A DNA stretch of 64,000 nt from Mesobacillus jeotgali (GTDB lineage Bacteria; Bacillota; Bacilli; Bacillales; Cytobacillaceae). Positions 1 through 64,000 of the stretch are shown piece by piece. Made by a program: the position numbers and the translations under genes. The stretch covers positions 2,846,001-2,910,000 of the forward strand of contig NZ_CP109811.1 of NCBI RefSeq assembly GCF_014856545.2, written 5' to 3'. Below the pieces are notes generated by a model. It had not been told where the DNA came from. It saw only the letters and a list, made by a program, of their open reading frames with translations, and did no database searches. How positions within the stretch are numbered: position 1 is the stretch's first letter; each line of letters starts with the position of its first letter.

Positions 1-23
1 ATTAATAAGGAAATTAATGATAT

Positions 24-58
24 TAAAAACAAAGGAGCGTGTTTTTCTTACACGCTCC
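24..58 (-). terminator. Terminator of the ppdK operon
   Basis: On the minus strand an 8-bp stem (GGAGCGTG/CACGCTCC, plus-strand 34-41 and 51-58) is followed by a T-rich tract. It lies just past the ppdK stop codon, as expected for an intrinsic terminator. Confidence 0.85.
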
Positions 59-67
59 ATTTCAAAG

Positions 68-2740
68 TTATTTAGAAATTACTGCCTCTTTTTCGTTGTT
101 TCTCTCATGGCGGATCGTTGCCTGGGCAGCAGCGAGTCTCGCAAGCGGCACACGGTATGGCGAGCAGCTTACATAGTCAAGTCCTGCATTGTAGCAAAAC
201 TCAATCGAACTCTTTTCACCGCCGTGCTCCCCGCAAATTCCTGTCTTTAGGCCCGGCTTAGTCTGTCGGCCAAGTTCTACACCAGTCTCAACCAGCTTGC
301 CCACTCCCTCACGATCAAGCACTGCAAACGGGTTTTCGGGCAGGACCTTTTGCTCAATATACGCTTGAAGGAACTTTCCTTCAGCATCATCACGGCTATA
401 ACCGAATGTAGTCTGTGTCAGGTCATTCGTTCCAAATGAGAAGAAGTCAGCTTCCTCGGCAATCTGGTCCGCAGTCAATGCTGCACGCGGTATCTCAATC
501 ATTGTTCCAACAGTATATTCAAAATCCTTGCCAGTTTCTTCTTTTATGCTTTGCGCAGCTGCATTGACCAGTTCACGCATTTCCTTTAACTCATTAACAT
601 GGCCAACCAGCGGAATCATAATTTCAGGCTGGGCATTGATTCCTTTATCCGCTAAGTTTGCTACAGCATAGAAAATGGCTCTTGCCTGCATTTCATAGAT
701 TTCCGGGTGAATCATGCCAAGTCGGCAGCCACGGTGGCCAAGCATCGGATTGAATTCGTCCAATTGCCGTACCTTCTTAAGCAACGCTTCCTTTTCCTTA
801 AGTTCTTTTGATTCAGGGTCAAGGATTTGCAGTTTCGTAATCTCGACAATCAGTTCTTCTTTATCTGGCAAGAACTCATGTAAAGGCGGATCCAGCAAAC
901 GAATGGTTACTGGCAGTCCCTGCATGACTTCAAGGATTCCTTCAAAATCCCCCTGTTGCATCGGCAATAGTTCATCAAGTGCTGCATTTCGTTCTTCGAA
1001 TGTTTCTGCAAGAATCATCTTCTGGACGATCGGCACTCTTGCTGCATCCATGAACATATGCTCAGTGCGGCATAGACCAATTCCGCCTGCACCGAATTCC
1101 AAAGCCTTGGCAGAATCCTCAGGATTATCTGCGTTAGCGCGAACGCCTATTTTACGCTCTTCGTCAGCCCATGTGAGCAAAAGCTGGAACTCTTCGGACA
1201 GCTCAGGTTCGATCATAGGGATTTCACCCAGCATGATTTCACCTGTACCCCCATCAATCGTAATAATTTCACCATGATTAACTACCGTTTCACCAACGCG
1301 GAATTGTTTTTCGTGCAGATCGATTTTCATCGCTTCGCACCCACAAATACAAGCTTTGCCCATCCCCCGTGCTACGACAGCTGCATGGCTAGTCATTCCT
1401 CCTCGGCTAGTAACGACAGCTTGTGCTGCGATAATGCCATGGATATCATCTGGTGTTGTTTCAGGTCGTACCAGAATGACCTTTACACCTTCGTTAGCAA
1501 GCATTTCTGCTTCATCAGCATCAAATACTACTTTTCCCGTTGCTGCGCCAGGTGAAGCAGGAAGGCCTTTGGCCAACTGATTTCGCTCGAAATTCTCATC
1601 GATCCTGCGATGCAGGAGCTGGTCAAGCTGTTCCGGGTCAACACGAAGCAATGCAGCCTTTTTATCGATGATTCCTTCTTCGACCAACTCTGTAGCGATA
1701 CGGATGGCAGCCTGTGCAGTGCGCTTCCCGGTCCGTGTCTGAAGGATGAACAGTTCTCCGCGTTCAACCGTGAATTCGATATCCTGCATATCCTCATAAT
1801 GCTGTTCGAGACGGTTACAAGTATCAACAAACTGCTGATAAACTGTAGGCATTTCATCCTTTAACGTCTGAATTGGCTGCGGAGTCCGGATGCCTGCGAC
1901 CACATCCTCTCCCTGTGCATTGATCAGGTACTCACCATAAAGGATGCTTTCTCCAGTAGATGGGTCACGGGTAAATGCTACACCTGTTCCTGAATCATTG
2001 CCCATGTTCCCAAAAACCATGCTCTGGATGTTAACAGCAGTCCCCAGGTGTGAGGGAATTTTATTCAAACGGCGGTACACGATTGCCCGCTGGTTGTTCC
2101 AGGAATCAAATACAGCGTTTATGGAGAGGAATAGTTGTTCTTTAGGATCCTGAGGGAAAGGCTTTCTTGTATGTTTGGTCACGATATTTTTATAGCCCTG
2201 GATGACTTCCTTCCAATCTTCAGCAGTCATTTCAGGATCAGCAGAGTAGCCTTTTCCTTCCCTGGTTTCTTCCAGCAATCGCTCAAAGAAGAATACATCG
2301 ACATCGAGGACGACATCACTGAACATCTGGATGAAGCGGCGGTAAGAATCATAAGCAAATCTAGGGTTGTTCGTAAGTTTTGCCATACCCTCCACTGTTT
2401 CGTCATTCATACCAAGGTTAAGAATCGTATCCATCATCCCCGGCATTGAGAATACAGCCCCGGAGCGAACAGATACAAGCAAAGGGTTCTCTGGATTTCC
2501 AAGTTTCTTTCCTGTTTTCTGCTCCAATTCACCCAGCGCTTCTAAAACCTGTGCCTGAACTTCAGCAGGAATAGTCTTTCCAGCATCATAATAAGCGTTG
2601 CATGCTTCCGTGGAAATAGTGAACCCGAAAGGTACAGGAAGGCCGATGTTGGTCATTTCTGCCAGGTTGGCACCTTTTCCTCCCAGGATTTCTTTCATTC
2701 CGCTATTTCCTTCATTAAAAAGATAAACAAATTTAGACAT
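68..2740 (-). CDS. ppdK: Pyruvate, phosphate dikinase
   Basis: Interconverts pyruvate + ATP + Pi and PEP + AMP + PPi in the cytoplasm. The 890-aa length is normal for bacterial PPDK. The N-terminal nucleotide-binding domain begins with GGKGANLAEM, the swivelling domain carries the phosphohistidine motif GGMTSHAAVVARGMG near residue 455 including the Thr targeted by the regulator, and the C-terminal PEP/pyruvate barrel carries GICGEHGG with the catalytic Cys near residue 830. The start is 6 nt downstream of the PPDK regulator's stop codon, so the two are surely co-transcribed, with ccpN upstream. This arrangement suggests control of the pyruvate/PEP node when switching between glycolysis and gluconeogenesis. 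Confidence 0.97.
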   Translation of the reverse strand: MSKFVYLFNEGNSGMKEILGGKGANLAEMTNIGLPVPFGFTISTEACNAYYDAGKTIPAEVQAQVLEALGELEQKTGKKLGNPENPLLVSVRSGAVFSMPGMMDTILNLGMNDETVEGMAKLTNNPRFAYDSYRRFIQMFSDVVLDVDVFFFERLLEETREGKGYSADPEMTAEDWKEVIQGYKNIVTKHTRKPFPQDPKEQLFLSINAVFDSWNNQRAIVYRRLNKIPSHLGTAVNIQSMVFGNMGNDSGTGVAFTRDPSTGESILYGEYLINAQGEDVVAGIRTPQPIQTLKDEMPTVYQQFVDTCNRLEQHYEDMQDIEFTVERGELFILQTRTGKRTAQAAIRIATELVEEGIIDKKAALLRVDPEQLDQLLHRRIDENFERNQLAKGLPASPGAATGKVVFDADEAEMLANEGVKVILVRPETTPDDIHGIIAAQAVVTSRGGMTSHAAVVARGMGKACICGCEAMKIDLHEKQFRVGETVVNHGEIITIDGGTGEIMLGEIPMIEPELSEEFQLLLTWADEERKIGVRANADNPEDSAKALEFGAGGIGLCRTEHMFMDAARVPIVQKMILAETFEERNAALDELLPMQQGDFEGILEVMQGLPVTIRLLDPPLHEFLPDKEELIVEITKLQILDPESKELKEKEALLKKVRQLDEFNPMLGHRGCRLGMIHPEIYEMQARAIFYAVANLADKGINAQPEIMIPLVGHVNELKEMRELVNAAAQSIKEETGKDFEYTVGTMIEIPRAALTADQIAEEADFFSFGTNDLTQTTFGYSRDDAEGKFLQAYIEQKVLPENPFAVLDREGVGKLVETGVELGRQTKPGLKTGICGEHGGEKSSIEFCYNAGLDYVSCSPYRVPLARLAAAQATIRHERNNEKEAVISK

Positions 2741-2745
2741 CAGCC

Positions 2746-3558
2746 TTAACTCCTCTCACTTTTTAAAATATCGAGTATCAATCCTGCTGTTTCTTCGATT
2801 GCCTTATTTGAAACATTGATGACTGGGCAGCCAACACGTTTCATGATTTTTTCTGCATAATCAAGCTCTTCCAGGATTCGTTCATAGCTTGCATAATTTG
2901 CCCTGGCACCTAGTCCAAGCGCTTTCAGCCTTTCCGTCCTGATTTCGTTCAGTTTATCAGGCGAGATGATCAGCCCGACACATTTGCTTCTTGGTATCTG
3001 GAATAATTCATCTGGCGGCTTTACCTCTGGAACGATTGGTACATTGGCAACTTTGTAACGCTTGTGAGCAAGATACATTGATAAAGGTGTTTTTGAAGTC
3101 CGTGAAACGCCGACCAGTACGATATCCGCCCTTAAAATGCCGCGCGGGTCTCTGCCATCGTCGTATTTGACGGCAAATTCAATGGCTTCGATTTTACGGA
3201 AGTATTCATCATCAAGCTTACGCATCATTCCCGGTCGATGGTTTGGTTCCTTATTGAACTTCTTTTCAAAGGCATTCATCAGCGGATTTAGCAAATCAAC
3301 TGCATAGATTCCTTCCTCCTGCGCTCTTTTATCCAGATAAGCCTTGAGCGCTGGAACAACGATTGTATAAGCGATAATCGAACGCCCCTGCTTCGCCACC
3401 ATGATGACGTCTTCAATGTCTTCCTCGTCCTCAACATATGAATTTCTTCTGATATCAACCTGGCCGCCGTTAAACTGGGTTGCAACAGCCTTAACTACAA
3501 ATTCTGCCGTTTCCCCGACTGAATCGGATACCACATAGACAACTTCCTTCATATCCAA
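2746..3558 (-). CDS. ppsR: PPDK regulatory protein (bifunctional kinase/pyrophosphorylase)
   Basis: Family of DUF299 proteins (YqfL in B. subtilis) that inactivate PPDK by ADP-dependent phosphorylation of the Thr beside its catalytic His and reactivate it by Pi-dependent dephosphorylation. At 270 aa the length is typical. The protein opens with VVSDSVGETAE and carries the P-loop-like GVSRTSKTPLS near residue 150, both hallmarks. It sits between ccpN and its substrate ppdK, which strengthens the assignment. The first start here is TTG with an ATG two codons later; the sequence does not decide between them because the AGGAAG-like RBS is some distance upstream. Confidence 0.95.
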   Translation of the reverse strand: MDMKEVVYVVSDSVGETAEFVVKAVATQFNGGQVDIRRNSYVEDEEDIEDVIMVAKQGRSIIAYTIVVPALKAYLDKRAQEEGIYAVDLLNPLMNAFEKKFNKEPNHRPGMMRKLDDEYFRKIEAIEFAVKYDDGRDPRGILRADIVLVGVSRTSKTPLSMYLAHKRYKVANVPIVPEVKPPDELFQIPRSKCVGLIISPDKLNEIRTERLKALGLGARANYASYERILEELDYAEKIMKRVGCPVINVSNKAIEETAGLILDILKSERS

Positions 3559-3572
3559 AATACGCTCACTTC

Positions 3573-4223
3573 CTAGACAGATTTTTGCTCAGCTATTTCT
3601 AGATAAACCTTTGTAATGGTTGTTTTGGTTATTCGTCCTATAACTTCATATGAATCTGGTTTATGTTTGAGTTCCCGGACAACAGGGAGAGAATCAATTC
3701 TGTTTGTCACAAGCTTTTTTGCCGCCTGGACGAGTGTTTCTTCTGGCTTCACAGTTATAATGTTTGGCATCCTTGTCATGATGACGCTTACAGGAAGATC
3801 CTCGAGGTTCTTGTTTCCAATAGCGGCCCTCAACAGGTCTTTCCTTGAGATGACACCAGCAAGGCATCCTTCAGAATCAACTGCATATAATGTTCCTACA
3901 TCCTCAAGGAACATCTGGACAATCGCATCATAAACAGAAGATGATTTTTGAACGACAATCGGATGGCCCTTATAATCTTTGACTTTCAGATTCAGAACTT
4001 CTGTCGGTTCAAACAGTCTCTCTTTATCCTTATTGAAAAAATAGCCAACTCTCGGCCTTGCCTCAAGACTTCCTGCCATTGTCAGGATTGCCAGGTCTGG
4101 CCTAAGAGTAGCTCGGGTAAGCTTAAGCTTCTCAGCTATCTGTTCACCGGTTATCGGACCATCCTCCTTGACAATTTGAACGATTTCTTCCTGCCGTTTT
4201 GTTAGTTTAATAGAACTCACCAC
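3573..4223 (-). CDS. ccpN: CcpN-type transcriptional repressor (HTH + two CBS domains)
   Basis: An N-terminal winged HTH (LTKRQEEIVQIVKEDGPITG, residues about 5-60) is followed by two CBS domains (about 80-205), the architecture of B. subtilis CcpN/YqzB, which represses gluconeogenic genes and senses ATP/ADP. Motifs FLEDVGTLYAVD and IMTRMPNI match this family. It heads the ccpN-ppsR-ppdK operon. The start is a TTG-GTG-GTG cluster; GTG at 4223 is preferred because it lies 7 nt after GGGGG. Confidence 0.92.
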   Translation of the reverse strand: MVSSIKLTKRQEEIVQIVKEDGPITGEQIAEKLKLTRATLRPDLAILTMAGSLEARPRVGYFFNKDKERLFEPTEVLNLKVKDYKGHPIVVQKSSSVYDAIVQMFLEDVGTLYAVDSEGCLAGVISRKDLLRAAIGNKNLEDLPVSVIMTRMPNIITVKPEETLVQAAKKLVTNRIDSLPVVRELKHKPDSYEVIGRITKTTITKVYLEIAEQKSV

Positions 4224-4456
4224 CAACGTACCCCCAATAATTAATATGTAACATTATCAAGGAATTTTTTAATGTGTTATCCTTATTAATTTATAGTATA
4301 TAACATTTAACCAAAAAGCAAAAGAAAAGGTTTTGATAATTCTTTGAATATATTAAAAACGTAAGGTTTCTGGCGTTTAACTAGGATAATTGTTTATTTT
4401 AAACATTTATAATATGTCATACTGTTTTACACATTGAGGTTATAAATCTTTGAAAA

Positions 4457-4538
4457 GCTGTCTGAACTTGGAGCTACTTCGGACAGCACTTAAGAAAATC
4501 CAGGTAAAGTTGTCCGAACCTGGGTGCTGCTTCGGACA
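4457..4538. repeat. Two-unit tandem hairpin repeat with a 52-bp period
   Basis: Unit 1 is the inverted repeat GCTGTCTGAA (4457-4466) / TTCGGACAGC (4478-4487). Unit 2 is TGTCCGAA (4511-4518) / TTCGGACA (4531-4538). Corresponding positions are 52 nt apart. The period and the AAGAAAA...GGTAA linker resemble the five-unit array at 63377-63620 read on the minus strand. Function unknown. Confidence 0.75.
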
Positions 4539-4566
4539 GCATTGTGCTAAAACACGGAAAATAACC

Positions 4567-4598
4567 TAAAAAAATCCCCTGAGTACCATTCAGGGGAT
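4567..4598 (-). terminator. Terminator of exoA
   Basis: The 9-bp stem ATCCCCTGA (4574-4582) / TCAGGGGAT (4590-4598) is followed on the minus strand by seven T residues, just beyond the exoA stop. Confidence 0.9.
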
Positions 4599-4608
4599 CC
4601 ATCCACTT

Positions 4609-5364
4609 TTATATACTTAGCTCAAGCGTGACGGGGCAGTGGTCACTGCCCATGACAAAGCATTCGGCTCCTGCTTCTTTGATTGCTGGTACCAGTTTTT
4701 CAGAGACTATGAAATAATCGATACGCCATCCGATGTTCTTTTCTCTTACTTTATTCATGTAAGACCACCAGGTATAGACATCTTTAACTTCAGGATGCAA
4801 GTGGCGGAAGGAATCAATGAATCCACTGCTGAGGAGATCCGTCATCTTTCCTCGTTCCTCATCTGTAAAACCGGAATTTCCGCGATTTGGTTTTGGATTT
4901 TTCAAATCAATCTCATTGTGGGCGACATTCAAATCGCCGCAAAGGATTACTGGCTTATTGTCCTCCAATTCAAGCAAGTATTCCCTGAGCTTGTCTTCCC
5001 AGGACAGGCGGTAGCCGAGGCGAGCAAGATCACGCTGCGAATTTGGCGTGTAGACATTAACGAGATAAAACTCATCTAATTCTAAAGTGATTGCCCTTCC
5101 CTCATGGTCGTGTTCAGCCGATCCAATGCCATACTTTACTGATAAAGGCTCTTGTCTCGAAAAGACAGCTGTTCCGGAATAGCCTTTCTTTTCTGCGTAA
5201 TTCCAGTACTGGTGATATCCTTCCAGATCAAGGCTGATCTGGCCTTCCTGCAGTTTCGTTTCCTGTATACAAAAAAGGTCTGCGTCCGCCTCTTTAAAGA
5301 AATCTAAAAATCCCTTACGAGCGCAAGCCCTGATGCCATTCACATTCCATGATACTAGTTTCAT
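4609..5364 (-). CDS. exoA: Exodeoxyribonuclease III / AP endonuclease
   Basis: Mg-dependent endonuclease/exonuclease of the ExoIII family that cleaves at abasic sites during base excision repair. At 251 aa it matches the B. subtilis enzyme. Family motifs are in order: WNVNGIRA at the N-terminus, IQETKLQ (metal-binding Glu near residue 36), GDLNVAH (near 143), TWWSYM, RIDYF and the C-terminal GSDHCPV with the catalytic Asp-His pair. It is a single gene with its own terminator. Confidence 0.96.
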   Translation of the reverse strand: MKLVSWNVNGIRACARKGFLDFFKEADADLFCIQETKLQEGQISLDLEGYHQYWNYAEKKGYSGTAVFSRQEPLSVKYGIGSAEHDHEGRAITLELDEFYLVNVYTPNSQRDLARLGYRLSWEDKLREYLLELEDNKPVILCGDLNVAHNEIDLKNPKPNRGNSGFTDEERGKMTDLLSSGFIDSFRHLHPEVKDVYTWWSYMNKVREKNIGWRIDYFIVSEKLVPAIKEAGAECFVMGSDHCPVTLELSI

Positions 5365-5416
5365 AATTCGTTCTTCTCCTTGGTCATACTTAGTTCACTC
5401 ACATTCTTCTATTCTA

Positions 5417-6823
5417 TCAGTCTTCGATCAGCGATTCTAATATCGCGATTCCCTTTGTTATATCCTCAACCGGTGCATTCGCAAAAGAAAGCCTGAAATG
5501 CTGCATTTTCTGGGTTGCATAAATTCTCCCGGGATTGATCAGCACCCCATTCACGAGAGCTTTCCTGTACAAATCAGGCAATGAGATATCATGATTCATT
5601 TTTACCCATATAAAAAATCCGCCGGCAGGCTTTTCCCATTCGGCAAAAGTGCTTAAGTGTTTCTCCAGTGCTTCCAGGGCAGCATTTCTTCGTACTCTTA
5701 GCTGCTTTCTTACATTTGCCAAATGCTTTTCATACAATCCGCTGGACAGCCATTCTGCGGCAGCTCGCTGCGATAGAGAACTTGAACCGTAGTCTGTCTG
5801 CATTTTCAGGTCAGCCAGCCGGTCAATGACCGCTTCCGGACCGGCGATCCATCCGATTCTCAATCCGGGATTCAGGCTCTTTGACAGGCTGCCAAGATAT
5901 AAAACATTTCCGTGCCGGTCGTCCGATTTAATGGGAGGCGGTGGAGGAGAATCCAGCCACAAATCGCCGTACACATCATCTTCAATTATTGGAAGCTGGG
6001 CACTCTCAGCCAGTTTGAGCAGTTCCTGCCTTCTGTTTTCTCCCATAAGAGTACCAGTAGGATTGTGGAAATTCGGGTGGCAGTACAGCACCGATTTCCT
6101 GCTGTGATGTGATGCCTTTATCATCCCGGGAATGATGCCATCCTTGTCTATCGGGATTCCCTGGAGTTTCATCCCTGCAGATTGGAAGGTTGATAAAGAG
6201 TATAGATAAGATGGATTCTCGAGGAACACTGTTGATTCCCTTTCTAATAATCCTATGGAAATCAGGTGCAATGCCTGTAAAGCACCTGATACCACCAAAA
6301 TTGATGAAGCATCGACCATGATTCCTTTTTGATTGAGGTGCTTGGCAATAGCTTCACGCAATCGAAGGTTTCCTTTAGGGTCTTCGTAACCAAACGGTTT
6401 CAGTTCCTGCCCAACCTTTGTTAAAACAGCTCTCATTTCCACCAGTGGGAATAATTCCTTGGAGAGTTCACCTTTACTCAACTGGATCAAATGCTCATCG
6501 GATTCCGCAAGATTTATAGCCTGGACTGTCGACAGGCTTGCCTGATGGGTGCCGAGTGCCACCTGTTCATTCCAATTTACCGGTGGTGCAGACCGCATGA
6601 GTGTCCAGGTATTGTTAACTACCACTGTTCCCATACCCATCCGTCCTTCAACAAGTCCTTCAGCAGCTAATTCATCCAGTGCAGTTACGACTGTGCTTCT
6701 GTTTACATCGAATTGTTTAGCAATGTCGCGCTGACTCGGGAGCCTGCTGCCAACTGGCCAAATCCCGTTTGTAATCTGCTCTTTTATATAATTGATGATC
6801 AATTTGTATTTTGGCGCTTTCAT
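5417..6823 (-). CDS. ycxD: MocR-type regulator: GntR HTH fused to a PLP aminotransferase-like domain
   Basis: A GntR winged HTH (residues about 5-70, QRDIAKQFDVNRSTVV) is joined to a fold-type I aminotransferase domain. The PLP-lysine region GSLSKSLNPGLRIGW is intact, so PLP should bind. The gene is divergent from an EamA-type exporter, the same arrangement as ycxD-ycxC in B. subtilis, suggesting it controls that exporter. The start is set at ATG 6823 (MKAPKYK) because GGAGCAGGAG precedes it, whereas an ATG 18 nt further upstream has no RBS. The ligand is unknown. Confidence 0.9.
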   Translation of the reverse strand: MKAPKYKLIINYIKEQITNGIWPVGSRLPSQRDIAKQFDVNRSTVVTALDELAAEGLVEGRMGMGTVVVNNTWTLMRSAPPVNWNEQVALGTHQASLSTVQAINLAESDEHLIQLSKGELSKELFPLVEMRAVLTKVGQELKPFGYEDPKGNLRLREAIAKHLNQKGIMVDASSILVVSGALQALHLISIGLLERESTVFLENPSYLYSLSTFQSAGMKLQGIPIDKDGIIPGMIKASHHSRKSVLYCHPNFHNPTGTLMGENRRQELLKLAESAQLPIIEDDVYGDLWLDSPPPPPIKSDDRHGNVLYLGSLSKSLNPGLRIGWIAGPEAVIDRLADLKMQTDYGSSSLSQRAAAEWLSSGLYEKHLANVRKQLRVRRNAALEALEKHLSTFAEWEKPAGGFFIWVKMNHDISLPDLYRKALVNGVLINPGRIYATQKMQHFRLSFANAPVEDITKGIAILESLIED

Positions 6824-6841
6824 GTCTCCTGCTCCATTCAA

Positions 6842-6941
6842 AATTGGTTGGTTTTAAAATACCCCAATTGGTTGGATACATTTTACCAAGACCTAGTTAT
6901 ATTTAAAAGATAAAACTAATATGCAACGGAAAATTGGATGG
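6842..6941. promoter_or_regulatory. Three direct repeats in the MocR/EamA intergenic region (putative operators)
   Basis: AATTGGTTGG occurs at 6842-6851 and 6866-6875, and AATTGGATGG at 6932-6941. The first and third copies share extended flanks (AAATTGG(T/A)TGGTTTT...AATA). Direct repeats between a MocR regulator and its divergent target are characteristic of this regulator class. Their use as operators is inferred. Confidence 0.65.
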
Positions 6942-6962
6942 TTTTTAATAGGGGTGGATTAC

Positions 6963-7856
6963 ATGGACATAAGAATGGCAGCAGCACACTTACTCGTTAT
7001 TTTATTATGGGGATCGGCTTTTGCGGGGATCAGGCATGGTCTCGAAGGCTATTCACCTGAGCACTTGTCATTCTTGCGGCTTTTGGTCGGGTCATCAGCA
7101 CTTCTTTGCTACGCGGTAATAAGCAAAATGAAGCTTCCGGAAATAAAAGATTGGCCTGTTATATTCCTGTTTGGATTTTTGGGATTTGCAGTCTATCAAA
7201 CGGCGCTGAATTTTGGTGAACAAACTGTCAGCGCAGGTGCCGCAAGTCTGCTTGTTTCTACGTCACCCGTTTTTATAGGATTATTGGGGAAAATGTTCAA
7301 CCAGGAGCGCACCGGAAAATGGTACTGGTCTGGCGCTTTGATCAGCATGGCAGGAATTGTTCTCATTTCGTTCGGGGCTGGCGGCGGTTTCGAACTGGGC
7401 ATTGGCGTACTCTTAATATTGATTGCTTCATTATCTGAATCACTTTACTTTGTGTTCCAGAAAAATTACTTAGAAAAGTATGGGGCCCTGCCTTTTACTG
7501 CTTATACAATTTGGGCGGCCACCATTTTCATGGGTTTCTTTGCTCCTGGAATTGGATCTCAGATTGCTGAAGCTCCCTTAGGAGCAACGATTAGTGCTAT
7601 TTACCTCGGACTTTTCCCTACGGTGGTTGCTTACTTTGCTATAGCCTTTATTACAGCTCAGTCTGGAGCCTCTGAAGCAGCAAGTTCATTGTATCTTACT
7701 CCGGCTGCTTCTTTCATAATCGCCTGGATATGGCTTGGGGAAGTACCGGCAATCATCACCTTAGCTGGCGGTGTGATTACCCTTATAGGAGTTTCCCTGA
7801 CTTATCTCAAAGGGAGAAGCGAAATGGCAGGTTCGTCTTTAGAAATCAAAGGATAG
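6963..7856 (+). CDS. ycxC: EamA/DMT-family transporter
   Basis: A roughly 297-aa membrane protein with about ten hydrophobic segments and two internally related EamA halves, typical of drug/metabolite exporters. N-terminal HLLVILLWGSAFAG and the Glu/Pro-rich loops match the family. The start at 6963 follows GGGGTGG; a longer reading from 6921 lacks an RBS and would run through the third operator-like repeat. Substrate unknown, probably an amino acid or amine given the MocR partner. Its 3' end overlaps the convergent photolyase gene by 18 bp. Confidence 0.88.
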   Translation: MDIRMAAAHLLVILLWGSAFAGIRHGLEGYSPEHLSFLRLLVGSSALLCYAVISKMKLPEIKDWPVIFLFGFLGFAVYQTALNFGEQTVSAGAASLLVSTSPVFIGLLGKMFNQERTGKWYWSGALISMAGIVLISFGAGGGFELGIGVLLILIASLSESLYFVFQKNYLEKYGALPFTAYTIWAATIFMGFFAPGIGSQIAEAPLGATISAIYLGLFPTVVAYFAIAFITAQSGASEAASSLYLTPAASFIIAWIWLGEVPAIITLAGGVITLIGVSLTYLKGRSEMAGSSLEIKG

Positions 7857-9227
7857 CTGCTCCGCTTCTCCTTCCTTTTCTTTTTTCCGGACAGGTTTTC
7901 CTTTGTTCTTTATGGCCTGGCAGTGAAGTCTGGCATGTTTATAGGCCTTCTTCACATCTACCATAGGTGCTTCATAGCCAAGTTGATAAAAAGCAGGATA
8001 AAGCCACGGTTCATGAATGTATTCCTCCGTGAGCCTGCCTAATTCAGGAATATATCGGCGGATGAACGCACCATCCGGGTCAAGCTGCTTGCCGACTTTT
8101 ATGGGATCAATAACTTTCATCTTCCCCTTCATTCCAGTTTGCTGCTGGATATAGAAATCATGTACAGCTGGTTCATAATCTAAGAACAACCCCGCCAGGG
8201 CAGCGGATACTTTATGCTCATCAAGCAATAAAGTGTTAGCAATAAAAGATGTGACCATAGCTCGCAACGAAAAGTTCATCCATCCCGTTTTATCCAGACT
8301 CTTCATGGCTGCATCGATAATCGGAATTCCTGTCCTTCCCTGAAGCCAGCGGCGGAACCAATCCTCATTGTAATCCCTTTTGATTTCATTTACACCTGCC
8401 GGCTGCTGATCTTCCATTCTCAAACTGCAAATTTTTGCCCGTGTAGTAAGCTTTGATAAAAACTCTTCTAGCTGGGCCTTGTCTTCCTCCAGCTCACATG
8501 CTTGCAATTTCCGGACGGTTTTTTGAAAAATGGTCCTGTCCGAAATATTTCCCCATGTTATATAAGCAGAAAGCCTTGATGATGAAAGCGAGGAAGGAAG
8601 GGGTTTTTGGTGATTTTCAATATAGTTTGCGAACCTGCCTTCGAGGAATGATTCCAGTGTTTCAATTGCCTTTAATTCTCCCCCCTGCTGGCCAAAGCGG
8701 ATGTTATTACCCTTGAATCTCAGTTTCTGAAATCTTTTCAAATCAGGAAACAGAATATCAGGAATATTTGACGTTACCTCAATTTTGTTGGGAACTACAG
8801 CTAGCGATTCATTTAAATAAGTGTTCAAACGATTATTAAGCAGTCTCCCCGGGACATTTTCAAGTTCAGGACCATAAGCAAAAAGAAGCTGCTCTTTTTG
8901 TTTCGCCCATTCCTTAACTTTATCCATGAAACTACTATTATTGTGTGCATATAAGTTTATAGAATCATAATGCTTCAGCAATTTTTCAAGAACCGTCTCT
9001 ATCTCATCGTTAGCCAGAAAGAGTTTTCCATCCAGACCCTCAATTCCTTTTGCCAGCTCTTCCAGACTTTCAACTACAAATTGAAAATGGCGCGCGGAAA
9101 GCGGCGTATCCTCCCACTGTGAAGGCTCAAATACATACAGCGGCAATACCTCTCCCGCTCTGGCTGCATCAGTCAAAGGCTGATGGTCGGAAATGCGCAA
9201 ATCTTTATTGAAAAGGACGATGTTCAT
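7839..9227 (-). CDS. Photolyase/cryptochrome-family flavoprotein
   Basis: 462 aa, with an N-terminal photolyase Rossmann domain (NKDLRISDHQPL, residues 5-16) and a C-terminal FAD-binding domain containing GRTGIPIIDAAMKSLDKTGW and DPDGAFIRRYIPEL. It probably repairs UV pyrimidine dimers with light. The region that in classical class I enzymes reads around NGGWQWSASTG is here YEPAVHDFYIQQQTG, so it belongs to a divergent branch and the substrate is less certain. The start is ATG 9227, preceded by GGAGTG; a longer in-frame reading from 9299 has no better signal. It overlaps the convergent EamA gene by 18 bp. Confidence 0.88.
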   Translation of the reverse strand: MNIVLFNKDLRISDHQPLTDAARAGEVLPLYVFEPSQWEDTPLSARHFQFVVESLEELAKGIEGLDGKLFLANDEIETVLEKLLKHYDSINLYAHNNSSFMDKVKEWAKQKEQLLFAYGPELENVPGRLLNNRLNTYLNESLAVVPNKIEVTSNIPDILFPDLKRFQKLRFKGNNIRFGQQGGELKAIETLESFLEGRFANYIENHQKPLPSSLSSSRLSAYITWGNISDRTIFQKTVRKLQACELEEDKAQLEEFLSKLTTRAKICSLRMEDQQPAGVNEIKRDYNEDWFRRWLQGRTGIPIIDAAMKSLDKTGWMNFSLRAMVTSFIANTLLLDEHKVSAALAGLFLDYEPAVHDFYIQQQTGMKGKMKVIDPIKVGKQLDPDGAFIRRYIPELGRLTEEYIHEPWLYPAFYQLGYEAPMVDVKKAYKHARLHCQAIKNKGKPVRKKEKEGEAEQLSFDF

Positions 9228-9341
9228 TCTAATCACTCCGCTATTGACGATTATCACTTGGCTCTTTAGAAATTGCACACCCGAACCAAAAAACTTCATA
9301 ATTTGCAGGTTTCTAAAAGGAACAATAGTAAAATTAAGCTC

Positions 9342-10214
9342 CTAATTCACTATTTCTCTTAAAAGGATACCGAACACGATACCTAAGAACATGGACGTCA
9401 ATGTACCAAGCAGAAAGTATTCAGCCCAGTCACGATCATCCATTTGCTTAAAACGGGCAATTGATTTAGCGGTAACTATGAAGGCGATTGCCGGATAGGA
9501 ACTGTAGTATGTTAGTAAAATTACCAGCAGTCGCTCGATATAGCCAATCAGTTTCCCGCGTGACATATCGTGCTTGTTGAAAACCATATAGCTGTATTGC
9601 TCAGATAAACCCTTTTCACCTTTGCTGGCTGTCTGATATGCCGGCTCCTTCAACTCATTTTTAAATGTATATTTCCCTTCGAACGTCAGCAGCTGTCCGG
9701 GCAGAGAGCCGAGAAGGATGCGGATTATATGTCCGCTGACCGTTGTACCCATTATTAAAATAATGGCAATGGCGAGGATTGTACTAGAAGCGTCCAATTG
9801 GCGCCCATCTTCAAACAGAAGCTGAATATATCTATTAACATTGGAAACTAGCGTTATTTTATAAAATAACTGCATCGCTAACAAAAGCATGAAAAGGTGC
9901 AACAGCTGGTCCAATATAAAAAACCAGAGTTTATTCAAGTTATCGCTTGCCGTAAATTGATCCACAAGCTTGATCTTAACCAGGTCGATCATCAGATGTG
10001 TGGCTGTTATGAACAGCACCGGCCATATGACAGTCGTGACGGGATCGCTCTGCTGATAAAAAAAGAGCCAGCCTGCCGCAAGGACAATTGTATTCACGAT
10101 GAGATGATGGAGTATATGCTTTTTAAGGTTCTTCAGCTTGTCCTGTACCATTTGATCCGTCTGAAGGTAAAAATCGGCTAGTAGATGTGCCATAATCAAA
10201 CTCAATAAAAGCAT
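9342..10214 (-). CDS. DUF3307 family membrane protein
   Basis: 290 aa with several transmembrane helices. The N-terminal LLLSLIMAHLLADFYLQTD is the DUF3307 signature. Function is unknown. It lies 21 bp after the SatD-like gene and is probably co-transcribed; such DUF3307/SatD pairs recur in Firmicutes and suggest a regulator-membrane protein module. ATG 10214 is chosen because AAAGGAGC precedes it; the upstream GTG at 10229 would leave the RBS inside the gene. Confidence 0.82.
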   Translation of the reverse strand: MLLLSLIMAHLLADFYLQTDQMVQDKLKNLKKHILHHLIVNTIVLAAGWLFFYQQSDPVTTVIWPVLFITATHLMIDLVKIKLVDQFTASDNLNKLWFFILDQLLHLFMLLLAMQLFYKITLVSNVNRYIQLLFEDGRQLDASSTILAIAIILIMGTTVSGHIIRILLGSLPGQLLTFEGKYTFKNELKEPAYQTASKGEKGLSEQYSYMVFNKHDMSRGKLIGYIERLLVILLTYYSSYPAIAFIVTAKSIARFKQMDDRDWAEYFLLGTLTSMFLGIVFGILLREIVN

Positions 10215-10235
10215 GACTGCTCCTTTCACCAGAAT

Positions 10236-10979
10236 CTAGAAGCTGAAAATATCCTGCACCTGGCTTTTAATTTTGGTTTTAATGCTGTCTTCAAGAAGCT
10301 TCGTTTGGCTATTTCCTATTTCCGGGTACACCTTTGCCTGATTTGCATCCAAAACGCTGACGATATCTCGGAAGCTCCGAAGAATATGCTCGCAATGCCC
10401 CTTTTTAAAATGGCTGTAAACCGTGGGAGCCGAGCGATCGAGAAGCTCCGCTACAGCATTTTGCTTGCCATAAAGAAGATAAAGCGAGCATACAAGCCGT
10501 TGCACATCAGTTTGCTCCATTCTCAACACATGCTGCAGCATGAGCATGCCATTAATTAATGTCTGCAGATCCGATTCACCATCCTGTCCTTGAAAAAAGA
10601 AAGATTCCCTTTCTTTCTGTTTTTTTAGGTGGTCGTTGGCGTTTCGAGCCTGCTTCGCCAATGGATGGATCCACTTTTCAATATCAATCTCTTCTACTTT
10701 CTTATCCAGGCTTCCAAAGGCGAGCCCAAAATACGGCGGGTTATTTTGATATTTCCAGAGCAAGCTGATATAAAAGGCTGTAATGAAAGCAGATGAATAG
10801 CCTTCAGCCAGTAGAATAAGTTCATCCCCAGACCTGTGCTTAATTTGTATAGAACCAATTCCGTCATACCAATTATCTATAGATGTCACTAGCTGCCCTA
10901 AATAATCACTCAGCTCCTCCCCGTAACCTGCAGAGGAAGACTTTGTTACATCCATTATAAATATTGACACTGGCTGCAT
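10236..10979 (-). CDS. SatD-like protein with a C-terminal HTH-like region
   Basis: About 248 aa. The N-terminal half (VSIFIMDVTKSSS, SGDELILLAEG) resembles SatD family proteins, named for a streptococcal acid-tolerance locus. Residues about 170-200 (LLYGKQNAVAELLDRSAPTVYSHFKKG) look like a helix-turn-helix. I infer it regulates the following DUF3307 gene, since palindromes sit directly upstream. The start at 10979 has AGGTGG 7 nt upstream; two other in-frame Met codons occur within 18 nt. The biochemical role is not established. Confidence 0.72.
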   Translation of the reverse strand: MQPVSIFIMDVTKSSSAGYGEELSDYLGQLVTSIDNWYDGIGSIQIKHRSGDELILLAEGYSSAFITAFYISLLWKYQNNPPYFGLAFGSLDKKVEEIDIEKWIHPLAKQARNANDHLKKQKERESFFFQGQDGESDLQTLINGMLMLQHVLRMEQTDVQRLVCSLYLLYGKQNAVAELLDRSAPTVYSHFKKGHCEHILRSFRDIVSVLDANQAKVYPEIGNSQTKLLEDSIKTKIKSQVQDIFSF

Positions 10980-11004
10980 TGCCATTCCACCTAACATTTA
11001 AAAA

Positions 11005-11038
11005 TAGATTAATTAATCTAATTTTATATAAATTAGAT
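11005..11038. promoter_or_regulatory. Overlapping palindromes upstream of the SatD-like gene (putative operator)
   Basis: TAGATTAATTAATCTA (11005-11020) is a perfect 16-bp palindrome. It overlaps a second one, ATCTAATTT (11016-11024) / AAATTAGAT (11030-11038). A further AGATTAG half-site lies near 11060. Placement 26-60 bp before the start suits autoregulation by the HTH-bearing product. Confidence 0.6.
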
Positions 11039-11157
11039 AGTATAGTCAAATTTCATAAAGATTAGACTCTTTAGCTTAACAAATTTATACAAATCACCTT
11101 TGAATCATTATAACAAGAGCGTATGTTCGCTTCAATGGGTAAATAAGTACAAAAAAA

Positions 11158-11175
11158 AAGAGCCCTCAGGCTCTT
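11158..11175. terminator. Terminator of ppiB (bidirectional shape)
   Basis: AAGAGCC (11158-11164) / GGCTCTT (11169-11175), flanked by an A-tract on one side and a T-tract on the other; it follows the cyclophilin stop codon on the minus strand. Confidence 0.85.
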
Positions 11176-11187
11176 TTTTAAATAATC

Positions 11188-11625
11188 CTATTCTTCTGTT
11201 ACAACGACCTTTTCCATAACATCGCCGTTTCTCATCGCTTTAGCAGCTTCCAAATTGGAAGTAACTTTTCCGAATACAGTGTGCACTCCATTTAAGTGTG
11301 GCTGTGATTCATGTACGATGAAGAACTGGCTGCCGCCTGTATCTTTACCTGCGTGTGCCATAGAAAGTGAACCCGGTTCGTGCTTGTGCGGATTGCCTTC
11401 TGTTTCACATTTGATTGTGTAACCTGGACCGCCAGTACCTGTCCCTGAAGGGCATCCTCCTTGACTAACAAAACCAGGAATTACTCGGTGGAAGTTCAAT
11501 CCGTTATAGAATCCTTCGTTTGCAAGCTTTTCAAAGTTCGCAACTGTACCAGGTGCTTCGTTTGGGTATAGTTCGAATTCGATTTTTTCACCATTTTGCA
11601 TTTGTATGTATCCTTTTTTAGCCAT
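11188..11625 (-). CDS. ppiB: Cyclophilin-type peptidyl-prolyl cis-trans isomerase
   Basis: A 145-aa cytoplasmic cyclophilin that catalyses proline isomerisation during folding. Active-site motifs are present: [13 protein letters not shown] near residue 50, the GTGTGGPGY loop, and GSQFFI near residue 100. Length equals B. subtilis PpiB. No signal peptide. Preceded by AAGGAGATG and followed by its own terminator, so it is probably monocistronic. Confidence 0.96.
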
Positions 11626-11734
11626 GTAAAATCATCTCCTTGTGTTAAAATCATTGTTATCATATCACTAATACAAATAAAAATAAAAGTATCCACCTTC
11701 AAATTGTATTTTTCCAACATGGTTGTGTTAAAAT

Positions 11735-11866
11735 ATAACTGCCCCTGCCGAACATTCGCTTGTTGCGGGACACTTAACCACTGTACGGACGGCAGGGGCC
11801 CTGCCTTTGCAGGATGACCAAATACATATACATATTCTCAAACCTTGCCATGTGGCAAGGTTTTTA
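11735..11866 (+). ncRNA. Candidate structured RNA with its own terminator
   Basis: A perfect 10-bp stem, GCCCCTGCCG (11741-11750) with CGGCAGGGGC (11790-11799), encloses a 39-nt region that can form a small AACA/TGTT hairpin. A second hairpin follows, CCTGC/GCAGG (11800-11813), then an intrinsic terminator, AACCTTGCC/GGCAAGGTT with a T-run (11841-11866). A TTAAAAT -10-like box lies just upstream. I do not recognise it as SRP RNA, tmRNA, T-box or a common riboswitch. It could be a trans-acting sRNA or a leader ending before the vanZ-like gene 150 nt downstream. Confidence 0.5.
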
Positions 11867-12012
11867 TTTTAATTAATGTAAAGGTATTAAATTTCTAATT
11901 AAGTTATCGCAGTTTGGGTAATTAATATCTAGTATGTCTTTTTCAAAAATGCCTGTGTATCTTTTAAAATATCATCGTTTGTTTTTATCTTTTACCAATC
12001 CTAGGAGAAGTT

Positions 12013-12504
12013 ATGCTAACTCTAATAGATATTAAATACAAGAAATGGATCTCAGCAATATCCTATACTTTATTCATAGCCTACATCATCATTGCCGTGA
12101 TTTTGTTGTTTCTCAGCCCATATCGGCAGGCTGCCTATGAACTCAATTCTGCAGGCTCCAACCCTTATAACATCATTCCATTTAAAACGATTACAGATTA
12201 CATAAAAGCTTCTTCGCACATTAATCAAAATATCTGGATGTCCAACTTATTTGGCAATGTTCTTGCCTTTTTCCCGATGGGAGTCTTTCTTCCCTGGCTG
12301 TTTAAAAGATTCATAGGATTCTGGAGAACGACCAGTACTGTTTTTCTGGCGACATTAACGGTAGAGATCCTCCAGTTTGCCACAAGGGTTGGCAGTTTTG
12401 ACATCGATGATATCATACTTAACACATTAGGCGGTGCAATAGGGTATCTCTTAATCAAGATCATTTATCTGCTTTTATTAAAGGAGAGAACATATGAAGA
12501 TTAG
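12013..12504 (+). CDS. VanZ-like family membrane protein
   Basis: 163 aa with about four transmembrane segments. Conserved features include NPYNIIPFKTI near residue 50, N-x-x-FGN-x-x-AFFPMGVFLP near residue 80, and TVEILQ...GSFDIDDIILNTLGG near residues 115-140, which define the VanZ/acetobutylicum phosphotransbutyrylase-linked family. The physiological role is unclear; some relatives affect glycopeptide resistance. RBS AGGAGAAG precedes the ATG. Its last codons overlap the next gene by 11 nt, so the two form an operon. Confidence 0.85.
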   Translation: MLTLIDIKYKKWISAISYTLFIAYIIIAVILLFLSPYRQAAYELNSAGSNPYNIIPFKTITDYIKASSHINQNIWMSNLFGNVLAFFPMGVFLPWLFKRFIGFWRTTSTVFLATLTVEILQFATRVGSFDIDDIILNTLGGAIGYLLIKIIYLLLLKERTYED

Positions 12505-12949
12505 GATGTTAAAAGAAAGCGAACAGCCGCCCAGGAATCTTCTGCTCCTGGCAGACCCTTCTCGAGATTTGGTTTCAGGATATTTAGAGAAAGGTTTGTG
12601 CTATGTTATGGAAACAGGAAACGGTGATACCGCCGGGGTAATCGTACTGGTCCCGGTTGGTAGTACCATCGAAATTATGAATCTGGCAGTCGATGAATTC
12701 CACCAAGGCAAGGGCTTAGGCACCATCCTGCTAAAGCATGGAATTCAAACTGCAGCCGAAAAGGGATATAAAACGGTTGAAATCGGTACAGGGAATTCAA
12801 GTATCAACCAATTGGCTCTTTATCAAAAGGTTGGCTTCAGAATCACTGGAATAGATCATGACTTTTTTATAAGGAATTATGAAGAACCTATTTTCGAAAA
12901 TGGGATCCAGTGCAGGGATATGATCCGTTTATCGATGCCCTTAGAATAA
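12494..12949 (+). CDS. GNAT-family N-acetyltransferase
   Basis: 151 aa with the acetyl-CoA-binding motif HQGKGLGTILLKHGI near residue 75 and the following NLAVDEF beta strand, both typical of GNAT enzymes. QLALYQKVGFRITGIDHDFF near the C-terminus is also characteristic. Substrate unknown. It overlaps the VanZ-like gene, has AAGGAGAG as RBS and ends at a bidirectional terminator. Confidence 0.88.
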   Translation: MKIRMLKESEQPPRNLLLLADPSRDLVSGYLEKGLCYVMETGNGDTAGVIVLVPVGSTIEIMNLAVDEFHQGKGLGTILLKHGIQTAAEKGYKTVEIGTGNSSINQLALYQKVGFRITGIDHDFFIRNYEEPIFENGIQCRDMIRLSMPLE

Positions 12950-12950
12950 A

Positions 12951-12975
12951 GAAAGGACCTCAATCAGGTCCTTTC
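12951..12975. terminator. Bidirectional terminator between GNAT and mug genes
   Basis: Perfect 10-bp stem GAAAGGACCT (12951-12960) / AGGTCCTTTC (12966-12975), shared by convergent genes. Confidence 0.85.
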
Positions 12976-13494
12976 TTACTTAGATACTAAACGTTCTTTC
13001 AATAATGGAAGTTCTTTATAAATCCCCACTACTTCATCCATTCTCATTCTTACGAGTCCGCTCGAGGACGGGGCGACGAAATCGATGGTGCCATCCACAA
13101 CAGATTCATCCTGCTTGCCCCATGGAATATCTTTTTTGCCGCTATATTGCTGGTAGACACCTTTACCGACAAAACAAACGATTTTCGGACTATATTTTTC
13201 AATTTTTTGTCTAAGCTCCTGCTTTCCCTGTTGGTATTCCTCTTTCGTGATCTCATCTGCTGCTTTAGTTGGCCGCGCAACAATGTTCGTCATCCCGTAG
13301 CCTAAGTCCAGGAGCTTATAATCCTCCGAAGAGTCATACTTCCTTGGTGTGATGCCAGCTTCAAAAAGGATCTTCCAGAATCTATTGTTTGGGTTAGCAT
13401 AATGATGACCTGTTTCTGATGACCGAATGCTAGGGTTGAAACCGACAAAAATAACGTCCAGATTCTCCCGTAAATGATCGGTAATCGGCTTCAT
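12976..13494 (-). CDS. mug: G/U mismatch-specific uracil-DNA glycosylase
   Basis: About 172 aa of the Mug/TDG branch of uracil-DNA glycosylases, which removes uracil or thymine opposite guanine. The catalytic motif VGFNPSIRSSETGHHYANPNN at residues about 16-36 and the late VAPSSSGLVRM motif are diagnostic. The start is taken at ATG 13494 (MKPITDH) with GGAGAGGAG upstream; the longer reading from 13542 would overlap the preceding small gene. Likely co-transcribed with that gene. Confidence 0.92.
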   Translation of the reverse strand: MKPITDHLRENLDVIFVGFNPSIRSSETGHHYANPNNRFWKILFEAGITPRKYDSSEDYKLLDLGYGMTNIVARPTKAADEITKEEYQQGKQELRQKIEKYSPKIVCFVGKGVYQQYSGKKDIPWGKQDESVVDGTIDFVAPSSSGLVRMRMDEVVGIYKELPLLKERLVSK

Positions 13495-13535
13495 ATTCTC
13501 TACTCCTCTCCAATGCTGCCTCTCTCTCTCACCAA

Positions 13536-13781
13536 TCACCAAAATCGGTGAGGCAGCTCATTATTCTTGCTAATATTCTTGAAGATTCTTAAATGGAACA
13601 AAAACTCGTCATAAAACATAGTTTCGGCACTTTCAAAAGAATAAGCGTCCGAAAAATGATCCAATAGTTCGACATCAATGTTATCTTCAAGGCCGCTCAG
13701 CCACATTTTATAGCCATGCTGCTCATAAACATCAGATAAACCGGCCCATTCGAACATATCCTGCATTTCCTTTTCACCCAT
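13536..13781 (-). CDS. Small acidic protein of unknown function
   Basis: 81 aa, rich in Asp/Glu and aromatic residues (MFEWAGLSDVYEQHGYKMWL), with no membrane segment or recognisable domain. A clear GGAGTG lies 6 nt before the ATG, which supports translation. It stands 41 bp upstream of the mug start and is probably in the same transcript. Not recognised. Confidence 0.65.
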   Translation of the reverse strand: MGEKEMQDMFEWAGLSDVYEQHGYKMWLSGLEDNIDVELLDHFSDAYSFESAETMFYDEFLFHLRIFKNISKNNELPHRFW

Positions 13782-13906
13782 TCTATCACTCCTTCAGCTA
13801 TCACCTCCATTTTTCCATACTTTTACATACCTTATACAGCGTTCATGATCTCTCCCTATAAATGACCGGGAATTCTGAGTTCCTTGCGCCTCGCCCGATT
13901 TTTAAA

Positions 13907-13933
13907 AAAGCCAGGCTTATTCAACCTGGCTTT
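13907..13933 (-). terminator. Terminator of fdhD
   Basis: AAAGCCAGG (13907-13915) / CCTGGCTTT (13925-13933) with T residues following on the minus strand. The stem includes the last codons and the stop of fdhD. Confidence 0.8.
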
Positions 13934-14750
13934 CCTTGATTCCGTATTTAGCCTCTGCAACCCGTTCCGGGTGTGTGTATACATTAAGTGATCGATTCCT
14001 GATAAAGCCAATTGTCGTGATCCCCAGTTCCTCTGCTAGCTTCAAGGCAAGTTCAGTGGGAGCTGATTTGGACAATACAATCGGGCAGCCGATTTTGGCT
14101 ACCTTTAATAAAATTTCTGAGGAAATTCGTCCACTGAAAACAATTACTTTATCCTGTATCGAAATATCATTTTTCAAGCAATGCCCAAAAATTTTATCCA
14201 GGGCATTATGGCGACCGATATCCATCCGCGACACAACTGGACCAAACAAACTGCAAAGGGAGGCGTTATGGACTCCCCCAGTATTTTGAAAAAGGTGAGC
14301 GGAATCCTGCATTTCTTCCATGAGCCTGAAGCAATCTTCTACTTCGATTTCCGTCTCTGTTTTGTGCAACTTTTTTGCAGTCAATGCGTCTGTCGCAAAT
14401 ACAAAGCCAGTCCTGCTTGCCCCGCAGCATGAAGTTAAGTAACGCTTTCCCTGTAAGTTCTTATAAACCGGATTCATTTGCGAGGTTTTTACATGAACAA
14501 ATCCTTCTTTTTCCTGGATCCATATATCTTCTATATCTGAATACTTCCTGATGATGCCTTCTGAAGCGAGGTATCCAATGACCATTTCTTCAATATAATC
14601 TGGAGTACATACCATCGTAACAAATTCCTGACCATTCACTTTAATGGTGACAGAATATTCCGTTACGATGCTGTCTTCCAAGCTTTCGGCCCCGCCATCG
14701 CCAAAACGAAGGATTTCCCTTTTTACTTCGACTGGTTTCAAAACAGCCAT
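13917..14750 (-). CDS. fdhD: Formate dehydrogenase accessory sulfurtransferase FdhD
   Basis: Transfers sulfur from a cysteine desulfurase to the molybdenum cofactor before insertion into formate dehydrogenase, a step required for activity. 277 aa, family length. The cysteine loop YLTSCCGASRTGF (near residue 115) carries the sulfur-relay cysteines, and GVHNASLCS plus DIGRHNALDKI (near residues 165-190) are strongly conserved. It lies just downstream of a formate dehydrogenase gene pair and could also serve the second enzyme at 33-35 kb. Confidence 0.95.
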   Translation of the reverse strand: MAVLKPVEVKREILRFGDGGAESLEDSIVTEYSVTIKVNGQEFVTMVCTPDYIEEMVIGYLASEGIIRKYSDIEDIWIQEKEGFVHVKTSQMNPVYKNLQGKRYLTSCCGASRTGFVFATDALTAKKLHKTETEIEVEDCFRLMEEMQDSAHLFQNTGGVHNASLCSLFGPVVSRMDIGRHNALDKIFGHCLKNDISIQDKVIVFSGRISSEILLKVAKIGCPIVLSKSAPTELALKLAEELGITTIGFIRNRSLNVYTHPERVAEAKYGIKESQVE

Positions 14751-14823
14751 CCTCTCTGGTTGAAGTTTTATGCTTTGGAGTTATCTCCTATTATCCATAA
14801 ATCTATATTTTGAAACCTGAAAA

Positions 14824-14859
14824 AGCAGGCGAACAAAGCTGGAATGCTTGCTGCCTGCT
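14824..14859 (-). terminator. Terminator after the DUF1641 gene
   Basis: AGCAGGC (14824-14830) / GCCTGCT (14853-14859) with a T-tract on the minus strand, just past the DUF1641 stop. Confidence 0.7.
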
Positions 14860-14866
14860 CATTGTA

Positions 14867-15424
14867 TTACTTCTCTTCGAGGGTACCTTCCTGGCTCTGG
14901 TGGATATCCTGATTTTCCGGAAGCTGAGTGGTTCTTTCCAGTCCCTCGGTATCTTCACCCATCCCTTTCAGGAACTCAAAAAGTAAAGATAGAGCACGAT
15001 TGATTTCCGGGTCTTTAAAAGAGCGGACAATATCAAAATACCCAAGCTTGTCTTCATCCTCGCTGTCAGTATATTCTGCTACTCTAGCAATGCCAGAATT
15101 CAATTTTAAGAGCAAAGGCTCAAGCTGCTGGACATTGATTGTACCAAGGACGCCAATCATCAGCAGCAGATTCTTGATTGTATTGGTAGCTTCAGGCTTG
15201 TCTGCTGCTTTCACAAGAACATTCAAGACCTTATCTCCTTCACTGAACAATCCATCTAACAGCGACAGCACCCCGCGCTGATTCATATGCTTGAGTATAT
15301 CCATCGACTGTAAAATCGCATCCTTGTTATCAAGCAAGGCAGTCTCGATTTCCTCCAGGTCACTCTTGCGTTTTTGCTCCTCAGTCATCTGTACACGATT
15401 GATGTTAGTGATTGCTTTAGCCAT
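14867..15424 (-). CDS. yrhD: DUF1641 protein associated with formate dehydrogenase (YrhD-like)
   Basis: 185 aa, mostly helical, acidic C-terminus. DUF1641 proteins are encoded beside cytoplasmic formate dehydrogenases, as with yrhD-yrhE in B. subtilis, and are presumed partner or assembly subunits. The start overlaps the last 8 nt of the dehydrogenase gene, implying translational coupling. No cofactor motif is visible. Confidence 0.85.
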
Positions 15425-18374
15425 GCTGGGTACGCTCCTTTTTCACAAGATCTCCTGGAAAGCTGTAATCTGGACGAGCCCACTTCTTTTCGACTTGGAC
15501 ACCGATTTGCGGCTGTGGATTACCGTATCGGAAATTATTCCTCGGCAAAGGATTGATTCCTTCAAATTGGAGGATTTCCATTTTCGCCTTTGTCTCCTTA
15601 TAAGCTGGAGTATCCGTGTTTTTGTCCCCATAGCTGCTTGTCAGAAGATTGATAGCTGCATCTCCCTGGTCGTTCATAGGCAGATAGACTTCCTTTCCTG
15701 CCACTCGATCAGTGACAACACATCTTACCTTCACATTGCCGTATGGAGATGTCAATCTGACAAGTGTTCCATCTTTTATCCCTCTTTCTTCGGCAAGCTC
15801 TGGCGACACCTCAAGGAAAGTTTCAGGAGTCTTTGAGGTGATTCCCTCTGACTTATAAGTCAGGTTACCTTCATGGAAATGCTCAAGCAAGCGGCCATTA
15901 TTGACATGGATATCATATTCTTCTCCATATTGAATCGGGATCGACCATTTTACCGGATAGAGACGTGCTTTCCCATCCGGGAATGGGAAGCCATCCAAAT
16001 ACAATACAGGACTGTCAGTTCCATCCGGCTGCACCGGCCATTGAAGGCTCTTGTACCCTTCAAGGCGTTCATACGTCACCCCAGAGTATATCGGCATAAG
16101 ATTTGCCGCTTCCGCCATGATTTCAGAAGGATGCTCATATGTCCATCCTGCACCAAGGCGGTTGGCGACTTCAATCAGAATCTGCCAATCAGGTTTCGAT
16201 TCACCAACTGGCTCGAAAACCTGATACAAACGCTGAATCCTTCGCTCGGTATTCGTAAACGTGCCTTCTTTTTCAAAGCTCGGGCTTGCTGGCAAAACAA
16301 CGTCTGCAAATTGCGCAGTCCTGGAGAAAAACACATCTTGGACTACAAAGAAGTCAAGCTTCTCATAGCCGGCTTGGACGTGGTTGATATTTGAATCCAC
16401 AAGGCCCATCTCTTCACCCTTGATGTAAAGGGCTTTAAGTGTTTCATTATGCATACCTTCAACCATGTCATGGTTATTGATCCCTGGCTCAGCAGGCAGC
16501 CTGGTTCCCCATGCCTGCTCAAACTTCATGCGGGCTGCTTCATCGGTTACCTTCTGATAACCCGGCAGCGAGTCCGGGCTGCTGCCAAAATCACCTGCGC
16601 CCTGGACATTATTATGTCCTCGCAGTGGATATGCACCTGTTCCTGGACGGCCGTAATTTCCAGTAATCAGCAATAGGTTCGAAATCGCTGTACTGGTGTC
16701 GCTTCCGCCAATATGCTGTGTAACTCCCATTGCCCATAGAGCACAAACGCTTTTTGCTTTATGAATGCTCTCAGCAATCTCAATCAGCGTATCTTTTGAT
16801 AGCCCAGTTGTTTTTTCTGCATATTCCAAAGTGAATCCTTTAAGACTGTCGACGTATTCCGAAAGTCCATTGACTTTATTGTTCAGAAATTCTTCATCAG
16901 CCCAGCCCTGGTCGATAATGTATTTAGTGACAGCGGAAATCCAGACAAGGTCACTGCCTGCCTTAGGCCTTACGAACATATCAGCACGATCAGCCATTTC
17001 ATGTTCACGAAGGTCTGCGACAATCACTTTTTGTCCATTCAGTTTTTGGGCGCGTTTCACCCTGGTTGCAAGGACGGGATGTGCTTCTGCTGTATTAGAC
17101 CCGACGATGATGACCAAATCCGCCATCGCAATATCAGTAATTGATCCAGCATCGCCACCATGTCCAACTGTTCTGAACAAACCTACAGTAGCAGGTGTTT
17201 GGCAATATCGGGAGCAATTGTCTACATTATTAGTGCCAATTACAGACCTTGCCAGTTTTTGCATTAGATATGATTCTTCATTCGTACATTTAGACGAAGT
17301 TATGAAGCCAAGAGAGTCAGGACCATACTCATTCTTGATTTCTGTAAATTTTCTGGAGATAAGATTCAGCGCCTCATCCCACCCCGCTTCCCTGAAGCTG
17401 TCTCCTTCACGAATCAGCGGCTTGGTCAGGCGCTCCTCGCTGTTAACGAAATCCCAACCGAATTTCCCTTTTATACATGTAGAAATTCCGTTGGCTGGAG
17501 CTTCAACCTGCGGCTCGACCTTCAGGATTTCTCGTCCCTTCGTCCACACATCAAAACTGCATCCCACTCCGCAGTATGTGCAAACAGTCTTCGTTTTCTT
17601 GATTCTGGATTCGCGCATAGCGGCTTCCATATCGGAAATCGCCAGGATGGAACCGTAACCTGTCTCGACATTCTTGGTAATTTCAATCATCGGCCGCAAA
17701 GTATCTTTTGCGATTCCTGTTAAAAAGCCGGCTTCGCCTTCCATTCCTTTTTCCATCATTGCATTACATGGACATACCGTTGAACAATGACCACAAGAAA
17801 CACAGGAGGATTCATTGATTGGTACATCATTATCCCAAATGACACGTGGGCGTTCACGTTCCCAATCGATTCTCAGCGTCTCGGTTACCTGTACATCCTG
17901 ACAGGCTTCCACACACCTCCCGCACAAAATACATTGGTCAGGATCATAACGATAAAAAGGGTTTGATTCATCTTTTTCATATGGCTTTTGATCAAATGGG
18001 ATGCTCTGATGATTGATTTTCATTTCTTTTACTGTGTTATGTACCTCGCACATCCCATTATTGTAGTCACAGACTGTACAGTACAATTCATGGTTGAATA
18101 GGATCTTGTCCATCGCCATTGTTTGCGCCTTTTTAACATCCGGCGCCACGGTGTCGATTGTATCCCCATCCTTCATGATTGTCGAACAAGACCTGACCAT
18201 TTCTCCGTTCACTTCTACAATACAAGTGTCACAAGTCTCGATCGGGCCAAGGCTTGGATGATAGCATACACTTGGCACTTCAATCGAGCTATCTGAAAGG
18301 TATTGAAGGATTGTTTGATTTTCTTTAGCCGCGACGTCAGCACCGTTGATTGTTACATTTATTTTGCCAGACAA
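15417..18374 (-). CDS. yrhE: Formate dehydrogenase alpha subunit, cysteine type, with N-terminal Fe-S domains
   Basis: 985 aa. In order: a 2Fe-2S ferredoxin domain ([15 protein letters not shown], residues about 38-52), a His/Cys Fe-S segment near 100, two 4Fe-4S ferredoxin motifs ([14 protein letters not shown] and [11 protein letters not shown], about 145-205), the catalytic 4Fe-4S motif [13 protein letters not shown] near 265, and the molybdopterin domains. The molybdenum ligand sits in [18 protein letters not shown], so this enzyme uses cysteine. It oxidises formate to CO2, probably passing electrons to a soluble acceptor such as NAD(P). Followed by the DUF1641 gene and fdhD. Confidence 0.95.
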
Positions 18375-18620
18375 GACCTCATCTTCCTTTCTGTATAGAA
18401 ATCGCTCTCTTTCTCACTACCCAAACCAAGAATGACTTTAACCACTTTTAATAGAGTTTTTTGAAACTTGCTTTGTAACTGGAACCAAAAAGGAATAAAG
18501 ATCCATCATTTTAAGATAATTTTTTTACTCCAACAAGAACTTAAGAACAAGTCTGAATTTTTACGTTTTTCACTTATTGTGCCGTGAGTATGCTCGGGTC
18601 TAACATATTGGACAAAAATA

Positions 18621-18650
18621 AAAGCCCTACCTGATTAAGGTAAAGGCTTT
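18621..18650 (-). terminator. Terminator of the 166-aa gene
   Basis: AAAGCC...ACCT / AGGT...GGCTTT stem (18621-18650) followed by a T-rich tract on the minus strand. Confidence 0.75.
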
Positions 18651-18661
18651 GAGTATATTCA

Positions 18662-19162
18662 CTATAAAAAGCGGCAAGCATCATTTCCTGCTTCATCAGA
18701 GGAAAGAATATACAGTGTCTTTCCATTGGTTGACTTTTCTTTTATAAAACCAAAATTCTCTAGTTCACCATAATCTCCAACAACAATGATTGCTGAAGCA
18801 AAAAGCAATGCCTGCAGATGGAATAAAGAAACATCAATTACTTCTGTTAGTGAATCTCCAGGTTTGGGTGCTTCCAGGATTGCAATTCTGCCACGGATGC
18901 CAAGGATTTCAAAAGCATATTCAATACTGTCGGCCATAGTTTCGGAAAGGACCGATGCAGAACTGATGATATCATTCCAATTCTCACCAAAAACATAAGT
19001 ACGCCAGGAAGATTGTTCACTTCCCAACAGAAAATCAATTTTAAGAAACTGCTGGTCATCATCAAATTGGTAAACAGATTTCACTATATCCACGCTTCCC
19101 TCCATTAGTAAAGTAGAGATAGTTTCCCACTGTAAGCGAAAGTTAATGAATCCGTTTTGCAT
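18662..19162 (-). CDS. Uncharacterised 166-aa soluble protein
   Basis: No domain recognised. The sequence alternates strands and helices and has no signal peptide or membrane segment. The ATG at 19162 has no Shine-Dalgarno; an in-frame GTG 23 codons later (MDIVKSVYQF if used) has GGAGGG 4 nt upstream, so the real protein may be about 143 aa. Monocistronic, with its own terminator; the next gene is divergent and its reading frame begins about 110 bp away. Confidence 0.6.
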   Translation of the reverse strand: MQNGFINFRLQWETISTLLMEGSVDIVKSVYQFDDDQQFLKIDFLLGSEQSSWRTYVFGENWNDIISSASVLSETMADSIEYAFEILGIRGRIAILEAPKPGDSLTEVIDVSLFHLQALLFASAIIVVGDYGELENFGFIKEKSTNGKTLYILSSDEAGNDACRFL

Positions 19163-19273
19163 GATTTAAAATCGTTAGTAAATACTTACAACGACGGTAC
19201 CCGAGGCATGAATCTTTCTGATAAGGGAAGAAGTAATATACACAGTACTAAACAAAGGCAGGAGGATGAGAAA

Positions 19274-19429
19274 ATGGAGCAAAAACAAAATAACCATAAA
19301 CATTTCAATGAGGAAAATGAACAGCATAGTATGGTTTGCAATGACCAGTTATTTTTTCAGGAATTAAGGATAGCAGCTGAAGAGGCTGAACGAGACAGCA
19401 TCGATACAGATCAAAATAAAGCAAAATAA
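19274..19429 (+). CDS. Small Gln/Asn/Glu-rich protein
   Basis: 51 aa, hydrophilic, beginning MEQKQNNHKHFNEEN. GGAGGATG precedes the ATG by a good distance, and a perfect terminator follows immediately, so it looks like a real monocistronic gene. Length and composition recall small sporulation or stress proteins of Bacilli, but I do not recognise it. Confidence 0.6.
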   Translation: MEQKQNNHKHFNEENEQHSMVCNDQLFFQELRIAAEEAERDSIDTDQNKAK

Positions 19430-19432
19430 AAA

Positions 19433-19455
19433 GAGAAAGGCAAATCGCCTTTCTC
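19433..19455. terminator. Terminator after the 51-aa gene
   Basis: GAGAAAGGC (19433-19441) / GCCTTTCTC (19447-19455), flanked by A and T tracts. Confidence 0.8.
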
Positions 19456-19498
19456 TTCCTATTTAGGGTCAGTAACGCAAACATTTACATAAAGTGCT

Positions 19499-19741
19499 TT
19501 AACTAATGAACCGGTCCCTTTCCGCTGCATCTTCTTCCCGCTGTGCTTCTCTTTCTTCATACCAAAATTTAATATGAGTCAGGATCGAGAAAACGAGGAA
19601 AAAGTTCATCGACCAGACACTGACAAACGGGGCCATCCCCCCGAACTCAATCGTCTCATACTGTTTGAATACCATTACAATATATGACTCAATGAACACA
19701 AGGACAAAGCCGGCTACACCTGCAATTGCCATTCGCATCAT
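19499..19741 (-). CDS. Small membrane protein with two transmembrane segments
   Basis: 80 aa with two hydrophobic segments (AIAGVAGFVLVFIESYIVMV and VSVWSMNFFLVFSIL) and a charged tail rich in Glu/Arg. AAGGTGG lies 9 nt before the chosen ATG at 19741. Function unknown. Confidence 0.6.
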   Translation of the reverse strand: MMRMAIAGVAGFVLVFIESYIVMVFKQYETIEFGGMAPFVSVWSMNFFLVFSILTHIKFWYEEREAQREEDAAERDRFIS

Positions 19742-19915
19742 AATCAAAAACCACCTTATCGTATTATCAGATTATTTAAATAATACGACTAATTATTGAT
19801 TAACGCAACTGTTTTGTTCACTAATTCGCCATATTTGAACCTTGACAATTTGGCATAGTCTAATTTACCCATACATCTTTTTTCATGGACAATTAATATT
19901 TGAACTCAGTCCGAT

Positions 19916-20104
19916 TTATCTATTCAACTTCTTTTGCTTTTGCATGATTTCATATGATTTTTCTATTATATCTGTTAATACATCGCCTTTGTATATCCTG
20001 CCGATTTTTGTATTCTCTTGATAATATTCGACAATCTCATCTAGTTTATCAGATGTTTCCTTCGATACTCTCACATTCAATTGAATTCTCTGGGCCTCAT
20101 TCAT
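19916..20104 (-). CDS. Small ribbon-helix-helix-like DNA-binding protein
   Basis: 62 aa. IQLNVRVSKETSDKLDEIVEYY at the N-terminus has the beta-strand plus helix pattern of ribbon-helix-helix (CopG/Arc) proteins, with a following amphipathic helix. GGAGG lies 12 nt before the ATG. No toxin-like partner gene is adjacent, so it is probably a solitary regulator; the assignment rests on pattern only. Confidence 0.6.
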   Translation of the reverse strand: MNEAQRIQLNVRVSKETSDKLDEIVEYYQENTKIGRIYKGDVLTDIIEKSYEIMQKQKKLNR

Positions 20105-20386
20105 GGAACAGATTTCCCTCCAAATCCTTTAATTCTATGTAAAAAAATACAATTCATCAATTTGCTAGCAGTTTGATAGTATGTAGATATATGTCGCTAA
20201 CTAAGCCGCAACGCCCTTTATTTTAACATAATCTATCACCTTACAACACTATGTTGTTTTTCCTATCCTCTTCCAGGGTAATTTATATCAAGATTTGTTT
20301 TTAACGAGGGAATTATTTAGGGTTACATGACTGTTTGAGCTTTTCCCAGTTGCCCTATTAAAATTTGAATGACATGGAGATTTTCT
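20105..20386. other. Gene-free AT-rich gap
   Basis: About 280 bp between divergent small genes. I see no convincing reading frame, terminator or repeat; it presumably holds both promoters. Confidence 0.4.
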
Positions 20387-20635
20387 ATGAAGCTTACAAA
20401 TTGGTCCTACACAAAGAGATATAATATTAAAGCGCAGTTTGACGTTTTTCCAAACTCGGTCGTTATATTTCGCCAAATCAAAGATTACTATTTCGTTTAT
20501 ACTGTTAAATGGTCTTTAAGTGACCCTGTCGTTTCGAAAAAAGATCTAGGCGAAATGGAACTGTTGCTGAATATGGACCTCGGTACTCTGGGGAGCTATT
20601 GCCAAAGAAAAGTTTTTGGAAACCATTCGGAATGA
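20387..20635 (+). CDS. Uncharacterised 82-aa protein
   Basis: Basic, aromatic-rich sequence (MKLTNWSYTKRYNIKAQFDVF) with beta-strand-like alternation and no membrane segment. TGGAG lies 8 nt before the ATG at 20387. It precedes the TPP riboswitch but is probably not part of that operon. No family recognised. Confidence 0.5.
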   Translation: MKLTNWSYTKRYNIKAQFDVFPNSVVIFRQIKDYYFVYTVKWSLSDPVVSKKDLGEMELLLNMDLGTLGSYCQRKVFGNHSE

Positions 20636-20717
20636 TACAAATTTTTAAAATTAGCCATTTACAATACAGCCTATTTACATTAAGATGATTTTGAAAACAA
20701 CAACTGCATAGGTTTTT

Positions 20718-20799
20718 GCACTAGGGGAGCTTTTGGCTGAGAAGAACTTTGTTCTGACCCTTATTACCCGATCTGGATAATACCAGCGTGGGGAAGTGC
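20718..20799 (+). promoter_or_regulatory. TPP riboswitch (THI element)
   Basis: The conserved TPP aptamer is present: closing stem GCACT (20718-20722) / AGTGC (20795-20799), GGGGAGC, CTGAGA (20737-20742), ACCC, then the GATCTGGATAAT and CCAGCGTGGGGAAG blocks. It precedes the ykoFEDC thiamine-precursor transporter. Binding of thiamine pyrophosphate should reduce expression. Confidence 0.95.
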
Positions 20800-20848
20800 A
20801 GGCGAAGCTCTTCGTTATATCTCTTTTTTTATCTGACGATAGAATTCA

Positions 20849-20885
20849 ACTGCATCCACCACGCTGGATGCAGTTTTTTGTTTTT
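20849..20885 (+). terminator. Riboswitch-controlled terminator
   Basis: AACTGCATCC (20849-20858) / GGATGCAGTT (20867-20876) followed by a T-rich tract, upstream of ykoF. Its loop and 3' arm contain CCACGCTGG (20860-20868), the exact complement of aptamer segment CCAGCGTGG (20783-20791), giving an antiterminator that excludes both the aptamer fold and the terminator. Confidence 0.88.
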
Positions 20886-20914
20886 TATCAAGTGAACAAA
20901 GGAGATGTAATGGT

Positions 20915-21517
20915 ATGAATGAAATTTTTTGCGGTACAAGTGAGATTACAGGGGCCACGTTTACGATTTCCCCAATGTCAGACAGGTTTGTGGACATTAT
21001 TCTCTCTGCATTGAAGGAAGTTGATACATCAAAGGTATGGATGAAGACAGATGATGTCAGCACATGTGTCCGGGGACGTTCTGAACATGTTTTTGATGTA
21101 GTTAAAGCGATATTCCTGAACGCTTCAATCGGTGGAGGTCATGTGGTCCTGAATGCCACGTTTTCAAATGGATGTCCTGGTGACAGTGCAGGGGATGCTT
21201 TTATGGCGGAAGATTCATATTTAATGAATGAGGAGCGTTCTCAAAAAATCAACCAGGAGGTCGCAGCCCAGTTTGCTCTCTATCCTTTGGGAATCCCCGG
21301 ATATATGAATGTAATCATGGATCAAATAAAAACGGTTGATCAACAAGGAGTCTTTAGCGGAGGAGTTCATTATGCTTCAAGATTGGACGGCGACGCCAAT
21401 AAGGTTTTTACCGGGATGGAAAACGCTTTTGATGGTGCCAGGAACAGTGATTCTTCACATATTGTTATGACGGTGACCATGTCCGCCAACAGCCCTTCCC
21501 GTAAGGAGGGACGATAA
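20915..21517 (+). CDS. ykoF: YkoF: thiamine/HMP-binding protein
   Basis: 200 aa, two repeated ferredoxin-like halves, the fold known to bind thiamine and its pyrimidine moiety HMP. Motifs SEITGATFTISPMSDRFV and VWMKTDDVSTCVRG match YkoF. First gene of ykoFEDC, directly behind the TPP riboswitch; AAGGAGATG is the RBS. It is soluble and thought to hand ligand to, or buffer it for, the ECF transporter. Confidence 0.94.
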   Translation: MNEIFCGTSEITGATFTISPMSDRFVDIILSALKEVDTSKVWMKTDDVSTCVRGRSEHVFDVVKAIFLNASIGGGHVVLNATFSNGCPGDSAGDAFMAEDSYLMNEERSQKINQEVAAQFALYPLGIPGYMNVIMDQIKTVDQQGVFSGGVHYASRLDGDANKVFTGMENAFDGARNSDSSHIVMTVTMSANSPSRKEGR

Positions 21518-22113
21518 TGCTCGCAAACTGGAAACTTCGAGAGGTTGTAGTTTTATCCGTATTGGCAGTTGTTTTTGGCGTAATCTACCTCCTGTTCTTA
21601 CAGCTCGGCAATGTGCTTGTAGGCATGTTCGGACTAATCGGCTATGACTTGATCTTCGGGATCTGGTTCATCGTTTCCATCATAGCTGCCTACATCATCA
21701 GGAAGCCTGGAGCAGCGGTGTTATCAGAAACAATCGCAGCAACAATCGAGGTCATGCTTGGAAATGCTATTGGTCCGCGTCTGATCCTGGCCGGTATTAT
21801 CCAGGGACTGGGTGCAGAAGCCGCATTTGCGGCAACCAAATGGAAGAACTATTCTACATGGGTTCTTGTAGCAGCAGGAATGGGGTCTTCCCTCACCAGC
21901 TTCGCATGGGGCTATTTTTTAGGCGGCTTCTCCGCTCTATCACCTGGTTATGTAACAGCCATGTTTGTCGTCAGGCTTATTAGCGGTGCAATCTTAGCGG
22001 GTCTTCTAGGTAAATACATAAGCGACAGCCTCGCTAAAACAGGAGCGTTGAATAGCTTCCCGCTTGGAAAGGAAGCCAGAAAGGCAAAGCAGAACAATGA
22101 TATCTCAGCCTAG
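21517..22113 (+). CDS. ykoE: YkoE: ECF transporter substrate-binding (S) subunit
   Basis: 198 aa integral membrane protein with about six transmembrane segments, member of the ECF S-component family for HMP/thiamine precursors. ATG overlaps the ykoF stop, with GGAGGG upstream. Together with the ATPase YkoD and the transmembrane YkoC it forms a dedicated uptake system. Confidence 0.92.
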   Translation: MLANWKLREVVVLSVLAVVFGVIYLLFLQLGNVLVGMFGLIGYDLIFGIWFIVSIIAAYIIRKPGAAVLSETIAATIEVMLGNAIGPRLILAGIIQGLGAEAAFAATKWKNYSTWVLVAAGMGSSLTSFAWGYFLGGFSALSPGYVTAMFVVRLISGAILAGLLGKYISDSLAKTGALNSFPLGKEARKAKQNNDISA

Positions 22114-23773
22114 TCTTCCATTTCTTGAAGTGTCAAACGTAACGTTCCGATTTGAGGAGGATCAGGATGATATTTTAAAGAATATCACTTTTGATATTAA
22201 TGAAAATGAGAACATTCTTGTACTGGGTCCAAGCGGTTCAGGTAAGAGCACACTCGCATACTGTATGAATAATCTATATCCAGCGTCTGTTGATGGAATA
22301 ATGAGCGGCAGCATAAAATTCAGAGGAAAGGAATTATCCTCCTTCGAGTCCGGAAAGATAAATCAAAAAGTCGGGTTGGTCATGCAGGATCCTGATTCTC
22401 AGTTTTGCATGCTGACTGTCGAGGAAGAATTAGCTTTTGTTTTAGAGAATATTCAATTTCCTAGATCGGAAATGAAAGAAAGAATAGATTATGCCCTAGA
22501 CTTAGTAGACATAAGGCACTTTAAACACAGGCTGATCCACTCACTCTCTGGCGGGCAAAAGCAAAAGCTTGCGATTGCATGTGCACTGGCAATGGAACCT
22601 GAGTTATTAATACTTGATGAACCTACTGCCAATCTGGACCCCGCCTCAGGGTTCGAATTGGTCCAAACGTTAAAAAGATTAAAGAATGAGCACTCGTTTA
22701 GCATCCTAGTTATCGAGCATAACCTGGATCATTGGCTCGAAGTGATGGATCGCTGCATCATATTGAATTCTGCGGGTGAACTGTTTTTTAATGGTCCGCC
22801 TGATGTTTGTTTTAATCATTTTGCAAAAGAACTGGCAAGTGAAGGGATTTGGTTACCCCGCTCTATTGACGCAGGGTTGAAGCTTCGGGAGGCTGGATTG
22901 CTAATGTCCTCCTTCCTGCCTATGACGATTGATGAACTGATTGAAAATAGTATAGATTTAGGGAAAACAGTGAATTTCTTAAAAACGGATGGCCGCGAGC
23001 AAAAACCGAATCCTTCTCCAGCCATTTTCGAAGTGAAGGATGTCAGTTATTCGAAAGAGAATCATGTATTAATCGAGGATATTTCTATATCGATTAATGG
23101 TGGTGAAATTATTGCAATAGCCGGTTCAAACGGATCCGGGAAGACTACTTTTTCAAAATGTTTGGCCGGGTTGATTCCATCACGAGGTGACATAAAATTT
23201 CAAGGTCACTCTTTAGAAGACTGGCCTGAGGAACAAAAGTGGAGCAGGCTCGGATATGTGTTTCAAAATCCTGAGCATCAATTTATTACTGATTCCGTGA
23301 TGGAAGAAATAAATTACAGTCTTCAATCGAAAGAGCATACGGCTCAAAGATATAAGAATAGAGATATTTTGAGAACCCTTCGCATGGCTGACCACGTTAA
23401 CAGTCACCCATTCTCATTGAGCCAGGGACAAAAAAGGCGACTGAGTGTGGCTGTCATGCTGGTGAACGGTCAGGAGGTTCTGATTATGGACGAACCAACT
23501 TTTGGACAGGATGCTGTCACGTCAAAGGAAATAATCGATTTTACGGTCAATGCGGTACCTGAGACAGGAAGCATTATTATGATTACACATGATATGGATT
23601 TAGTTGATCGTTACGCAGACAAAGTATTAGTAATGGAAAAAGGAAAAATGATATTTTACGGGGCTCCAGGAATGCTGTGGAATCAACCTGGAATTTTGGC
23701 AAAAGCAAGTTTAAGACTGCCATTCATCAAAGAATTAGAAATGCAGCTGGAGGGGAAATATGCTGTTAAATGA
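22097..23773 (+). CDS. ykoD: YkoD: ECF transporter ATPase with two ABC domains
   Basis: 558 aa with two fused ABC ATPase domains. Domain 1: Walker A GPSGSGKST near residue 40, signature LSGGQ, Walker B LLILDEPT. Domain 2: GSNGSGKTT near residue 350, SLSQGQKRR, and VLIMDEPT. Powers thiamine-precursor uptake. ATG 22097 is preferred over an upstream TTG at 22064; the gene overlaps ykoE by 17 nt and ykoC by 14 nt. Confidence 0.94.
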   Translation: MISQPSLPFLEVSNVTFRFEEDQDDILKNITFDINENENILVLGPSGSGKSTLAYCMNNLYPASVDGIMSGSIKFRGKELSSFESGKINQKVGLVMQDPDSQFCMLTVEEELAFVLENIQFPRSEMKERIDYALDLVDIRHFKHRLIHSLSGGQKQKLAIACALAMEPELLILDEPTANLDPASGFELVQTLKRLKNEHSFSILVIEHNLDHWLEVMDRCIILNSAGELFFNGPPDVCFNHFAKELASEGIWLPRSIDAGLKLREAGLLMSSFLPMTIDELIENSIDLGKTVNFLKTDGREQKPNPSPAIFEVKDVSYSKENHVLIEDISISINGGEIIAIAGSNGSGKTTFSKCLAGLIPSRGDIKFQGHSLEDWPEEQKWSRLGYVFQNPEHQFITDSVMEEINYSLQSKEHTAQRYKNRDILRTLRMADHVNSHPFSLSQGQKRRLSVAVMLVNGQEVLIMDEPTFGQDAVTSKEIIDFTVNAVPETGSIIMITHDMDLVDRYADKVLVMEKGKMIFYGAPGMLWNQPGILAKASLRLPFIKELEMQLEGKYAVK

Positions 23774-24539
23774 GATGAACCCTAGCATAAAGGCCCTGAG
23801 CATTCTCGTCAGCATCTTGCTGCTTTCGATATTTTTCGATCCAGTCACGCCCTTGTTAAGTCTCGTATTGACCATAGTGATCACATTTAGTTTTGCACAG
23901 GTAAGTTTTAAAAAGTGGATCCTGTTATTCTCTCCTTTTCTCTTTATGGCGATTGTCTATGTCTGGTCATCATTATTGTTTCCGAGAGTAGATCCTGGAG
24001 ACAGTATCATCTGGGAATGGAGGTTCATCACCATTACTGCGGAGGGATTCCAAAGAAGCATATCCCTTGGATTAAGAGTATTGAGTTTCGCTTCCCTTTC
24101 ACTCTTATTTGCCCTTACGACAAATCCGATTAACTTTTTGCTTAGCTTGATGCAGCAATGCAGGCTTTCTCCCAAGATTGCCTATTCCATCATGGCGGGT
24201 TATCAATTTCTCCCCTTAATAAAAGATGAGTTCAGTATTATCAGAAGTGCCCATCGAATTCGAGGAGCAGGCAGAACTATAACTCTCCGGGATAAGCTAA
24301 AGCAAATCAAGAGGTATGCAATCCCCCTGCTGGCAAGCGGGATCAGAAAAGCAGAAAGAACAGCTGTTGCAATGGAGTCAAAAGGTTTTACTGGAGATAG
24401 AAACCGAGAATTTTATAAAGTAATCTCCATATCTAAAAAGGATTGGTTGTTGTTATGTTTACTGATCAGCGTTGTTGTCGTGAGCGCTTTTACCTCACAC
24501 CAGCTTGGCTACCTTTCATTGTATAAAGGCGAATTATAA
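23760..24539 (+). CDS. ykoC: YkoC: ECF transporter transmembrane (T) subunit
   Basis: 259 aa with about five to six membrane segments. The coupling motifs AHRIRGAGR and AMESKGF near residues 163 and 204 are the Ala-Arg-Gly-type motifs by which ECF T-components contact the ATPases. Last gene of the operon. The dispersed repeat at 24541 starts immediately after its stop codon. Confidence 0.92.
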   Translation: MLLNEMNPSIKALSILVSILLLSIFFDPVTPLLSLVLTIVITFSFAQVSFKKWILLFSPFLFMAIVYVWSSLLFPRVDPGDSIIWEWRFITITAEGFQRSISLGLRVLSFASLSLLFALTTNPINFLLSLMQQCRLSPKIAYSIMAGYQFLPLIKDEFSIIRSAHRIRGAGRTITLRDKLKQIKRYAIPLLASGIRKAERTAVAMESKGFTGDRNREFYKVISISKKDWLLLCLLISVVVVSAFTSHQLGYLSLYKGEL

Positions 24540-24540
24540 G

Positions 24541-24780
24541 AAAAGCGCAAGCGCCTTGTTCAGCCCCGACAAGCGCTGGAGGGCCGGCCGGTGAAGTCGA
24601 TCTTTGACTTCATTGGACGGACCGAAATCTAAATGTGTAGCCGACTGCCCAGAAACGCAGAAACTGGAGACTCCGACAAAGAAGCGCTTTTTGCTTCTGC
24701 CGGCGGAGTTGAAGTTTCGGAGTTTCTAGGAGGCGAAACTAGACAAGCGACTCGAGGGGCTAGGCGCTGGAGCTAGACAC
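24541..24780 (+). repeat. Dispersed intergenic repeat, long copy
   Basis: Begins with AAAAGCGCAAGCGCC and ends with GAGGGGCTAGGCGCTGGAGC. The first about 90 nt and last about 40 nt match the copy at 48990-49108; the middle about 110 nt is extra and has its own inverted repeats. It begins at the base after the G following the ykoC stop codon. No coding potential; a small non-autonomous element is likely. Confidence 0.75.
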
Positions 24781-24821
24781 TAATCTATGTGAAAAACTTT
24801 ATACTTTCTAATCCTATAATA

Positions 24822-24855
24822 AAACCCAGCTCCTGCAAATGCAGGTGCTGGGTTT
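24822..24855 (-). terminator. Terminator of the cytochrome c gene
   Basis: AAACCCAGC (24822-24830) / GCTGGGTTT (24847-24855) with an inner CCTGCA/TGCAGG extension, just past the cytochrome stop. Confidence 0.88.
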
Positions 24856-24864
24856 CTGCTAGTC

Positions 24865-25798
24865 TTAATTTTTTACCGAGAGTACTGCTTCCCAATCAAT
24901 TGTACCGTTTTTGACTTGCTCACGTTTTTCTTTATCCATGATGTCTGCAGGTCTCCCGCCTTTCGGCCAGTCGCCCTCATGCCCTTCGAATTCTGGTCGA
25001 TCATGCGACAGGATAAATGCTGCCAAATCAATTGCTTGCTGATCAGTTAAAGTTCCTCCCTGTCCTTTAGGCATGTTCTTCTGAACGTATCCCGCCATTT
25101 TGGTCATTCTTGACATACCTGCACCGTCGTTGAAAGAATTTTCTCCCCATACGGCAGGTCCTGTATTTGTTCCAGTACCAGATCCATCAGCAGCATGGCA
25201 GCTTGCACAAGATTGTGCGTAAAGCTTTTCTCCGTCCTCAACACTAGGGACTGGATATTGCTTCGGCTCTTTAGGCGCTCTCCAAGGAAGATCTGCTCCA
25301 GCAGGGACCCCTTCTGACATGTATTGCAAATAAGCAATCATCGCGCGCATTTCTTTGCTGTCAGTCGGGAACATCTTTCCATTCATGCTTCGAATCATAC
25401 ATCCATTGATACGATCTTCCAGAGTGTAAACCTCACCTTCGCGCGGCCTGTATTCTGGATAGACTGCAGAAAGCCCGACCATCGGGGCTTCTTCTTTCAC
25501 TGTACCTCCATTTGCGTGGCAGCTTGCACATGAGAGATTATTGCCTACGTACTCATCGGCCACTGTATTCGTTTCCATGACTAGCTCATGTCCATATTTA
25601 ATACTTTCACCAAGAGGACCATCGGGTACATCCTCCATGCTTGGCGGGTTGAATTCAATTTCTTTGCTTGCACTCTCAGTTTGCGGCTGAGGCGCTGTTG
25701 CTGTTTTCAGCCGGCCCCAGGTCCTGGCTAATTTTCCAGCCAACAAATAATGATCCTACGATTAAAAATCCAATAATAATAGCAAGACTGTTTTTCAT
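24865..25798 (-). CDS. Membrane-anchored diheme cytochrome c (frameshifted in the signal region)
   Basis: Two heme-binding CASCH motifs identify a diheme c-type cytochrome, similar in layout to thiosulfate dehydrogenase (TsdA)-like proteins; the physiological substrate is uncertain. From ATG 25798, with strong RBS AAGGAGG, the reading frame gives a classic signal anchor (MKNSLAIIIGFLIVGSLFVG), but that frame stops after about 40 residues. Removing one base of the CCCC run at 25715-25718 joins it to the heme frame. Without that correction the heme frame starts at TTG 25746 with no export signal. Either a real lesion or a sequencing error. Confidence 0.85.
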
Positions 25799-25926
25799 AA
25801 TAATTTCCTCCTTATGTAGATTATTCAAGTTGCTATCCAATTTCCCTATACCCATTATAGTATAGATAACACTACTATTTTTATATTAAATATGTAGAAA
25901 TAGTGAAAACTATAAGAATAGGAAAA

Positions 25927-25951
25927 AGGAGCTGGGTTTTCTCCAGCTCCT
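25927..25951 (-). terminator. Terminator of the ferritin-like gene
   Basis: AGGAGCTGG (25927-25935) / CCAGCTCCT (25943-25951), then T-rich on the minus strand; overlaps the gene's stop region. Confidence 0.82.
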
Positions 25952-26378
25952 ACTTTTCTATTTCTAAATAATATAAAAACCACACGGCGTGGTTCTGCTC
26001 ATCATAAGCTGCACGCCTGAAAACCTCTTTTACGATCGGGTCTGCCGCTTCATCTGCTACTTCATGATAAAAATCAGTTGTTTTTTGTTCATCTTTAAAG
26101 GATGCTTCGATTCCTTCTAGATATGTGTCACTACATTCTTCAGTCATCTGCAGCGGCGGCCGCTTCCCTGTCAGTGTTGTATAAATCTGAGTAAACTGCC
26201 GCAAATGCTTTTTTTCATCATTCAGGATTTCATTGATTTGGTCCCTCTGCTCCTCATTCGGCGCCATTTCTGCAAGCTTAGCGTAACATTGTGTTGCACT
26301 GTATTCTCCATTTATAGCTTTCAACAGGTCACTGACAAGCTTTTGGTTCTGTCTGTAATGGTCATAATATGGATACAT
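25950..26378 (-). CDS. Ferritin-like (rubrerythrin-type) diiron protein
   Basis: 142 aa four-helix bundle with paired metal motifs: GEYSATQC (Glu near 27), NDEKKH near 57, an acidic third helix and YDEQNH near 128. These ExxH-spaced ligands indicate a diiron site. No rubredoxin domain is attached. Role may be peroxide handling or iron storage. The start at 26378 follows GGGGAGG; a longer reading adds five residues without support. Confidence 0.82.
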   Translation of the reverse strand: MYPYYDHYRQNQKLVSDLLKAINGEYSATQCYAKLAEMAPNEEQRDQINEILNDEKKHLRQFTQIYTTLTGKRPPLQMTEECSDTYLEGIEASFKDEQKTTDFYHEVADEAADPIVKEVFRRAAYDEQNHAVWFLYYLEIEK

Positions 26379-26443
26379 GTCAATCCTCCCCAAATTCTTT
26401 GTATCAGTGTATGGAGAGGAGTGAAGGGTGTGCTTTGGTCCAT

Positions 26444-27043
26444 TTATTCCGGATTAAGCCCCTCATACTCAACAAAAATACCCTTTAAATACTTCTTTTC
26501 TTTGATCACTTTGATTCCAGATTCCCTCATAAAGCGACCAGTATCACGATTTAAGTGGCAGCCATCACACAGACGTTTCCACGCGGGTGTCAGGACATCC
26601 TGTATGGCAGCAAGCGCTTTTGATTCTGTTCTGACATGCTCAAAAAGGACAATTTTCCCGCCTTTTTTACACACTCTACGCACTTCCTGAAAAACCTTTT
26701 GAGGCTCACTTACGGAACAAAGAACAAGCGTGGCTACAACAGTGTCAAACTCGCCATCATTGAATGGAAGCGCCTCTGCCATCCCCTGATGGAACTCTAC
26801 TGGCAATCCTGTTTCCTTTGCCCTAAGAATTGCCTGGTCAAGCATATGAGGATTGGGCTCCAGTGATACCACACTTTCAATATTCTCCCTGGAATAGTAA
26901 GGAAAATTCGCTCCTGTACCTGCACCAATTTCAAGGACATTTCCTTCTATACCAGAAATAATTTTTTTCCTGACTCTCGCGATCCATTTCTTCTCAAGTG
27001 GTCCCATGAGTTTATCATAAGAAAAAGCAAAAATTTTACCCAA
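26444..27043 (-). CDS. Class I SAM-dependent methyltransferase
   Basis: 199 aa with SAM motif I VLEIGAGTGANF near residue 35 and post-motif ALPFNDGEFDTVVATLVLCSV. LWKRLCDGCHLNRDT-like sequence in the second half resembles METTL7/UbiE-type lipid or small-molecule methyltransferases. Substrate unknown. Start codon is TTG, 9 nt after AGGAGA, and is the best-supported start. Confidence 0.85.
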   Translation of the reverse strand: MGKIFAFSYDKLMGPLEKKWIARVRKKIISGIEGNVLEIGAGTGANFPYYSRENIESVVSLEPNPHMLDQAILRAKETGLPVEFHQGMAEALPFNDGEFDTVVATLVLCSVSEPQKVFQEVRRVCKKGGKIVLFEHVRTESKALAAIQDVLTPAWKRLCDGCHLNRDTGRFMRESGIKVIKEKKYLKGIFVEYEGLNPE

Positions 27044-27086
27044 AATTAGTTCTCCTAACTATTACCGTTTTCATCATTATAATCAA

Positions 27087-27125
27087 AAAGGCCCTGGAAT
27101 AGCTATTGCTTAATCCAGGACCTTT
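27087..27125 (-). terminator. Terminator of the alcohol dehydrogenase gene
   Basis: AAAGG(C/T)CCTGG arms (27087-27097 and 27115-27125) with a T-tract on the minus strand. Confidence 0.78.
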
Positions 27126-27186
27126 CTATATAACTTCAAGGTTTAACTTGCTTCTATTGAACTTTGGTTATGCACACCCATGTAAC

Positions 27187-28320
27187 TTAAGGCTTCAAAA
27201 TTACCTTGATACAGTCGTCTTTTCGATCATTGAACATCTCATACCCTTTTGCCGCATCTTCAAGCGGAATCTTGTGAGTGATGATGTCAGTTGGGTCGAA
27301 TTCTCCGTTTGAGACCATATCAAATAGTTTTGGCATGTAATGAATAACTGGAGCCTGCCCCATCTTCATCGTAATATTGCGTTCAAAGAAACGGCCAAGC
27401 GGGAACATATTGTATCTTAAGCCATAGACACCCGTAATTTGCACAGTTCCGAATTTTCTTACTGCTGTATGGGCGATTTCCAGCGCGGAAAGTGTTCCTC
27501 CCTGCAGCTTCAGTTTTTGTTCCACTTTTTCCACGACAGATTTCTTTCCGTCCATTCCCACACAATCAATTACCACGTCCGCTCCGCCATCAGTCAAGTT
27601 TTGCAGGAATTTCCCCGGGTCATCTTCCTGTGTAAAATCAAAGATTTCTACATTGTTGGTTTTTTTGGCATGCAGCAGTCTGTAGTCGAGGTGATCGACA
27701 GCGATGACACGTTTCGCCCCTTTCATCCAGGCGAATTTCTGCGTCATCAATCCAATCGGCCCGCTGCCAAGTACAATTACTGTATCGCCCTTTTTTACAC
27801 CAGCATGCTCTACGCTCCACCATGCAGTTGGGATAACATCGGACAGGAATAATAGTGACTCATCCTCTAATTCACATGATTCAGGTACGACAAATGATGT
27901 GAAATCAGCATACGGCACCTTTAAGTATTCTGCCTGTCCACCAGGATGGTTGCCGTATTGTTCGGTGTATCCGAAATACGCCCCCGTATCCTTGTACTCA
28001 TTGGTGTTATCACACTGACTTTCCATCTGATTCTGGCAGTAAAAACACTCACCACATGAAACGTTGAAAGGAATGACCACTCGATCTCCCTTTTTCAGAT
28101 TTTTCACTCCAGGGCCCACTTCTTCGACGACTCCCATTGGCTCATGTCCGATAATGTAGCCTGGGCGAAGAGGCATATTGCCCTGATAAAGGTGCAGATC
28201 TGATCCGCAAATTGCCGTGGAGGTAATTTTCACAATCATATCCTGTTCATGTTCAATTTTTGGAGCTTCTACATTTTTTACTTGTACATCCTTTGAACCT
28301 TGGTAAGTCACTGCTTTCAT
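27187..28320 (-). CDS. Zinc-dependent alcohol dehydrogenase (formaldehyde dehydrogenase-like)
   Basis: 377 aa medium-chain dehydrogenase. Catalytic zinc ligands are in AICGSDLH and GHEPMG; the structural zinc cluster C-G-E-C-F-Y-C-x7-C is near residues 90-104; GSGPIG near 190 binds the dinucleotide. It resembles glutathione-independent formaldehyde/threonine-dehydrogenase-like enzymes in Bacillaceae; the true substrate cannot be read from sequence. ATG 28320 with GGGTGGAG is chosen over a longer reading from 28350. A perfect palindrome lies 67 nt upstream. Confidence 0.9.
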   Translation of the reverse strand: MKAVTYQGSKDVQVKNVEAPKIEHEQDMIVKITSTAICGSDLHLYQGNMPLRPGYIIGHEPMGVVEEVGPGVKNLKKGDRVVIPFNVSCGECFYCQNQMESQCDNTNEYKDTGAYFGYTEQYGNHPGGQAEYLKVPYADFTSFVVPESCELEDESLLFLSDVIPTAWWSVEHAGVKKGDTVIVLGSGPIGLMTQKFAWMKGAKRVIAVDHLDYRLLHAKKTNNVEIFDFTQEDDPGKFLQNLTDGGADVVIDCVGMDGKKSVVEKVEQKLKLQGGTLSALEIAHTAVRKFGTVQITGVYGLRYNMFPLGRFFERNITMKMGQAPVIHYMPKLFDMVSNGEFDPTDIITHKIPLEDAAKGYEMFNDRKDDCIKVILKP

Positions 28321-28387
28321 AATTCTCCACCCCATTCCTATTAAGTACATTTTATGTTTCCCTGCAAGTTATCAGAGAAAACACTTA

Positions 28388-28401
28388 TGGAAAGCTTTCC
28401 A
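28388..28401. promoter_or_regulatory. Perfect palindrome upstream of the alcohol dehydrogenase
   Basis: TGGAAAGCTTTCCA is a 14-bp perfect inverted repeat in the promoter region. It resembles but does not match a CcpA cre site because the centre is GC rather than CG. Candidate operator only. Confidence 0.4.
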
Positions 28402-28465
28402 ATAATTAACTTTGTACATAAATTACTCCTCAATAATGCAAGTTATAAAATGGAGGTGTTGAAAA

Positions 28466-28666
28466 ATGGAACCTAAACAGCCCGGAAATAAAAAACTGCC
28501 TGATTTTAAGGAAATGACTGACCGAGTTATCGCTGAACCTGCCAAAGGACCACAGCTGGTGATCAAAACAAATCTGGATCCTAGTGATGCAACTGAGGAG
28601 AATCCCTATTTCCAAAATGATCAAATGACTGATTCCGAAAAATTCAAAGAGTACTTTAAGGAGTAG
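28466..28666 (+). CDS. Small protein upstream of csgA
   Basis: 66 aa, hydrophilic, Pro/Asp/Glu-rich (KGPQLVIKTNLDPSDATEEN in the middle). GGAGGTG precedes the ATG. It lies 3 bp before csgA, like the small ybxH gene before csgA in B. subtilis, so it may also belong to the late sporulation programme. Function unknown. Confidence 0.75.
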   Translation: MEPKQPGNKKLPDFKEMTDRVIAEPAKGPQLVIKTNLDPSDATEENPYFQNDQMTDSEKFKEYFKE

Positions 28667-28669
28667 ACG

Positions 28670-28921
28670 ATGGAAAAAACACAGGCTTATCTACGTGAAA
28701 TCATATCCAATTACACAGAGACATATCCTCTTAGCAAAAAAATCTATAATCGATTAGAACAGGGCCATTACCCGTCTGAAGGTGAATTTGTCAAAGACCT
28801 GACTGCCGAAGAAATAGAGTTTTTGAACAAAATTCTCCCTGAAGCCATTGAGTATGCAAAAAATGAAATGGACGATAAACGCGCACAGCAATTAAATGAA
28901 GTATACGAGTTACTCTATTGA
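28670..28921 (+). CDS. csgA: Sporulation-specific acid-soluble protein CsgA-like
   Basis: 83 aa, helical and acidic. FVKDLTAEEIEFLNKILPEA and the C-terminal RAQQLNEVYELLY match the SigG-dependent CsgA protein of Bacillus. It follows the 66-aa gene by 3 bp in an operon; the start has no separate strong RBS, so coupling is likely. Forespore localisation is inferred from the family. Confidence 0.8.
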   Translation: MEKTQAYLREIISNYTETYPLSKKIYNRLEQGHYPSEGEFVKDLTAEEIEFLNKILPEAIEYAKNEMDDKRAQQLNEVYELLY

Positions 28922-28962
28922 ACAACAGAATTTTATTGCCGCTTTTTTTCATTTTAAGCTGC

Positions 28963-28995
28963 AAAAAACAGCAGAAGTTTAATCTGCTGTTTTTT
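28963..28995. terminator. Bidirectional terminator between csgA and the YihY gene
   Basis: AAAAAACAGCAG (28963-28974) / CTGCTGTTTTTT (28984-28995), serving both convergent genes. Confidence 0.85.
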
Positions 28996-29043
28996 ACTAT
29001 GTTCTTTTTTGTAAATTTACACTTTCTTCAAACTACGAACCCC

Positions 29044-29904
29044 TTAACTATTTACTGAAGCTGCATGCTCTTCGACTGGCTCTTCACCTGTCTTGTCCCT
29101 GTGGTAAATCGCATTGATTTCTCCTCCAAGCACAAGGGCAAGCCCTGTCAGGAACAGCCAGAGCATCAAGACGATTACCCCGCCGATGCTTCCATATGTG
29201 GCTGAATAGTTTCCGAAATTGCTAACGTAAAAAGAAAATCCCAATGAAATCAGCTGCCAAACAATTGTCGCGAATATCGCACCTGGAATTACATGCTTGA
29301 ATGGATAATGTTTATTTGGAGCTACTCGATATAAGCCTGCCAAAACTCCGGCCATAACCACAATCGCGACAACCCATCTTACAATGTTGAACACAATATC
29401 TAAAGGCTCTGGGATCTGGACGATCGATTCTACTGTATCCAAAATCACTTTACCGAATACCGGCAAGAGCAGCGCCACTACAAACGCCAGGATCAAACCG
29501 AACGTCAGCATAATCGAAACAAGCCTTGCTTTAATGAATGACCTCGTTTCCTTTACATCAAACGCAATATTCATTGCTTTTATGAATGCATTCATGCCGC
29601 TCGATGCTGACCATAACGTACCTATGATACCAAAAGTAAGCAGGCCACCGTTTCGTTCGCTTACCAGTTGGACAACATTATCTCTTAATAATTCGGCTGA
29701 TTGCGAGGGCAATAATGTATTTACAACATTTATAGCTTTCTGGGGATCGATATTCAAGTAAGGAACAATCGCTATCAACAGGATCAGCAATGGGAACAGC
29801 GCTAGCATGTAATAATACGCCTGTTGAGCAGCCAAACCCGTTGCCCGGTCTTTTTTCAATTCCCCCAGCAGGCTTTTGCCATAGTGCTTAAGTTTCTCTT
29901 TCAA
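29044..29904 (-). CDS. yfkH: YihY/UPF0761 family membrane protein
   Basis: 286 aa with about six transmembrane segments. LLGELKKDRATGLAAQQAYYYMLALFP at the N-terminus and YGSIGGVIVLMLWLFLTGLALVLGGEINA at the C-terminus are the family signatures (formerly mis-annotated as RNase BN). Transport or envelope role, not known. Start is TTG, 6 nt after AGGTGAG. Convergent with csgA. Confidence 0.85.
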   Translation of the reverse strand: MKEKLKHYGKSLLGELKKDRATGLAAQQAYYYMLALFPLLILLIAIVPYLNIDPQKAINVVNTLLPSQSAELLRDNVVQLVSERNGGLLTFGIIGTLWSASSGMNAFIKAMNIAFDVKETRSFIKARLVSIMLTFGLILAFVVALLLPVFGKVILDTVESIVQIPEPLDIVFNIVRWVVAIVVMAGVLAGLYRVAPNKHYPFKHVIPGAIFATIVWQLISLGFSFYVSNFGNYSATYGSIGGVIVLMLWLFLTGLALVLGGEINAIYHRDKTGEEPVEEHAASVNS

Positions 29905-30002
29905 TTATGACTCACCTCTCATGGACATTTAATTATGCTTGTCTTTTCCCCCCCAAGAGAGGTTTTAATCATGATAAAAAAATCCTGGAAAGCAACGCAG
30001 AC

Positions 30003-30027
30003 AAAAAAGACCATTTCTGGTCTTTTT
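30003..30027 (-). terminator. Terminator of yteA
   Basis: AAAAAGACC / GGTCTTTTT arms (30003-30012 and 30019-30027), just beyond the yteA stop. Confidence 0.8.
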
Positions 30028-30034
30028 CATCGAA

Positions 30035-30791
30035 TTACTTATCGTCCTCTACGTATGGGTCGTGTTCGTAAGGGGGAAGGTCGCCAAAGGAGGTCATAAT
30101 CCCCTCTTCATCCAGCTCATTTTCGTATTTCTCATGCTGTTTATTTGGGTAAACGGTGATTTCCTTGCCGGAGATATCGTTGCCTACAAAATTCTCGAAA
30201 TCCTCAACATAACCTACATTCTCTTCTGACTCAATATAGACGTCGTTATAATGATTCTGTGGCGTCATAAAATCAGATGGAGTTTCTGAAGTTCCCCAGC
30301 TCGAAACCTCTTGCCAAGAATCTTCTGCGTCATAAGAGACATTTTCATCCTTGTTATCCAGATCAAATTTTCCGAAAGGCGGCATCAGCACCCCTTCTTC
30401 TATAGGTCGATTATGGGAAACGGTGCGTTCAGGGGTGTGTTCAATACAAAAGGTCGTTTCTGGTACGGCTTGAAGTCGCTCATATGGAATCTCTCGCCCG
30501 CAAGCCTCACACTTTCCATAACTTCCTTTCTCAATGGCCTGTATGGCTTTATCTATACTCTGGATTTGATATTCTACATGATCATTCAGTGCAATATCTT
30601 TCTCCCGTTCATATAACTCAGTTCCTTCATCCCCTGGATGGTTATCATAGCTCGAAAGCTCTCCTGTAGACTCATGGGCATGTCCACTTCTTAGATCAAA
30701 ATGGTCATTTGCGTCAAGGTGGGATTCGAGATTTTTTTTTATTTTTGAGAAGCTCTGCCTTGAATGCCGACAGCTGGCCTTTTGTTAGCAT
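30035..30791 (-). pseudogene. yteA: YteA-like DksA/TraR zinc-finger protein, frameshifted
   Basis: ATG 30791 with AAGGAGC starts MLTKGQLSAFKAELLKNKK, then the frame ends 6 codons after a run of nine T (30732-30740 on the plus strand). Dropping one base restores a protein of about 251 aa: a coiled region with the DNDHxD-like stretch SHLDANDHFD, the half zinc finger CEACGREI and FCIEHT, and an acidic tail with repeated tyrosines. This is the YteA family. Either inactivated or a homopolymer sequencing error; the remaining frame is otherwise intact, which favours error or very recent loss. Confidence 0.8.
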
Positions 30792-30942
30792 ATCAGCTGC
30801 TCCTTTCTTAGTGCAGTTTTTATTAGCTTGCTGCAATCTGCCCCATTTAATAAAAGGTAATAAGTGTTATCTTCGCCGCAAGTACCATTATTGCGGCACA
30901 AGTCATAGTATATATGACAACTTATAATCAGGAGTGATGCCT

Positions 30943-31722
30943 ATGCCTTTATTTGTTAATGGATATGTTTCTCCACAGGTTTATTGCAACATCGATGATC
31001 TCAAGGTACAGAGCAACCAGGAGAAATTCCACCTCAATTATTTACAAGAAATCCTTAATGAGCAGCAAAAGCTCAATAAAGATTTGACAGGAAGCGTAAC
31101 AAAATTCGATCAAACATTGGAGCATAACAGACAAGAACAATTTTCACAATTTCAGGAAGTGGTTTCGTTTCTCACTAAACAGGAAAATATTTCGGAAAAG
31201 GTCATGGAAAACTTCTCGGAGCAGAAGGAATCCACAACGGAAATCGATGATAAACTGATTAAACTTGAAGAGATGAACGAACAATTTTCGAAAGCCCTTT
31301 TGAACCGAGAGCTGACAAGCGAGGCAATCTTAGATCAGCTGGCCCATCAGCAATCAATGATACAGGATTTGAACCGCAAGCTTCTCGAATACGAAGATGT
31401 TACGAAAGCTTTGGTCATTCAGGCTCAAAAACAGGAAGAACTGCAGGATATGCTGGCAAAACATGCCGATTTGCAGGGGATTTTTCATGAAACAATCATG
31501 GAACGACTCGGAAAGCAGGATGCCGTTGGTGAAACAATTAATGATCAGCTAGGTGAAATCAAGACGTCTTTATCGACAAAAGCAAACGCAATCATTGAAA
31601 AAGTTGAAGAACAATACTCCAAATTCACACAATTTTTCTTAAGTCTTATCATGCCCAATATCACTCAAAAGAAAATTATCAAAGGTAAAACGTTTAAAAC
31701 AAAAGCAAAACAGGAAAAATAA
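30943..31722 (+). CDS. Coiled-coil protein of unknown function
   Basis: 259 aa. After a short N-terminal segment (MPLFVNGYVSPQVYCNIDDL) almost the entire protein is heptad-like helical sequence rich in Gln, Glu and Lys (residues about 25-215), ending in a basic tail with KTFKTKAKQEK. No domain, signal or membrane segment is visible. AGGAG lies 8 nt before ATG 30943. Divergent from yteA. A short copy of the dispersed repeat follows its stop codon. Function not recognised. Confidence 0.75.
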   Translation: MPLFVNGYVSPQVYCNIDDLKVQSNQEKFHLNYLQEILNEQQKLNKDLTGSVTKFDQTLEHNRQEQFSQFQEVVSFLTKQENISEKVMENFSEQKESTTEIDDKLIKLEEMNEQFSKALLNRELTSEAILDQLAHQQSMIQDLNRKLLEYEDVTKALVIQAQKQEELQDMLAKHADLQGIFHETIMERLGKQDAVGETINDQLGEIKTSLSTKANAIIEKVEEQYSKFTQFFLSLIMPNITQKKIIKGKTFKTKAKQEK

Positions 31723-31724
31723 TA

Positions 31725-31765
31725 AAAGCGTAAGGGCCTTGGTCAGCATCGACAAGCTTGTTATC
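31725..31765 (+). repeat. Dispersed repeat, short truncated copy
   Basis: AAAAGCGTAAGGGCC...CAGCATCGACAAGC matches the first about 35 nt of the elements at 24541 and 48990, then diverges. It starts 3 nt after the coiled-coil gene's stop. Confidence 0.65.
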
Positions 31766-31774
31766 AAGCAAAAA

Positions 31775-31801
31775 AAAGCATTGGCAATTTGCCAATGCTT
31801 T
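31775..31801. terminator. Bidirectional terminator between the coiled-coil and yocH-like genes
   Basis: Perfect 13-bp stem AAAGCATTGGCAA (31775-31787) / TTGCCAATGCTTT (31789-31801). Confidence 0.85.
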
Positions 31802-31812
31802 TCAAAACACGG

Positions 31813-32580
31813 TTAGTCCAAAATCGTCAATTTCACTTGCTTTCTTCCCCATTGAAGGGCCCCGCTTTGAGTAGGGATAAATACATCAATGCGGTTTCCT
31901 TTGATGGCTCCGCCAATATCTTCGGCAGTGGCATAGCCATAGCCTTCAACATATACCTTAGATCCAAGAGGAATAACAGTTGGATCGACAGCAATGACTT
32001 TTGCATTTGGATTAGTTTTCAGGTTCACACCTGTCTTTGTAATTCCAGAGCATCCTGTACAATTTGCTGTATAAGCCGTTGCTTCAACGGTAATCTGGTT
32101 TGTCGCTGCTGCTGGCTTTGCTGCAGCTGGTTGTGCTGTTACTTGATTAGCAGGCGCTGCTGCTGGTGTTGCTGCTGGAGTTGCTGCTGGTTTTGCAGTT
32201 TTCTCCACCTTCATCTCAGCTGGCATATTTGTATAAACTGCCAGGCTCATCCCCGGATGAATAAGGTCTGATGATAATTTATTCCAACCTTTTAGATCAT
32301 TTACTGTTACACCATAAGCTTTGGCAATACTCCAAAGTGTATCTCCTTTTCTTACTTGTGCATGCTTAATAGGAGAAACTTCTAGCAAGTCATTTGGATG
32401 AATGACATTACTCGTTAAGTTATTCCATTTTTTTAGTGAATCTACTGTTACGCCGTATTCCTTCGAAATACCCCAAAGTGTATCCCCCTTATGTACGACG
32501 ATTTCCTCTGCCTGTGCTTGTGTGCCGGCAGCTCCAGAAATTGCCGCTGCTGCAACCAAAGATAATAATGACTTTTTCAT
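31813..32580 (-). CDS. yocH: Secreted LysM-3D cell-wall protein (YocH-like)
   Basis: 255 aa with a signal peptide (MKKSLLSLVAAAAISGAAGT, cleaved near AQA), two LysM peptidoglycan-binding repeats (VHKGDTLWGISKEYGV and VRKGDTLWSIAKAYGV, residues about 28-125), an Ala/Pro-rich linker, and a C-terminal 3D domain whose three aspartates sit in AVDPTVIPLG, ATAEDIGG and NRIDVF. Probable lytic or muralytic function. Start 32580 has GGGAGGC. In B. subtilis yocH is in the WalRK regulon; I did not find a convincing WalR box here. Confidence 0.9.
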   Translation of the reverse strand: MKKSLLSLVAAAAISGAAGTQAQAEEIVVHKGDTLWGISKEYGVTVDSLKKWNNLTSNVIHPNDLLEVSPIKHAQVRKGDTLWSIAKAYGVTVNDLKGWNKLSSDLIHPGMSLAVYTNMPAEMKVEKTAKPAATPAATPAAAPANQVTAQPAAAKPAAATNQITVEATAYTANCTGCSGITKTGVNLKTNPNAKVIAVDPTVIPLGSKVYVEGYGYATAEDIGGAIKGNRIDVFIPTQSGALQWGRKQVKLTILD

Positions 32581-32954
32581 TTGTTTGCCTCCCATCGGCT
32601 AATTTTTATCACGTGAATTATCGTAACATAGAATATCGGTACAAAAAGAACAAGCATATTTAAATTGGATTACGAGAATAACAGAATTATAACGAGAACA
32701 TGTCATATTTACAGAATATTCAGTTAAAATAAAACTTTCGTAGGAATAATTTCTAATTGATTTGAAAATTATTCTATTCTTTTCTTCTGAATCCATATTT
32801 TTCTAGATCTCTCAGGCTTACCCTTTTAAAATTTTTCGCTTTTCATGACATTAAACTTTAGCAAATCAAATCACGAACAAGAAATTGATTGTCTTATTTT
32901 GACATGCAAAAAAAGCTAAAATCTCCTGAGCGGGATTTTAGCTTTTTTATTCTT
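32581..32954. other. Gap with the yocH promoter region and the fdhF terminator
   Basis: About 370 AT-rich bases. The part 32600-32830 must hold the yocH promoter; no clear gene. A strong terminator occupies 32911-32946. Confidence 0.5.
32911..32946 (-). terminator. Terminator of the selenocysteine formate dehydrogenase
   Basis: AAAAGCTAAAATC (32911-32923) / GATTTTAGCTTTT (32934-32946), a 13-bp stem with flanking A/T tracts. Confidence 0.88.
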
Positions 32955-35015
32955 CTATGCGATTGTTTCAATTTTCACGGCACAAGCCTTGAATTCTGCT
33001 GTCCCTGAAATTGGGTCATATTCATTCAGGGTAAGTACATTTGTCGGAACCTCGGACCAGTGGAAACTCATGAACACGAGTCCAGGAACAACCTGAGCAG
33101 TTATTTTTGCTTTTACGTCAAGCGTACCTCGTCGTGAACTCACCCTGACGAGATCTCCATCATTGATATGGAGGCGAAGTGCATCTTCAGGATGAATATC
33201 CAGGGTTTCCTCTGTCTGTTTAATTTTCACCCCTGCTGCGTAGTGCCGTGTTTGTGTATGAGTATTGTAGGACTCATACCGTCTGCCCGTTGTCAGGGTA
33301 AAAGGAAAGTGCTCATCTGGCTGTTCTAAAGGCGGTGTGAATTCAACTGGTACAAAACTGGATCGTTTTTTATTTTCACTTTCACCATGGAACCTTTCGT
33401 GAAGGACTTTCGTGCCTGGATGAGCCTCATCAGGACAAGGGTAGTGGATTCCATACTCTTTTTCAAGACGTTCATATGATATGCCCCCATACATCTCCCA
33501 AGCAAGTTCCCTCACTTCATTCCAAATTTCTTCGCTTGATTGATAACTCATCGGGTAACCCATTTTCGTCGAAAGTTCACACAATATCTCCCAGTCTTCT
33601 TTCACTCCAGACTGGGCAGTGACCGCAGTGCGTACACGCTGGACTCTCCTGTCTGTATTGGTGTATGTCCCGTCAACTTCGCCCCATGACTTGGCAGGCA
33701 GTACGACATCTGCCATCTCGGCCGTTTCTGTCATAAAAATATCCTGGACGATGAGTAAATCGAGTTTTTCCAATAGACTTCTGGTATGGTTCATATGAAC
33801 GTCTGCGACCAACGGATTTTCTCCTATACAATACAAGGCTTTAATTTCACCTGTATCAATCTTATCGAAGGTCCTCGTCTGGGTGTCACCAACTTTTTTG
33901 CTGATTTTAATATTCCATAATTTCTCGAAACGGTCACGATATTCGTCATCCAATAGGCTGACAGCACCAGTAAGCTGGTTCGGCAGGCATCCCATGTCCC
34001 CCGCTCCCTGGACATTATTCTGACCCCTTAAAGGCATGATGCCTGAACCTTTTTTGCCAATCTGGCCAGTCAGTAAAGCAAGGTTCGCAATATCAAACAC
34101 ATTATTCACTCCACAGTGATGTTCGGTAATGCCGAGTGTGTATGCAATCATCGACCTGCTGGCCTTTGCATACAGGTGAGCAACCTCAATGATATCTGTT
34201 GGCGCTAACCCGGTGATTTCTGCTGAATATTCTGGTGTATAGCGTTCAACCTTTGACAGCAATACATCAAAATCCTCAGTATGCCTGCCAATGAATCCTT
34301 GGTCATACAGCTTTTCTTTTATAATAATCCGGATCATCCCGTTGATCAGCGCAATATCTGTTCCAACGTTAATTTGCAGATGTTTATGTGCTGACTTGAC
34401 CATATCGATTCTTCTTGGGTCAATGACGATGATCTTAAGACCGCCCTTGGCAGCTTTTTTCATTCTATTTCCTATGATCGGATGTGCTTCAGTCGTATTG
34501 GAACCCATAAGTAAAAGCACTTCGGCATCATCTATATCTTCCAATGTGTTTGTTGGGAAACCGCTTCCAAAAACAGTCGCCAGACCGGCAACACTAGGAG
34601 CGTGTCAGGTTCGGTTACAGCCATCAATATTGTTGCTTCCGATTGCAGTCCTCATAAACTTCTGGGTAACGTAGTTCGATTCATTGGTAGTCCGTGCGCA
34701 AGCAAACATCGAAATCGCCTCGGGACCAAAATCCGCCTTAATTCCTGTCAATCGGCCTGCTATGTAATCATACGCTTCCTCCCAGGTAGCCTTTACCAGC
34801 TCTCCTGCTTTCCGGATCATAGGTGTATTCAATCTTTTCGGAGCATGTACATATTGATAGGCAAAAGCTCCTTTTATACATGTTTGTCCTTTATTTACAG
34901 GTGCGTCTTTATCGCCTCTGATTTTCACTATTTTATTATTTTCTACATCCAATATTAAACCGCATCCTGTTCCACAATAACCACAGACCGTCTTTACCTG
35001 GCTAATCAATGACAT
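32955..35015 (-). CDS. fdhF: Formate dehydrogenase, predicted selenoprotein with in-frame UGA (FdhF-like)
   Basis: Reading through the TGA at 34605-34607 gives one 686-aa FdhF-type enzyme. The N-terminal 4Fe-4S motif (CGYCGTGCGLILDV, then GQTCIKGAF) is followed by molybdopterin domains including [23 protein letters not shown] and the C-terminal dinucleotide-binding domain. The TGA falls exactly at the molybdenum ligand: NNIDGCNRT-U-HAPSVAGL, residue 137, as in E. coli FdhF. A SECIS-like hairpin follows at 34576-34592. Without decoding, two fragments (34605-35015 and 32955-34544) would result. GGAGGGG precedes the ATG. Single-subunit form without N-terminal ferredoxin domains, unlike the 985-aa paralogue. 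Needs selABCD elsewhere in the genome, not seen here. Confidence 0.9.
34576..34607 (-). promoter_or_regulatory. Bacterial SECIS element and Sec codon
   Basis: The TGA (34605-34607) is followed by 12 nt, then GTTGCCGGTCTGGCGAC (34576-34592 on the minus strand): a 6-bp stem GUUGCC/GGCGAC with apical loop GGUCU. The E. coli fdhF SECIS has the same 12-nt spacing and the same GGUCU loop. This would bind SelB and direct Sec insertion. Confidence 0.85.
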
Positions 35016-35105
35016 AGCTTCCCCTCCGGTATTCTATTTAATTTTTCCCTTAGTTTCATAGTAGTCTAAATTCTCGTTGCAATGTGGAAATATTCATCAT
35101 ATTTT

Positions 35106-35123
35106 TTGTCATATTTCTGACAA
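35106..35123. promoter_or_regulatory. Palindrome upstream of fdhF (putative operator)
   Basis: TTGTCATATTTCTGACAA is a perfect 6+6+6 inverted repeat 91 nt before the fdhF start, with a further TTGTC half-site (minus strand) 11 nt away. Regulator unknown. Confidence 0.5.
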
Positions 35124-35175
35124 TTTATCGACAAATTCTGATAGCTAGACGGGATGTTGTTAATCATAAAAAAAT

Positions 35176-35205
35176 AAGGCAGGAGTTAACCCCTGCCTTA
35201 TTTTT
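35176..35205 (-). terminator. Terminator of the sensor kinase gene
   Basis: AAGGCAGG (35176-35183) / CCTGCCTT (35192-35199) with A and T tracts on both sides. Confidence 0.82.
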
Positions 35206-35215
35206 GTAATGTATA

Positions 35216-37374
35216 CTATGCAATTTTTGCCGGAAGCATGATCTTGAATGTTGTTCCTTTGTTTTGTTCGCTCTCGATATAGACTTTGCCGTTGTGGCTT
35301 TCAATAATCTTGAAGCTGACCATCAAGCCGAGTCCATTTCCATTTTTCTTGGTTGTATAAAACGGTTCACCAATTTTCTTCAAAGTTTCTGGAGGTATTC
35401 CAACACCGGTATCTTTGATGGAAATGACGACATTGTCATCCTGTATTTCGGTTTTTACCTTTAAATCTCCGCCGTCAGGCATTGCTTCGATTCCGTTTTT
35501 TATAAAATTCAAGAATACTTGCTTCAATCGGTTTTCATCACATTCAATCTGGATAATTTCCTCAGTGGCATCAAAATCCAGTTTGACATTCCTTTTTCGT
35601 GCTTCGAATTTCAGCATAGAAACCACATTTTGGACAATCGGTATGATATTCTGTTCCTCTAGCTCCACAGCCTTAGGTTTTGCAAGTACCATGAACTCTT
35701 CAACAATATTATTGACTCTGTCAATTTCATCAAGGATGATTTCAATAAATTCCTGGCGTTGCGGGTCTGTTTCGTCAAGCTGCAGGAATTCTGCATATCC
35801 TTTCATCGATGTCAGCGGATTTCTGATTTCATGGGCAACACCAGCCGCCAGCTGGCCAACAGCAGCAAGCTTATCCTGGCGGTGAAGCAATTCCTCTGAC
35901 TTTTTCTTCTCTGTGATATCATTACGTATTGCAAGATACTGATATGGCTTCCCATTTTCATTCAAGAAAGGGACAATCGTGGTAGCCACCCAATAAAATG
36001 AACCATCCTTGCCCTGTTTCGGATATCGCCTTTCCAAACCTGACCTGAACCAATGGTTTTCCACAGGTTTTTAAAGAACTCTTTGGAATGTAATCCAGAA
36101 TTCAATATGCTGTGGTCATTGCCAATCAATTCTTCCCTACTGTATTTAGAGATCTCACAGAATTTATCGTTCACACTTTTGATAATTCCCTTTTCGTCAG
36201 TAAAAGCAACGATAGAGGATTGGTCGAGGGCAAAATTGATATCACTGACCTCTTTCAGTGTTTCTTTCAGGCTCGCCTCTGCCTGCTTTCTTTGAGTTAT
36301 ATCAGAACGAATCGAGACATATTGATATGGCTTGCCTTTGCTATTCAGGAATGGAACAATCGTGGTATCAACCCAATAATAAGAACCATCCTTCTTCTTA
36401 TTTCGGATTTCACCCTTCCAAACCTCACCGGAACCAATCGTTTTCCACATATTCTTGAAAAATTCTTTAGCATGAAATCCAGAATTCAAGATCGAGTGAT
36501 TTTGACCTAATAGTTCTCCTTCACTGTAACCTGAAATCTCAATAAACTTTTCATTAACATAGGTGATATTACCTTTAGGGTCAGTAATGGCAACAATCGC
36601 CGATGAATTAAGAGCATCTGTAATATCTTTTAAGTTTGTATCTGAAACTGCCAGCCTTTTGCTGATCAACGCACTTGAACCGATTAAACCAGCAAGGATG
36701 AGCACAGAGATAAAAACAATTAAATAACTGATTAACGACTCTGGGATTCCAGTCTGTTCTACGACCCCGTCCCTCAAATTAATCGAGGAAGCTCTTGTTA
36801 GAAGAAAATGACCTTCAACAATCGCAGCAGTAACGACAAGAGCGCTTAGTGGTTTAATCCATCCATGATCTCCTTGAGTGAAACTTTTCGAAAAGAAAAG
36901 CATCCAAAAGGAAAAATAGAATGATCCGAATACAAGGAGGAGGGCAATCACTAAAATGGATGGCTCATAACTGAAATCCAATTTCATTGAGTACATTCCC
37001 AGGATATGGACCACCAGGACTGCAAGCATCATGAACAAACTTCCTGCAATCAAATTGCTCTTTTTCACTGTCTTGCCAGTCATTGTATAGAACGCCATTG
37101 CAGTGAAAGAAATAACCAAGATTATCGATAAGACCGTTATTGAAATACGGTAAGAGACAGTGCCGTTGAGATTCAGAGCAAGCATTCCAAAGAAATTCAT
37201 CACCCAAACCCCTATGCCAAGTGAAAAAGTCCCACCTAAAAAAAGAAATCGTTTATTACGATCAGAAGACTTGATAAGACTGAATAAATCAAGTGCTGTA
37301 TAAGATGACATGACTGTCAATAAGATGGCTACTAGCAGTAGTATTGGATTAAAGGATAATTCCGGATTATCCAT
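35216..37374 (-). pseudogene. MHYT-like/PAS/PAS sensor histidine kinase, frameshifted
   Basis: Two overlapping frames make one protein of about 719 aa: seven transmembrane segments with degenerate MHYT motifs (residues about 10-235), two PAS domains (about 250-370 and 375-490), a HisKA domain with the phospho-acceptor in AAGVAHEIRNPLTSMKGYAE, and an HATPase_c domain (NGLGLMVSF...). The frame breaks in PAS2 near 36017-36019; adding one T to the TTT run there gives WKGDIRKQGKDGSFYW, aligning with PAS1 WKGEIRNKKKDGSYYW. No response regulator is adjacent, so it resembles orphan sporulation kinases. Broken gene or sequencing error. Confidence 0.82.
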
Positions 37375-37719
37375 TTAGGCATCATTCCCCATTTAAAGTT
37401 TCATTTCGATTGTATGTTAAAACGGAAAAGATTAAAAGGGTTTATTAAATAAAATGTAATAATGTTGTCACTTTTATCTATTGACTATTGGTTTTTTTGG
37501 TAAAACACCTTTTTGCCATCTGCATGATGGGTACATAAATCCAATTATTTAGAAGTAGATTCCCCTCTTATTAACTAATACCCCAATTTGTTTTTATGAA
37601 CAAACACCTATTTTTTAATTTTTTATAAAAAAAGCTACACAATTTTTCGAATTATGTTTATACTGTACTATAACAGGTTAAGTAAAATATAAATTGTACT
37701 ATAAAAGGAGGAGTTTTAT
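37375..37719. other. AT-rich gap between divergent genes
   Basis: About 345 bp containing the promoters of the kinase and yhfH-like genes; I see no reading frame, repeat or terminator in it. Confidence 0.4.
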
Positions 37720-37851
37720 ATGATGAGTCCGGTTGAATTTTTTCGTAATTTACCAAAAAAGGTGTGCCCTGAATGTGGTGAGGGAATGCATGAACAAGCA
37801 GAATCATATCTAATGGAATGCGATCGTTGTTTATCGAAGAAAGAGGAGTAA
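37720..37851 (+). CDS. yhfH: YhfH-family small zinc-ribbon protein
   Basis: 43 aa: MMSPVEFFRNLPKKVCPECG then ECDRC near the C-terminus, forming a CxxC...CxxC zinc ribbon as in the YhfH family of Bacilli. AAAGGAGGAG lies 6 nt before the ATG. Too short for routine gene finders. Function unknown. Followed by a terminator. Confidence 0.82.
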   Translation: MMSPVEFFRNLPKKVCPECGEGMHEQAESYLMECDRCLSKKEE

Positions 37852-37859
37852 TATGGCTA

Positions 37860-37888
37860 GGCACCTTTAAGCTGAAAGGTGCCTTTTA
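37860..37888 (+). terminator. Terminator of the yhfH-like gene
   Basis: GGCACCTTT (37860-37868) / AAAGGTGCC (37875-37883) plus T-run. Confidence 0.85.
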
Positions 37889-37916
37889 CATCTAACCAGA
37901 AAAACTGCAAAGAAAA

Positions 37917-37941
37917 AAGAAGCTCATATGCGAGCTTCTTT
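37917..37941. terminator. Bidirectional terminator bordering the decayed segment
   Basis: AAGAAGCTC / GAGCTTCTT arms separated by 6-7 nt, with A-tract and T-tract flanks. On the minus strand it lies downstream of the non-coding segment 37945-38560, as if that segment were once a transcribed gene. Confidence 0.7.
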
Positions 37942-37944
37942 TTT

Positions 37945-38560
37945 AACATCTTAGGAGACCCAACCAGCATCAGCCCAAAACATTTTTGGAACTATTGAGT
38001 TGTATGATCCTCTTACTATAGCCGATGTGTGCTTGTTCCGCATTAAGGGTGTCTTTTAAAAAAGGTTTCCCTGTTTTTATGACGTCCCTTTTACAAACAC
38101 ATTTTTCGGTATAATCACCGAGAGACTCATTATTCGCTAGTGTGTTTTCGTCTTTTCTCCAATTAGGTCATGCATCCCTACTGACCACTCCATTTGAATG
38201 GCAGCTGCTTTGAGGGGAGTATTCTCCTAATGACTGTTTCACCTTGTAATTTGTTAACTTCCCTATTAGCTGGCACATTTCCAAGTATCAAAATTGATAC
38301 TCTGTTGGTAAAAAGCTTCTTTCCAGCGTACATTTACTAATAGGCAGGAATTCTGCTTTTTCCCTTTTGAATTGAACCATCGGAAGGTCAATAAATTTTT
38401 CGGTTAACTCGTGAATAGGTCCTTTCCCATTAGCTGGTGATACTGACTTTTTGAAGATTAGCTTCAAACACTTTAGGAATAACCACTTTTCGTTCACTAC
38501 GGAACGAACACAATTGGTTGAGCCTCCTAAGATGTTAATCCCTTTCTTTCTACACTTTTA
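37945..38560 (-). pseudogene. Possible decayed gene or element remnant
   Basis: About 615 bp without an intact gene. On the minus strand a good RBS (AGGAGG near 38520) is followed by a TTG-started 27-codon frame, then stop codons in every frame; a 69-codon frame at 38288-38497 is the longest piece. Codon-like stretches persist to about 37990, and a terminator follows. I could not name the ancestor. It may also be a non-coding RNA locus. Confidence 0.35.
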
Positions 38561-38695
38561 TTATACCACCTTATCTGAATGTAAACCCTTTCATTTGTGA
38601 CAGATTAGTGTCCTTTCCATAATAATCACATAATTAATTTTCCCAGTATATCCACAATCTCAAAACAAAAACTAACCTTATCAGGGGGTGAGAAA

Positions 38696-38866
38696 ATGGA
38701 CATTCATAAAGATGATTTAAAAAGGGATAAAGATTTACTCAGCTCGACATATACTCCAAATCAGCGCTATGTGCCCGGCGGATCAGTTGACGAGCACAGA
38801 GATTTTGAAGCGGGAAATATCATTCTGACGGGCGATGAAATAAAACAGCAAAATGAAAATTTATAA
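38696..38866 (+). CDS. Small hydrophilic protein
   Basis: 56 aa, MDIHKDDLKRDKDLLSSTYT..., rich in Asp/Lys/Gln, no membrane segment. AGGGGGTGAG lies just before the ATG. Located between two gene-poor stretches. Function unknown, perhaps spore-related by size and composition (guess). Confidence 0.6.
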   Translation: MDIHKDDLKRDKDLLSSTYTPNQRYVPGGSVDEHRDFEAGNIILTGDEIKQQNENL

Positions 38867-38927
38867 AACCACAAACTTGAATAGGTAAAACATATCCATT
38901 TATAGACTCAACGAAAGGGGTATTCAA

Positions 38928-39176
38928 TTGGATGTAATCGATCCGAAAAACTTAAAATTTGGTGATGAAGTTTTCGTTATCTACCGTAACCCGCACGTAC
39001 CATCTGTATCTAACATTAAAGCAGGTGAAATTGTCCAGCATCCTAAGGATCCTAACGCGTTTGCCCTATTCCTAAATGAAACCCTGCATGTAATTGAAGA
39101 TGATGATGCTCTCTTTGCTACGCAAGAGGCAGCCGAAAATGCATATCTTAATGCAATGGATCCGTATCAATCTTAG
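38928..39176 (+). CDS. SplA-like small regulator
   Basis: 82 aa. FGDEVFVIYRNPHVPSVSNI and the following EIVQHPKDPNAFALFLNETLH resemble SplA, the negative regulator of the spore photoproduct lyase operon in Bacillus. No splB follows, so the target must be elsewhere if the assignment holds. Start codon is TTG at 38928, with AAAGGGG upstream. Moderate confidence in the family. Confidence 0.65.
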   Translation: MDVIDPKNLKFGDEVFVIYRNPHVPSVSNIKAGEIVQHPKDPNAFALFLNETLHVIEDDDALFATQEAAENAYLNAMDPYQS

Positions 39177-39255
39177 CCATCAGCCTTCTATTTAAGGTTT
39201 TAACCGCTTTTCAACGGGTAAATTTAATTACGCAAGCCAATTCCAACTAGGAGGG

Positions 39256-39380
39256 ATGAAGATGAGGGTTTAACAGCATCTTCTAAGCTCGTCATTGGCT
39301 CTGCACTCGAAGGAGGATTTGTCTACCTAAAGAAAGGCACCCTTACCCCCAACAAAATGATACGACGCGGAAAGCTTTAA
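39256..39380 (+). pseudogene. Possible small ORF with a one-base deletion
   Basis: ATG 39256 after AGGAGGG runs only five codons, but adding one A to the following AA gives MKDEGLTASSKLVIGSALEG and about 41 residues with a hydrophobic glycine-rich stretch, ending at 39380 just before a terminator. The RBS is unusually close. Could be a chance frame. Confidence 0.35.
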
Positions 39381-39403
39381 ATGAGCAAATCCTCTTTCAT
39401 TTT

Positions 39404-39435
39404 AAAGCACATCCATAAAGGGTGTGCTTTTTTTG
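39404..39435 (+). terminator. Terminator before the methyltransferase gene
   Basis: AAAGCACA (39404-39411) / TGTGCTTT (39423-39430) followed by T residues. Confidence 0.82.
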
Positions 39436-39513
39436 CAATTTTTAGAAATTTAAAGGATTTTATCTTTCTTAACTCGAATTTAGTAAGCAATAAAAATGTT
39501 TGGGGTGACTGTA

Positions 39514-40545
39514 TTGCTTCAATTAGAAATTGAACCTGCATTAAAACTCAATGAAACCCGCTTGCAGCCTTCCTACAGAATGGACCTCAGGGATTTTTCC
39601 GAAAGGGAATACAATAAGTTTGTAAAATTGAATACAGTTAATGATTGGAGTCAGCTTCGCTGGAAAGATACAGGAAGACCATACGAGGTAACATCCTTCG
39701 CTCAGGAAAAAAAAGAATGGGAGAAAGTCAATCAACAAAGTTTGCCTGCTCACACTTCCTGGCAAATGTTCAACAAATCATTTCACAAGTGGTTTGTGAA
39801 GGATGTTCCTGCAGAAATGGACAATTCGAAACAAAATTTCATGGAAAGCTTAAAGAGTTTCAAGCTGACTGAAACAAAGTCTGCATTAGGTGAACTGATT
39901 AGAATTCACCTATGGAACTATGCTCACCGGATTGAAGACGGCATCTGGGACCCAAGGGGCAAGCGAGCATTATTCGAAGGACTTGACTTAGTAAAGCCAA
40001 GAATCCTCTTCCTGGGAGCCGCTGAAGGTTACGAGGCCATGCAGTTGAGTGCCATGTATCCCGGCGGTGACATTGTGTTTGTAGATTACGACCCTTTCTG
40101 CAAGGATACGAGGTTTAGGGAGTTTCCAGACACTTATCCATTTCTCGGAACCAATCCCTCAACAGGAGGAAATAAAGTCTATCATAAGAGTGATTTTGAG
40201 ACTGAATACATCGTGGAGGATATCCGCAACCTTCCTTTTGGCCATGAATTTGACATTGTCCTCAGTGTGGGGCTGCTTGAGCACTTCCCGGATACTTTAA
40301 AAAGCGAAGTGGTGGATTGGCATAAGAAGTTCCTAAAAACAGGCGGTTATATTATCATGACCACACCCAGAGCTCAGTTAAAATCCAAGCTGTATTATGA
40401 AATCATGGCCGATGTCATGAACCATACATACAGGGAACTGATGACCGTCGAACAGATGGGGCTTTATTTATACGAAAACGGTTTGGATATCTTAAGGCAT
40501 GGTTATATCAAAGTCCATAACGGAATCATCGCACGTCCCAGATAA
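39514..40545 (+). CDS. Methyltransferase-domain protein with a long N-terminal extension
   Basis: About 343 aa. Residues 1-150 are unrecognised; the second half is a class I methyltransferase with motif I LFLGAAEGYEAMQLSAMYPG, acidic IVFVDYDPFC, then DIVLSVGLLEHFPDTL and GGYIIMTTPR. Substrate unknown. TTG 39514 has GGGGTGA 5 nt upstream and is preferred over ATG 39496, which has no RBS. Monocistronic between two terminators. Confidence 0.75.
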   Translation: MLQLEIEPALKLNETRLQPSYRMDLRDFSEREYNKFVKLNTVNDWSQLRWKDTGRPYEVTSFAQEKKEWEKVNQQSLPAHTSWQMFNKSFHKWFVKDVPAEMDNSKQNFMESLKSFKLTETKSALGELIRIHLWNYAHRIEDGIWDPRGKRALFEGLDLVKPRILFLGAAEGYEAMQLSAMYPGGDIVFVDYDPFCKDTRFREFPDTYPFLGTNPSTGGNKVYHKSDFETEYIVEDIRNLPFGHEFDIVLSVGLLEHFPDTLKSEVVDWHKKFLKTGGYIIMTTPRAQLKSKLYYEIMADVMNHTYRELMTVEQMGLYLYENGLDILRHGYIKVHNGIIARPR

Positions 40546-40548
40546 AAA

Positions 40549-40571
40549 CAGGCCCTTTTCAGAAGGGCCTG
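40549..40571. terminator. Bidirectional terminator after the methyltransferase gene
   Basis: CAGGCCCTT (40549-40557) / AAGGGCCTG (40563-40571). Also serves the convergent small gene at 40578. Confidence 0.82.
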
Positions 40572-40577
40572 CACATT

Positions 40578-40736
40578 TTATAGATCCGACCTCTTGACCG
40601 GTTCTTCTTCATTATTTGTCTGATTGCCAGTGCTTGAAGTATATCCTACTCGGTAGGCAAAATCCTTCTTTTGTTTTAACGCATCCGGCATTTTGTATTG
40701 ATCTCGATTCGATTGAAATTCACCTTTATGCGACAC
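40578..40736 (-). CDS. Small hydrophilic protein with GTG start
   Basis: 52 aa, MSHKGEFQSNRDQYKMPDAL... ending VKRSDL; basic and Asn/Gln-rich. GAGGGG lies 5 nt before the GTG at 40736, and the reading frame ends at the shared terminator. It is 21 bp after the YozQ-like gene, so they probably form an operon. Not recognised. Confidence 0.6.
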   Translation of the reverse strand: MSHKGEFQSNRDQYKMPDALKQKKDFAYRVGYTSSTGNQTNNEEEPVKRSDL

Positions 40737-40757
40737 CTGTACCCCTCACTTCCTGCT

Positions 40758-40961
40758 TTACTGATAGCCTCTGTTATTCAGTTCATCTTCTGCTCCAGAA
40801 GAGCGCTCAATCTTTCCGCCTACTTCCCCTTCTACATAGCTGTCACTAGCCTGCTCATGTGTCATGGCAAGCCCTTTCGAAAGCTCGTCATTTTTATGAT
40901 AATCCGATGTATCATACATCCGCCCTGCAAGCTCATTACTTTTACCTTTATTCTCTTTCAT
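40758..40961 (-). CDS. YozQ-like (DUF4025) small protein
   Basis: 67 aa. AGRMYDTSDYHKNDELSKGL and AMTHEQASDSYVEGEV match the DUF4025 pattern known from B. subtilis YozQ. AAAGGAGGG precedes the ATG at 40961; an in-frame upstream extension lacks support. Hydrophilic, role unknown, probably sporulation-associated. Confidence 0.75.
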   Translation of the reverse strand: MKENKGKSNELAGRMYDTSDYHKNDELSKGLAMTHEQASDSYVEGEVGGKIERSSGAEDELNNRGYQ

Positions 40962-41046
40962 GAAAGTCCCTCCTTTCGTACTTAGATTATTTTTTGATAT
41001 AAATAGTAAATCCATACTTCTGTTTTCAATACTGCAGAAACTAAAA

Positions 41047-41082
41047 ACAAACCCTGGCCTTACAAGGAAGGACAGGGTTTGT
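41047..41082 (-). terminator. Terminator of the MFS gene
   Basis: ACAAACCCTG (41047-41056) / CAGGGTTTGT (41073-41082), then T-rich on the minus strand. Confidence 0.82.
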
Positions 41083-41104
41083 TGAATACTCTATAACCAA
41101 ATTT

Positions 41105-42283
41105 TCAGTTTGCAGTAATCTGTTTCGAGTGACTTCTTTTTTCATCCTTCATTAACCAGACTGTCAGCAAAACTCCCATTAAAGTCAATGCAGCAAAAAA
41201 TAAGTACACTCCATAAATACTGAATTCTTCAAAAATTATGCCGCCGAAGAATGTGAAAAACCAGTTGCCTAAGCCGTTGCCGACTGCCGAGTATATCGTT
41301 ACGGCTGTTGCTGTAATATGCAGCGGAGTAATATCCCGAATATACTGCAAACCAGCAGGAATGAACAATCCCAGTGAAAAGCCCTGGATCACAGCTGAAG
41401 CGTATACAAGAGATAAAGCAGGTTCTGTAAAATAAAAAATCCATCGAATTAATGAAACAATCGCGGCAATAAAAGCGACCTGAAGCAGCCCTAATTTACG
41501 GATCCAGCTTCCTGCAGCCCTCATAAATGGAATTTCAGATAACACTGCAATAAGAAATGCGATGCCAATCCCTGTATAAGTGCCGCCCCGGTCCTCCACA
41601 AACAGACTAAAGTAAAAGTTATTGGCCAAATTAGGACCGAAAATCATGAATGTTACTCCGAGGAAAATTAAAAATTTTTTCATCTGCATTAAATCCTTCA
41701 TGCCAGCGAATAGCCCTGCAGGCCGCCCTGAAGGTTCTTTGGGCATTTTCATTGAAAAAGAAGCCGAGATCAATAATGTCAGGAAAAAAGCGTAGAATAT
41801 CACATGTGGGTTCCACTCAGACAACCGGCCCATAACAAAAACCGCGAGTCCAAATCCCAGTGAACCAAATAATCGGACATTTCCATAATTGACCCCAGCT
41901 TTGCTAGTGTACTTCAAGGAAATACTGTCTGATAAAGGAATGATTGCACTCTGAAAAATCGCGAGGAGCGTTGCGATGATCAAGAACGAAATAAATCCAT
42001 CAAAGAAAACATAACCCAAAGCGGCAACACCTGTTATCAAGGTAGTTAAAGTCAGGAGCATATTATGGGCATTTTTCATGTCAGCAAGCATTCCCCAAAA
42101 CGGCTGGAAGAAAATCATAATGACTGGACCAATGGACAGGATAATTCCAATCTGATATCCATTTAAATTTTCAACCTCACTTAAGTAAACACTTAATAAA
42201 GGAAATAAACTGCCTATGCCAAAAAAAACAAAAAGATAAAAGCCTTGCAAAGTAAAGATATTGCGCTTAACGTGCATGTCCAT
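41105..42283 (-). CDS. Major facilitator superfamily transporter
   Basis: 392 aa with 12 predicted transmembrane segments; FFGIGSLFPLLSVYLSEVENLNGYQIG at the start resembles the MFS_1-like/3-phenylpropionate permease group. Substrate unknown. ATG 42283 follows ACGGAGG; seven extra residues in a longer reading have no RBS. Preceded by a divergent XapX gene. Confidence 0.85.
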   Translation of the reverse strand: MDMHVKRNIFTLQGFYLFVFFGIGSLFPLLSVYLSEVENLNGYQIGIILSIGPVIMIFFQPFWGMLADMKNAHNMLLTLTTLITGVAALGYVFFDGFISFLIIATLLAIFQSAIIPLSDSISLKYTSKAGVNYGNVRLFGSLGFGLAVFVMGRLSEWNPHVIFYAFFLTLLISASFSMKMPKEPSGRPAGLFAGMKDLMQMKKFLIFLGVTFMIFGPNLANNFYFSLFVEDRGGTYTGIGIAFLIAVLSEIPFMRAAGSWIRKLGLLQVAFIAAIVSLIRWIFYFTEPALSLVYASAVIQGFSLGLFIPAGLQYIRDITPLHITATAVTIYSAVGNGLGNWFFTFFGGIIFEEFSIYGVYLFFAALTLMGVLLTVWLMKDEKRSHSKQITAN

Positions 42284-42490
42284 CTGTATCCTCCGTACTG
42301 ACAAGTTATAAAGCTATATTTTACCACTATTTTAATATAAGAATAGTTCATTTTGTTTTATGCATTATAAAAGAATAAATAAAGCGTTTTCATTTCATCC
42401 AGGTCATGTTAAAATAATGTTGCTATGTGATCAGACGTCTGCTCACTGTAACAATTCATTAACCATCTTGCCAAAAGAGGCGGTGAAAAC

Positions 42491-42661
42491 ATGAAAGAAA
42501 TCATCTTAAGCTTAGTTGCTGGTTTAGTAGTAGGAATCCTTTTTAAATTCCTAAAGCTTCCTCTTCCAGCACCTCCAGTTCTTGCAGGTGTACTCGGAAT
42601 TGTCGGAGTTTATTTAGGCGGTGTTGTTGGAGAGTGGATTCTGAATTCCTTTAAAGGTTGA
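42491..42661 (+). CDS. XapX domain (DUF1427) small membrane protein
   Basis: 56 aa, two hydrophobic segments around FKFLKLPLPAPPVLAGVLG, the XapX signature. AGGCGGTG precedes the ATG. Function unknown; small size and two helices suggest a membrane-embedded accessory protein. Confidence 0.82.
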   Translation: MKEIILSLVAGLVVGILFKFLKLPLPAPPVLAGVLGIVGVYLGGVVGEWILNSFKG

Positions 42662-42802
42662 TCGGCTGCTTATGCATAGACTCTTTCTGTAATCCTCACT
42701 TCAGGCAATTCAAAATACTTATCCGAATAGGCACATGCTAAAAGGATTACGACTGCATAGATATGCTCAAATTAAACTGCCAAGGCAGCGAAAAGCAGAA
42801 AC

Positions 42803-42832
42803 AAAAATCCACGGAAAGTTCCGCGGATTTTT
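42803..42832 (-). terminator. Terminator of the formate/nitrite transporter gene
   Basis: AAAAATCCACGG / CCGCGGATTTTT arms (42803-42814, 42821-42832) with one mismatch and a T-run on the minus strand. Confidence 0.8.
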
Positions 42833-42837
42833 ATTCT

Positions 42838-43674
42838 TTACAATCGCTTTAAGGCATTTTGTGCATATACTGCCTGGTTTGCAGGTTCGCTTCCCTCTTT
42901 CGCTGCCCCTTTCGCATTCAGGTATACATATAGAGTGCCAACAAAAAAGCCTCCGCCTATTATATTTCCCAATGTTACAGGCACAAGGTTGTACAAACTG
43001 CCGGCAATACTGACTGTTTCAGGATGCGGTACGAGAAGCGCAATTGAAAAGAGGACCATGTTGGCCACACTGTGCTCGAATCCAGAGACAACAAAAGCAA
43101 AGACCAAAAGCATTATGACTCCGATTTTTGCTCCATCTCCTTTTATACTCAATGGAACCCATACAGCAAGGCAAACGAGCCAATTACACAGGATAGCTCG
43201 AAAGAACAATTGATAAGCCGGTGTATTCATTTTCATGCTCACAGTTTCCATCATATACTGTGTTTTCTCTGGTGCCAAAAATATTCCTGACAGCATGACA
43301 AGAATGGCAAAGAACAATGCTCCAAGTAAATTTCCGGAATAACATGCAATCCAGTTTTCAATGGTATCCTTCCACGTCGTTGCTTTTTTCAAAGAGCTGA
43401 TTGTCATCATCATTGTGTTGCTTGTGAACAGTTCTCCACCGCCGTACAAAATCAGGATAAGTGCCAATCCGAAAAAGATCGAGCTGGCGATTGGTGTTGC
43501 AGCTGAATGAGCATCAAAAAAATATTCACCTAACCTGTAAGAGACCATAATGCCAAAGCCGATATACACGCCAGCAAGCGCTGCACGCAGGATGTACTTA
43601 CCCTTTGATTCACTAAGATACTCTTTCTTTTTTAATGCAGTGTTGATGGCTAATTCCATTGACTGTTCACTCAT
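42838..43674 (-). CDS. yrhG: Formate/nitrite channel (FocA/NirC family)
   Basis: 278 aa with six transmembrane segments. YFGLALILILYGGGELFTSN and GFEHSVANM contain the conserved FNT motifs that line the formate-conducting pore; the histidine of the second motif is present. Likely exports or imports formate, fitting pflBA and the two formate dehydrogenases here. ATG 43674 has GAGGAG upstream; the longer reading to 43707 would overlap the palindrome at 43692. Confidence 0.9.
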   Translation of the reverse strand: MSEQSMELAINTALKKKEYLSESKGKYILRAALAGVYIGFGIMVSYRLGEYFFDAHSAATPIASSIFFGLALILILYGGGELFTSNTMMMTISSLKKATTWKDTIENWIACYSGNLLGALFFAILVMLSGIFLAPEKTQYMMETVSMKMNTPAYQLFFRAILCNWLVCLAVWVPLSIKGDGAKIGVIMLLVFAFVVSGFEHSVANMVLFSIALLVPHPETVSIAGSLYNLVPVTLGNIIGGGFFVGTLYVYLNAKGAAKEGSEPANQAVYAQNALKRL

Positions 43675-43691
43675 TGTTAAGACTCCTCTAT

Positions 43692-43709
43692 TTGTGAATA
43701 AAATCACAT
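43692..43709. promoter_or_regulatory. Fnr/Rex-type palindrome upstream of the FNT gene
   Basis: TTGTGAATAAAATCACAT contains TGTGA-N6-TCACA, an exact Fnr-type half-site pair, and matches 12 of 14 fixed positions of the Rex box. Only about 19 nt separate it from the FNT start codon, so it would sit within the 5' leader, which suits a repressor such as Rex better than an activator. Confidence 0.6.
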
Positions 43710-43910
43710 TTTTGCTGTTAGATTAATCTTAAACCCGAAATCATAGTTTGTTAATAGATAAGACCATGAACTGTTTATGTCCATTTTCGAAGCGTTTTCA
43801 TTCGCATTGTAGAGAGTATTGATAAGGAATGATCTTTTATACCACTAAATGAATAGGGGAAATCCCTTAGGGTTGGGAGAATTCTTCCTTAACAAGCCTC
43901 GCTAATGCTA

Positions 43911-43938
43911 AAAGAGCCCTTCTGTTAAAAAGGCTCTT
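43911..43938 (-). terminator. Terminator of the MutS2-like gene
   Basis: AAGAGCC (43912-43918) / GGCTCTT (43932-43938) with a short T-tract. Confidence 0.72.
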
Positions 43939-43974
43939 ATAGCAGGGATCAATTAATAAATTACCTGGTTTGAA

Positions 43975-45903
43975 TCAGGTATCTTCACGTATAATACCTT
44001 CTTCGATATGTTTTTTATCCATTCTGTTCAACAGCTTCCTATGCTCTTTGGACTCAAAAATAATATTGAAATCATAGTCTTCCGGATAAAGCTCCGACGC
44101 AGGCAAGTTCAGCTTAAGGCGTTTATGATTCACCTCGACTTTTCGCTCCCTGACCTGGACGAGGTAATTCCCCTGATGATCTGGTCCCCTATAAATAACA
44201 CCCAGTTCCCCGGTGCTTAATACATGAACACTATCTCCCATTTCAAACTTTATCACTGGATTCTTTGAAACCTTAGAAGACTTCTGTCTTTTATGTCGGT
44301 TTACTGTGATTTGCCGTTCTCTTGCTTCCAAGGCTGCAGGATCTTCCACAAATAACGAAGTGTAATCATGCTCTGCTTTGTAGGTTATTTCATGAGCCCG
44401 TTCAAGCAGCTTTGGATGAATGCCCAGTTTAAGCGCAATCGCAAAAGCCTGGCTTTCCCCTCCCTTTCCGATCCGCAGGCGATAAGTAGGCTTAAGTGTA
44501 TCAAGATCAAATTCCATCGAACCATTCATGAAATCATCATGATTGTCAGCGAAGTCTTTAATCTCGCTGTAGTGCGTTGTCGCAAATATAGTCGCTCCCT
44601 TGTTGTTCAGGTTCTCAAGAATGGCTGTGGCAAGACCCATCCCTTCACCCGGATCAGTCCCTGAGCCCAGCTCATCAAGAAGGACAAGCGTCTTGTCGTT
44701 GGCTTCCTTCAGGATCTCTATTATATTGACAATCCTGGAACTGAAGGTGCTCAGATTTTGCTCAATGCTTTGCCCATCTCCTATATCGACAAGGACTTTA
44801 TGAAAAATTCCCACTGTGCTCCCCTCGTCCACCGGAAGTAGCAGACCGCTTTGGGCCATTAATGAAAGCAGCCCAGCTGTCTTAATGGAAACGGTTTTCC
44901 CCCCGGTATTCGGGCCGGTAATGACAAGAGCATGATAATCTGTTCCGATTTCAATATTTAAGGGAACCGCTTTTTCACCAAGCAGCGGATGGCGCGCATC
45001 ATTGAATAAAATGACAGGTTCGTCAATAATGGCCACTTTTTTTGCGTCAATAGACCTGCAATATTTCGCTTTTGCAAACAGGAAGTCATAGTGAACCATC
45101 GTCTCCATGGCCATCCGGATTTCCTTCTCTTTCTCCTCAGCCAGACCAGTCAAGGTAAAAAGCACTTTCTCCACTTCGGTTTGCTCGTCTATATAAAGCC
45201 ATTCCATCTGGTCCTGGAATGAGCCAATTTCTTCTGGTTCCATAAAAAGAGTTGAGCCTGATGCCGATGTATCAAGGACCGCTCCTCTTATCTTGCTTCG
45301 ATATTCCTTCTTTACAGGAACCACATACCTGCCGTTTCTTTGGCTGATGACAACTTCTTGAAGATATGGTTTTATTTTTGCAGATTTCAACAACTGGTTA
45401 AGCCTTTCTTTTAGACGCTCTTCCTGGATTCCTATTTGTTTCCGGACCCTCAATAGCTCCCTGGATGCGTAATCGTCAATCTGCCCATTTCGTATACATC
45501 TTTGTATCTCAGCAGCAAGTTCGGGAAGTTCTTCGATTCCATGGACATATGCAGAAACTCTAGGAGCGGCATACTCCTTATCCTTCATGAAGCGGCGGAT
45601 CTTATTGCAGGTTTCCAGGAAGGAAAGCAGCAGCACAAGTTGTTCTGTCCGAAGCGGGATTCCTTTGTTAAATCCCTTAAGAACTGTTTCTATCCCTTCA
45701 AGACCGTGGATTGGAACACTGGTACTAATCCTGAGAATTTCTATTGCTTCATAAACTTCCTCCTGCCATGATGTCATCTGCTTCAGATTGGTGGAAGGCT
45801 GCATTTCCCTTGCTTTTACTCGCCCTGATTCAGTTAAAGCAAATCCGGCGATTTCTTCCTTTATTTTGTCGTAACCAAGAACTGTGAATGTTTGTTCGTT
45901 CAA
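43975..45903 (-). CDS. MutS2-like ATPase lacking the Smr domain
   Basis: 642 aa. Core and clamp region (residues about 1-290) followed by the MutS ATPase: Walker A ITGPNTGGKTVSIKT near 325, Walker B TLVLLDELGSGTDPGEG, and ATTHYSEIK. Full MutS2 has about 785 aa and ends in an Smr nuclease domain; this one ends instead with a SH3-like region and NRMDKKHIEEG. So it is a short paralogue. Start codon TTG 45903 has AAAGGAGG. A terminator-containing leader precedes it. MutS2 relatives act on ribosomes or recombination intermediates; which applies here is unknown. Confidence 0.85.
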   Translation of the reverse strand: MNEQTFTVLGYDKIKEEIAGFALTESGRVKAREMQPSTNLKQMTSWQEEVYEAIEILRISTSVPIHGLEGIETVLKGFNKGIPLRTEQLVLLLSFLETCNKIRRFMKDKEYAAPRVSAYVHGIEELPELAAEIQRCIRNGQIDDYASRELLRVRKQIGIQEERLKERLNQLLKSAKIKPYLQEVVISQRNGRYVVPVKKEYRSKIRGAVLDTSASGSTLFMEPEEIGSFQDQMEWLYIDEQTEVEKVLFTLTGLAEEKEKEIRMAMETMVHYDFLFAKAKYCRSIDAKKVAIIDEPVILFNDARHPLLGEKAVPLNIEIGTDYHALVITGPNTGGKTVSIKTAGLLSLMAQSGLLLPVDEGSTVGIFHKVLVDIGDGQSIEQNLSTFSSRIVNIIEILKEANDKTLVLLDELGSGTDPGEGMGLATAILENLNNKGATIFATTHYSEIKDFADNHDDFMNGSMEFDLDTLKPTYRLRIGKGGESQAFAIALKLGIHPKLLERAHEITYKAEHDYTSLFVEDPAALEARERQITVNRHKRQKSSKVSKNPVIKFEMGDSVHVLSTGELGVIYRGPDHQGNYLVQVRERKVEVNHKRLKLNLPASELYPEDYDFNIIFESKEHRKLLNRMDKKHIEEGIIREDT

Positions 45904-45930
45904 GTTAGTTTCCTCCTTTAAAAATATAAA

Positions 45931-46182
45931 AAGCCGCAATGGAACAAGTCCATAGCGGCTTCTAAAAATGCCTTGCAGACACGGCTCAGGCACTCTTTTC
46001 CAAAAGAAAAAGCTGTGTACAAGTACACAGCTTCTGCTTACGGATATCAAGCATGCTTTACTATGTTCATTGTTCTTAACATTCAATCCAGCGCATAATT
46101 AAATAAACCCACTGCAGGCCTATTAAAAAATCCGGATTGACCGTATGAAATTAACGGTTTAGTTAAGAACGGCACCTAACAT
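45931..46182 (-). promoter_or_regulatory. Attenuator-like leader of the MutS2-like gene
   Basis: In order on the minus strand: a 7-codon frame MLGAVLN (46182-46159) with GGGAG upstream, an 11-codon frame MLRTMNIVKHA (46082-46047), a hairpin with 11-bp stem AAGCTGTGTAC (46010-46033), and a terminator hairpin with T-run (45931-45961) ending 28 nt before the gene. The arrangement resembles drug-inducible ribosome-mediated attenuators. I found no T-box or known riboswitch motif. Confidence 0.5.
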
Positions 46183-46387
46183 AAAACATACTCCCTAATG
46201 TAAAAAAATTATCTTCTACAATAGAATACTTCCATTTCACCAGGTTAGTCAACCACATTTATCCAATTAAGTTATAAATATAATAACAATAGGTCCAAAA
46301 AAGATTGTTCACATTTTCTCTATTGACCTATTGTTTATATTTCATTTTAAATTAGGTTAAACAACGGACGGAAAAGGTGGAGATTGT

Positions 46388-47089
46388 GTGGCCAGCCAGG
46401 AAAACCCAAATAACTTAACGTATGAAATGAGCGAATTAATAAAGGCATCCGAAAAAATCATTAAATTCAAGAAAGGAACTTTTTTATTCCGCGAGGGACA
46501 GGAAGCGAAGGAGATGTATGTTATTCTGTCCGGCAAGGTACAAATTTCAAAAATGAACGCCGAAGGAAAAGAATTGTATTTAAGATTATGTAATAAAAAC
46601 GATATTGTCGGTGAGCTAACTCTTTTTACAGCAGGACCCAGATACTTATTTAATGCACGAGGGGTTGAAGATGGCGAAGCAGCAGTTGTGAATATCGAAA
46701 ATCTGGAACAAGTATTATTCAATAACAGCCAGCTTGCGTACCAATTCCTTAAGTGGATGAATGACCATATTCGAAGAACGATCACTAAATTCCGCGACCT
46801 TGTCTTGAACGGTAAAAAAGGAGCGTTGTATTCAACATTGATCAGGCTAAGCAATAGTTATGGCACTAAACAGGAGGATGGCATCCACATCAATGTACCA
46901 ATCACGAACCAGGATTTAGCTAATTATTGTGGAACAGCAAGGGAAAGCGTCAGCCGCATGCTCGGTGAACTGCGTGATGAAGGAATCATCTCCATACACA
47001 AGAAAAGGATCATCATCCATAACCTGGACTACTTAAAACAACAAATCGACTGTGAAAATTGTCCGATCGAGTATTGCAATATTGAATAA
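46388..47089 (+). CDS. fnr: Fnr, oxygen-sensing transcription factor (Bacillus type)
   Basis: 233 aa, CRP/FNR family. Cyclic-nucleotide-like N-domain (residues about 20-140), C-terminal HTH with GTARESVSRMLGEL near 190. The end reads CENCPIEYC, a C-x2-C-x4-C cluster that in B. subtilis Fnr binds [4Fe-4S] at the C-terminus, unlike E. coli FNR. Activates anaerobic genes. GTG start with AAGGTGGAG upstream. Likely regulates the formate genes in this window. Confidence 0.93.
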   Translation: MASQENPNNLTYEMSELIKASEKIIKFKKGTFLFREGQEAKEMYVILSGKVQISKMNAEGKELYLRLCNKNDIVGELTLFTAGPRYLFNARGVEDGEAAVVNIENLEQVLFNNSQLAYQFLKWMNDHIRRTITKFRDLVLNGKKGALYSTLIRLSNSYGTKQEDGIHINVPITNQDLANYCGTARESVSRMLGELRDEGIISIHKKRIIIHNLDYLKQQIDCENCPIEYCNIE

Positions 47090-47094
47090 AAGTG

Positions 47095-47124
47095 AAAAAG
47101 GAAACCAGCGGAGGTTTCCTTTTT
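47095..47124. terminator. Bidirectional terminator between fnr and lrgB
   Basis: AAAAAGGAAACC (47095-47106) / GGTTTCCTTTTT (47113-47124). Confidence 0.85.
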
Positions 47125-47135
47125 CATATGGATCC

Positions 47136-47825
47136 TTACAAAAATACCGGGAGAATTATAGGAAGGAACAACGAAGTTATTATAGCGGCCATTCCCATTG
47201 CTGCTCCCGAAACTGCGCCCTGAAGCTCTCCTTCCCTGGCGGCTTCTGCTGTCCCAATTCCGTGAGCAATGGTTCCGATGGCCAATCCTCTCGAAAAAGG
47301 GTCATCGATTTTCATGATGTTCATAAGAAACGGGCCTATCATCGCCCCAAGCATGCCTGTAATCATGACGAACGCAGCAACCAAAATCGAGTCTGCCCCG
47401 ATGATCCTGGCAACCTCTGAAGCTACAGGGATTGTGATTGACTTGATCGTCAAAGAAACTAGGATCAATTCCGATAGATTAAGCATATACGCTATGAACA
47501 CAGCTGAAAGTATGGTCGAGACGATCCCTGCAATTAGACCGGACAGAGCCGGAACTGCGTATGCAGAAATGATTTTTCTTTGGCGATATAATGGTACGGC
47601 TAATGCTACAGTAGCCGGTCCCAAAAAATAGGTCATAATCTCACTTGCTGGTTCATATTCCTTATAAGATATGTTCAGCAATAGCAGCACGGCTATTACA
47701 ATCACTGTACTCAAAAATACCGGGGAAGTCAGTGGAGATGGATATTTGCCTGCAGCTTTCCTGGCGAGAAGGTATGCAAGCAATGTTATGAGAATACTAA
47801 AGATCGTGAGCAGAAGAGTTCCCAG
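47136..47825 (-). CDS. lrgB: LrgB/CidB-family membrane protein
   Basis: About 229 aa if it starts at CTG 47825, the family's normal length, with GGAG 4 nt upstream and N-terminus LGTLLLTIFSILITLLAYLL. The first ATG/GTG/TTG in frame is TTG 47783, which would cut off the first helix and has no RBS. Six-plus transmembrane segments; AEAAREGELQGAVSGAAMG at the C-terminus is the family signature. Partners LrgA; together they influence autolysis or pyruvate transport. Overlaps the lrgA end. Confidence 0.82.
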   Translation of the reverse strand: MGTLLLTIFSILITLLAYLLARKAAGKYPSPLTSPVFLSTVIVIAVLLLLNISYKEYEPASEIMTYFLGPATVALAVPLYRQRKIISAYAVPALSGLIAGIVSTILSAVFIAYMLNLSELILVSLTIKSITIPVASEVARIIGADSILVAAFVMITGMLGAMIGPFLMNIMKIDDPFSRGLAIGTIAHGIGTAEAAREGELQGAVSGAAMGMAAIITSLFLPIILPVFL

Positions 47826-48199
47826 CTTTCTCCCCCCCCTTTCCGCTTTACCAGGACATGTGAAGTGCCTCCCGCAAATACCATTCCAACAATAGCGCTC
47901 AAAACTAAAATAACCGCTAGTTGAATCCCATTTTCTGCAATAATTCCCCCTAGAGTCATCAAACCAACTGAAATCGGCACAAAAAAGAAAGATAGATGCC
48001 TGACGAGAAAATCCGCTGCGCCTTCAAACCATTCAAGACGGACTACCCTCGTCCATAACAGCACGAACAGTAGGATCATTCCCAAAACATTCCCTGGGAT
48101 GCGCAGATTGAAAATCTCTACAATATAAAATCCAGCTTTGTTAATCAGGATCAACCCTGCAATTTGCAATATGTATTTTAAAATTTTATCAGCTTTCAA
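47786..48199 (-). CDS. lrgA: LrgA/CidA-family holin-like protein
   Basis: 137 aa with four transmembrane segments; LRIPGNVLGMILLFVLLW and FFVPISVGLM are family motifs. TTG start at 48199 after AAAGGGG; a longer reading lacks signal. The last residues come after an eight-G run (47832-47839), so its length relative to lrgB depends on that homopolymer. Confidence 0.84.
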   Translation of the reverse strand: MKADKILKYILQIAGLILINKAGFYIVEIFNLRIPGNVLGMILLFVLLWTRVVRLEWFEGAADFLVRHLSFFFVPISVGLMTLGGIIAENGIQLAVILVLSAIVGMVFAGGTSHVLVKRKGGGESWELFCSRSLVFS

Positions 48200-48387
48200 G
48201 TTATAGTCCCCTTTGTATTCCCATGGACATTGAAAATGTTTTTTACAATTCATTATAAATCTCATTCATTATATTTCAAGAATATTCACTTATTTACTTT
48301 CGAAAGTGCCATATTAAACATAGTTCACACAATGTCCATATGATTTCCTGATATTTTTTATATCTTTATATGGGGGAGGATTGTGTT

Positions 48388-48987
48388 ATGAAAAAAATCT
48401 ATCTTATCAGTTCATTAATTGTATTAATAGGCATTACATCGGGAATTTCATTCTTTCTAATCAGGGACGCCAATGCACAGATTCCAGAGGACATCACGCT
48501 AGTAACCATGGATGAAGAAAACTATACTTTTGGAGAAGAAACAGAGACCATCAAACTTGTGGAATTCATCTATACTCACTGTCCTGATATTTGCCCGACG
48601 ACCACACAAAAAATGAACCTGCTGCGCAAAGACTTGATCGGAGAAGGAGTATATGGGAAGGAAGTTCAGTTTGTTACTGTTACAATTGATCCGTACCGGG
48701 ATACCCCTGAAGTTTTAAGAAAATATATGGACAATTTCGGACTTGAAAATGACGGCAATTGGATTTTTTTGACTGGCGATCCAGCCGACATTTTAGAAGA
48801 GCAGCAGAAAATCAAACAGGTTGCCGATACATTCCAATTCCAGTATCGTGATCCAGGGAACGGATTCTATGTCCATAGTACATTTACTTACTTGATTGAT
48901 AAAAACAATAAATTCATAAAAAAATTCCCGATGGGGGAAGATTTCAATAAAGATGAAGTTTTCGAAGAAATAATGGATGAGTTATAG
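48388..48987 (+). CDS. sco: SCO1/SenC-family copper chaperone
   Basis: 199 aa with an N-terminal membrane anchor (MKKIYLISSLIVLIGITSGI), then a thioredoxin-like fold. The copper ligands are the two cysteines of CPDIC and the late histidine in VHSTFTYL. Delivers copper to cytochrome c oxidase CuA, or acts as a thiol reductase. GGGGGAGG precedes the ATG. Monocistronic; the dispersed repeat follows. Confidence 0.92.
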   Translation: MKKIYLISSLIVLIGITSGISFFLIRDANAQIPEDITLVTMDEENYTFGEETETIKLVEFIYTHCPDICPTTTQKMNLLRKDLIGEGVYGKEVQFVTVTIDPYRDTPEVLRKYMDNFGLENDGNWIFLTGDPADILEEQQKIKQVADTFQFQYRDPGNGFYVHSTFTYLIDKNNKFIKKFPMGEDFNKDEVFEEIMDEL

Positions 48988-48989
48988 AA

Positions 48990-49108
48990 CAGAAAGCGGA
49001 AGCGACTCGTTCAGCCCTGACAAGCGCTGGAGGGCTGACCATGGAAGTCGTTCTTTGACTTCAATGGGCTGACCGAAGCGACTCGAGGGGCTAGGCGCTG
49101 GAGCTGGA
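48990..49108 (+). repeat. Dispersed intergenic repeat, standard copy
   Basis: Shares GACAAGCGCTGGAGGGC, TTTGACTTCA and GAGGGGCTAGGCGCTGGAGC with the element at 24541, lacking that copy's middle section. It begins a few bases after the sco stop codon. Confidence 0.75.
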
Positions 49109-49166
49109 TTAAGAAAACTTAATAAAATTATCCACAACTTAATAACTTTATAAATTCCTTAACCAC

Positions 49167-49197
49167 AAAAAAAGCGGTTGAATGCACCGCTTTTTTT
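49167..49197. terminator. Bidirectional terminator after the sco repeat
   Basis: AGCGGT (49173-49178) / ACCGCT (49186-49191) with long A and T tracts. Confidence 0.8.
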
Positions 49198-49291
49198 GCT
49201 GTTCTATTTTGCTTACATGTTTACTTTTCATTATATCTGTCTTAATATTTCTTGGATGCAGAATCTGTATAATGATAAGCATGTCTATCTC

Positions 49292-49429
49292 TTAATGTGA
49301 ATTCACTGTTGTGGGATGTTTCTCTGTTTTTTGCAGGGAGAAAAATTCTGATTTTGGCTTAGTGAAGCTGACTTTTATCCCTGATTCCTTTAGACGGTTA
49401 ACAAAATCAACCAGCTGCTTTTTAGCCAT
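49292..49429 (-). CDS. Small basic protein
   Basis: 45 aa: MAKKQLVDFVNRLKESGIKV followed by a Lys/Ser/Thr-rich tail. GGAG lies 8 nt before the ATG, supporting translation. Resembles nothing I can name; size and basic character are compatible with a nucleic-acid- or membrane-associated peptide. Confidence 0.55.
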   Translation of the reverse strand: MAKKQLVDFVNRLKESGIKVSFTKPKSEFFSLQKTEKHPTTVNSH

Positions 49430-49732
49430 TTCAAAAACTCCTTTTACCATCTTTATCTAATATTATTTTACATGAAAAATATGAAATATGTGTGAAAATG
49501 AGCAAAAAAATTGACAATAGATATTAAAAATTATCGTGAATTTCCCAATAGACACTCCTTAGGCATTGTGATAAATAAGAAACAAATTAACTCATTAGTT
49601 GCTACTCTCGCCTTTTCCCATTTTGTTCCCTCTAAAAACACCTTTCAACAAAAAATTGTTCCATTCATTCGCTCATAGCATTTAAACATGATATAATCTT
49701 TGGGATATATATTAATGGAGGCTACTAAATAA

Positions 49733-51352
<1,620 letters not shown>

Positions 51353-51354
51353 TA

Positions 51355-51383
51355 GAAACCCTCGGGAATTTCCCGAGGGTTTC
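51355..51383. terminator. Terminator of the ABC-F gene
   Basis: Perfect 12-bp stem GAAACCCTCGGG (51355-51366) / CCCGAGGGTTTC (51372-51383). Confidence 0.88.
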
Positions 51384-51414
51384 TCTGTTTTAAACCATGA
51401 CCTTATTAACTTTC

Positions 51415-51549
51415 CTAATCTTTTTTCTGTTTCTTTCTAGAAGAAGCAGCGGTTCTGCTGCCTGTTTCGCTCACCGTTGTCCCCTGCCCTTCAACCTGGG
51501 ATGAATTCAACCCTATTGTCGATGGATCCTTTTTTCTTTTATTGCTCAT
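51415..51549 (-). CDS. YuzL-like small protein
   Basis: 44 aa: MSNKRKKDPSTIGLNSSQVE, then GQGTTVSETG and a basic SRKKQKKD tail, the pattern of the YuzL family of Bacilli. GGAGGGG lies before the ATG. Basic and Ser/Thr-rich, consistent with a spore-associated protein. Confidence 0.68.
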   Translation of the reverse strand: MSNKRKKDPSTIGLNSSQVEGQGTTVSETGSRTAASSRKKQKKD

Positions 51550-51652
51550 AAATACCCCTCCACATTACAGATAGTCTTCTTTAATATTGTCTTGCGAAAA
51601 GAATATTTTATACTGCTGGCGGACAACTTAGATTAGTGAGGAGGTGTTATTG

Positions 51653-51904
51653 ATGGCAAGAGTAGGTGTAGAACAATCTCTAACGAATATTTCTGAAGCC
51701 TTGCGTGAAAGAGGCCATGATGTGGTCGAGTTACGCTCAGAAGCTGATGCACAAGGCTGTGACTGCTGTGTTGTAACTGGAATAGACTCTAACGTCATGG
51801 GGATGCAGGACGTTTCAACACAAGGTTCAGTCATTGAAGCAAACGGACTTTCCGCAGATGAGGTTTGCAGGCAGATTGATCAAAAAACCGGACAGAATCA
51901 ATAA
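51653..51904 (+). CDS. ykuS: UPF0180 protein YkuS
   Basis: 83 aa. [20 protein letters not shown] and [20 protein letters not shown] match the UPF0180 (YkuS) family. GAGGAGGTG precedes the ATG; an upstream in-frame start adds three residues. Function unknown. Confidence 0.88.
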
Positions 51905-51912
51905 TACTAATG

Positions 51913-51935
51913 AAACTGCCGATCAGGCAGTTTTT
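51913..51935 (+). terminator. Terminator of ykuS
   Basis: AAACTGCC (51913-51920) / GGCAGTTT (51926-51933) plus T-run. Confidence 0.85.
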
Positions 51936-52076
51936 CTTTTCCCCTATTTTTCTTTTCCTGCCCCTAATTCATGATATTTTCACCAACTTGTGATATTTTC
52001 TGTATGTAGGATGAATCTAATTTCGATATAATCAGTTATATCTATTGTATATGTTTAAAAAGGACTGTTTGAAAGG

Positions 52077-52859
52077 ATGTCAGGATTGAGGAAATTACAT
52101 ATTGTTCTTCTCACAGCCCTCTCACTCTTCATTTCAGGATGTGCAGACGACAGGGAATCAAGGAGAACGGAGCTGACTATCTCTGCCGCAGCAAGTCTCC
52201 GGGAAGTCATGGAAGAAGCTGGGCAACTATATATGGAACAGAATCCGGGAATTAAGATTGTCTTCAACTTTGGCGGATCTGGTTCCCTGCAACAGCAAAT
52301 CTCCCAGGGTGCCCCGGTAGACTTATTTATTTCCGCGGCTGAGGATAAATTCGATTCCTTACTTTCCAAAAAGCTCATAGATCAGCAACACAGCGTTAAA
52401 CTGCTTAAGAACGAACTTGTAATGATCACACAGAAAGAAAACAAGGATATCGACTCAGCTGAATCGCTGACTAGCGTTAATATTGAAAGAATTGCCATGG
52501 GCACAGCCGAATCTGTTCCTGCCGGAATGTATACGAAACAAGCATTGATATCGTTGCAATTGTGGGAAAAACTTGAGCAAAAAGTTATTCCTGCCAAGGA
52601 CGTTCGCCAGGTTCTTTCCTATGTTGAAACAGGTAATGTCGATGCTGGCTTTGTTTATAAAACAGATGCATTGATTTCCGATAAAATCAGGATTATCCCT
52701 TTGAATGGAAAAGCACTTCACGATCCTATTGTTTATCCAATTGGTGTAGTGGCAGGGACTGAGCACCCTAATGAGTCCATCGACTTTTTCAATTTCCTAA
52801 ATGGACAAGAAGCAATGGACATTTTTAAAAAATATGGCTTTAAAGCAGCATTGGAATGA
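52077..52859 (+). CDS. modA: Molybdate-binding lipoprotein ModA
   Basis: 260 aa periplasmic-type binding protein; signal peptide ends in the lipobox FISGCADD, so Cys near residue 20 is lipidated and the protein anchored. LTISAAASLREVMEEAG and FGGSGSLQQQISQGAPVDLF are classical ModA motifs for oxyanion binding. Captures molybdate for the formate dehydrogenases' cofactor. Overlaps modB by 4 nt. No Mo-responsive riboswitch is visible upstream. Start could be ATG 52077 or TTG 52086. Confidence 0.92.
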   Translation: MSGLRKLHIVLLTALSLFISGCADDRESRRTELTISAAASLREVMEEAGQLYMEQNPGIKIVFNFGGSGSLQQQISQGAPVDLFISAAEDKFDSLLSKKLIDQQHSVKLLKNELVMITQKENKDIDSAESLTSVNIERIAMGTAESVPAGMYTKQALISLQLWEKLEQKVIPAKDVRQVLSYVETGNVDAGFVYKTDALISDKIRIIPLNGKALHDPIVYPIGVVAGTEHPNESIDFFNFLNGQEAMDIFKKYGFKAALE

Positions 52860-53524
52860 TTTTTATGAGCAGTGATTTCTGGAGTCCGATTAAACTATCC
52901 CTTGAAGTTGCTTCAGTGTCGGTAGTATTCGTGTTCTTATTTGGCATATTTGCTGCAAGGTTTATGGCAAGAAGGCGTTTCCTTGGCAAAACAGCAGTAG
53001 AGACGTTTTTGACATTACCTTTAGTACTGCCTCCTACTGTGGTAGGATTTCTATTGATTGTTGTCTTTGGCATAAATAGTCCAATCGGAAGAATGATTGA
53101 ACATGTTTTTGGCAGTCCCCTTATCTTTAGCTGGTGGGCAGCTGTTATTGCTGCATCTGTCGTTGCTTTTCCATTGATGTATCAATCAGCCAAGACAGGT
53201 TTTCTGTCAATTGACCCTGGAGCGGAGGAAGCAGCAAGAGTAGATGGAGCAAATGAGTGGAAGGTTTTTTTATATGTTACTTTACCCCTATCAGCAAAGA
53301 CATTAATCACCGGGCTCATTTTAAGCTTTGCCAGGGCTCTTGGGGAATTCGGAGCAACCCTAATGTTTGCCGGCAACCTGCCCGGGAAGACTCAGACCGC
53401 TCCAACAGCAATCTATGTAGCGCTTGAGTCTGGAAATATGCAGTCTGCCTGGCTATGGGTAATCGCCATGGTGGGAATATCGTTCCTGATGCTCCTTACG
53501 ACTTCATTATTAAAACAATCATAA
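52856..53524 (+). CDS. modB: Molybdate ABC transporter permease ModB
   Basis: 222 aa with about five to six transmembrane segments. The cytoplasmic EAA-loop motif EEAARVDGANEWKVFLYVTLP near residue 130 and FARALGEFGATLMFAGN near 165 are typical of ModB. No modC ATPase gene follows: a terminator lies 65 bp after the stop, so the ATPase must be elsewhere, as in B. subtilis yvgLM. Confidence 0.93.
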   Translation: MIFMSSDFWSPIKLSLEVASVSVVFVFLFGIFAARFMARRRFLGKTAVETFLTLPLVLPPTVVGFLLIVVFGINSPIGRMIEHVFGSPLIFSWWAAVIAASVVAFPLMYQSAKTGFLSIDPGAEEAARVDGANEWKVFLYVTLPLSAKTLITGLILSFARALGEFGATLMFAGNLPGKTQTAPTAIYVALESGNMQSAWLWVIAMVGISFLMLLTTSLLKQS

Positions 53525-53589
53525 CCCGGGATTAACGAATAAATATGCCCTCTAAGTGGAATTTTCCAACCCCATCAAACCGTATAGTA

Positions 53590-53614
53590 AAAGCCATGGA
53601 TCTTCCATGGCTTT
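53590..53614 (+). terminator. Terminator of modAB
   Basis: AAAGCCATGGA (53590-53600) / TCCATGGCTTT (53604-53614) plus T-rich tract. Confidence 0.82.
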
Positions 53615-53684
53615 CTTGCATTCTATTAGACTATAAAGTGTATATTTTAGAAAAAGCCAGGTTATTTCACAAGCTATTAACCTT

Positions 53685-54338
53685 TTATTCTAATGTTACA
53701 ACGAGGTTGATGGGTTCCCCGATTTTCTTTTTGTCCTTATCAACCAGGTCACCTGAGAGGATTTCCACTTTCTCAAGGCTTTCAAGCTCCTCCACGATAA
53801 ACCCGAGATTCCCTTGCTTCTCTTGTCCGGATAAAATCTCTCCATGCAATTCTTCTAGGTAAAAATCGTCTTCCCATGTCTTGTGGATACTGTCATTAAT
53901 ATTCACCATTGCCACAGGCCCAAAATGATAGCTTTCACTGGAATGATTTTTTACTTCTACGCCAATTTTCACAAAATCAAATTCTTCATCATGTGTATAT
54001 GGATGGAAGAAATCGACCAGGCTGTAGTCAGGAATAAAGTGCAGCAACTTAATATCTTTAACCTTATATTCAATTCCATTGATGTTGAATGTTTTATTGA
54101 CTTCTTTTACCGCCTTAAGTGTTAATTCTCCTTTATCGTCAATCAAAGAATCCCCTGCTTTATTCAGTTCCCTGTCATCCGTAACTTGCGGGTTCGGTAC
54201 GTACACTTCTGTATTTTTCTTTATTGGTTTCTCTGCAACAGTTTCAACAGGCTTCGTCTCCTCATTTGAATCTGCCTGTGCGAATGAACAGCCCGTCAGC
54301 AGTGAAACAGCCATTATCAACTGCAAATATATTTTAAT
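53685..54338 (-). CDS. Lipoprotein with DUF4352/TRF2-like domain, start uncertain
   Basis: About 217 aa. Lipobox SLLTGCSF marks a lipoprotein; the C-terminal part (residues about 80-210) resembles the immunoglobulin-like DUF4352 fold (FVKIGVEVKNHSSESYHFGP). The frame has no ATG/GTG at a good position: ATT 54338 with AAGGGG 8 nt upstream gives IKIYLQLIMAV, while ATG 54357 with GGGAG joins the same frame only if one T of AATT near 54335 is removed. TTG 54326 has no RBS. Function unknown. Confidence 0.7.
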   Translation of the reverse strand: MKIYLQLIMAVSLLTGCSFAQADSNEETKPVETVAEKPIKKNTEVYVPNPQVTDDRELNKAGDSLIDDKGELTLKAVKEVNKTFNINGIEYKVKDIKLLHFIPDYSLVDFFHPYTHDEEFDFVKIGVEVKNHSSESYHFGPVAMVNINDSIHKTWEDDFYLEELHGEILSGQEKQGNLGFIVEELESLEKVEILSGDLVDKDKKKIGEPINLVVTLE

Positions 54339-54403
54339 TTTGAAAACCCCTTTTCATTAAATCTCCCGCATATCCAGGATTCCGTGGGAGATTTTCAAAT
54401 TCA

Positions 54404-55792
54404 TTACTTTCTTTTGCCATTTGCAAGGATATCAAAAATGTTTTTCGCATTGTCAGTATTGTCGATCTGTCCGTAAAATCGCTCTTTACCAGGACCGAAT
54501 GCATATACAGGGACGTCTTCACCAGTATGCCCGCCAGTTGTCCACCCAGTGTGGGAACGCTTGTCAAAAATCTTTTCGATAGCGTCGTCAATGTCTCTAG
54601 CTTTTTTTGTTGAGGCTACGTCTTTTACGGACTGAATTTCTTCCGCAGTTAACTCAGGAAGACCTACAGACTTAAAGTCAATATATTTCTTTAATATTTG
54701 TTCTGCATCAGCACCGTTAGCAATTTCGGCAGCCATGAAATCTGGAGTACGTTTTGCAGCTTTGATTGGCGCACCAAACCAGTTATAGATTCCATCTGCA
54801 CCAATTGAATATCCTCCAGTCGAGTGGTCAGCAGTCGCAACAACTAATGTATGCTTGTCTTTCTTAGCAAATTCGATAGCTGCTTTGTATGCCTTCTCGA
54901 AATCTTCCATTTCGCTCATGGCAGCAACAATATCATTGTCATGTCCAGCCCAGTCGACCTGGCTGCCTTCTACCATCAAGAAGAAACCATCCTTGTCTCT
55001 TTTCAAACGCTCTATTGCTGATTTTGTCATATCTTCAAGGGATGGAGTTTCTTCATTGCGATCGATCATCTTGTCCATTCCACCTGACGCAAATAGGCCA
55101 AGCACCTTTTCGTTCTTGTTATTTAGCAGGTCTTGCTTGTTCGTTATATAGCTATAGCCATCTTTCTGGAATTCCTCTGCAAGATTCCTGTCATTACGAA
55201 CAAAGTTACTCACTCCCCCGCCAAGCATTACATCGATTTTATGCTGACCATTAACTAATTCATCATAATAATCATCAGCAATAGCATTCATATTCTTGCG
55301 GCTTTCATCATGCGCTCCAAAAGAGGCTGGAGTAGCATGTGTTATTTCAGAAGTAGCAACAAGGCCTGTAGCTTTGCCGTTTTCCTTGGCAGCTTCCAAA
55401 ACGGTCTTTACTTCTGTTCCGTCATTATCTACTGCAATCGCATTATTATAAGTTTTAATCCCCGCTGACATCGCTGTAGCAGCTGAAGCAGAATCAGTTA
55501 CGTTTTGTTCAGGGTCTTCTGGATAAGTCATCTGGCTGCCTACTAGATATTTGTCAAATTCAGTCTTCTCAGCTTCTGCAGTTTCAGGATTATCCTTCAA
55601 GTAGCGGTATGCTGAAGTATAGGAAACTCCCATCCCATCACCAATCAAAAAAATAACATTCTTGATTTTCGCAGAGTTATCTTTTGCTTCATTTTTCGCT
55701 TCTGCGTTGAAAGTACCTGCTAAGCTGCCGAACGCTACTGTTGATAGAACAGCGATCGGGAGAATCTTCTTTTTAAAGTTTGCCTTAATCAT
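54404..55792 (-). CDS. phoA: Alkaline phosphatase
   Basis: 462 aa secreted enzyme; signal peptide MIKANFKKKILPIAVLSTVA cleaved near AEA. Catalytic serine in VTDSASAATAMSAG near residue 105; metal-binding IGDGMG (about 51), HATPASFGAH (near 155), VEGSQVDWAGHDND (near 275), TADHSTGG and the C-terminal HTGEDVPV histidine are all present. Releases phosphate from esters when Pi is scarce. PhoP-box-like repeats lie upstream. CTGGAGG is the RBS. Confidence 0.94.
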   Translation of the reverse strand: MIKANFKKKILPIAVLSTVAFGSLAGTFNAEAKNEAKDNSAKIKNVIFLIGDGMGVSYTSAYRYLKDNPETAEAEKTEFDKYLVGSQMTYPEDPEQNVTDSASAATAMSAGIKTYNNAIAVDNDGTEVKTVLEAAKENGKATGLVATSEITHATPASFGAHDESRKNMNAIADDYYDELVNGQHKIDVMLGGGVSNFVRNDRNLAEEFQKDGYSYITNKQDLLNNKNEKVLGLFASGGMDKMIDRNEETPSLEDMTKSAIERLKRDKDGFFLMVEGSQVDWAGHDNDIVAAMSEMEDFEKAYKAAIEFAKKDKHTLVVATADHSTGGYSIGADGIYNWFGAPIKAAKRTPDFMAAEIANGADAEQILKKYIDFKSVGLPELTAEEIQSVKDVASTKKARDIDDAIEKIFDKRSHTGWTTGGHTGEDVPVYAFGPGKERFYGQIDNTDNAKNIFDILANGKRK

Positions 55793-55855
55793 TTCAAGAC
55801 CTCCAGAAAAGTTATTTACTACGCTTTTTAATATACTGGGAATCTATTAATCTCT

Positions 55856-55893
55856 TATTAATTCAATGTAAAAAACCATTGAGTTTTTGTTAA
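55856..55893 (-). promoter_or_regulatory. Candidate PhoP box upstream of phoA
   Basis: Minus-strand direct repeats of the TT(A/T)ACA type: TTAACA-N5-TCAATG, then TTTACA-N5-TTAATA (55856-55893), with the 11-nt spacing of Bacillus Pho boxes, 64-101 nt before the start codon. Confidence 0.55.
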
Positions 55894-55933
55894 GCCGTCA
55901 TAATCCTTCATTTCACTTTTTCGACAAAATAAA

Positions 55934-55957
55934 AAGCAGGTGATCGCTCACCTGCTT
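55934..55957 (-). terminator. Terminator of the dac gene
   Basis: AAGCAGGTGA (55934-55943) / TCACCTGCTT (55948-55957) with a T-tract; overlaps the end of the coding sequence. Confidence 0.8.
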
Positions 55958-57123
55958 CGAAACCTTCTGCTCTTTTTTTGTTTTCGATTGATCATCCACA
56001 GTGCAGCCGCTGCCATTAGCACTACTGCTCCTATTAAAGTATTGACAGATACCAGTCCGCTTTGTTCCGGCTCTGGTGCAGCCTCCTTTTTCACTTCAGG
56101 TTTTTTCCCTATCAGGGGTTTAAGTTCGATAGACTGAATTATTTCCCCATCCTTCTTATAAATCTTTAAAATTCCATCTTTGTCCACGACTCTCTTGCCA
56201 TTTTCAATCGGTTCAGTAAAAAGGAGATTTTGACTTGCTTTGAACTTCAGATTTCCACTTGCGAAGGTTTCCCCTTCTTTGATTTGAGAGGATTTAAAAG
56301 CAGCGAAGCCATAATCGAATAGCTTGGCAGTATCCTCATAAATTTTCCGTTTGTATTCTGATTTCAGCAGGATGGCCGTCAATTTCAACTGGCCGTTATC
56401 AGCAGTAGTGGCAAGCGTTTGTTTTGATTGGTCTACAAAGCCTGTCTTTCCCCCTGTGATTCCTTCATATGGTATTTCACCTTTTAGCATACGGTGATGA
56501 GAGTGAATGGTTGTATCCCAGGACTCTCCATCCCAATCTACTTGCTTAGTCCCAAAAATTTCCCGAAAATCCGGATTGTTCATCGCATAGTTTAAGATCA
56601 AGCCAAGGTCCCTGGCTGTTGTATAATGATTCTCATCGAACAAACCATGCGGGTTGACAAAATGAGTATCCTCTACGCCGATATTTGTCTCCAGGAACTG
56701 ATTAAGCTTTTTTGAATAGCTCTCCATCGAACCATCCAGATGGATGGCAATTGCCAGTGCAGCGTCATTTCCTGAATTAATAAGCATTCCCTGGATCAGC
56801 TTTCTCAATGAAACCTGTTCTCCAGGGTTGAGATAAACCCTTGTTCCATCGATATTCTCTATTTCCTCACTTACTATGACTAGCTCATTAAGTTCAGCTG
56901 TTTCAATTGCATAGATGGCAGTAGCAATCTTTGTCAAGCTCGCAGGATACATCTTTGTTTCTTCATTTTTCCCGAATAATACCGCACCAGTCTCCGTGTC
57001 CATCAAAACAGCAGCTTCTGAAGTTAAAACAGGATCTTCTCCCTCTGCTTTAACTAATCCGGCAGAAAAATACACGCTCATTAATAATAACAACATAAAC
57101 AGGGCCATAAACTTCCTCATCAT
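55948..57123 (-). CDS. dacF: D-alanyl-D-alanine carboxypeptidase (PBP5-like, DacF type)
   Basis: 391 aa. Signal peptide (first about 26 residues), SxxK motif PASLTKIATA near 62, SGN near 118, KTG in GGKTGF near 225, then a C-terminal beta domain and, unusually visible here, a transmembrane tail (LIGAVVLMAAAALWMI) with basic stop-transfer residues. Trims pentapeptides in peptidoglycan; DacF-type proteins act in the spore cortex. GGAAGTGGT precedes the ATG. Confidence 0.9.
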   Translation of the reverse strand: MMRKFMALFMLLLLMSVYFSAGLVKAEGEDPVLTSEAAVLMDTETGAVLFGKNEETKMYPASLTKIATAIYAIETAELNELVIVSEEIENIDGTRVYLNPGEQVSLRKLIQGMLINSGNDAALAIAIHLDGSMESYSKKLNQFLETNIGVEDTHFVNPHGLFDENHYTTARDLGLILNYAMNNPDFREIFGTKQVDWDGESWDTTIHSHHRMLKGEIPYEGITGGKTGFVDQSKQTLATTADNGQLKLTAILLKSEYKRKIYEDTAKLFDYGFAAFKSSQIKEGETFASGNLKFKASQNLLFTEPIENGKRVVDKDGILKIYKKDGEIIQSIELKPLIGKKPEVKKEAAPEPEQSGLVSVNTLIGAVVLMAAAALWMINRKQKKSRRFRSR

Positions 57124-57274
57124 ACCACTTCCAGTATCCTAATCTCTCCTTTTATTTTAGCAGAATCCTGTCGAAAGATGTTTAGTGTTATTATTTTTTA
57201 ATTAAACTGGAATAAACTGAAAAGATTGTAAACCTATCACCATGAAGCCAAACAAGCGTTATCTCAAAAAATCA

Positions 57275-57301
57275 GGTCACCAATGAAATTCATCGGTGAC
57301 C
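57275..57301 (-). terminator. Terminator of nrnB
   Basis: GGTCACC (57275-57281) / GGTGACC (57295-57301), with an ATG/CAT inner extension and a following T-run on the minus strand. Confidence 0.8.
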
Positions 57302-57355
57302 AAATTGTAACTATAATTTATTGCCATTGACTGAGGTTTTGAGACCCTTTTCCCC

Positions 57356-58549
57356 TCAATTCCCTCCGTTGAACACGATATTTTCCAGATAGGAAATATA
57401 GACGTCATCCCTGGCCAGAGCAGCTCCATACTCCCTTTTTACAAATCGTTCAGCTAATTCAAAACCTTCAAATGGTCCGTGCCGATCCTTACTCTCCTGT
57501 TGAACGAAATATCGGGTACCATCTGTATAAATCAGATAAAAGTCACGGTCGCGGTTCTCATATAGACAACCATTTTTGGAGTCCTTTAGATTATAAGTAT
57601 TTCTAAAGGCGTCCGGCTTAATTGGATCCAGCGGAAAAGCTTGTTCAATATAGCGGTTATAAGCCTCCTTGTTTATGGAGCAACCAGATGCTTTAGCGTG
57701 TCCGCCCCCGCCAAATTCGCCAGCGACGGCAGAGACATCCACGTCATCATGGATTGTCCTGAAGCTTATTTTCTTTCCGCCTAAATTTAAAATCGCTATA
57801 TAATCCAGATGTGGATATTCCTTGCCAAGCTCGTTCCCCAATTCGGAATGATAGGATTCCGCGTGAACGACGCCTCCATATAAACCATCTGTTTCAATTT
57901 GGATAATTTCCCGTTTTTTCCTCCTGATGTATCGCTCTATTTTATCCTCTTCCATCTCAAGCAGTTTTTTTTCAAAATCATCATAATCAAAACGATCTCC
58001 AGATGTCAGACGAGGTACCATCCGCTCTTCAAATTCTTCTATTGAAACCATAAAAAACAGGTCGTTCAAATTCTTTGCTTTGTAATTCTTAAGGATGTCC
58101 CAGTCCCAAGTATCATATTGCCTGACAAGTTCAACAAACTCATCCAGAGATCCATTTTTAACCAGATGATTTTCCTGGACTAAATAGTCATATACAAGTG
58201 ATGCTGCGCTAGTCAGTGTCCCGGATTCATCCTCCACTATTACGCTGCCCCAGCTGTATTCATTGAAATGCATTGCAGTTTTATGGTGGTCAATCAGCTT
58301 TGCCTTTCCCCCTTCATTAACAAACTGATTGATTTTTTCAGTGTTCTCATGGTTAACAGATAAATCGGTTATGTAAAGGTGGTCCTCCTTTTTCATGCGG
58401 TCATTCATTCTGTCAAAATATTTCTCCACCTGGAAGTTAAGTCCAGAGACAGAATTATAACGGACATCGGCCTTTTCACCGAACGCAAGCCTGAATAAAA
58501 TCCCGCAGGCCACTCCATCTAAGTCATTATGCGTAAATAAACGGTACAT
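57356..58549 (-). CDS. nrnB: DHH-family oligoribonuclease NrnB
   Basis: 397 aa. DHH-phosphoesterase motifs: HNDLDG near residue 8, ITDLSV near 62, LIDHHKTAMH near 88, and the DHHA1 motif GGGGHAKASGCSI near 278. B. subtilis NrnB (YngD) degrades 2- to 5-mer RNAs in the final step of RNA turnover. Length and domains agree. Start follows AAGGAGG. Confidence 0.88.
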   Translation of the reverse strand: MYRLFTHNDLDGVACGILFRLAFGEKADVRYNSVSGLNFQVEKYFDRMNDRMKKEDHLYITDLSVNHENTEKINQFVNEGGKAKLIDHHKTAMHFNEYSWGSVIVEDESGTLTSAASLVYDYLVQENHLVKNGSLDEFVELVRQYDTWDWDILKNYKAKNLNDLFFMVSIEEFEERMVPRLTSGDRFDYDDFEKKLLEMEEDKIERYIRRKKREIIQIETDGLYGGVVHAESYHSELGNELGKEYPHLDYIAILNLGGKKISFRTIHDDVDVSAVAGEFGGGGHAKASGCSINKEAYNRYIEQAFPLDPIKPDAFRNTYNLKDSKNGCLYENRDRDFYLIYTDGTRYFVQQESKDRHGPFEGFELAERFVKREYGAALARDDVYISYLENIVFNGGN

Positions 58550-58689
58550 ACTTTCCTCCTTGGTTTGTATCTAATCTATAGTTTGTTGTTGCCCAGTTAA
58601 TCTATACAGGGAAAATTCAAAAAAAATTAGACAAGTTCAGCCAGGGGACGAGCATAGATATTTAAAGAGGATAGTAAGGAGGTGAAAAC

Positions 58690-59139
58690 ATGCATTTCTT
58701 TGTGTTTAGAAGAAGAACATTATATTTTTTTGGACTAATCGTATTTATTGCCATCGTCGGTACCCTATGGTTGAGCCTAAAGCCTGATGCCACTCCGGCA
58801 ATCGGCGGACAGAATGAACAAATCCGAGAAATCCATATGGTGACAGGTGAATTCAAGTCTACTACAGATGATGGCAAGGAAATAGAAGCATACCGATGGG
58901 ACCCAGGAACAATCTTTATGGAAAAAGGAGAAAAGGTTCATTTAAAGATACTGGGGGTCAACGGAAAAGAACATCCTTTCATCATTGAAGGAACCGATAT
59001 AAAAGGCGTAGTGAAAAAAGGTGAAGAAACAGTCATCCCTTTACAATTTGATAAAGAGGGTACCTACAGACTGATTTGTCTGACTCATCCTTCAGCTGAG
59101 CATAACGGACCCATGATTGCCTATATCGTCGTCGATTAA
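58690..59139 (+). CDS. Membrane-anchored cupredoxin
   Basis: 149 aa: N-terminal transmembrane helix (LYFFGLIVFIAIVGTLWLSL), then a single cupredoxin domain with the probable copper ligands His in KEHPFII near 100 and Cys-His-Met in CLTHPS...GPM near 130-143. Likely an extracytoplasmic electron-transfer or copper-handling protein. GGAGGTG precedes the ATG. Confidence 0.85.
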   Translation: MHFFVFRRRTLYFFGLIVFIAIVGTLWLSLKPDATPAIGGQNEQIREIHMVTGEFKSTTDDGKEIEAYRWDPGTIFMEKGEKVHLKILGVNGKEHPFIIEGTDIKGVVKKGEETVIPLQFDKEGTYRLICLTHPSAEHNGPMIAYIVVD

Positions 59140-59150
59140 GCCAAAAGGAG

Positions 59151-59172
59151 AACAGGATATTGCATCCTGTTT
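59151..59172 (+). terminator. Terminator of the cupredoxin gene
   Basis: AACAGGAT (59151-59158) / ATCCTGTT (59164-59171) plus T-run. Confidence 0.82.
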
Positions 59173-59362
59173 TTTCTTTTGGATACAATTTGAAATTGAC
59201 ACAAAACATACATAACACTATAAACACGGTACTAATTTTCCTGATAGAATTATATACATAAAGAAATTCTTATATAACAGCATCAAAAAACACCCGCACA
59301 ATTATAGAACAGTTTAAATAATTAAGTTTAATTATAAGAACTGAACACTTATCATTGTTATC

Positions 59363-59380
59363 TTGTTCATAATTTCACAA
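59363..59380 (+). promoter_or_regulatory. Rex-box-like site in the pflB promoter
   Basis: TTGTTCATAATTTCACAA matches 12 of 14 fixed positions of the Rex box. A TATGAT -10-like box lies at 59412-59417 with no good -35, so an activator may also be needed; a second TCACA half-site at 59386 is not a full Fnr palindrome. Confidence 0.55.
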
Positions 59381-59466
59381 ATATGTCACACTCAATCTGT
59401 TATATCCGTAGTATGATAAAAGTGTGGTAACTGTTATATAAACATCTACTTTAGAGGTGAATTTAA

Positions 59467-61692
59467 ATGGAACAATGGAAAGGCTTTAAAAATGGTGCTT
59501 GGCAGGAAGATATCAATGTTAGGGACTTTATTCTAAAAAACTTCTCTGAATATACCGGTGATTCCAGCTTCCTTGAAGGTGCAACTGAGGAAACGCTTCA
59601 ATTATGGCAGCAGGTAATGGAATTGACAAAGCAGGAACGCGACAACGGCGGTGTTCTAGATATGGATACCAAAGTGGTATCCACCATTACATCCCATGGA
59701 CCTGGCTATCTTGATCAGAGCAAAGAAAAAGTCGTAGGCTTCCAGACCGATAAGCCATTTAAACGTTCTATGCAGCCTTTTGGCGGCATTCGTATGGCGA
59801 AAGCAGCTTGCGAGGCATATGGTTATGAATTGGATAAAGAAGTAGAAAAAATCTTCACTGACTTCCGCAAAACGCATAACCAGGGTGTTTTCGATGTTTA
59901 TACAAAAGAAATGCTCCAGGCTCGTAAAGCCGGAATCATCACTGGCCTGCCGGATGCTTATGGACGCGGCCGCATCATTGGCGACTACCGCCGTGTAGCT
60001 CTTTATGGTGTAGACTTCCTGATGGAGCAAAAGAAGAAAGACCATGGAATGACAAGCAGTGTCATGACTGAGGACACAATGCGCCTAAGGGAAGAAATTT
60101 CAGAGCAATACCGTTCATTGAATGAATTGAAGCAGCTTGCCCAGAGCTATGGTTATGATATTTCCAAGCCAGCATCCAATGCTGTTGAAGCCTTCCAGTG
60201 GGTCTACTTCGCATACCTTGCAGCAATCAAGGAACAGAATGGTGCAGCAATGAGCCTTGGCCGTGTAGCAACTTTCCTGGATATCTATATTGAAAGAGAC
60301 TTGCAAAATGGAACACTTACTGAAAAAGAAGCACAGGAGATTGTCGATCATTTCGTCATGAAGCTCCGCCTCGTGAAATTTGCACGTACTCCTGACTACA
60401 ACGAGTTATTCAGCGGCGATCCAACATGGGTAACTGAATCAATCGGCGGTATGGCACACAACGGGCAATCGCTTGTAACGAAAAACTCTTTCCGCTTCCT
60501 TCATACACTTGATAATCTCGGACCGGCTCCAGAGCCAAACCTGACAGTTTTATGGTCCCCAGCCCTGCCTGAGAATTTCAAGAAGTATTGTGCTGAGATG
60601 TCTATCAAAACTAGCTCTATCCAGTATGAAAATGACGATTTAATGCGCTGTGAATATGGCGATGACTACGGTATCGCATGCTGCGTATCAGCGATGGAAA
60701 TCGGAAAGCAAATGCAGTTCTTCGGAGCACGCGCCAACCTGGCGAAAGCATTGCTTTACGCAATCAATGGCGGTGTCGATGAAAAGCTTAAGATTCAAGT
60801 TGCTCCGGCTTTGAGCCCGATCACTTCTGATGTGCTTGACTATAAGGAAGTAATGGCCAAATTCGATACTGTAATGGAATGGCTTGCCGGCCTTTACATC
60901 AATACTCTTAATGTCATCCACTACATGCATGATAAATACAGCTACGAAAGAATCGAAATGGCGCTACATGATACAGAAGTCCTTCGCACAATGGCAACTG
61001 GAATTGCAGGCTTAAGCGTAGTAGCGGATTCATTGAGTGCAATCAAGCATGCAAAGGTAAAAGTAATTCGTGACGAAAACGGCATTGCCGTTGATTTTGA
61101 AACAGAAGGCGATTTCCCTAAATACGGCAACAATGATGATCGTGTTGACAGCATCGCAGTTGAACTTGTGAAAAGCTTCATGACTAAGCTGCGCAAACAC
61201 CCGACATATCGCAACTCAGTCCATACAATGTCAATCCTAACGATTACGTCTAACGTCGTATATGGGAAAAAGACAGGTAATACACCGGATGGAAGACGCG
61301 CTGGCGAACCATTCGCTCCAGGTGCTAACCCAATGCATGGACGCGACACTAAAGGAACACTCGCTTCCTTGTCATCTGTAGCAAAGCTTCCATACAGCTA
61401 TGCACTTGACGGGATTTCAAACACATTCTCCATCGTGCCAAAAGCACTTGGAAAAGAAGAAGACAGCCGTACAAATAACCTTGTTTCCATCCTTGATGGC
61501 TATGCGATCAAAGACGGTCACCACCTAAACGTAAACGTGTTTAACCGGGAAACTCTATTAAATGCTATGGAACATCCTGAAGAATATCCGCAGCTGACAA
61601 TCCGTGTATCTGGATATGCAGTCAACTTCATCAAGCTTACACGTGAACAACAGCTGGATGTCATTAACCGTACATTCCATGAAACAATGTAA
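59467..61692 (+). CDS. pflB: Pyruvate formate-lyase
   Basis: 741 aa glycyl-radical enzyme converting pyruvate + CoA to acetyl-CoA + formate under anaerobiosis. The active-site cysteine pair is in GIACCVSAM near residue 405, and the radical glycine is in RVSGYAV near 717. Other conserved parts are [23 protein letters not shown] and [27 protein letters not shown] precedes the ATG. Paired with its activase downstream. Confidence 0.97.
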
Positions 61693-61709
61693 TTAATTCA
61701 ATTGTACCG

Positions 61710-61749
61710 AAACAGGAGTTGCCCCTCCCCATGGCGGGAACTCCTGTTT
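61710..61749 (+). terminator. Hairpin between pflB and pflA (attenuating terminator)
   Basis: AACAGGAGTT (61711-61720) / AACTCCTGTT (61739-61748) followed by TTTT, then the pflA RBS. It probably lowers activase transcript relative to pflB and may protect the pflB 3' end. Confidence 0.7.
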
Positions 61750-61769
61750 TAATGAAAGGAGAAATCATC

Positions 61770-62510
61770 ATGATCGGAAACATTCATTCTATTGAAACCT
61801 TTGGAACCGTAGACGGACCCGGGATTCGCTATGTCATCTTTACACAGGGGTGCCTGCTGCGGTGCCAATTTTGTCATAATGCAGACACCTGGGAGATTGG
61901 CACGGGCAAACAGATGTCTGTTTCCGAAATTATTGATGATTTGAAAGCCTATCTGCCTTTTATTGAAGCTTCTGGCGGCGGCATCACTGTAAGCGGCGGT
62001 GAACCGCTTTTACAGATTCCTTTTATTACTGAGCTTTTCAAGGAGTGCAAAAAACTAGGAGTGCATACCACTATCGATTCTTCTGGAGGATGTTATTCAA
62101 CTGCTCCCCTTTTTCAGCAGCAGCTGGAAGAGCTCTTAAATTACACTGATCTAATTCTATTAGATTTAAAGCATATCAATAGGAAAAAACATATTAAACT
62201 GACAGGAATGGCCAATGATCACATCTTGGATTTCGCCCGTTTTTTATCAGACCATCAAGTTCCAATTTGGGTACGCCATGTACTGGTCCCTGGAGTCACA
62301 AATGAAATTGAGGACCTAACCAAATTAGGCGAGTTTATTGGCACTCTGGAAAATGTAAAAAAGCTTGAGGTATTGCCGTATCATAAGCTTGGCGTTTATA
62401 AATGGGAAGCACTAGGGCTAGAGTATCCACTTAAAGATGTCGAACCTCCATCCGACGAAGAAGTGGAAAATGCCTATAATCTATTAACTGCCCATATAAC
62501 AGTGAATTAA
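61770..62510 (+). CDS. pflA: Pyruvate formate-lyase activating enzyme
   Basis: 246 aa radical-SAM protein that installs the glycyl radical in PFL. The [4Fe-4S] motif CLLRCQFC (C-x3-C-x2-C) is near residue 27, followed by HNADTW; SGGGITVSGGEPLLQ near 70 binds SAM. ATG 61770 with AAAGGAG is chosen; a longer reading from 61719 runs through the hairpin. Confidence 0.96.
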   Translation: MIGNIHSIETFGTVDGPGIRYVIFTQGCLLRCQFCHNADTWEIGTGKQMSVSEIIDDLKAYLPFIEASGGGITVSGGEPLLQIPFITELFKECKKLGVHTTIDSSGGCYSTAPLFQQQLEELLNYTDLILLDLKHINRKKHIKLTGMANDHILDFARFLSDHQVPIWVRHVLVPGVTNEIEDLTKLGEFIGTLENVKKLEVLPYHKLGVYKWEALGLEYPLKDVEPPSDEEVENAYNLLTAHITVN

Positions 62511-62537
62511 CAGCAGGATTCCTACCTGCTGTTTTTT
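62511..62537 (+). terminator. Terminator of pflBA
   Basis: CAGCAGG (62511-62517) / CCTGCTG (62525-62531) plus a run of T. Confidence 0.85.
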
Positions 62538-62600
62538 TCTGCATACTATTTTGATATTTTTTTAGTATCATAGTGGTAATAGTGTTTGTGGAGGTTCTTT

Positions 62601-63335
62601 ATGTATCAACTGTTTACAGAGATCAGCAATTTTTTGAGCGGACCATTTTTCACCCTTGTGAACCAGACTGAACAAATCCCCTTATTGGCCAGCTTCCTCT
62701 TAGGACTTGTCGGGGCTCTTGCTCCATGCCAGCTGACAGGAAATCTCGGCGCCATCACCTATTATGGCAACAGGAGTCTGCAGGCAAAAAGCCAGTGGAT
62801 TGAAATTGCCTTTTTCATACTGGGGAAAATATTAGTCTTTACATTGCTGGGCCTTGCAGTCTGGCTGGTCGGACAAAGCTTCCAGCAAATCTTGCCGGGC
62901 TTCTTTTCCTGGTTCCGTAAACTGATGGGCCCCCTATTCATCCTGATCGGTCTGTCACTTATCGGGCTCTTCGCATTTAATTGGATCAATCGTTTCACGT
63001 CAGTTTTACCACAATGGACTGGCAGCGGAAAAACAGGATCTTTTTTAATGGGGGTAAGCTTTTCAATCGCATTCTGTCCATCGATGTTTTCTCTGTACTT
63101 CTTCACACTTATGCCGATTGTGCTGAATACGTCGTACGGAGCAGTCCTTCCGTCTATTTTTGCCATTGGAACTTCCATCCCGCTGATTATCTTTGCGGTT
63201 GTCATTTCATACATTGGGCTGAATGGGGCATTGTTGAAAAAAGGTCGCAAGTTGGGGTCAGTTGTACAGAAAATGGCAGGAGCCATTTTAATTATCGTTG
63301 GAATTTTTGATACTGTCACATACTGGGGGTTGTAA
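62601..63335 (+). CDS. CcdA/DsbD-like transmembrane protein (TauE/SafE-type annotation)
   Basis: 244 aa with about six transmembrane segments. GALAPCQLTGN near residue 38 and SIAFCPSMFSLYFF near 155 carry the two membrane cysteines typical of CcdA/DsbD-type thiol electron carriers. It could pass reductant across the membrane for cytochrome c or copper-protein maturation (cytochrome c, SCO and cupredoxin genes are in the window). Substrate not proven. ATG 62601 follows GGAGG. Confidence 0.82.
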   Translation: MYQLFTEISNFLSGPFFTLVNQTEQIPLLASFLLGLVGALAPCQLTGNLGAITYYGNRSLQAKSQWIEIAFFILGKILVFTLLGLAVWLVGQSFQQILPGFFSWFRKLMGPLFILIGLSLIGLFAFNWINRFTSVLPQWTGSGKTGSFLMGVSFSIAFCPSMFSLYFFTLMPIVLNTSYGAVLPSIFAIGTSIPLIIFAVVISYIGLNGALLKKGRKLGSVVQKMAGAILIIVGIFDTVTYWGL

Positions 63336-63376
63336 ATTAATTTATAGTAAAGCTGTTTAAATTTAACGGGGATTTC

Positions 63377-63620
63377 TTGACAGCTTTGACCCCTTATCCT
63401 AAAAGTCTGTCACAATAACAAGCTTTTCTTGACAGCTTTACCGCCTTATCCTAAAAAGCTGTCACAATAGCGGGGGTTTCTTGACAGCTTTGCCCCCTCA
63501 TCCTGAAAAACTGTCACAATAACAAGCTTTTCTTGACAGCTTTGCCTCCTCATCCCGAAAAGCTGTCACAATTACCAGCTTTTCTTGACAGCTTTGCCTA
63601 CTTATCCCGAAAAGCTGTCA
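63377..63620. repeat. Five tandem 52-bp hairpin units
   Basis: TTGACAGC recurs at 63377, 63429, 63481, 63533 and 63585, exactly 52 nt apart. Each unit can fold as TTGACAGCTTT / AAAAGCTGTCA around a 12-14 nt loop, followed by a variable linker. Three linkers contain AGCTTTTC. Units differ by a few bases, with some compensated in both arms. Not a CRISPR: the whole unit repeats. Confidence 0.9.
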
Positions 63621-63754
63621 AGATACATGCAAATTCCTGATATTTACAAAGTTGTTCGGTAGCTGGGTTGCTTCCGCATCTAAGCACTAAGCTAGCAACC
63701 TATTTAGTGCAATAACAATAACTTTGTCATAACCAAACAACATGCTTTAAACCA

Positions 63755-63786
63755 AATAGCCATGAACCTCGAAGTCCATGACTATT
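63755..63786 (-). terminator. Terminator of the zinc-ribbon gene
   Basis: AATAG...CATG / CATG...CTATT arms around a TTCG-like loop on the minus strand, followed by a T-rich stretch. Confidence 0.6.
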
Positions 63787-63790
63787 CGAC

Positions 63791-63997
63791 TTATGCTATA
63801 TTCATATTTTCCTTGTATCCCGGCTCACAGTTGATGCAAACTGCTTGGTCGTAATCATCAGTGTTTACGTCCTCTGGGTTATACTCGATCCCACAAAGTG
63901 AACATTCTACCATTTCTTCATCATCATATTTCACCACTTCTGGGATAGGGTCATTGACCTTGAGCTCTCCTGCCCAAACGCCGCTTACCGTAGACAT
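63791..63997 (-). CDS. Small zinc-ribbon/rubredoxin-like protein (may extend beyond the window)
   Basis: At least 68 aa. CSLCGIEYNPED and AVCINCEPG form a C-x2-C...C-x2-C metal site, as in rubredoxin-like or zinc-ribbon proteins; the usual rubredoxin aromatic core is not evident. The first ATG lies 3 nt from the window edge, so upstream signals and the true start cannot be judged. Confidence 0.65.
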   Translation of the reverse strand: MSTVSGVWAGELKVNDPIPEVVKYDDEEMVECSLCGIEYNPEDVNTDDYDQAVCINCEPGYKENMNIA

Positions 63998-64000
63998 TTC

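What the first reader, a model, noticed from the sequence alone, without database searches (positions are those of the whole stretch)
32955..35015. Selenocysteine formate dehydrogenase in a Bacillaceae genome
A TGA at 34605-34607 interrupts an otherwise continuous FdhF-type reading frame exactly at the molybdenum-ligand codon (NNIDGCNRT-U-HAPSVAGL). Both sides are in the same frame with no other stop. A stem-loop with apical GGUCU begins 12 nt after the TGA, matching the E. coli fdhF SECIS in spacing and loop. Known: E. coli FdhF uses Sec140 and SelB binds this hairpin. B. subtilis lacks Sec decoding, so the trait is unusual for the group. Automated annotation would split the gene into two fragments.
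Basis: partly seen in the sequence, partly recalled or inferred. Interest (0 to 1): 0.92.

Follow-up and report, generated by a model that had tools for sequence, protein, structure and literature searches.

The report
Selenocysteine formate dehydrogenase of a bacillus
This is a real gene for a selenium-containing formate-oxidising enzyme that is read through an internal stop codon; the reading is right, but in this group of bacilli it is common rather than surprising.

Summary
The minus-strand frame 35015..32955 encodes a 686-residue FdhF-type formate dehydrogenase with one in-frame TGA, at 34607..34605, at the active-site position. In 110 of 110 examined family loci the codon is TGA with GGTCT exactly 18 nt downstream. 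Synonymous diversity is the lowest of the gene just after the TGA. The apical stem pairs in all 77 distinct aligned sequences, with U-A/C-G exchange. The UGA is almost certainly decoded as selenocysteine.

What fails is "unusual for the group": SelA is above cut-off in 172 of 193 family species and 96 of 199 sampled across the order, and selenoproteins of Bacillales were tabulated in 2006. The hairpin matches E. coli's in loop and spacing but is predicted to lack its bulged U. The genome has three formate dehydrogenase genes with an in-frame TGA, and the window also holds a Cys-type formate dehydrogenase with DUF1641 and fdhD genes. A solid new member of a known kind, low surprise.

The parts
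32955..35015 (-). fdhF1: FdhF-type formate dehydrogenase, 686 residues with TGA read as Sec; ATG start, TAG stop
   Evidence: One in-frame TGA; TIGR01591 782 bits, cut-off 666.25, with C in place of U; three Pfam domains
34605..34607 (-). In-frame TGA, codon 137, read as selenocysteine
   Evidence: TGA in 110 of 110 loci
34576..34592 (-). Apical SECIS hairpin, 6-bp stem and GGUCU loop, 12 nt after the TGA
   Evidence: Fold; 100% of cells paired in 77 distinct rows, exchange at columns 18/30
34563..34601 (-). Possible lower helix enclosing the apical hairpin (weakly supported)
   Evidence: 90.9% of cells paired, no change on both sides, 27 of 77 rows unpaired at one pair; absent from the consensus fold
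34845..35000 (-). [4Fe-4S]-binding domain (PF04879), residues 6-57
35170..35205 (-). Terminator-like inverted repeat between the upstream kinase gene and fdhF1
   Evidence: 6 terminator-like sites found in the region, 1.9 expected
35216..37374 (-). MHYT-PAS sensor histidine kinase gene upstream, in two overlapping pieces (frameshifted here)
   Evidence: one 719-aa ORF in L129; same-strand neighbour of fdhF in 63 of 80 named loci
15417..18374 (-). Cys-type formate dehydrogenase alpha, 985 aa, same window (context, not part of the recoding)
   Evidence: TIGR01591 845.7 bits; no stop inside the match

Best explanation
fdhF1 is an ordinary bacterial selenoprotein gene. SelB carrying Sec-tRNA binds the GGUCU hairpin 18 nt after the UGA, and the ribosome inserts selenocysteine at residue 137, the metal-ligand position of a single-subunit molybdopterin formate dehydrogenase with one [4Fe-4S] domain. 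Shown by sequence: the frame, the codon, the constrained hairpin and all four decoding genes. Inferred: actual Sec insertion, Sec as metal ligand, formate as substrate, and a separate electron partner, since the gene stands alone behind a terminator-like repeat.
For: All four decoding genes over cut-off in the same genome. TGA and GGTCT at 18 nt in 110 of 110 loci. Codons +6 to +8 are GCC GGT CTG in 93 of 93 unique sequences; the lowest synonymous diversity among 676 windows starts at +5, +4 and +6. Apical stem paired in every cell of 77 distinct rows with U-A/C-G exchange. A TGA FdhF is listed in 128 of 172 selA-positive and 2 of 21 selA-negative species. Listed selD genes: 143 with TGA, all in selA-positive species; 7 without, all in selA-negative species. 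Domain and structure matches to formate dehydrogenases.
Against: No protein-level data. Single-sequence folds are weak. Two covariation measures do not exceed shuffles: pairs changed on both sides (2 against 1.5) and further pair types (7 against 7.5); the shuffles ignore relatedness. 44 selA-positive species have no TGA FdhF in the capped list, 41 of them with a listed TGA selD. The two selA-negative exceptions are assemblies 80-81% complete. One listed family copy (G162) also has a TAG. The electron partner is unknown.
Confidence: 0.94

Rival explanations
1. The TGA is a sequencing error or the mark of a decaying pseudogene of a Cys-type enzyme.
For: A neighbouring kinase gene in this window is frameshifted, so local errors or decay occur.
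Against: TGA in 110 of 110 loci and an otherwise open frame kept at 72-97% protein identity.
Confidence: 0.01
2. The UGA is read by something other than Sec (suppression, or UGA as Trp), or simply ends a short product.
For: No protein data exist here.
Against: Sec machinery and TGA genes co-occur; the RNA constraint sits just after the codon.
Confidence: 0.03
3. The hairpin followed by U-rich sequence also works as an internal transcription terminator, so that stopping at UGA would lower the message.
For: The terminator scan lists the hairpin at 34592..34576.
Against: The U-tract is broken by A or G at codon +11 in many relatives.
Confidence: 0.04
4. fdhF1 is the formate dehydrogenase subunit of a hydrogen-dependent CO2 reductase or formate-hydrogen lyase.
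For: The best solved match is FdhF of the hydrogen-dependent CO2 reductase, 7qv7.
Against: No [FeFe] hydrogenase large-domain match in the genome. None of the 22 most frequent neighbour clusters in 80 loci looked, by eye, like a hydrogenase. [NiFe] hydrogenases were not searched.
Confidence: 0.05

Closest known systems
E. coli FdhF (formate dehydrogenase H), 1aa6
   Same: Same domains over residues 6-686, 536 bits; GGUCU loop 18 nt after the TGA
   Different: E. coli hairpin folds with one unpaired U on the 5' side; here the stem is flush
FdhF of the hydrogen-dependent CO2 reductase, 7qv7
   Same: Best solved match, 692 bits over two stretches
   Different: No [FeFe] hydrogenase found in this genome
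B. subtilis YjgC (8rqz) and the Cys-type enzyme of this window
   Same: Same catalytic domains, 466 bits to YjgC
   Different: Longer (985 aa), extra N-terminal sequence, no stop codon at the site, DUF1641 gene beside it in this window
General bacterial SECIS model (PMC13188914, section 5)
   Same: Loop, stem, G position and spacing fit
   Different: Minimal 17-nt hairpin is -7.4 kcal/mol, just short of the -7.5 limit; 21 nt gives -8.6

Membership tests
Formate dehydrogenase alpha, TIGR01591 | Score over the curated cut-off | tested here: met
   782 against 666.25 bits
Formate dehydrogenase alpha, TIGR01591 | Formate oxidation activity | not testable with these tools
   No assay
Sec-decoding trait | selA, selB, tRNA-Sec and selD in the genome | tested here: met
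Selenoprotein | In-frame UGA at the UHxP motif | tested here: met
   TGA then H-A-P; motif from PMC13188914 passage
Selenoprotein | Selenium in the protein | not testable with these tools
   Needs 75Se label or mass spectrometry
General bacterial SECIS | Loop 3-9 nt, stem 4-16 bp, G in the first two loop positions, spacing 16-37 nt | tested here: met
   Loop 5, stem 6, G first, spacing 18
General bacterial SECIS | Free energy at most -7.5 kcal/mol | tested here: inconclusive
   -7.4 for 17 nt, -8.6 for 21 nt, -15.6 for 48 nt
E. coli-type SECIS | Bulged U17 (PMC8659212, passages) | tested here: not met
   U17 faces A31 (G31 in one row) and the stem is predicted flush; E. coli and this genome's fdnG fold with an unpaired U
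Hydrogen-dependent CO2 reductase | [FeFe] hydrogenase partner | tested here: not met
   PF02906: no match in the genome; the control rang in Thermotoga maritima

The most novel reading that the evidence does not exclude
One SelB in this bacterium serves two kinds of SECIS with the same GGUCU loop and the same 18-nt spacing: an E. coli-like hairpin with an unpaired U (fdnG) and a flush-stem hairpin without one (fdhF1 and its paralogue). The bulged U17 reported as required in E. coli would then be a lineage-specific demand of SelB, and this group offers natural paired substrates to test it.
Probability: 0.45. Interest if true: 0.4.

Novelty: new member of a known kind. Interest (0 to 1): 0.22.

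Why it matters
It is a correct selenoprotein call from raw sequence. It also shows that Sec decoding is a common trait of this bacillus family (172 of 193 species with selA), so gene callers that stop at TGA would truncate formate dehydrogenase and SelD in much of it. The match between TGA in SelD and presence of selA, and the flush hairpin, make SelB recognition testable in spore-forming bacilli.

Tried and rejected
Single-sequence folding of 40-72 nt was uninformative, so I relied on comparison. A palindrome upstream of fdhF1 (35106..35123) was tested in 76 of the 80 named loci: 13 had at most 2 mismatches against 1 of 76 in shuffles, most near -106, but chiefly the half nearer the gene recurs, and in the window it overlaps a promoter-like match; not pursued. 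The hairpin as an internal terminator is unlikely because the U-tract varies. Paper searches listed no paper on Sec in Mesobacillus, Neobacillus or Cytobacillus among the rows shown; several lists were capped (20 of 3,324; 20 of 230), so absence is not shown. PMC5029168, PMC12013277, PMC5330540 and PMC1273633 were searched for terms only. Wrong inputs: the L041 stretch and the L071 stretch had wrong coordinates; alignment A1 was not used and the E. coli hairpin was refolded. One search was a script failure, redone, whose relaxed pattern still found none of six missing sites; one search found them. The confidence now stated rests on the same evidence.

Full report
What is there. On the minus strand, 35015 to 32955, one frame runs from ATG to TAG with a single earlier in-frame stop, TGA at codon 137 (34607..34605). 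A plain ORF list splits it into 136 and 529 aa. Read with TGA as Sec (C in the searches), it scores 782 bits on TIGR01591, cut-off 666.25, and has the Fe4S4, molybdopterin and dinucleotide-binding domains. Its best solved matches are FdhF of the hydrogen-dependent CO2 reductase (7qv7), 9t1s, 7bkb and E. coli FdhF (1aa6). The two alignments printed place residue 137 opposite a Cys (7qv7) and an X (9t1s).

Organism. The window lies in a 4.84-Mb single-contig genome. Nine of the 80 named loci kept are at 86% identity or more: four Mesobacillus (boroniphilus, selenatarsenatis, two subterraneus), three Bacillus sp. strains (ISL-41 at 97%, ISL-45 at 95%, ISL-55), one titled Cytobacillus oceanisediminis and one titled Chryseobacterium. 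That the organism is a Mesobacillus is therefore my inference. Mesobacillus is in Bacillaceae. Titles naming distant genera (Chryseobacterium, Pseudomonas, Paenibacillus) look mislabelled, also an inference.

Decoding machinery. tRNA-Sec lies at C1:1994299-1994391, 67.1 bits against a gathering score of 47, called tRNA-SeC with anticodon tca by ARAGORN. selA is at 2597243-2598625, selB at 2820741-2822603, with SelB winged-helix domains, and selD at 2599159-2600085. All are over their cut-offs. selD itself has a TGA (L153:9190) in the motif TGA-G-C-K, the UxxK motif given for Sec-SelD in PMC13188914 (passage).

Codon and hairpin across relatives. I examined 110 loci: 30 from unnamed family genomes, own copy included, and 80 named (297 matched, best 80 kept). 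The two sets overlap, and there are 93 unique coding sequences. A first pattern found 104 of the 110 plus E. coli; the six others, which have H for N in the pattern, also carry TGA. In all 110 GGTCT begins 18 nt after it. Codons +6, +7 and +8 are GCC, GGT and CTG in 93 of 93; elsewhere in these genes GCC is 22% of Ala, GGT 31% of Gly and CTG 14% of Leu codons. Of 676 windows of eleven codons the three lowest in synonymous diversity start at +5, +4 and +6; the one from +1 to +11 ranks 8th.

Covariation. In alignment A2 (112 rows: the window, the 110 loci and the paralogue; 77 distinct) the apical stem is paired in 100% of cells. The 18/30 pair is U-A in 53, C-G in 20 and U-G in 4 distinct rows, and the paralogue has a second compensated pair. 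This window has the U-G form. Columns 18 and 30 need at least 6 and 8 changes on a tree built without the hairpin. The covariation score (0.138 against 0.103) and cells changed on both sides (21 against 6.9) exceed all 500 shuffles; pairs changed on both sides (2 against 1.5) and further pair types (7 against 7.5) do not. The lower helix is weak: 90.9% of cells paired, no double change, and absent from the consensus fold.

Co-occurrence. selA is over cut-off in 172 of 193 family species. Among 150 listed selD matches 143 carry TGA, all in selA-positive species, and 7 do not, all in selA-negative species. With own selD, 169 of 172 selA-positive species show at least one of the two TGA genes. 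In 199 species drawn from the order, selA is over cut-off in 96. 'Unusual for the group' is therefore wrong.

Difference from E. coli. E. coli fdhF has the same loop and spacing, but its hairpin folds with one unpaired U on the 5' side, and a review states that U17 and G23 bind SelB and that mutating either abolishes decoding (PMC8659212, passages). Here U17 faces A31 and the stem is predicted flush. U17 is the second base of a Val codon, so its invariance may come from coding; the 18/30 exchange is at two third-codon positions. The same genome's fdnG hairpin has GGUCU at 18 nt and folds with an unpaired U. These are small, weakly stable folds (z -0.7 and -1.3 for E. coli and fdnG).

Setting and likely role. 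Of 7 matches to this protein in the genome, 3 contain a TGA: this gene; a paralogue at C1:4411342-4413372 (52% identity) behind genes for an MFS transporter (L-lactate type by NCBIfam) and FdhD; and an FdnG-type enzyme (TIGR01553, 1310 bits) followed by genes like FDH beta, gamma and FdhE, these three below their cut-offs. Of the 4 without TGA, one is in this window: a 985-aa enzyme with Cys at the site, followed by DUF1641 and fdhD genes. fdhF1 stands alone, with a terminator-like repeat before it. None of the 22 most frequent neighbour clusters looked by eye like an electron-transfer partner; no family scan was made of them. No [FeFe] hydrogenase was found. Formate oxidation with a separate partner is the likeliest role, by inference.

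Literature. Table 2 of PMC1794560 lists 3 selenoproteins in 3 families for Firmicutes/Bacillales (passages). PMC13188914 calls FdhA the most widely distributed selenoprotein family among bacteria (passage; section 5 read). The kind is long known.

Verdict. Observation confirmed, mechanism almost certainly right, surprise absent. The one detail for a specialist is a flush SECIS beside a bulged one in the same genome.

Noticed in passing
window 35216..37374 (-): MHYT-PAS-PAS sensor histidine kinase upstream of fdhF1 is in two overlapping pieces here but one 719-aa ORF in relative L129 (3641-5800): a frameshift or a sequencing error. The kinase cluster lies on the same strand as fdhF in 63 of 80 named loci.
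   Followed up: partly
window 13917..18374 (-): Cys-type formate dehydrogenase (985 aa) with DUF1641 and FdhD genes, about 15 kb from the Sec-type gene.
   Followed up: partly
L162:3130-9152 (own genome, C1:4684000-4698000): FdnG-type formate dehydrogenase with in-frame TGA (8582) and an E. coli-like bulged hairpin, followed by beta, gamma and FdhE-like genes.
   Followed up: partly
family genomes G067, G166, G167, G169, G175, G176, G192: These selA-negative species keep a selD without TGA, suggesting selD kept for another selenium use after Sec loss.
   Followed up: no
window 35106..35123: Palindrome TTGTCA-N6-TGACAA upstream of fdhF1, overlapping a promoter-like match; partly kept in relatives (13 of 76 with at most 2 mismatches, 1 of 76 shuffled).
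   Followed up: partly
window 20713..20811 (+): TPP riboswitch, 80.3 bits.
   Followed up: no
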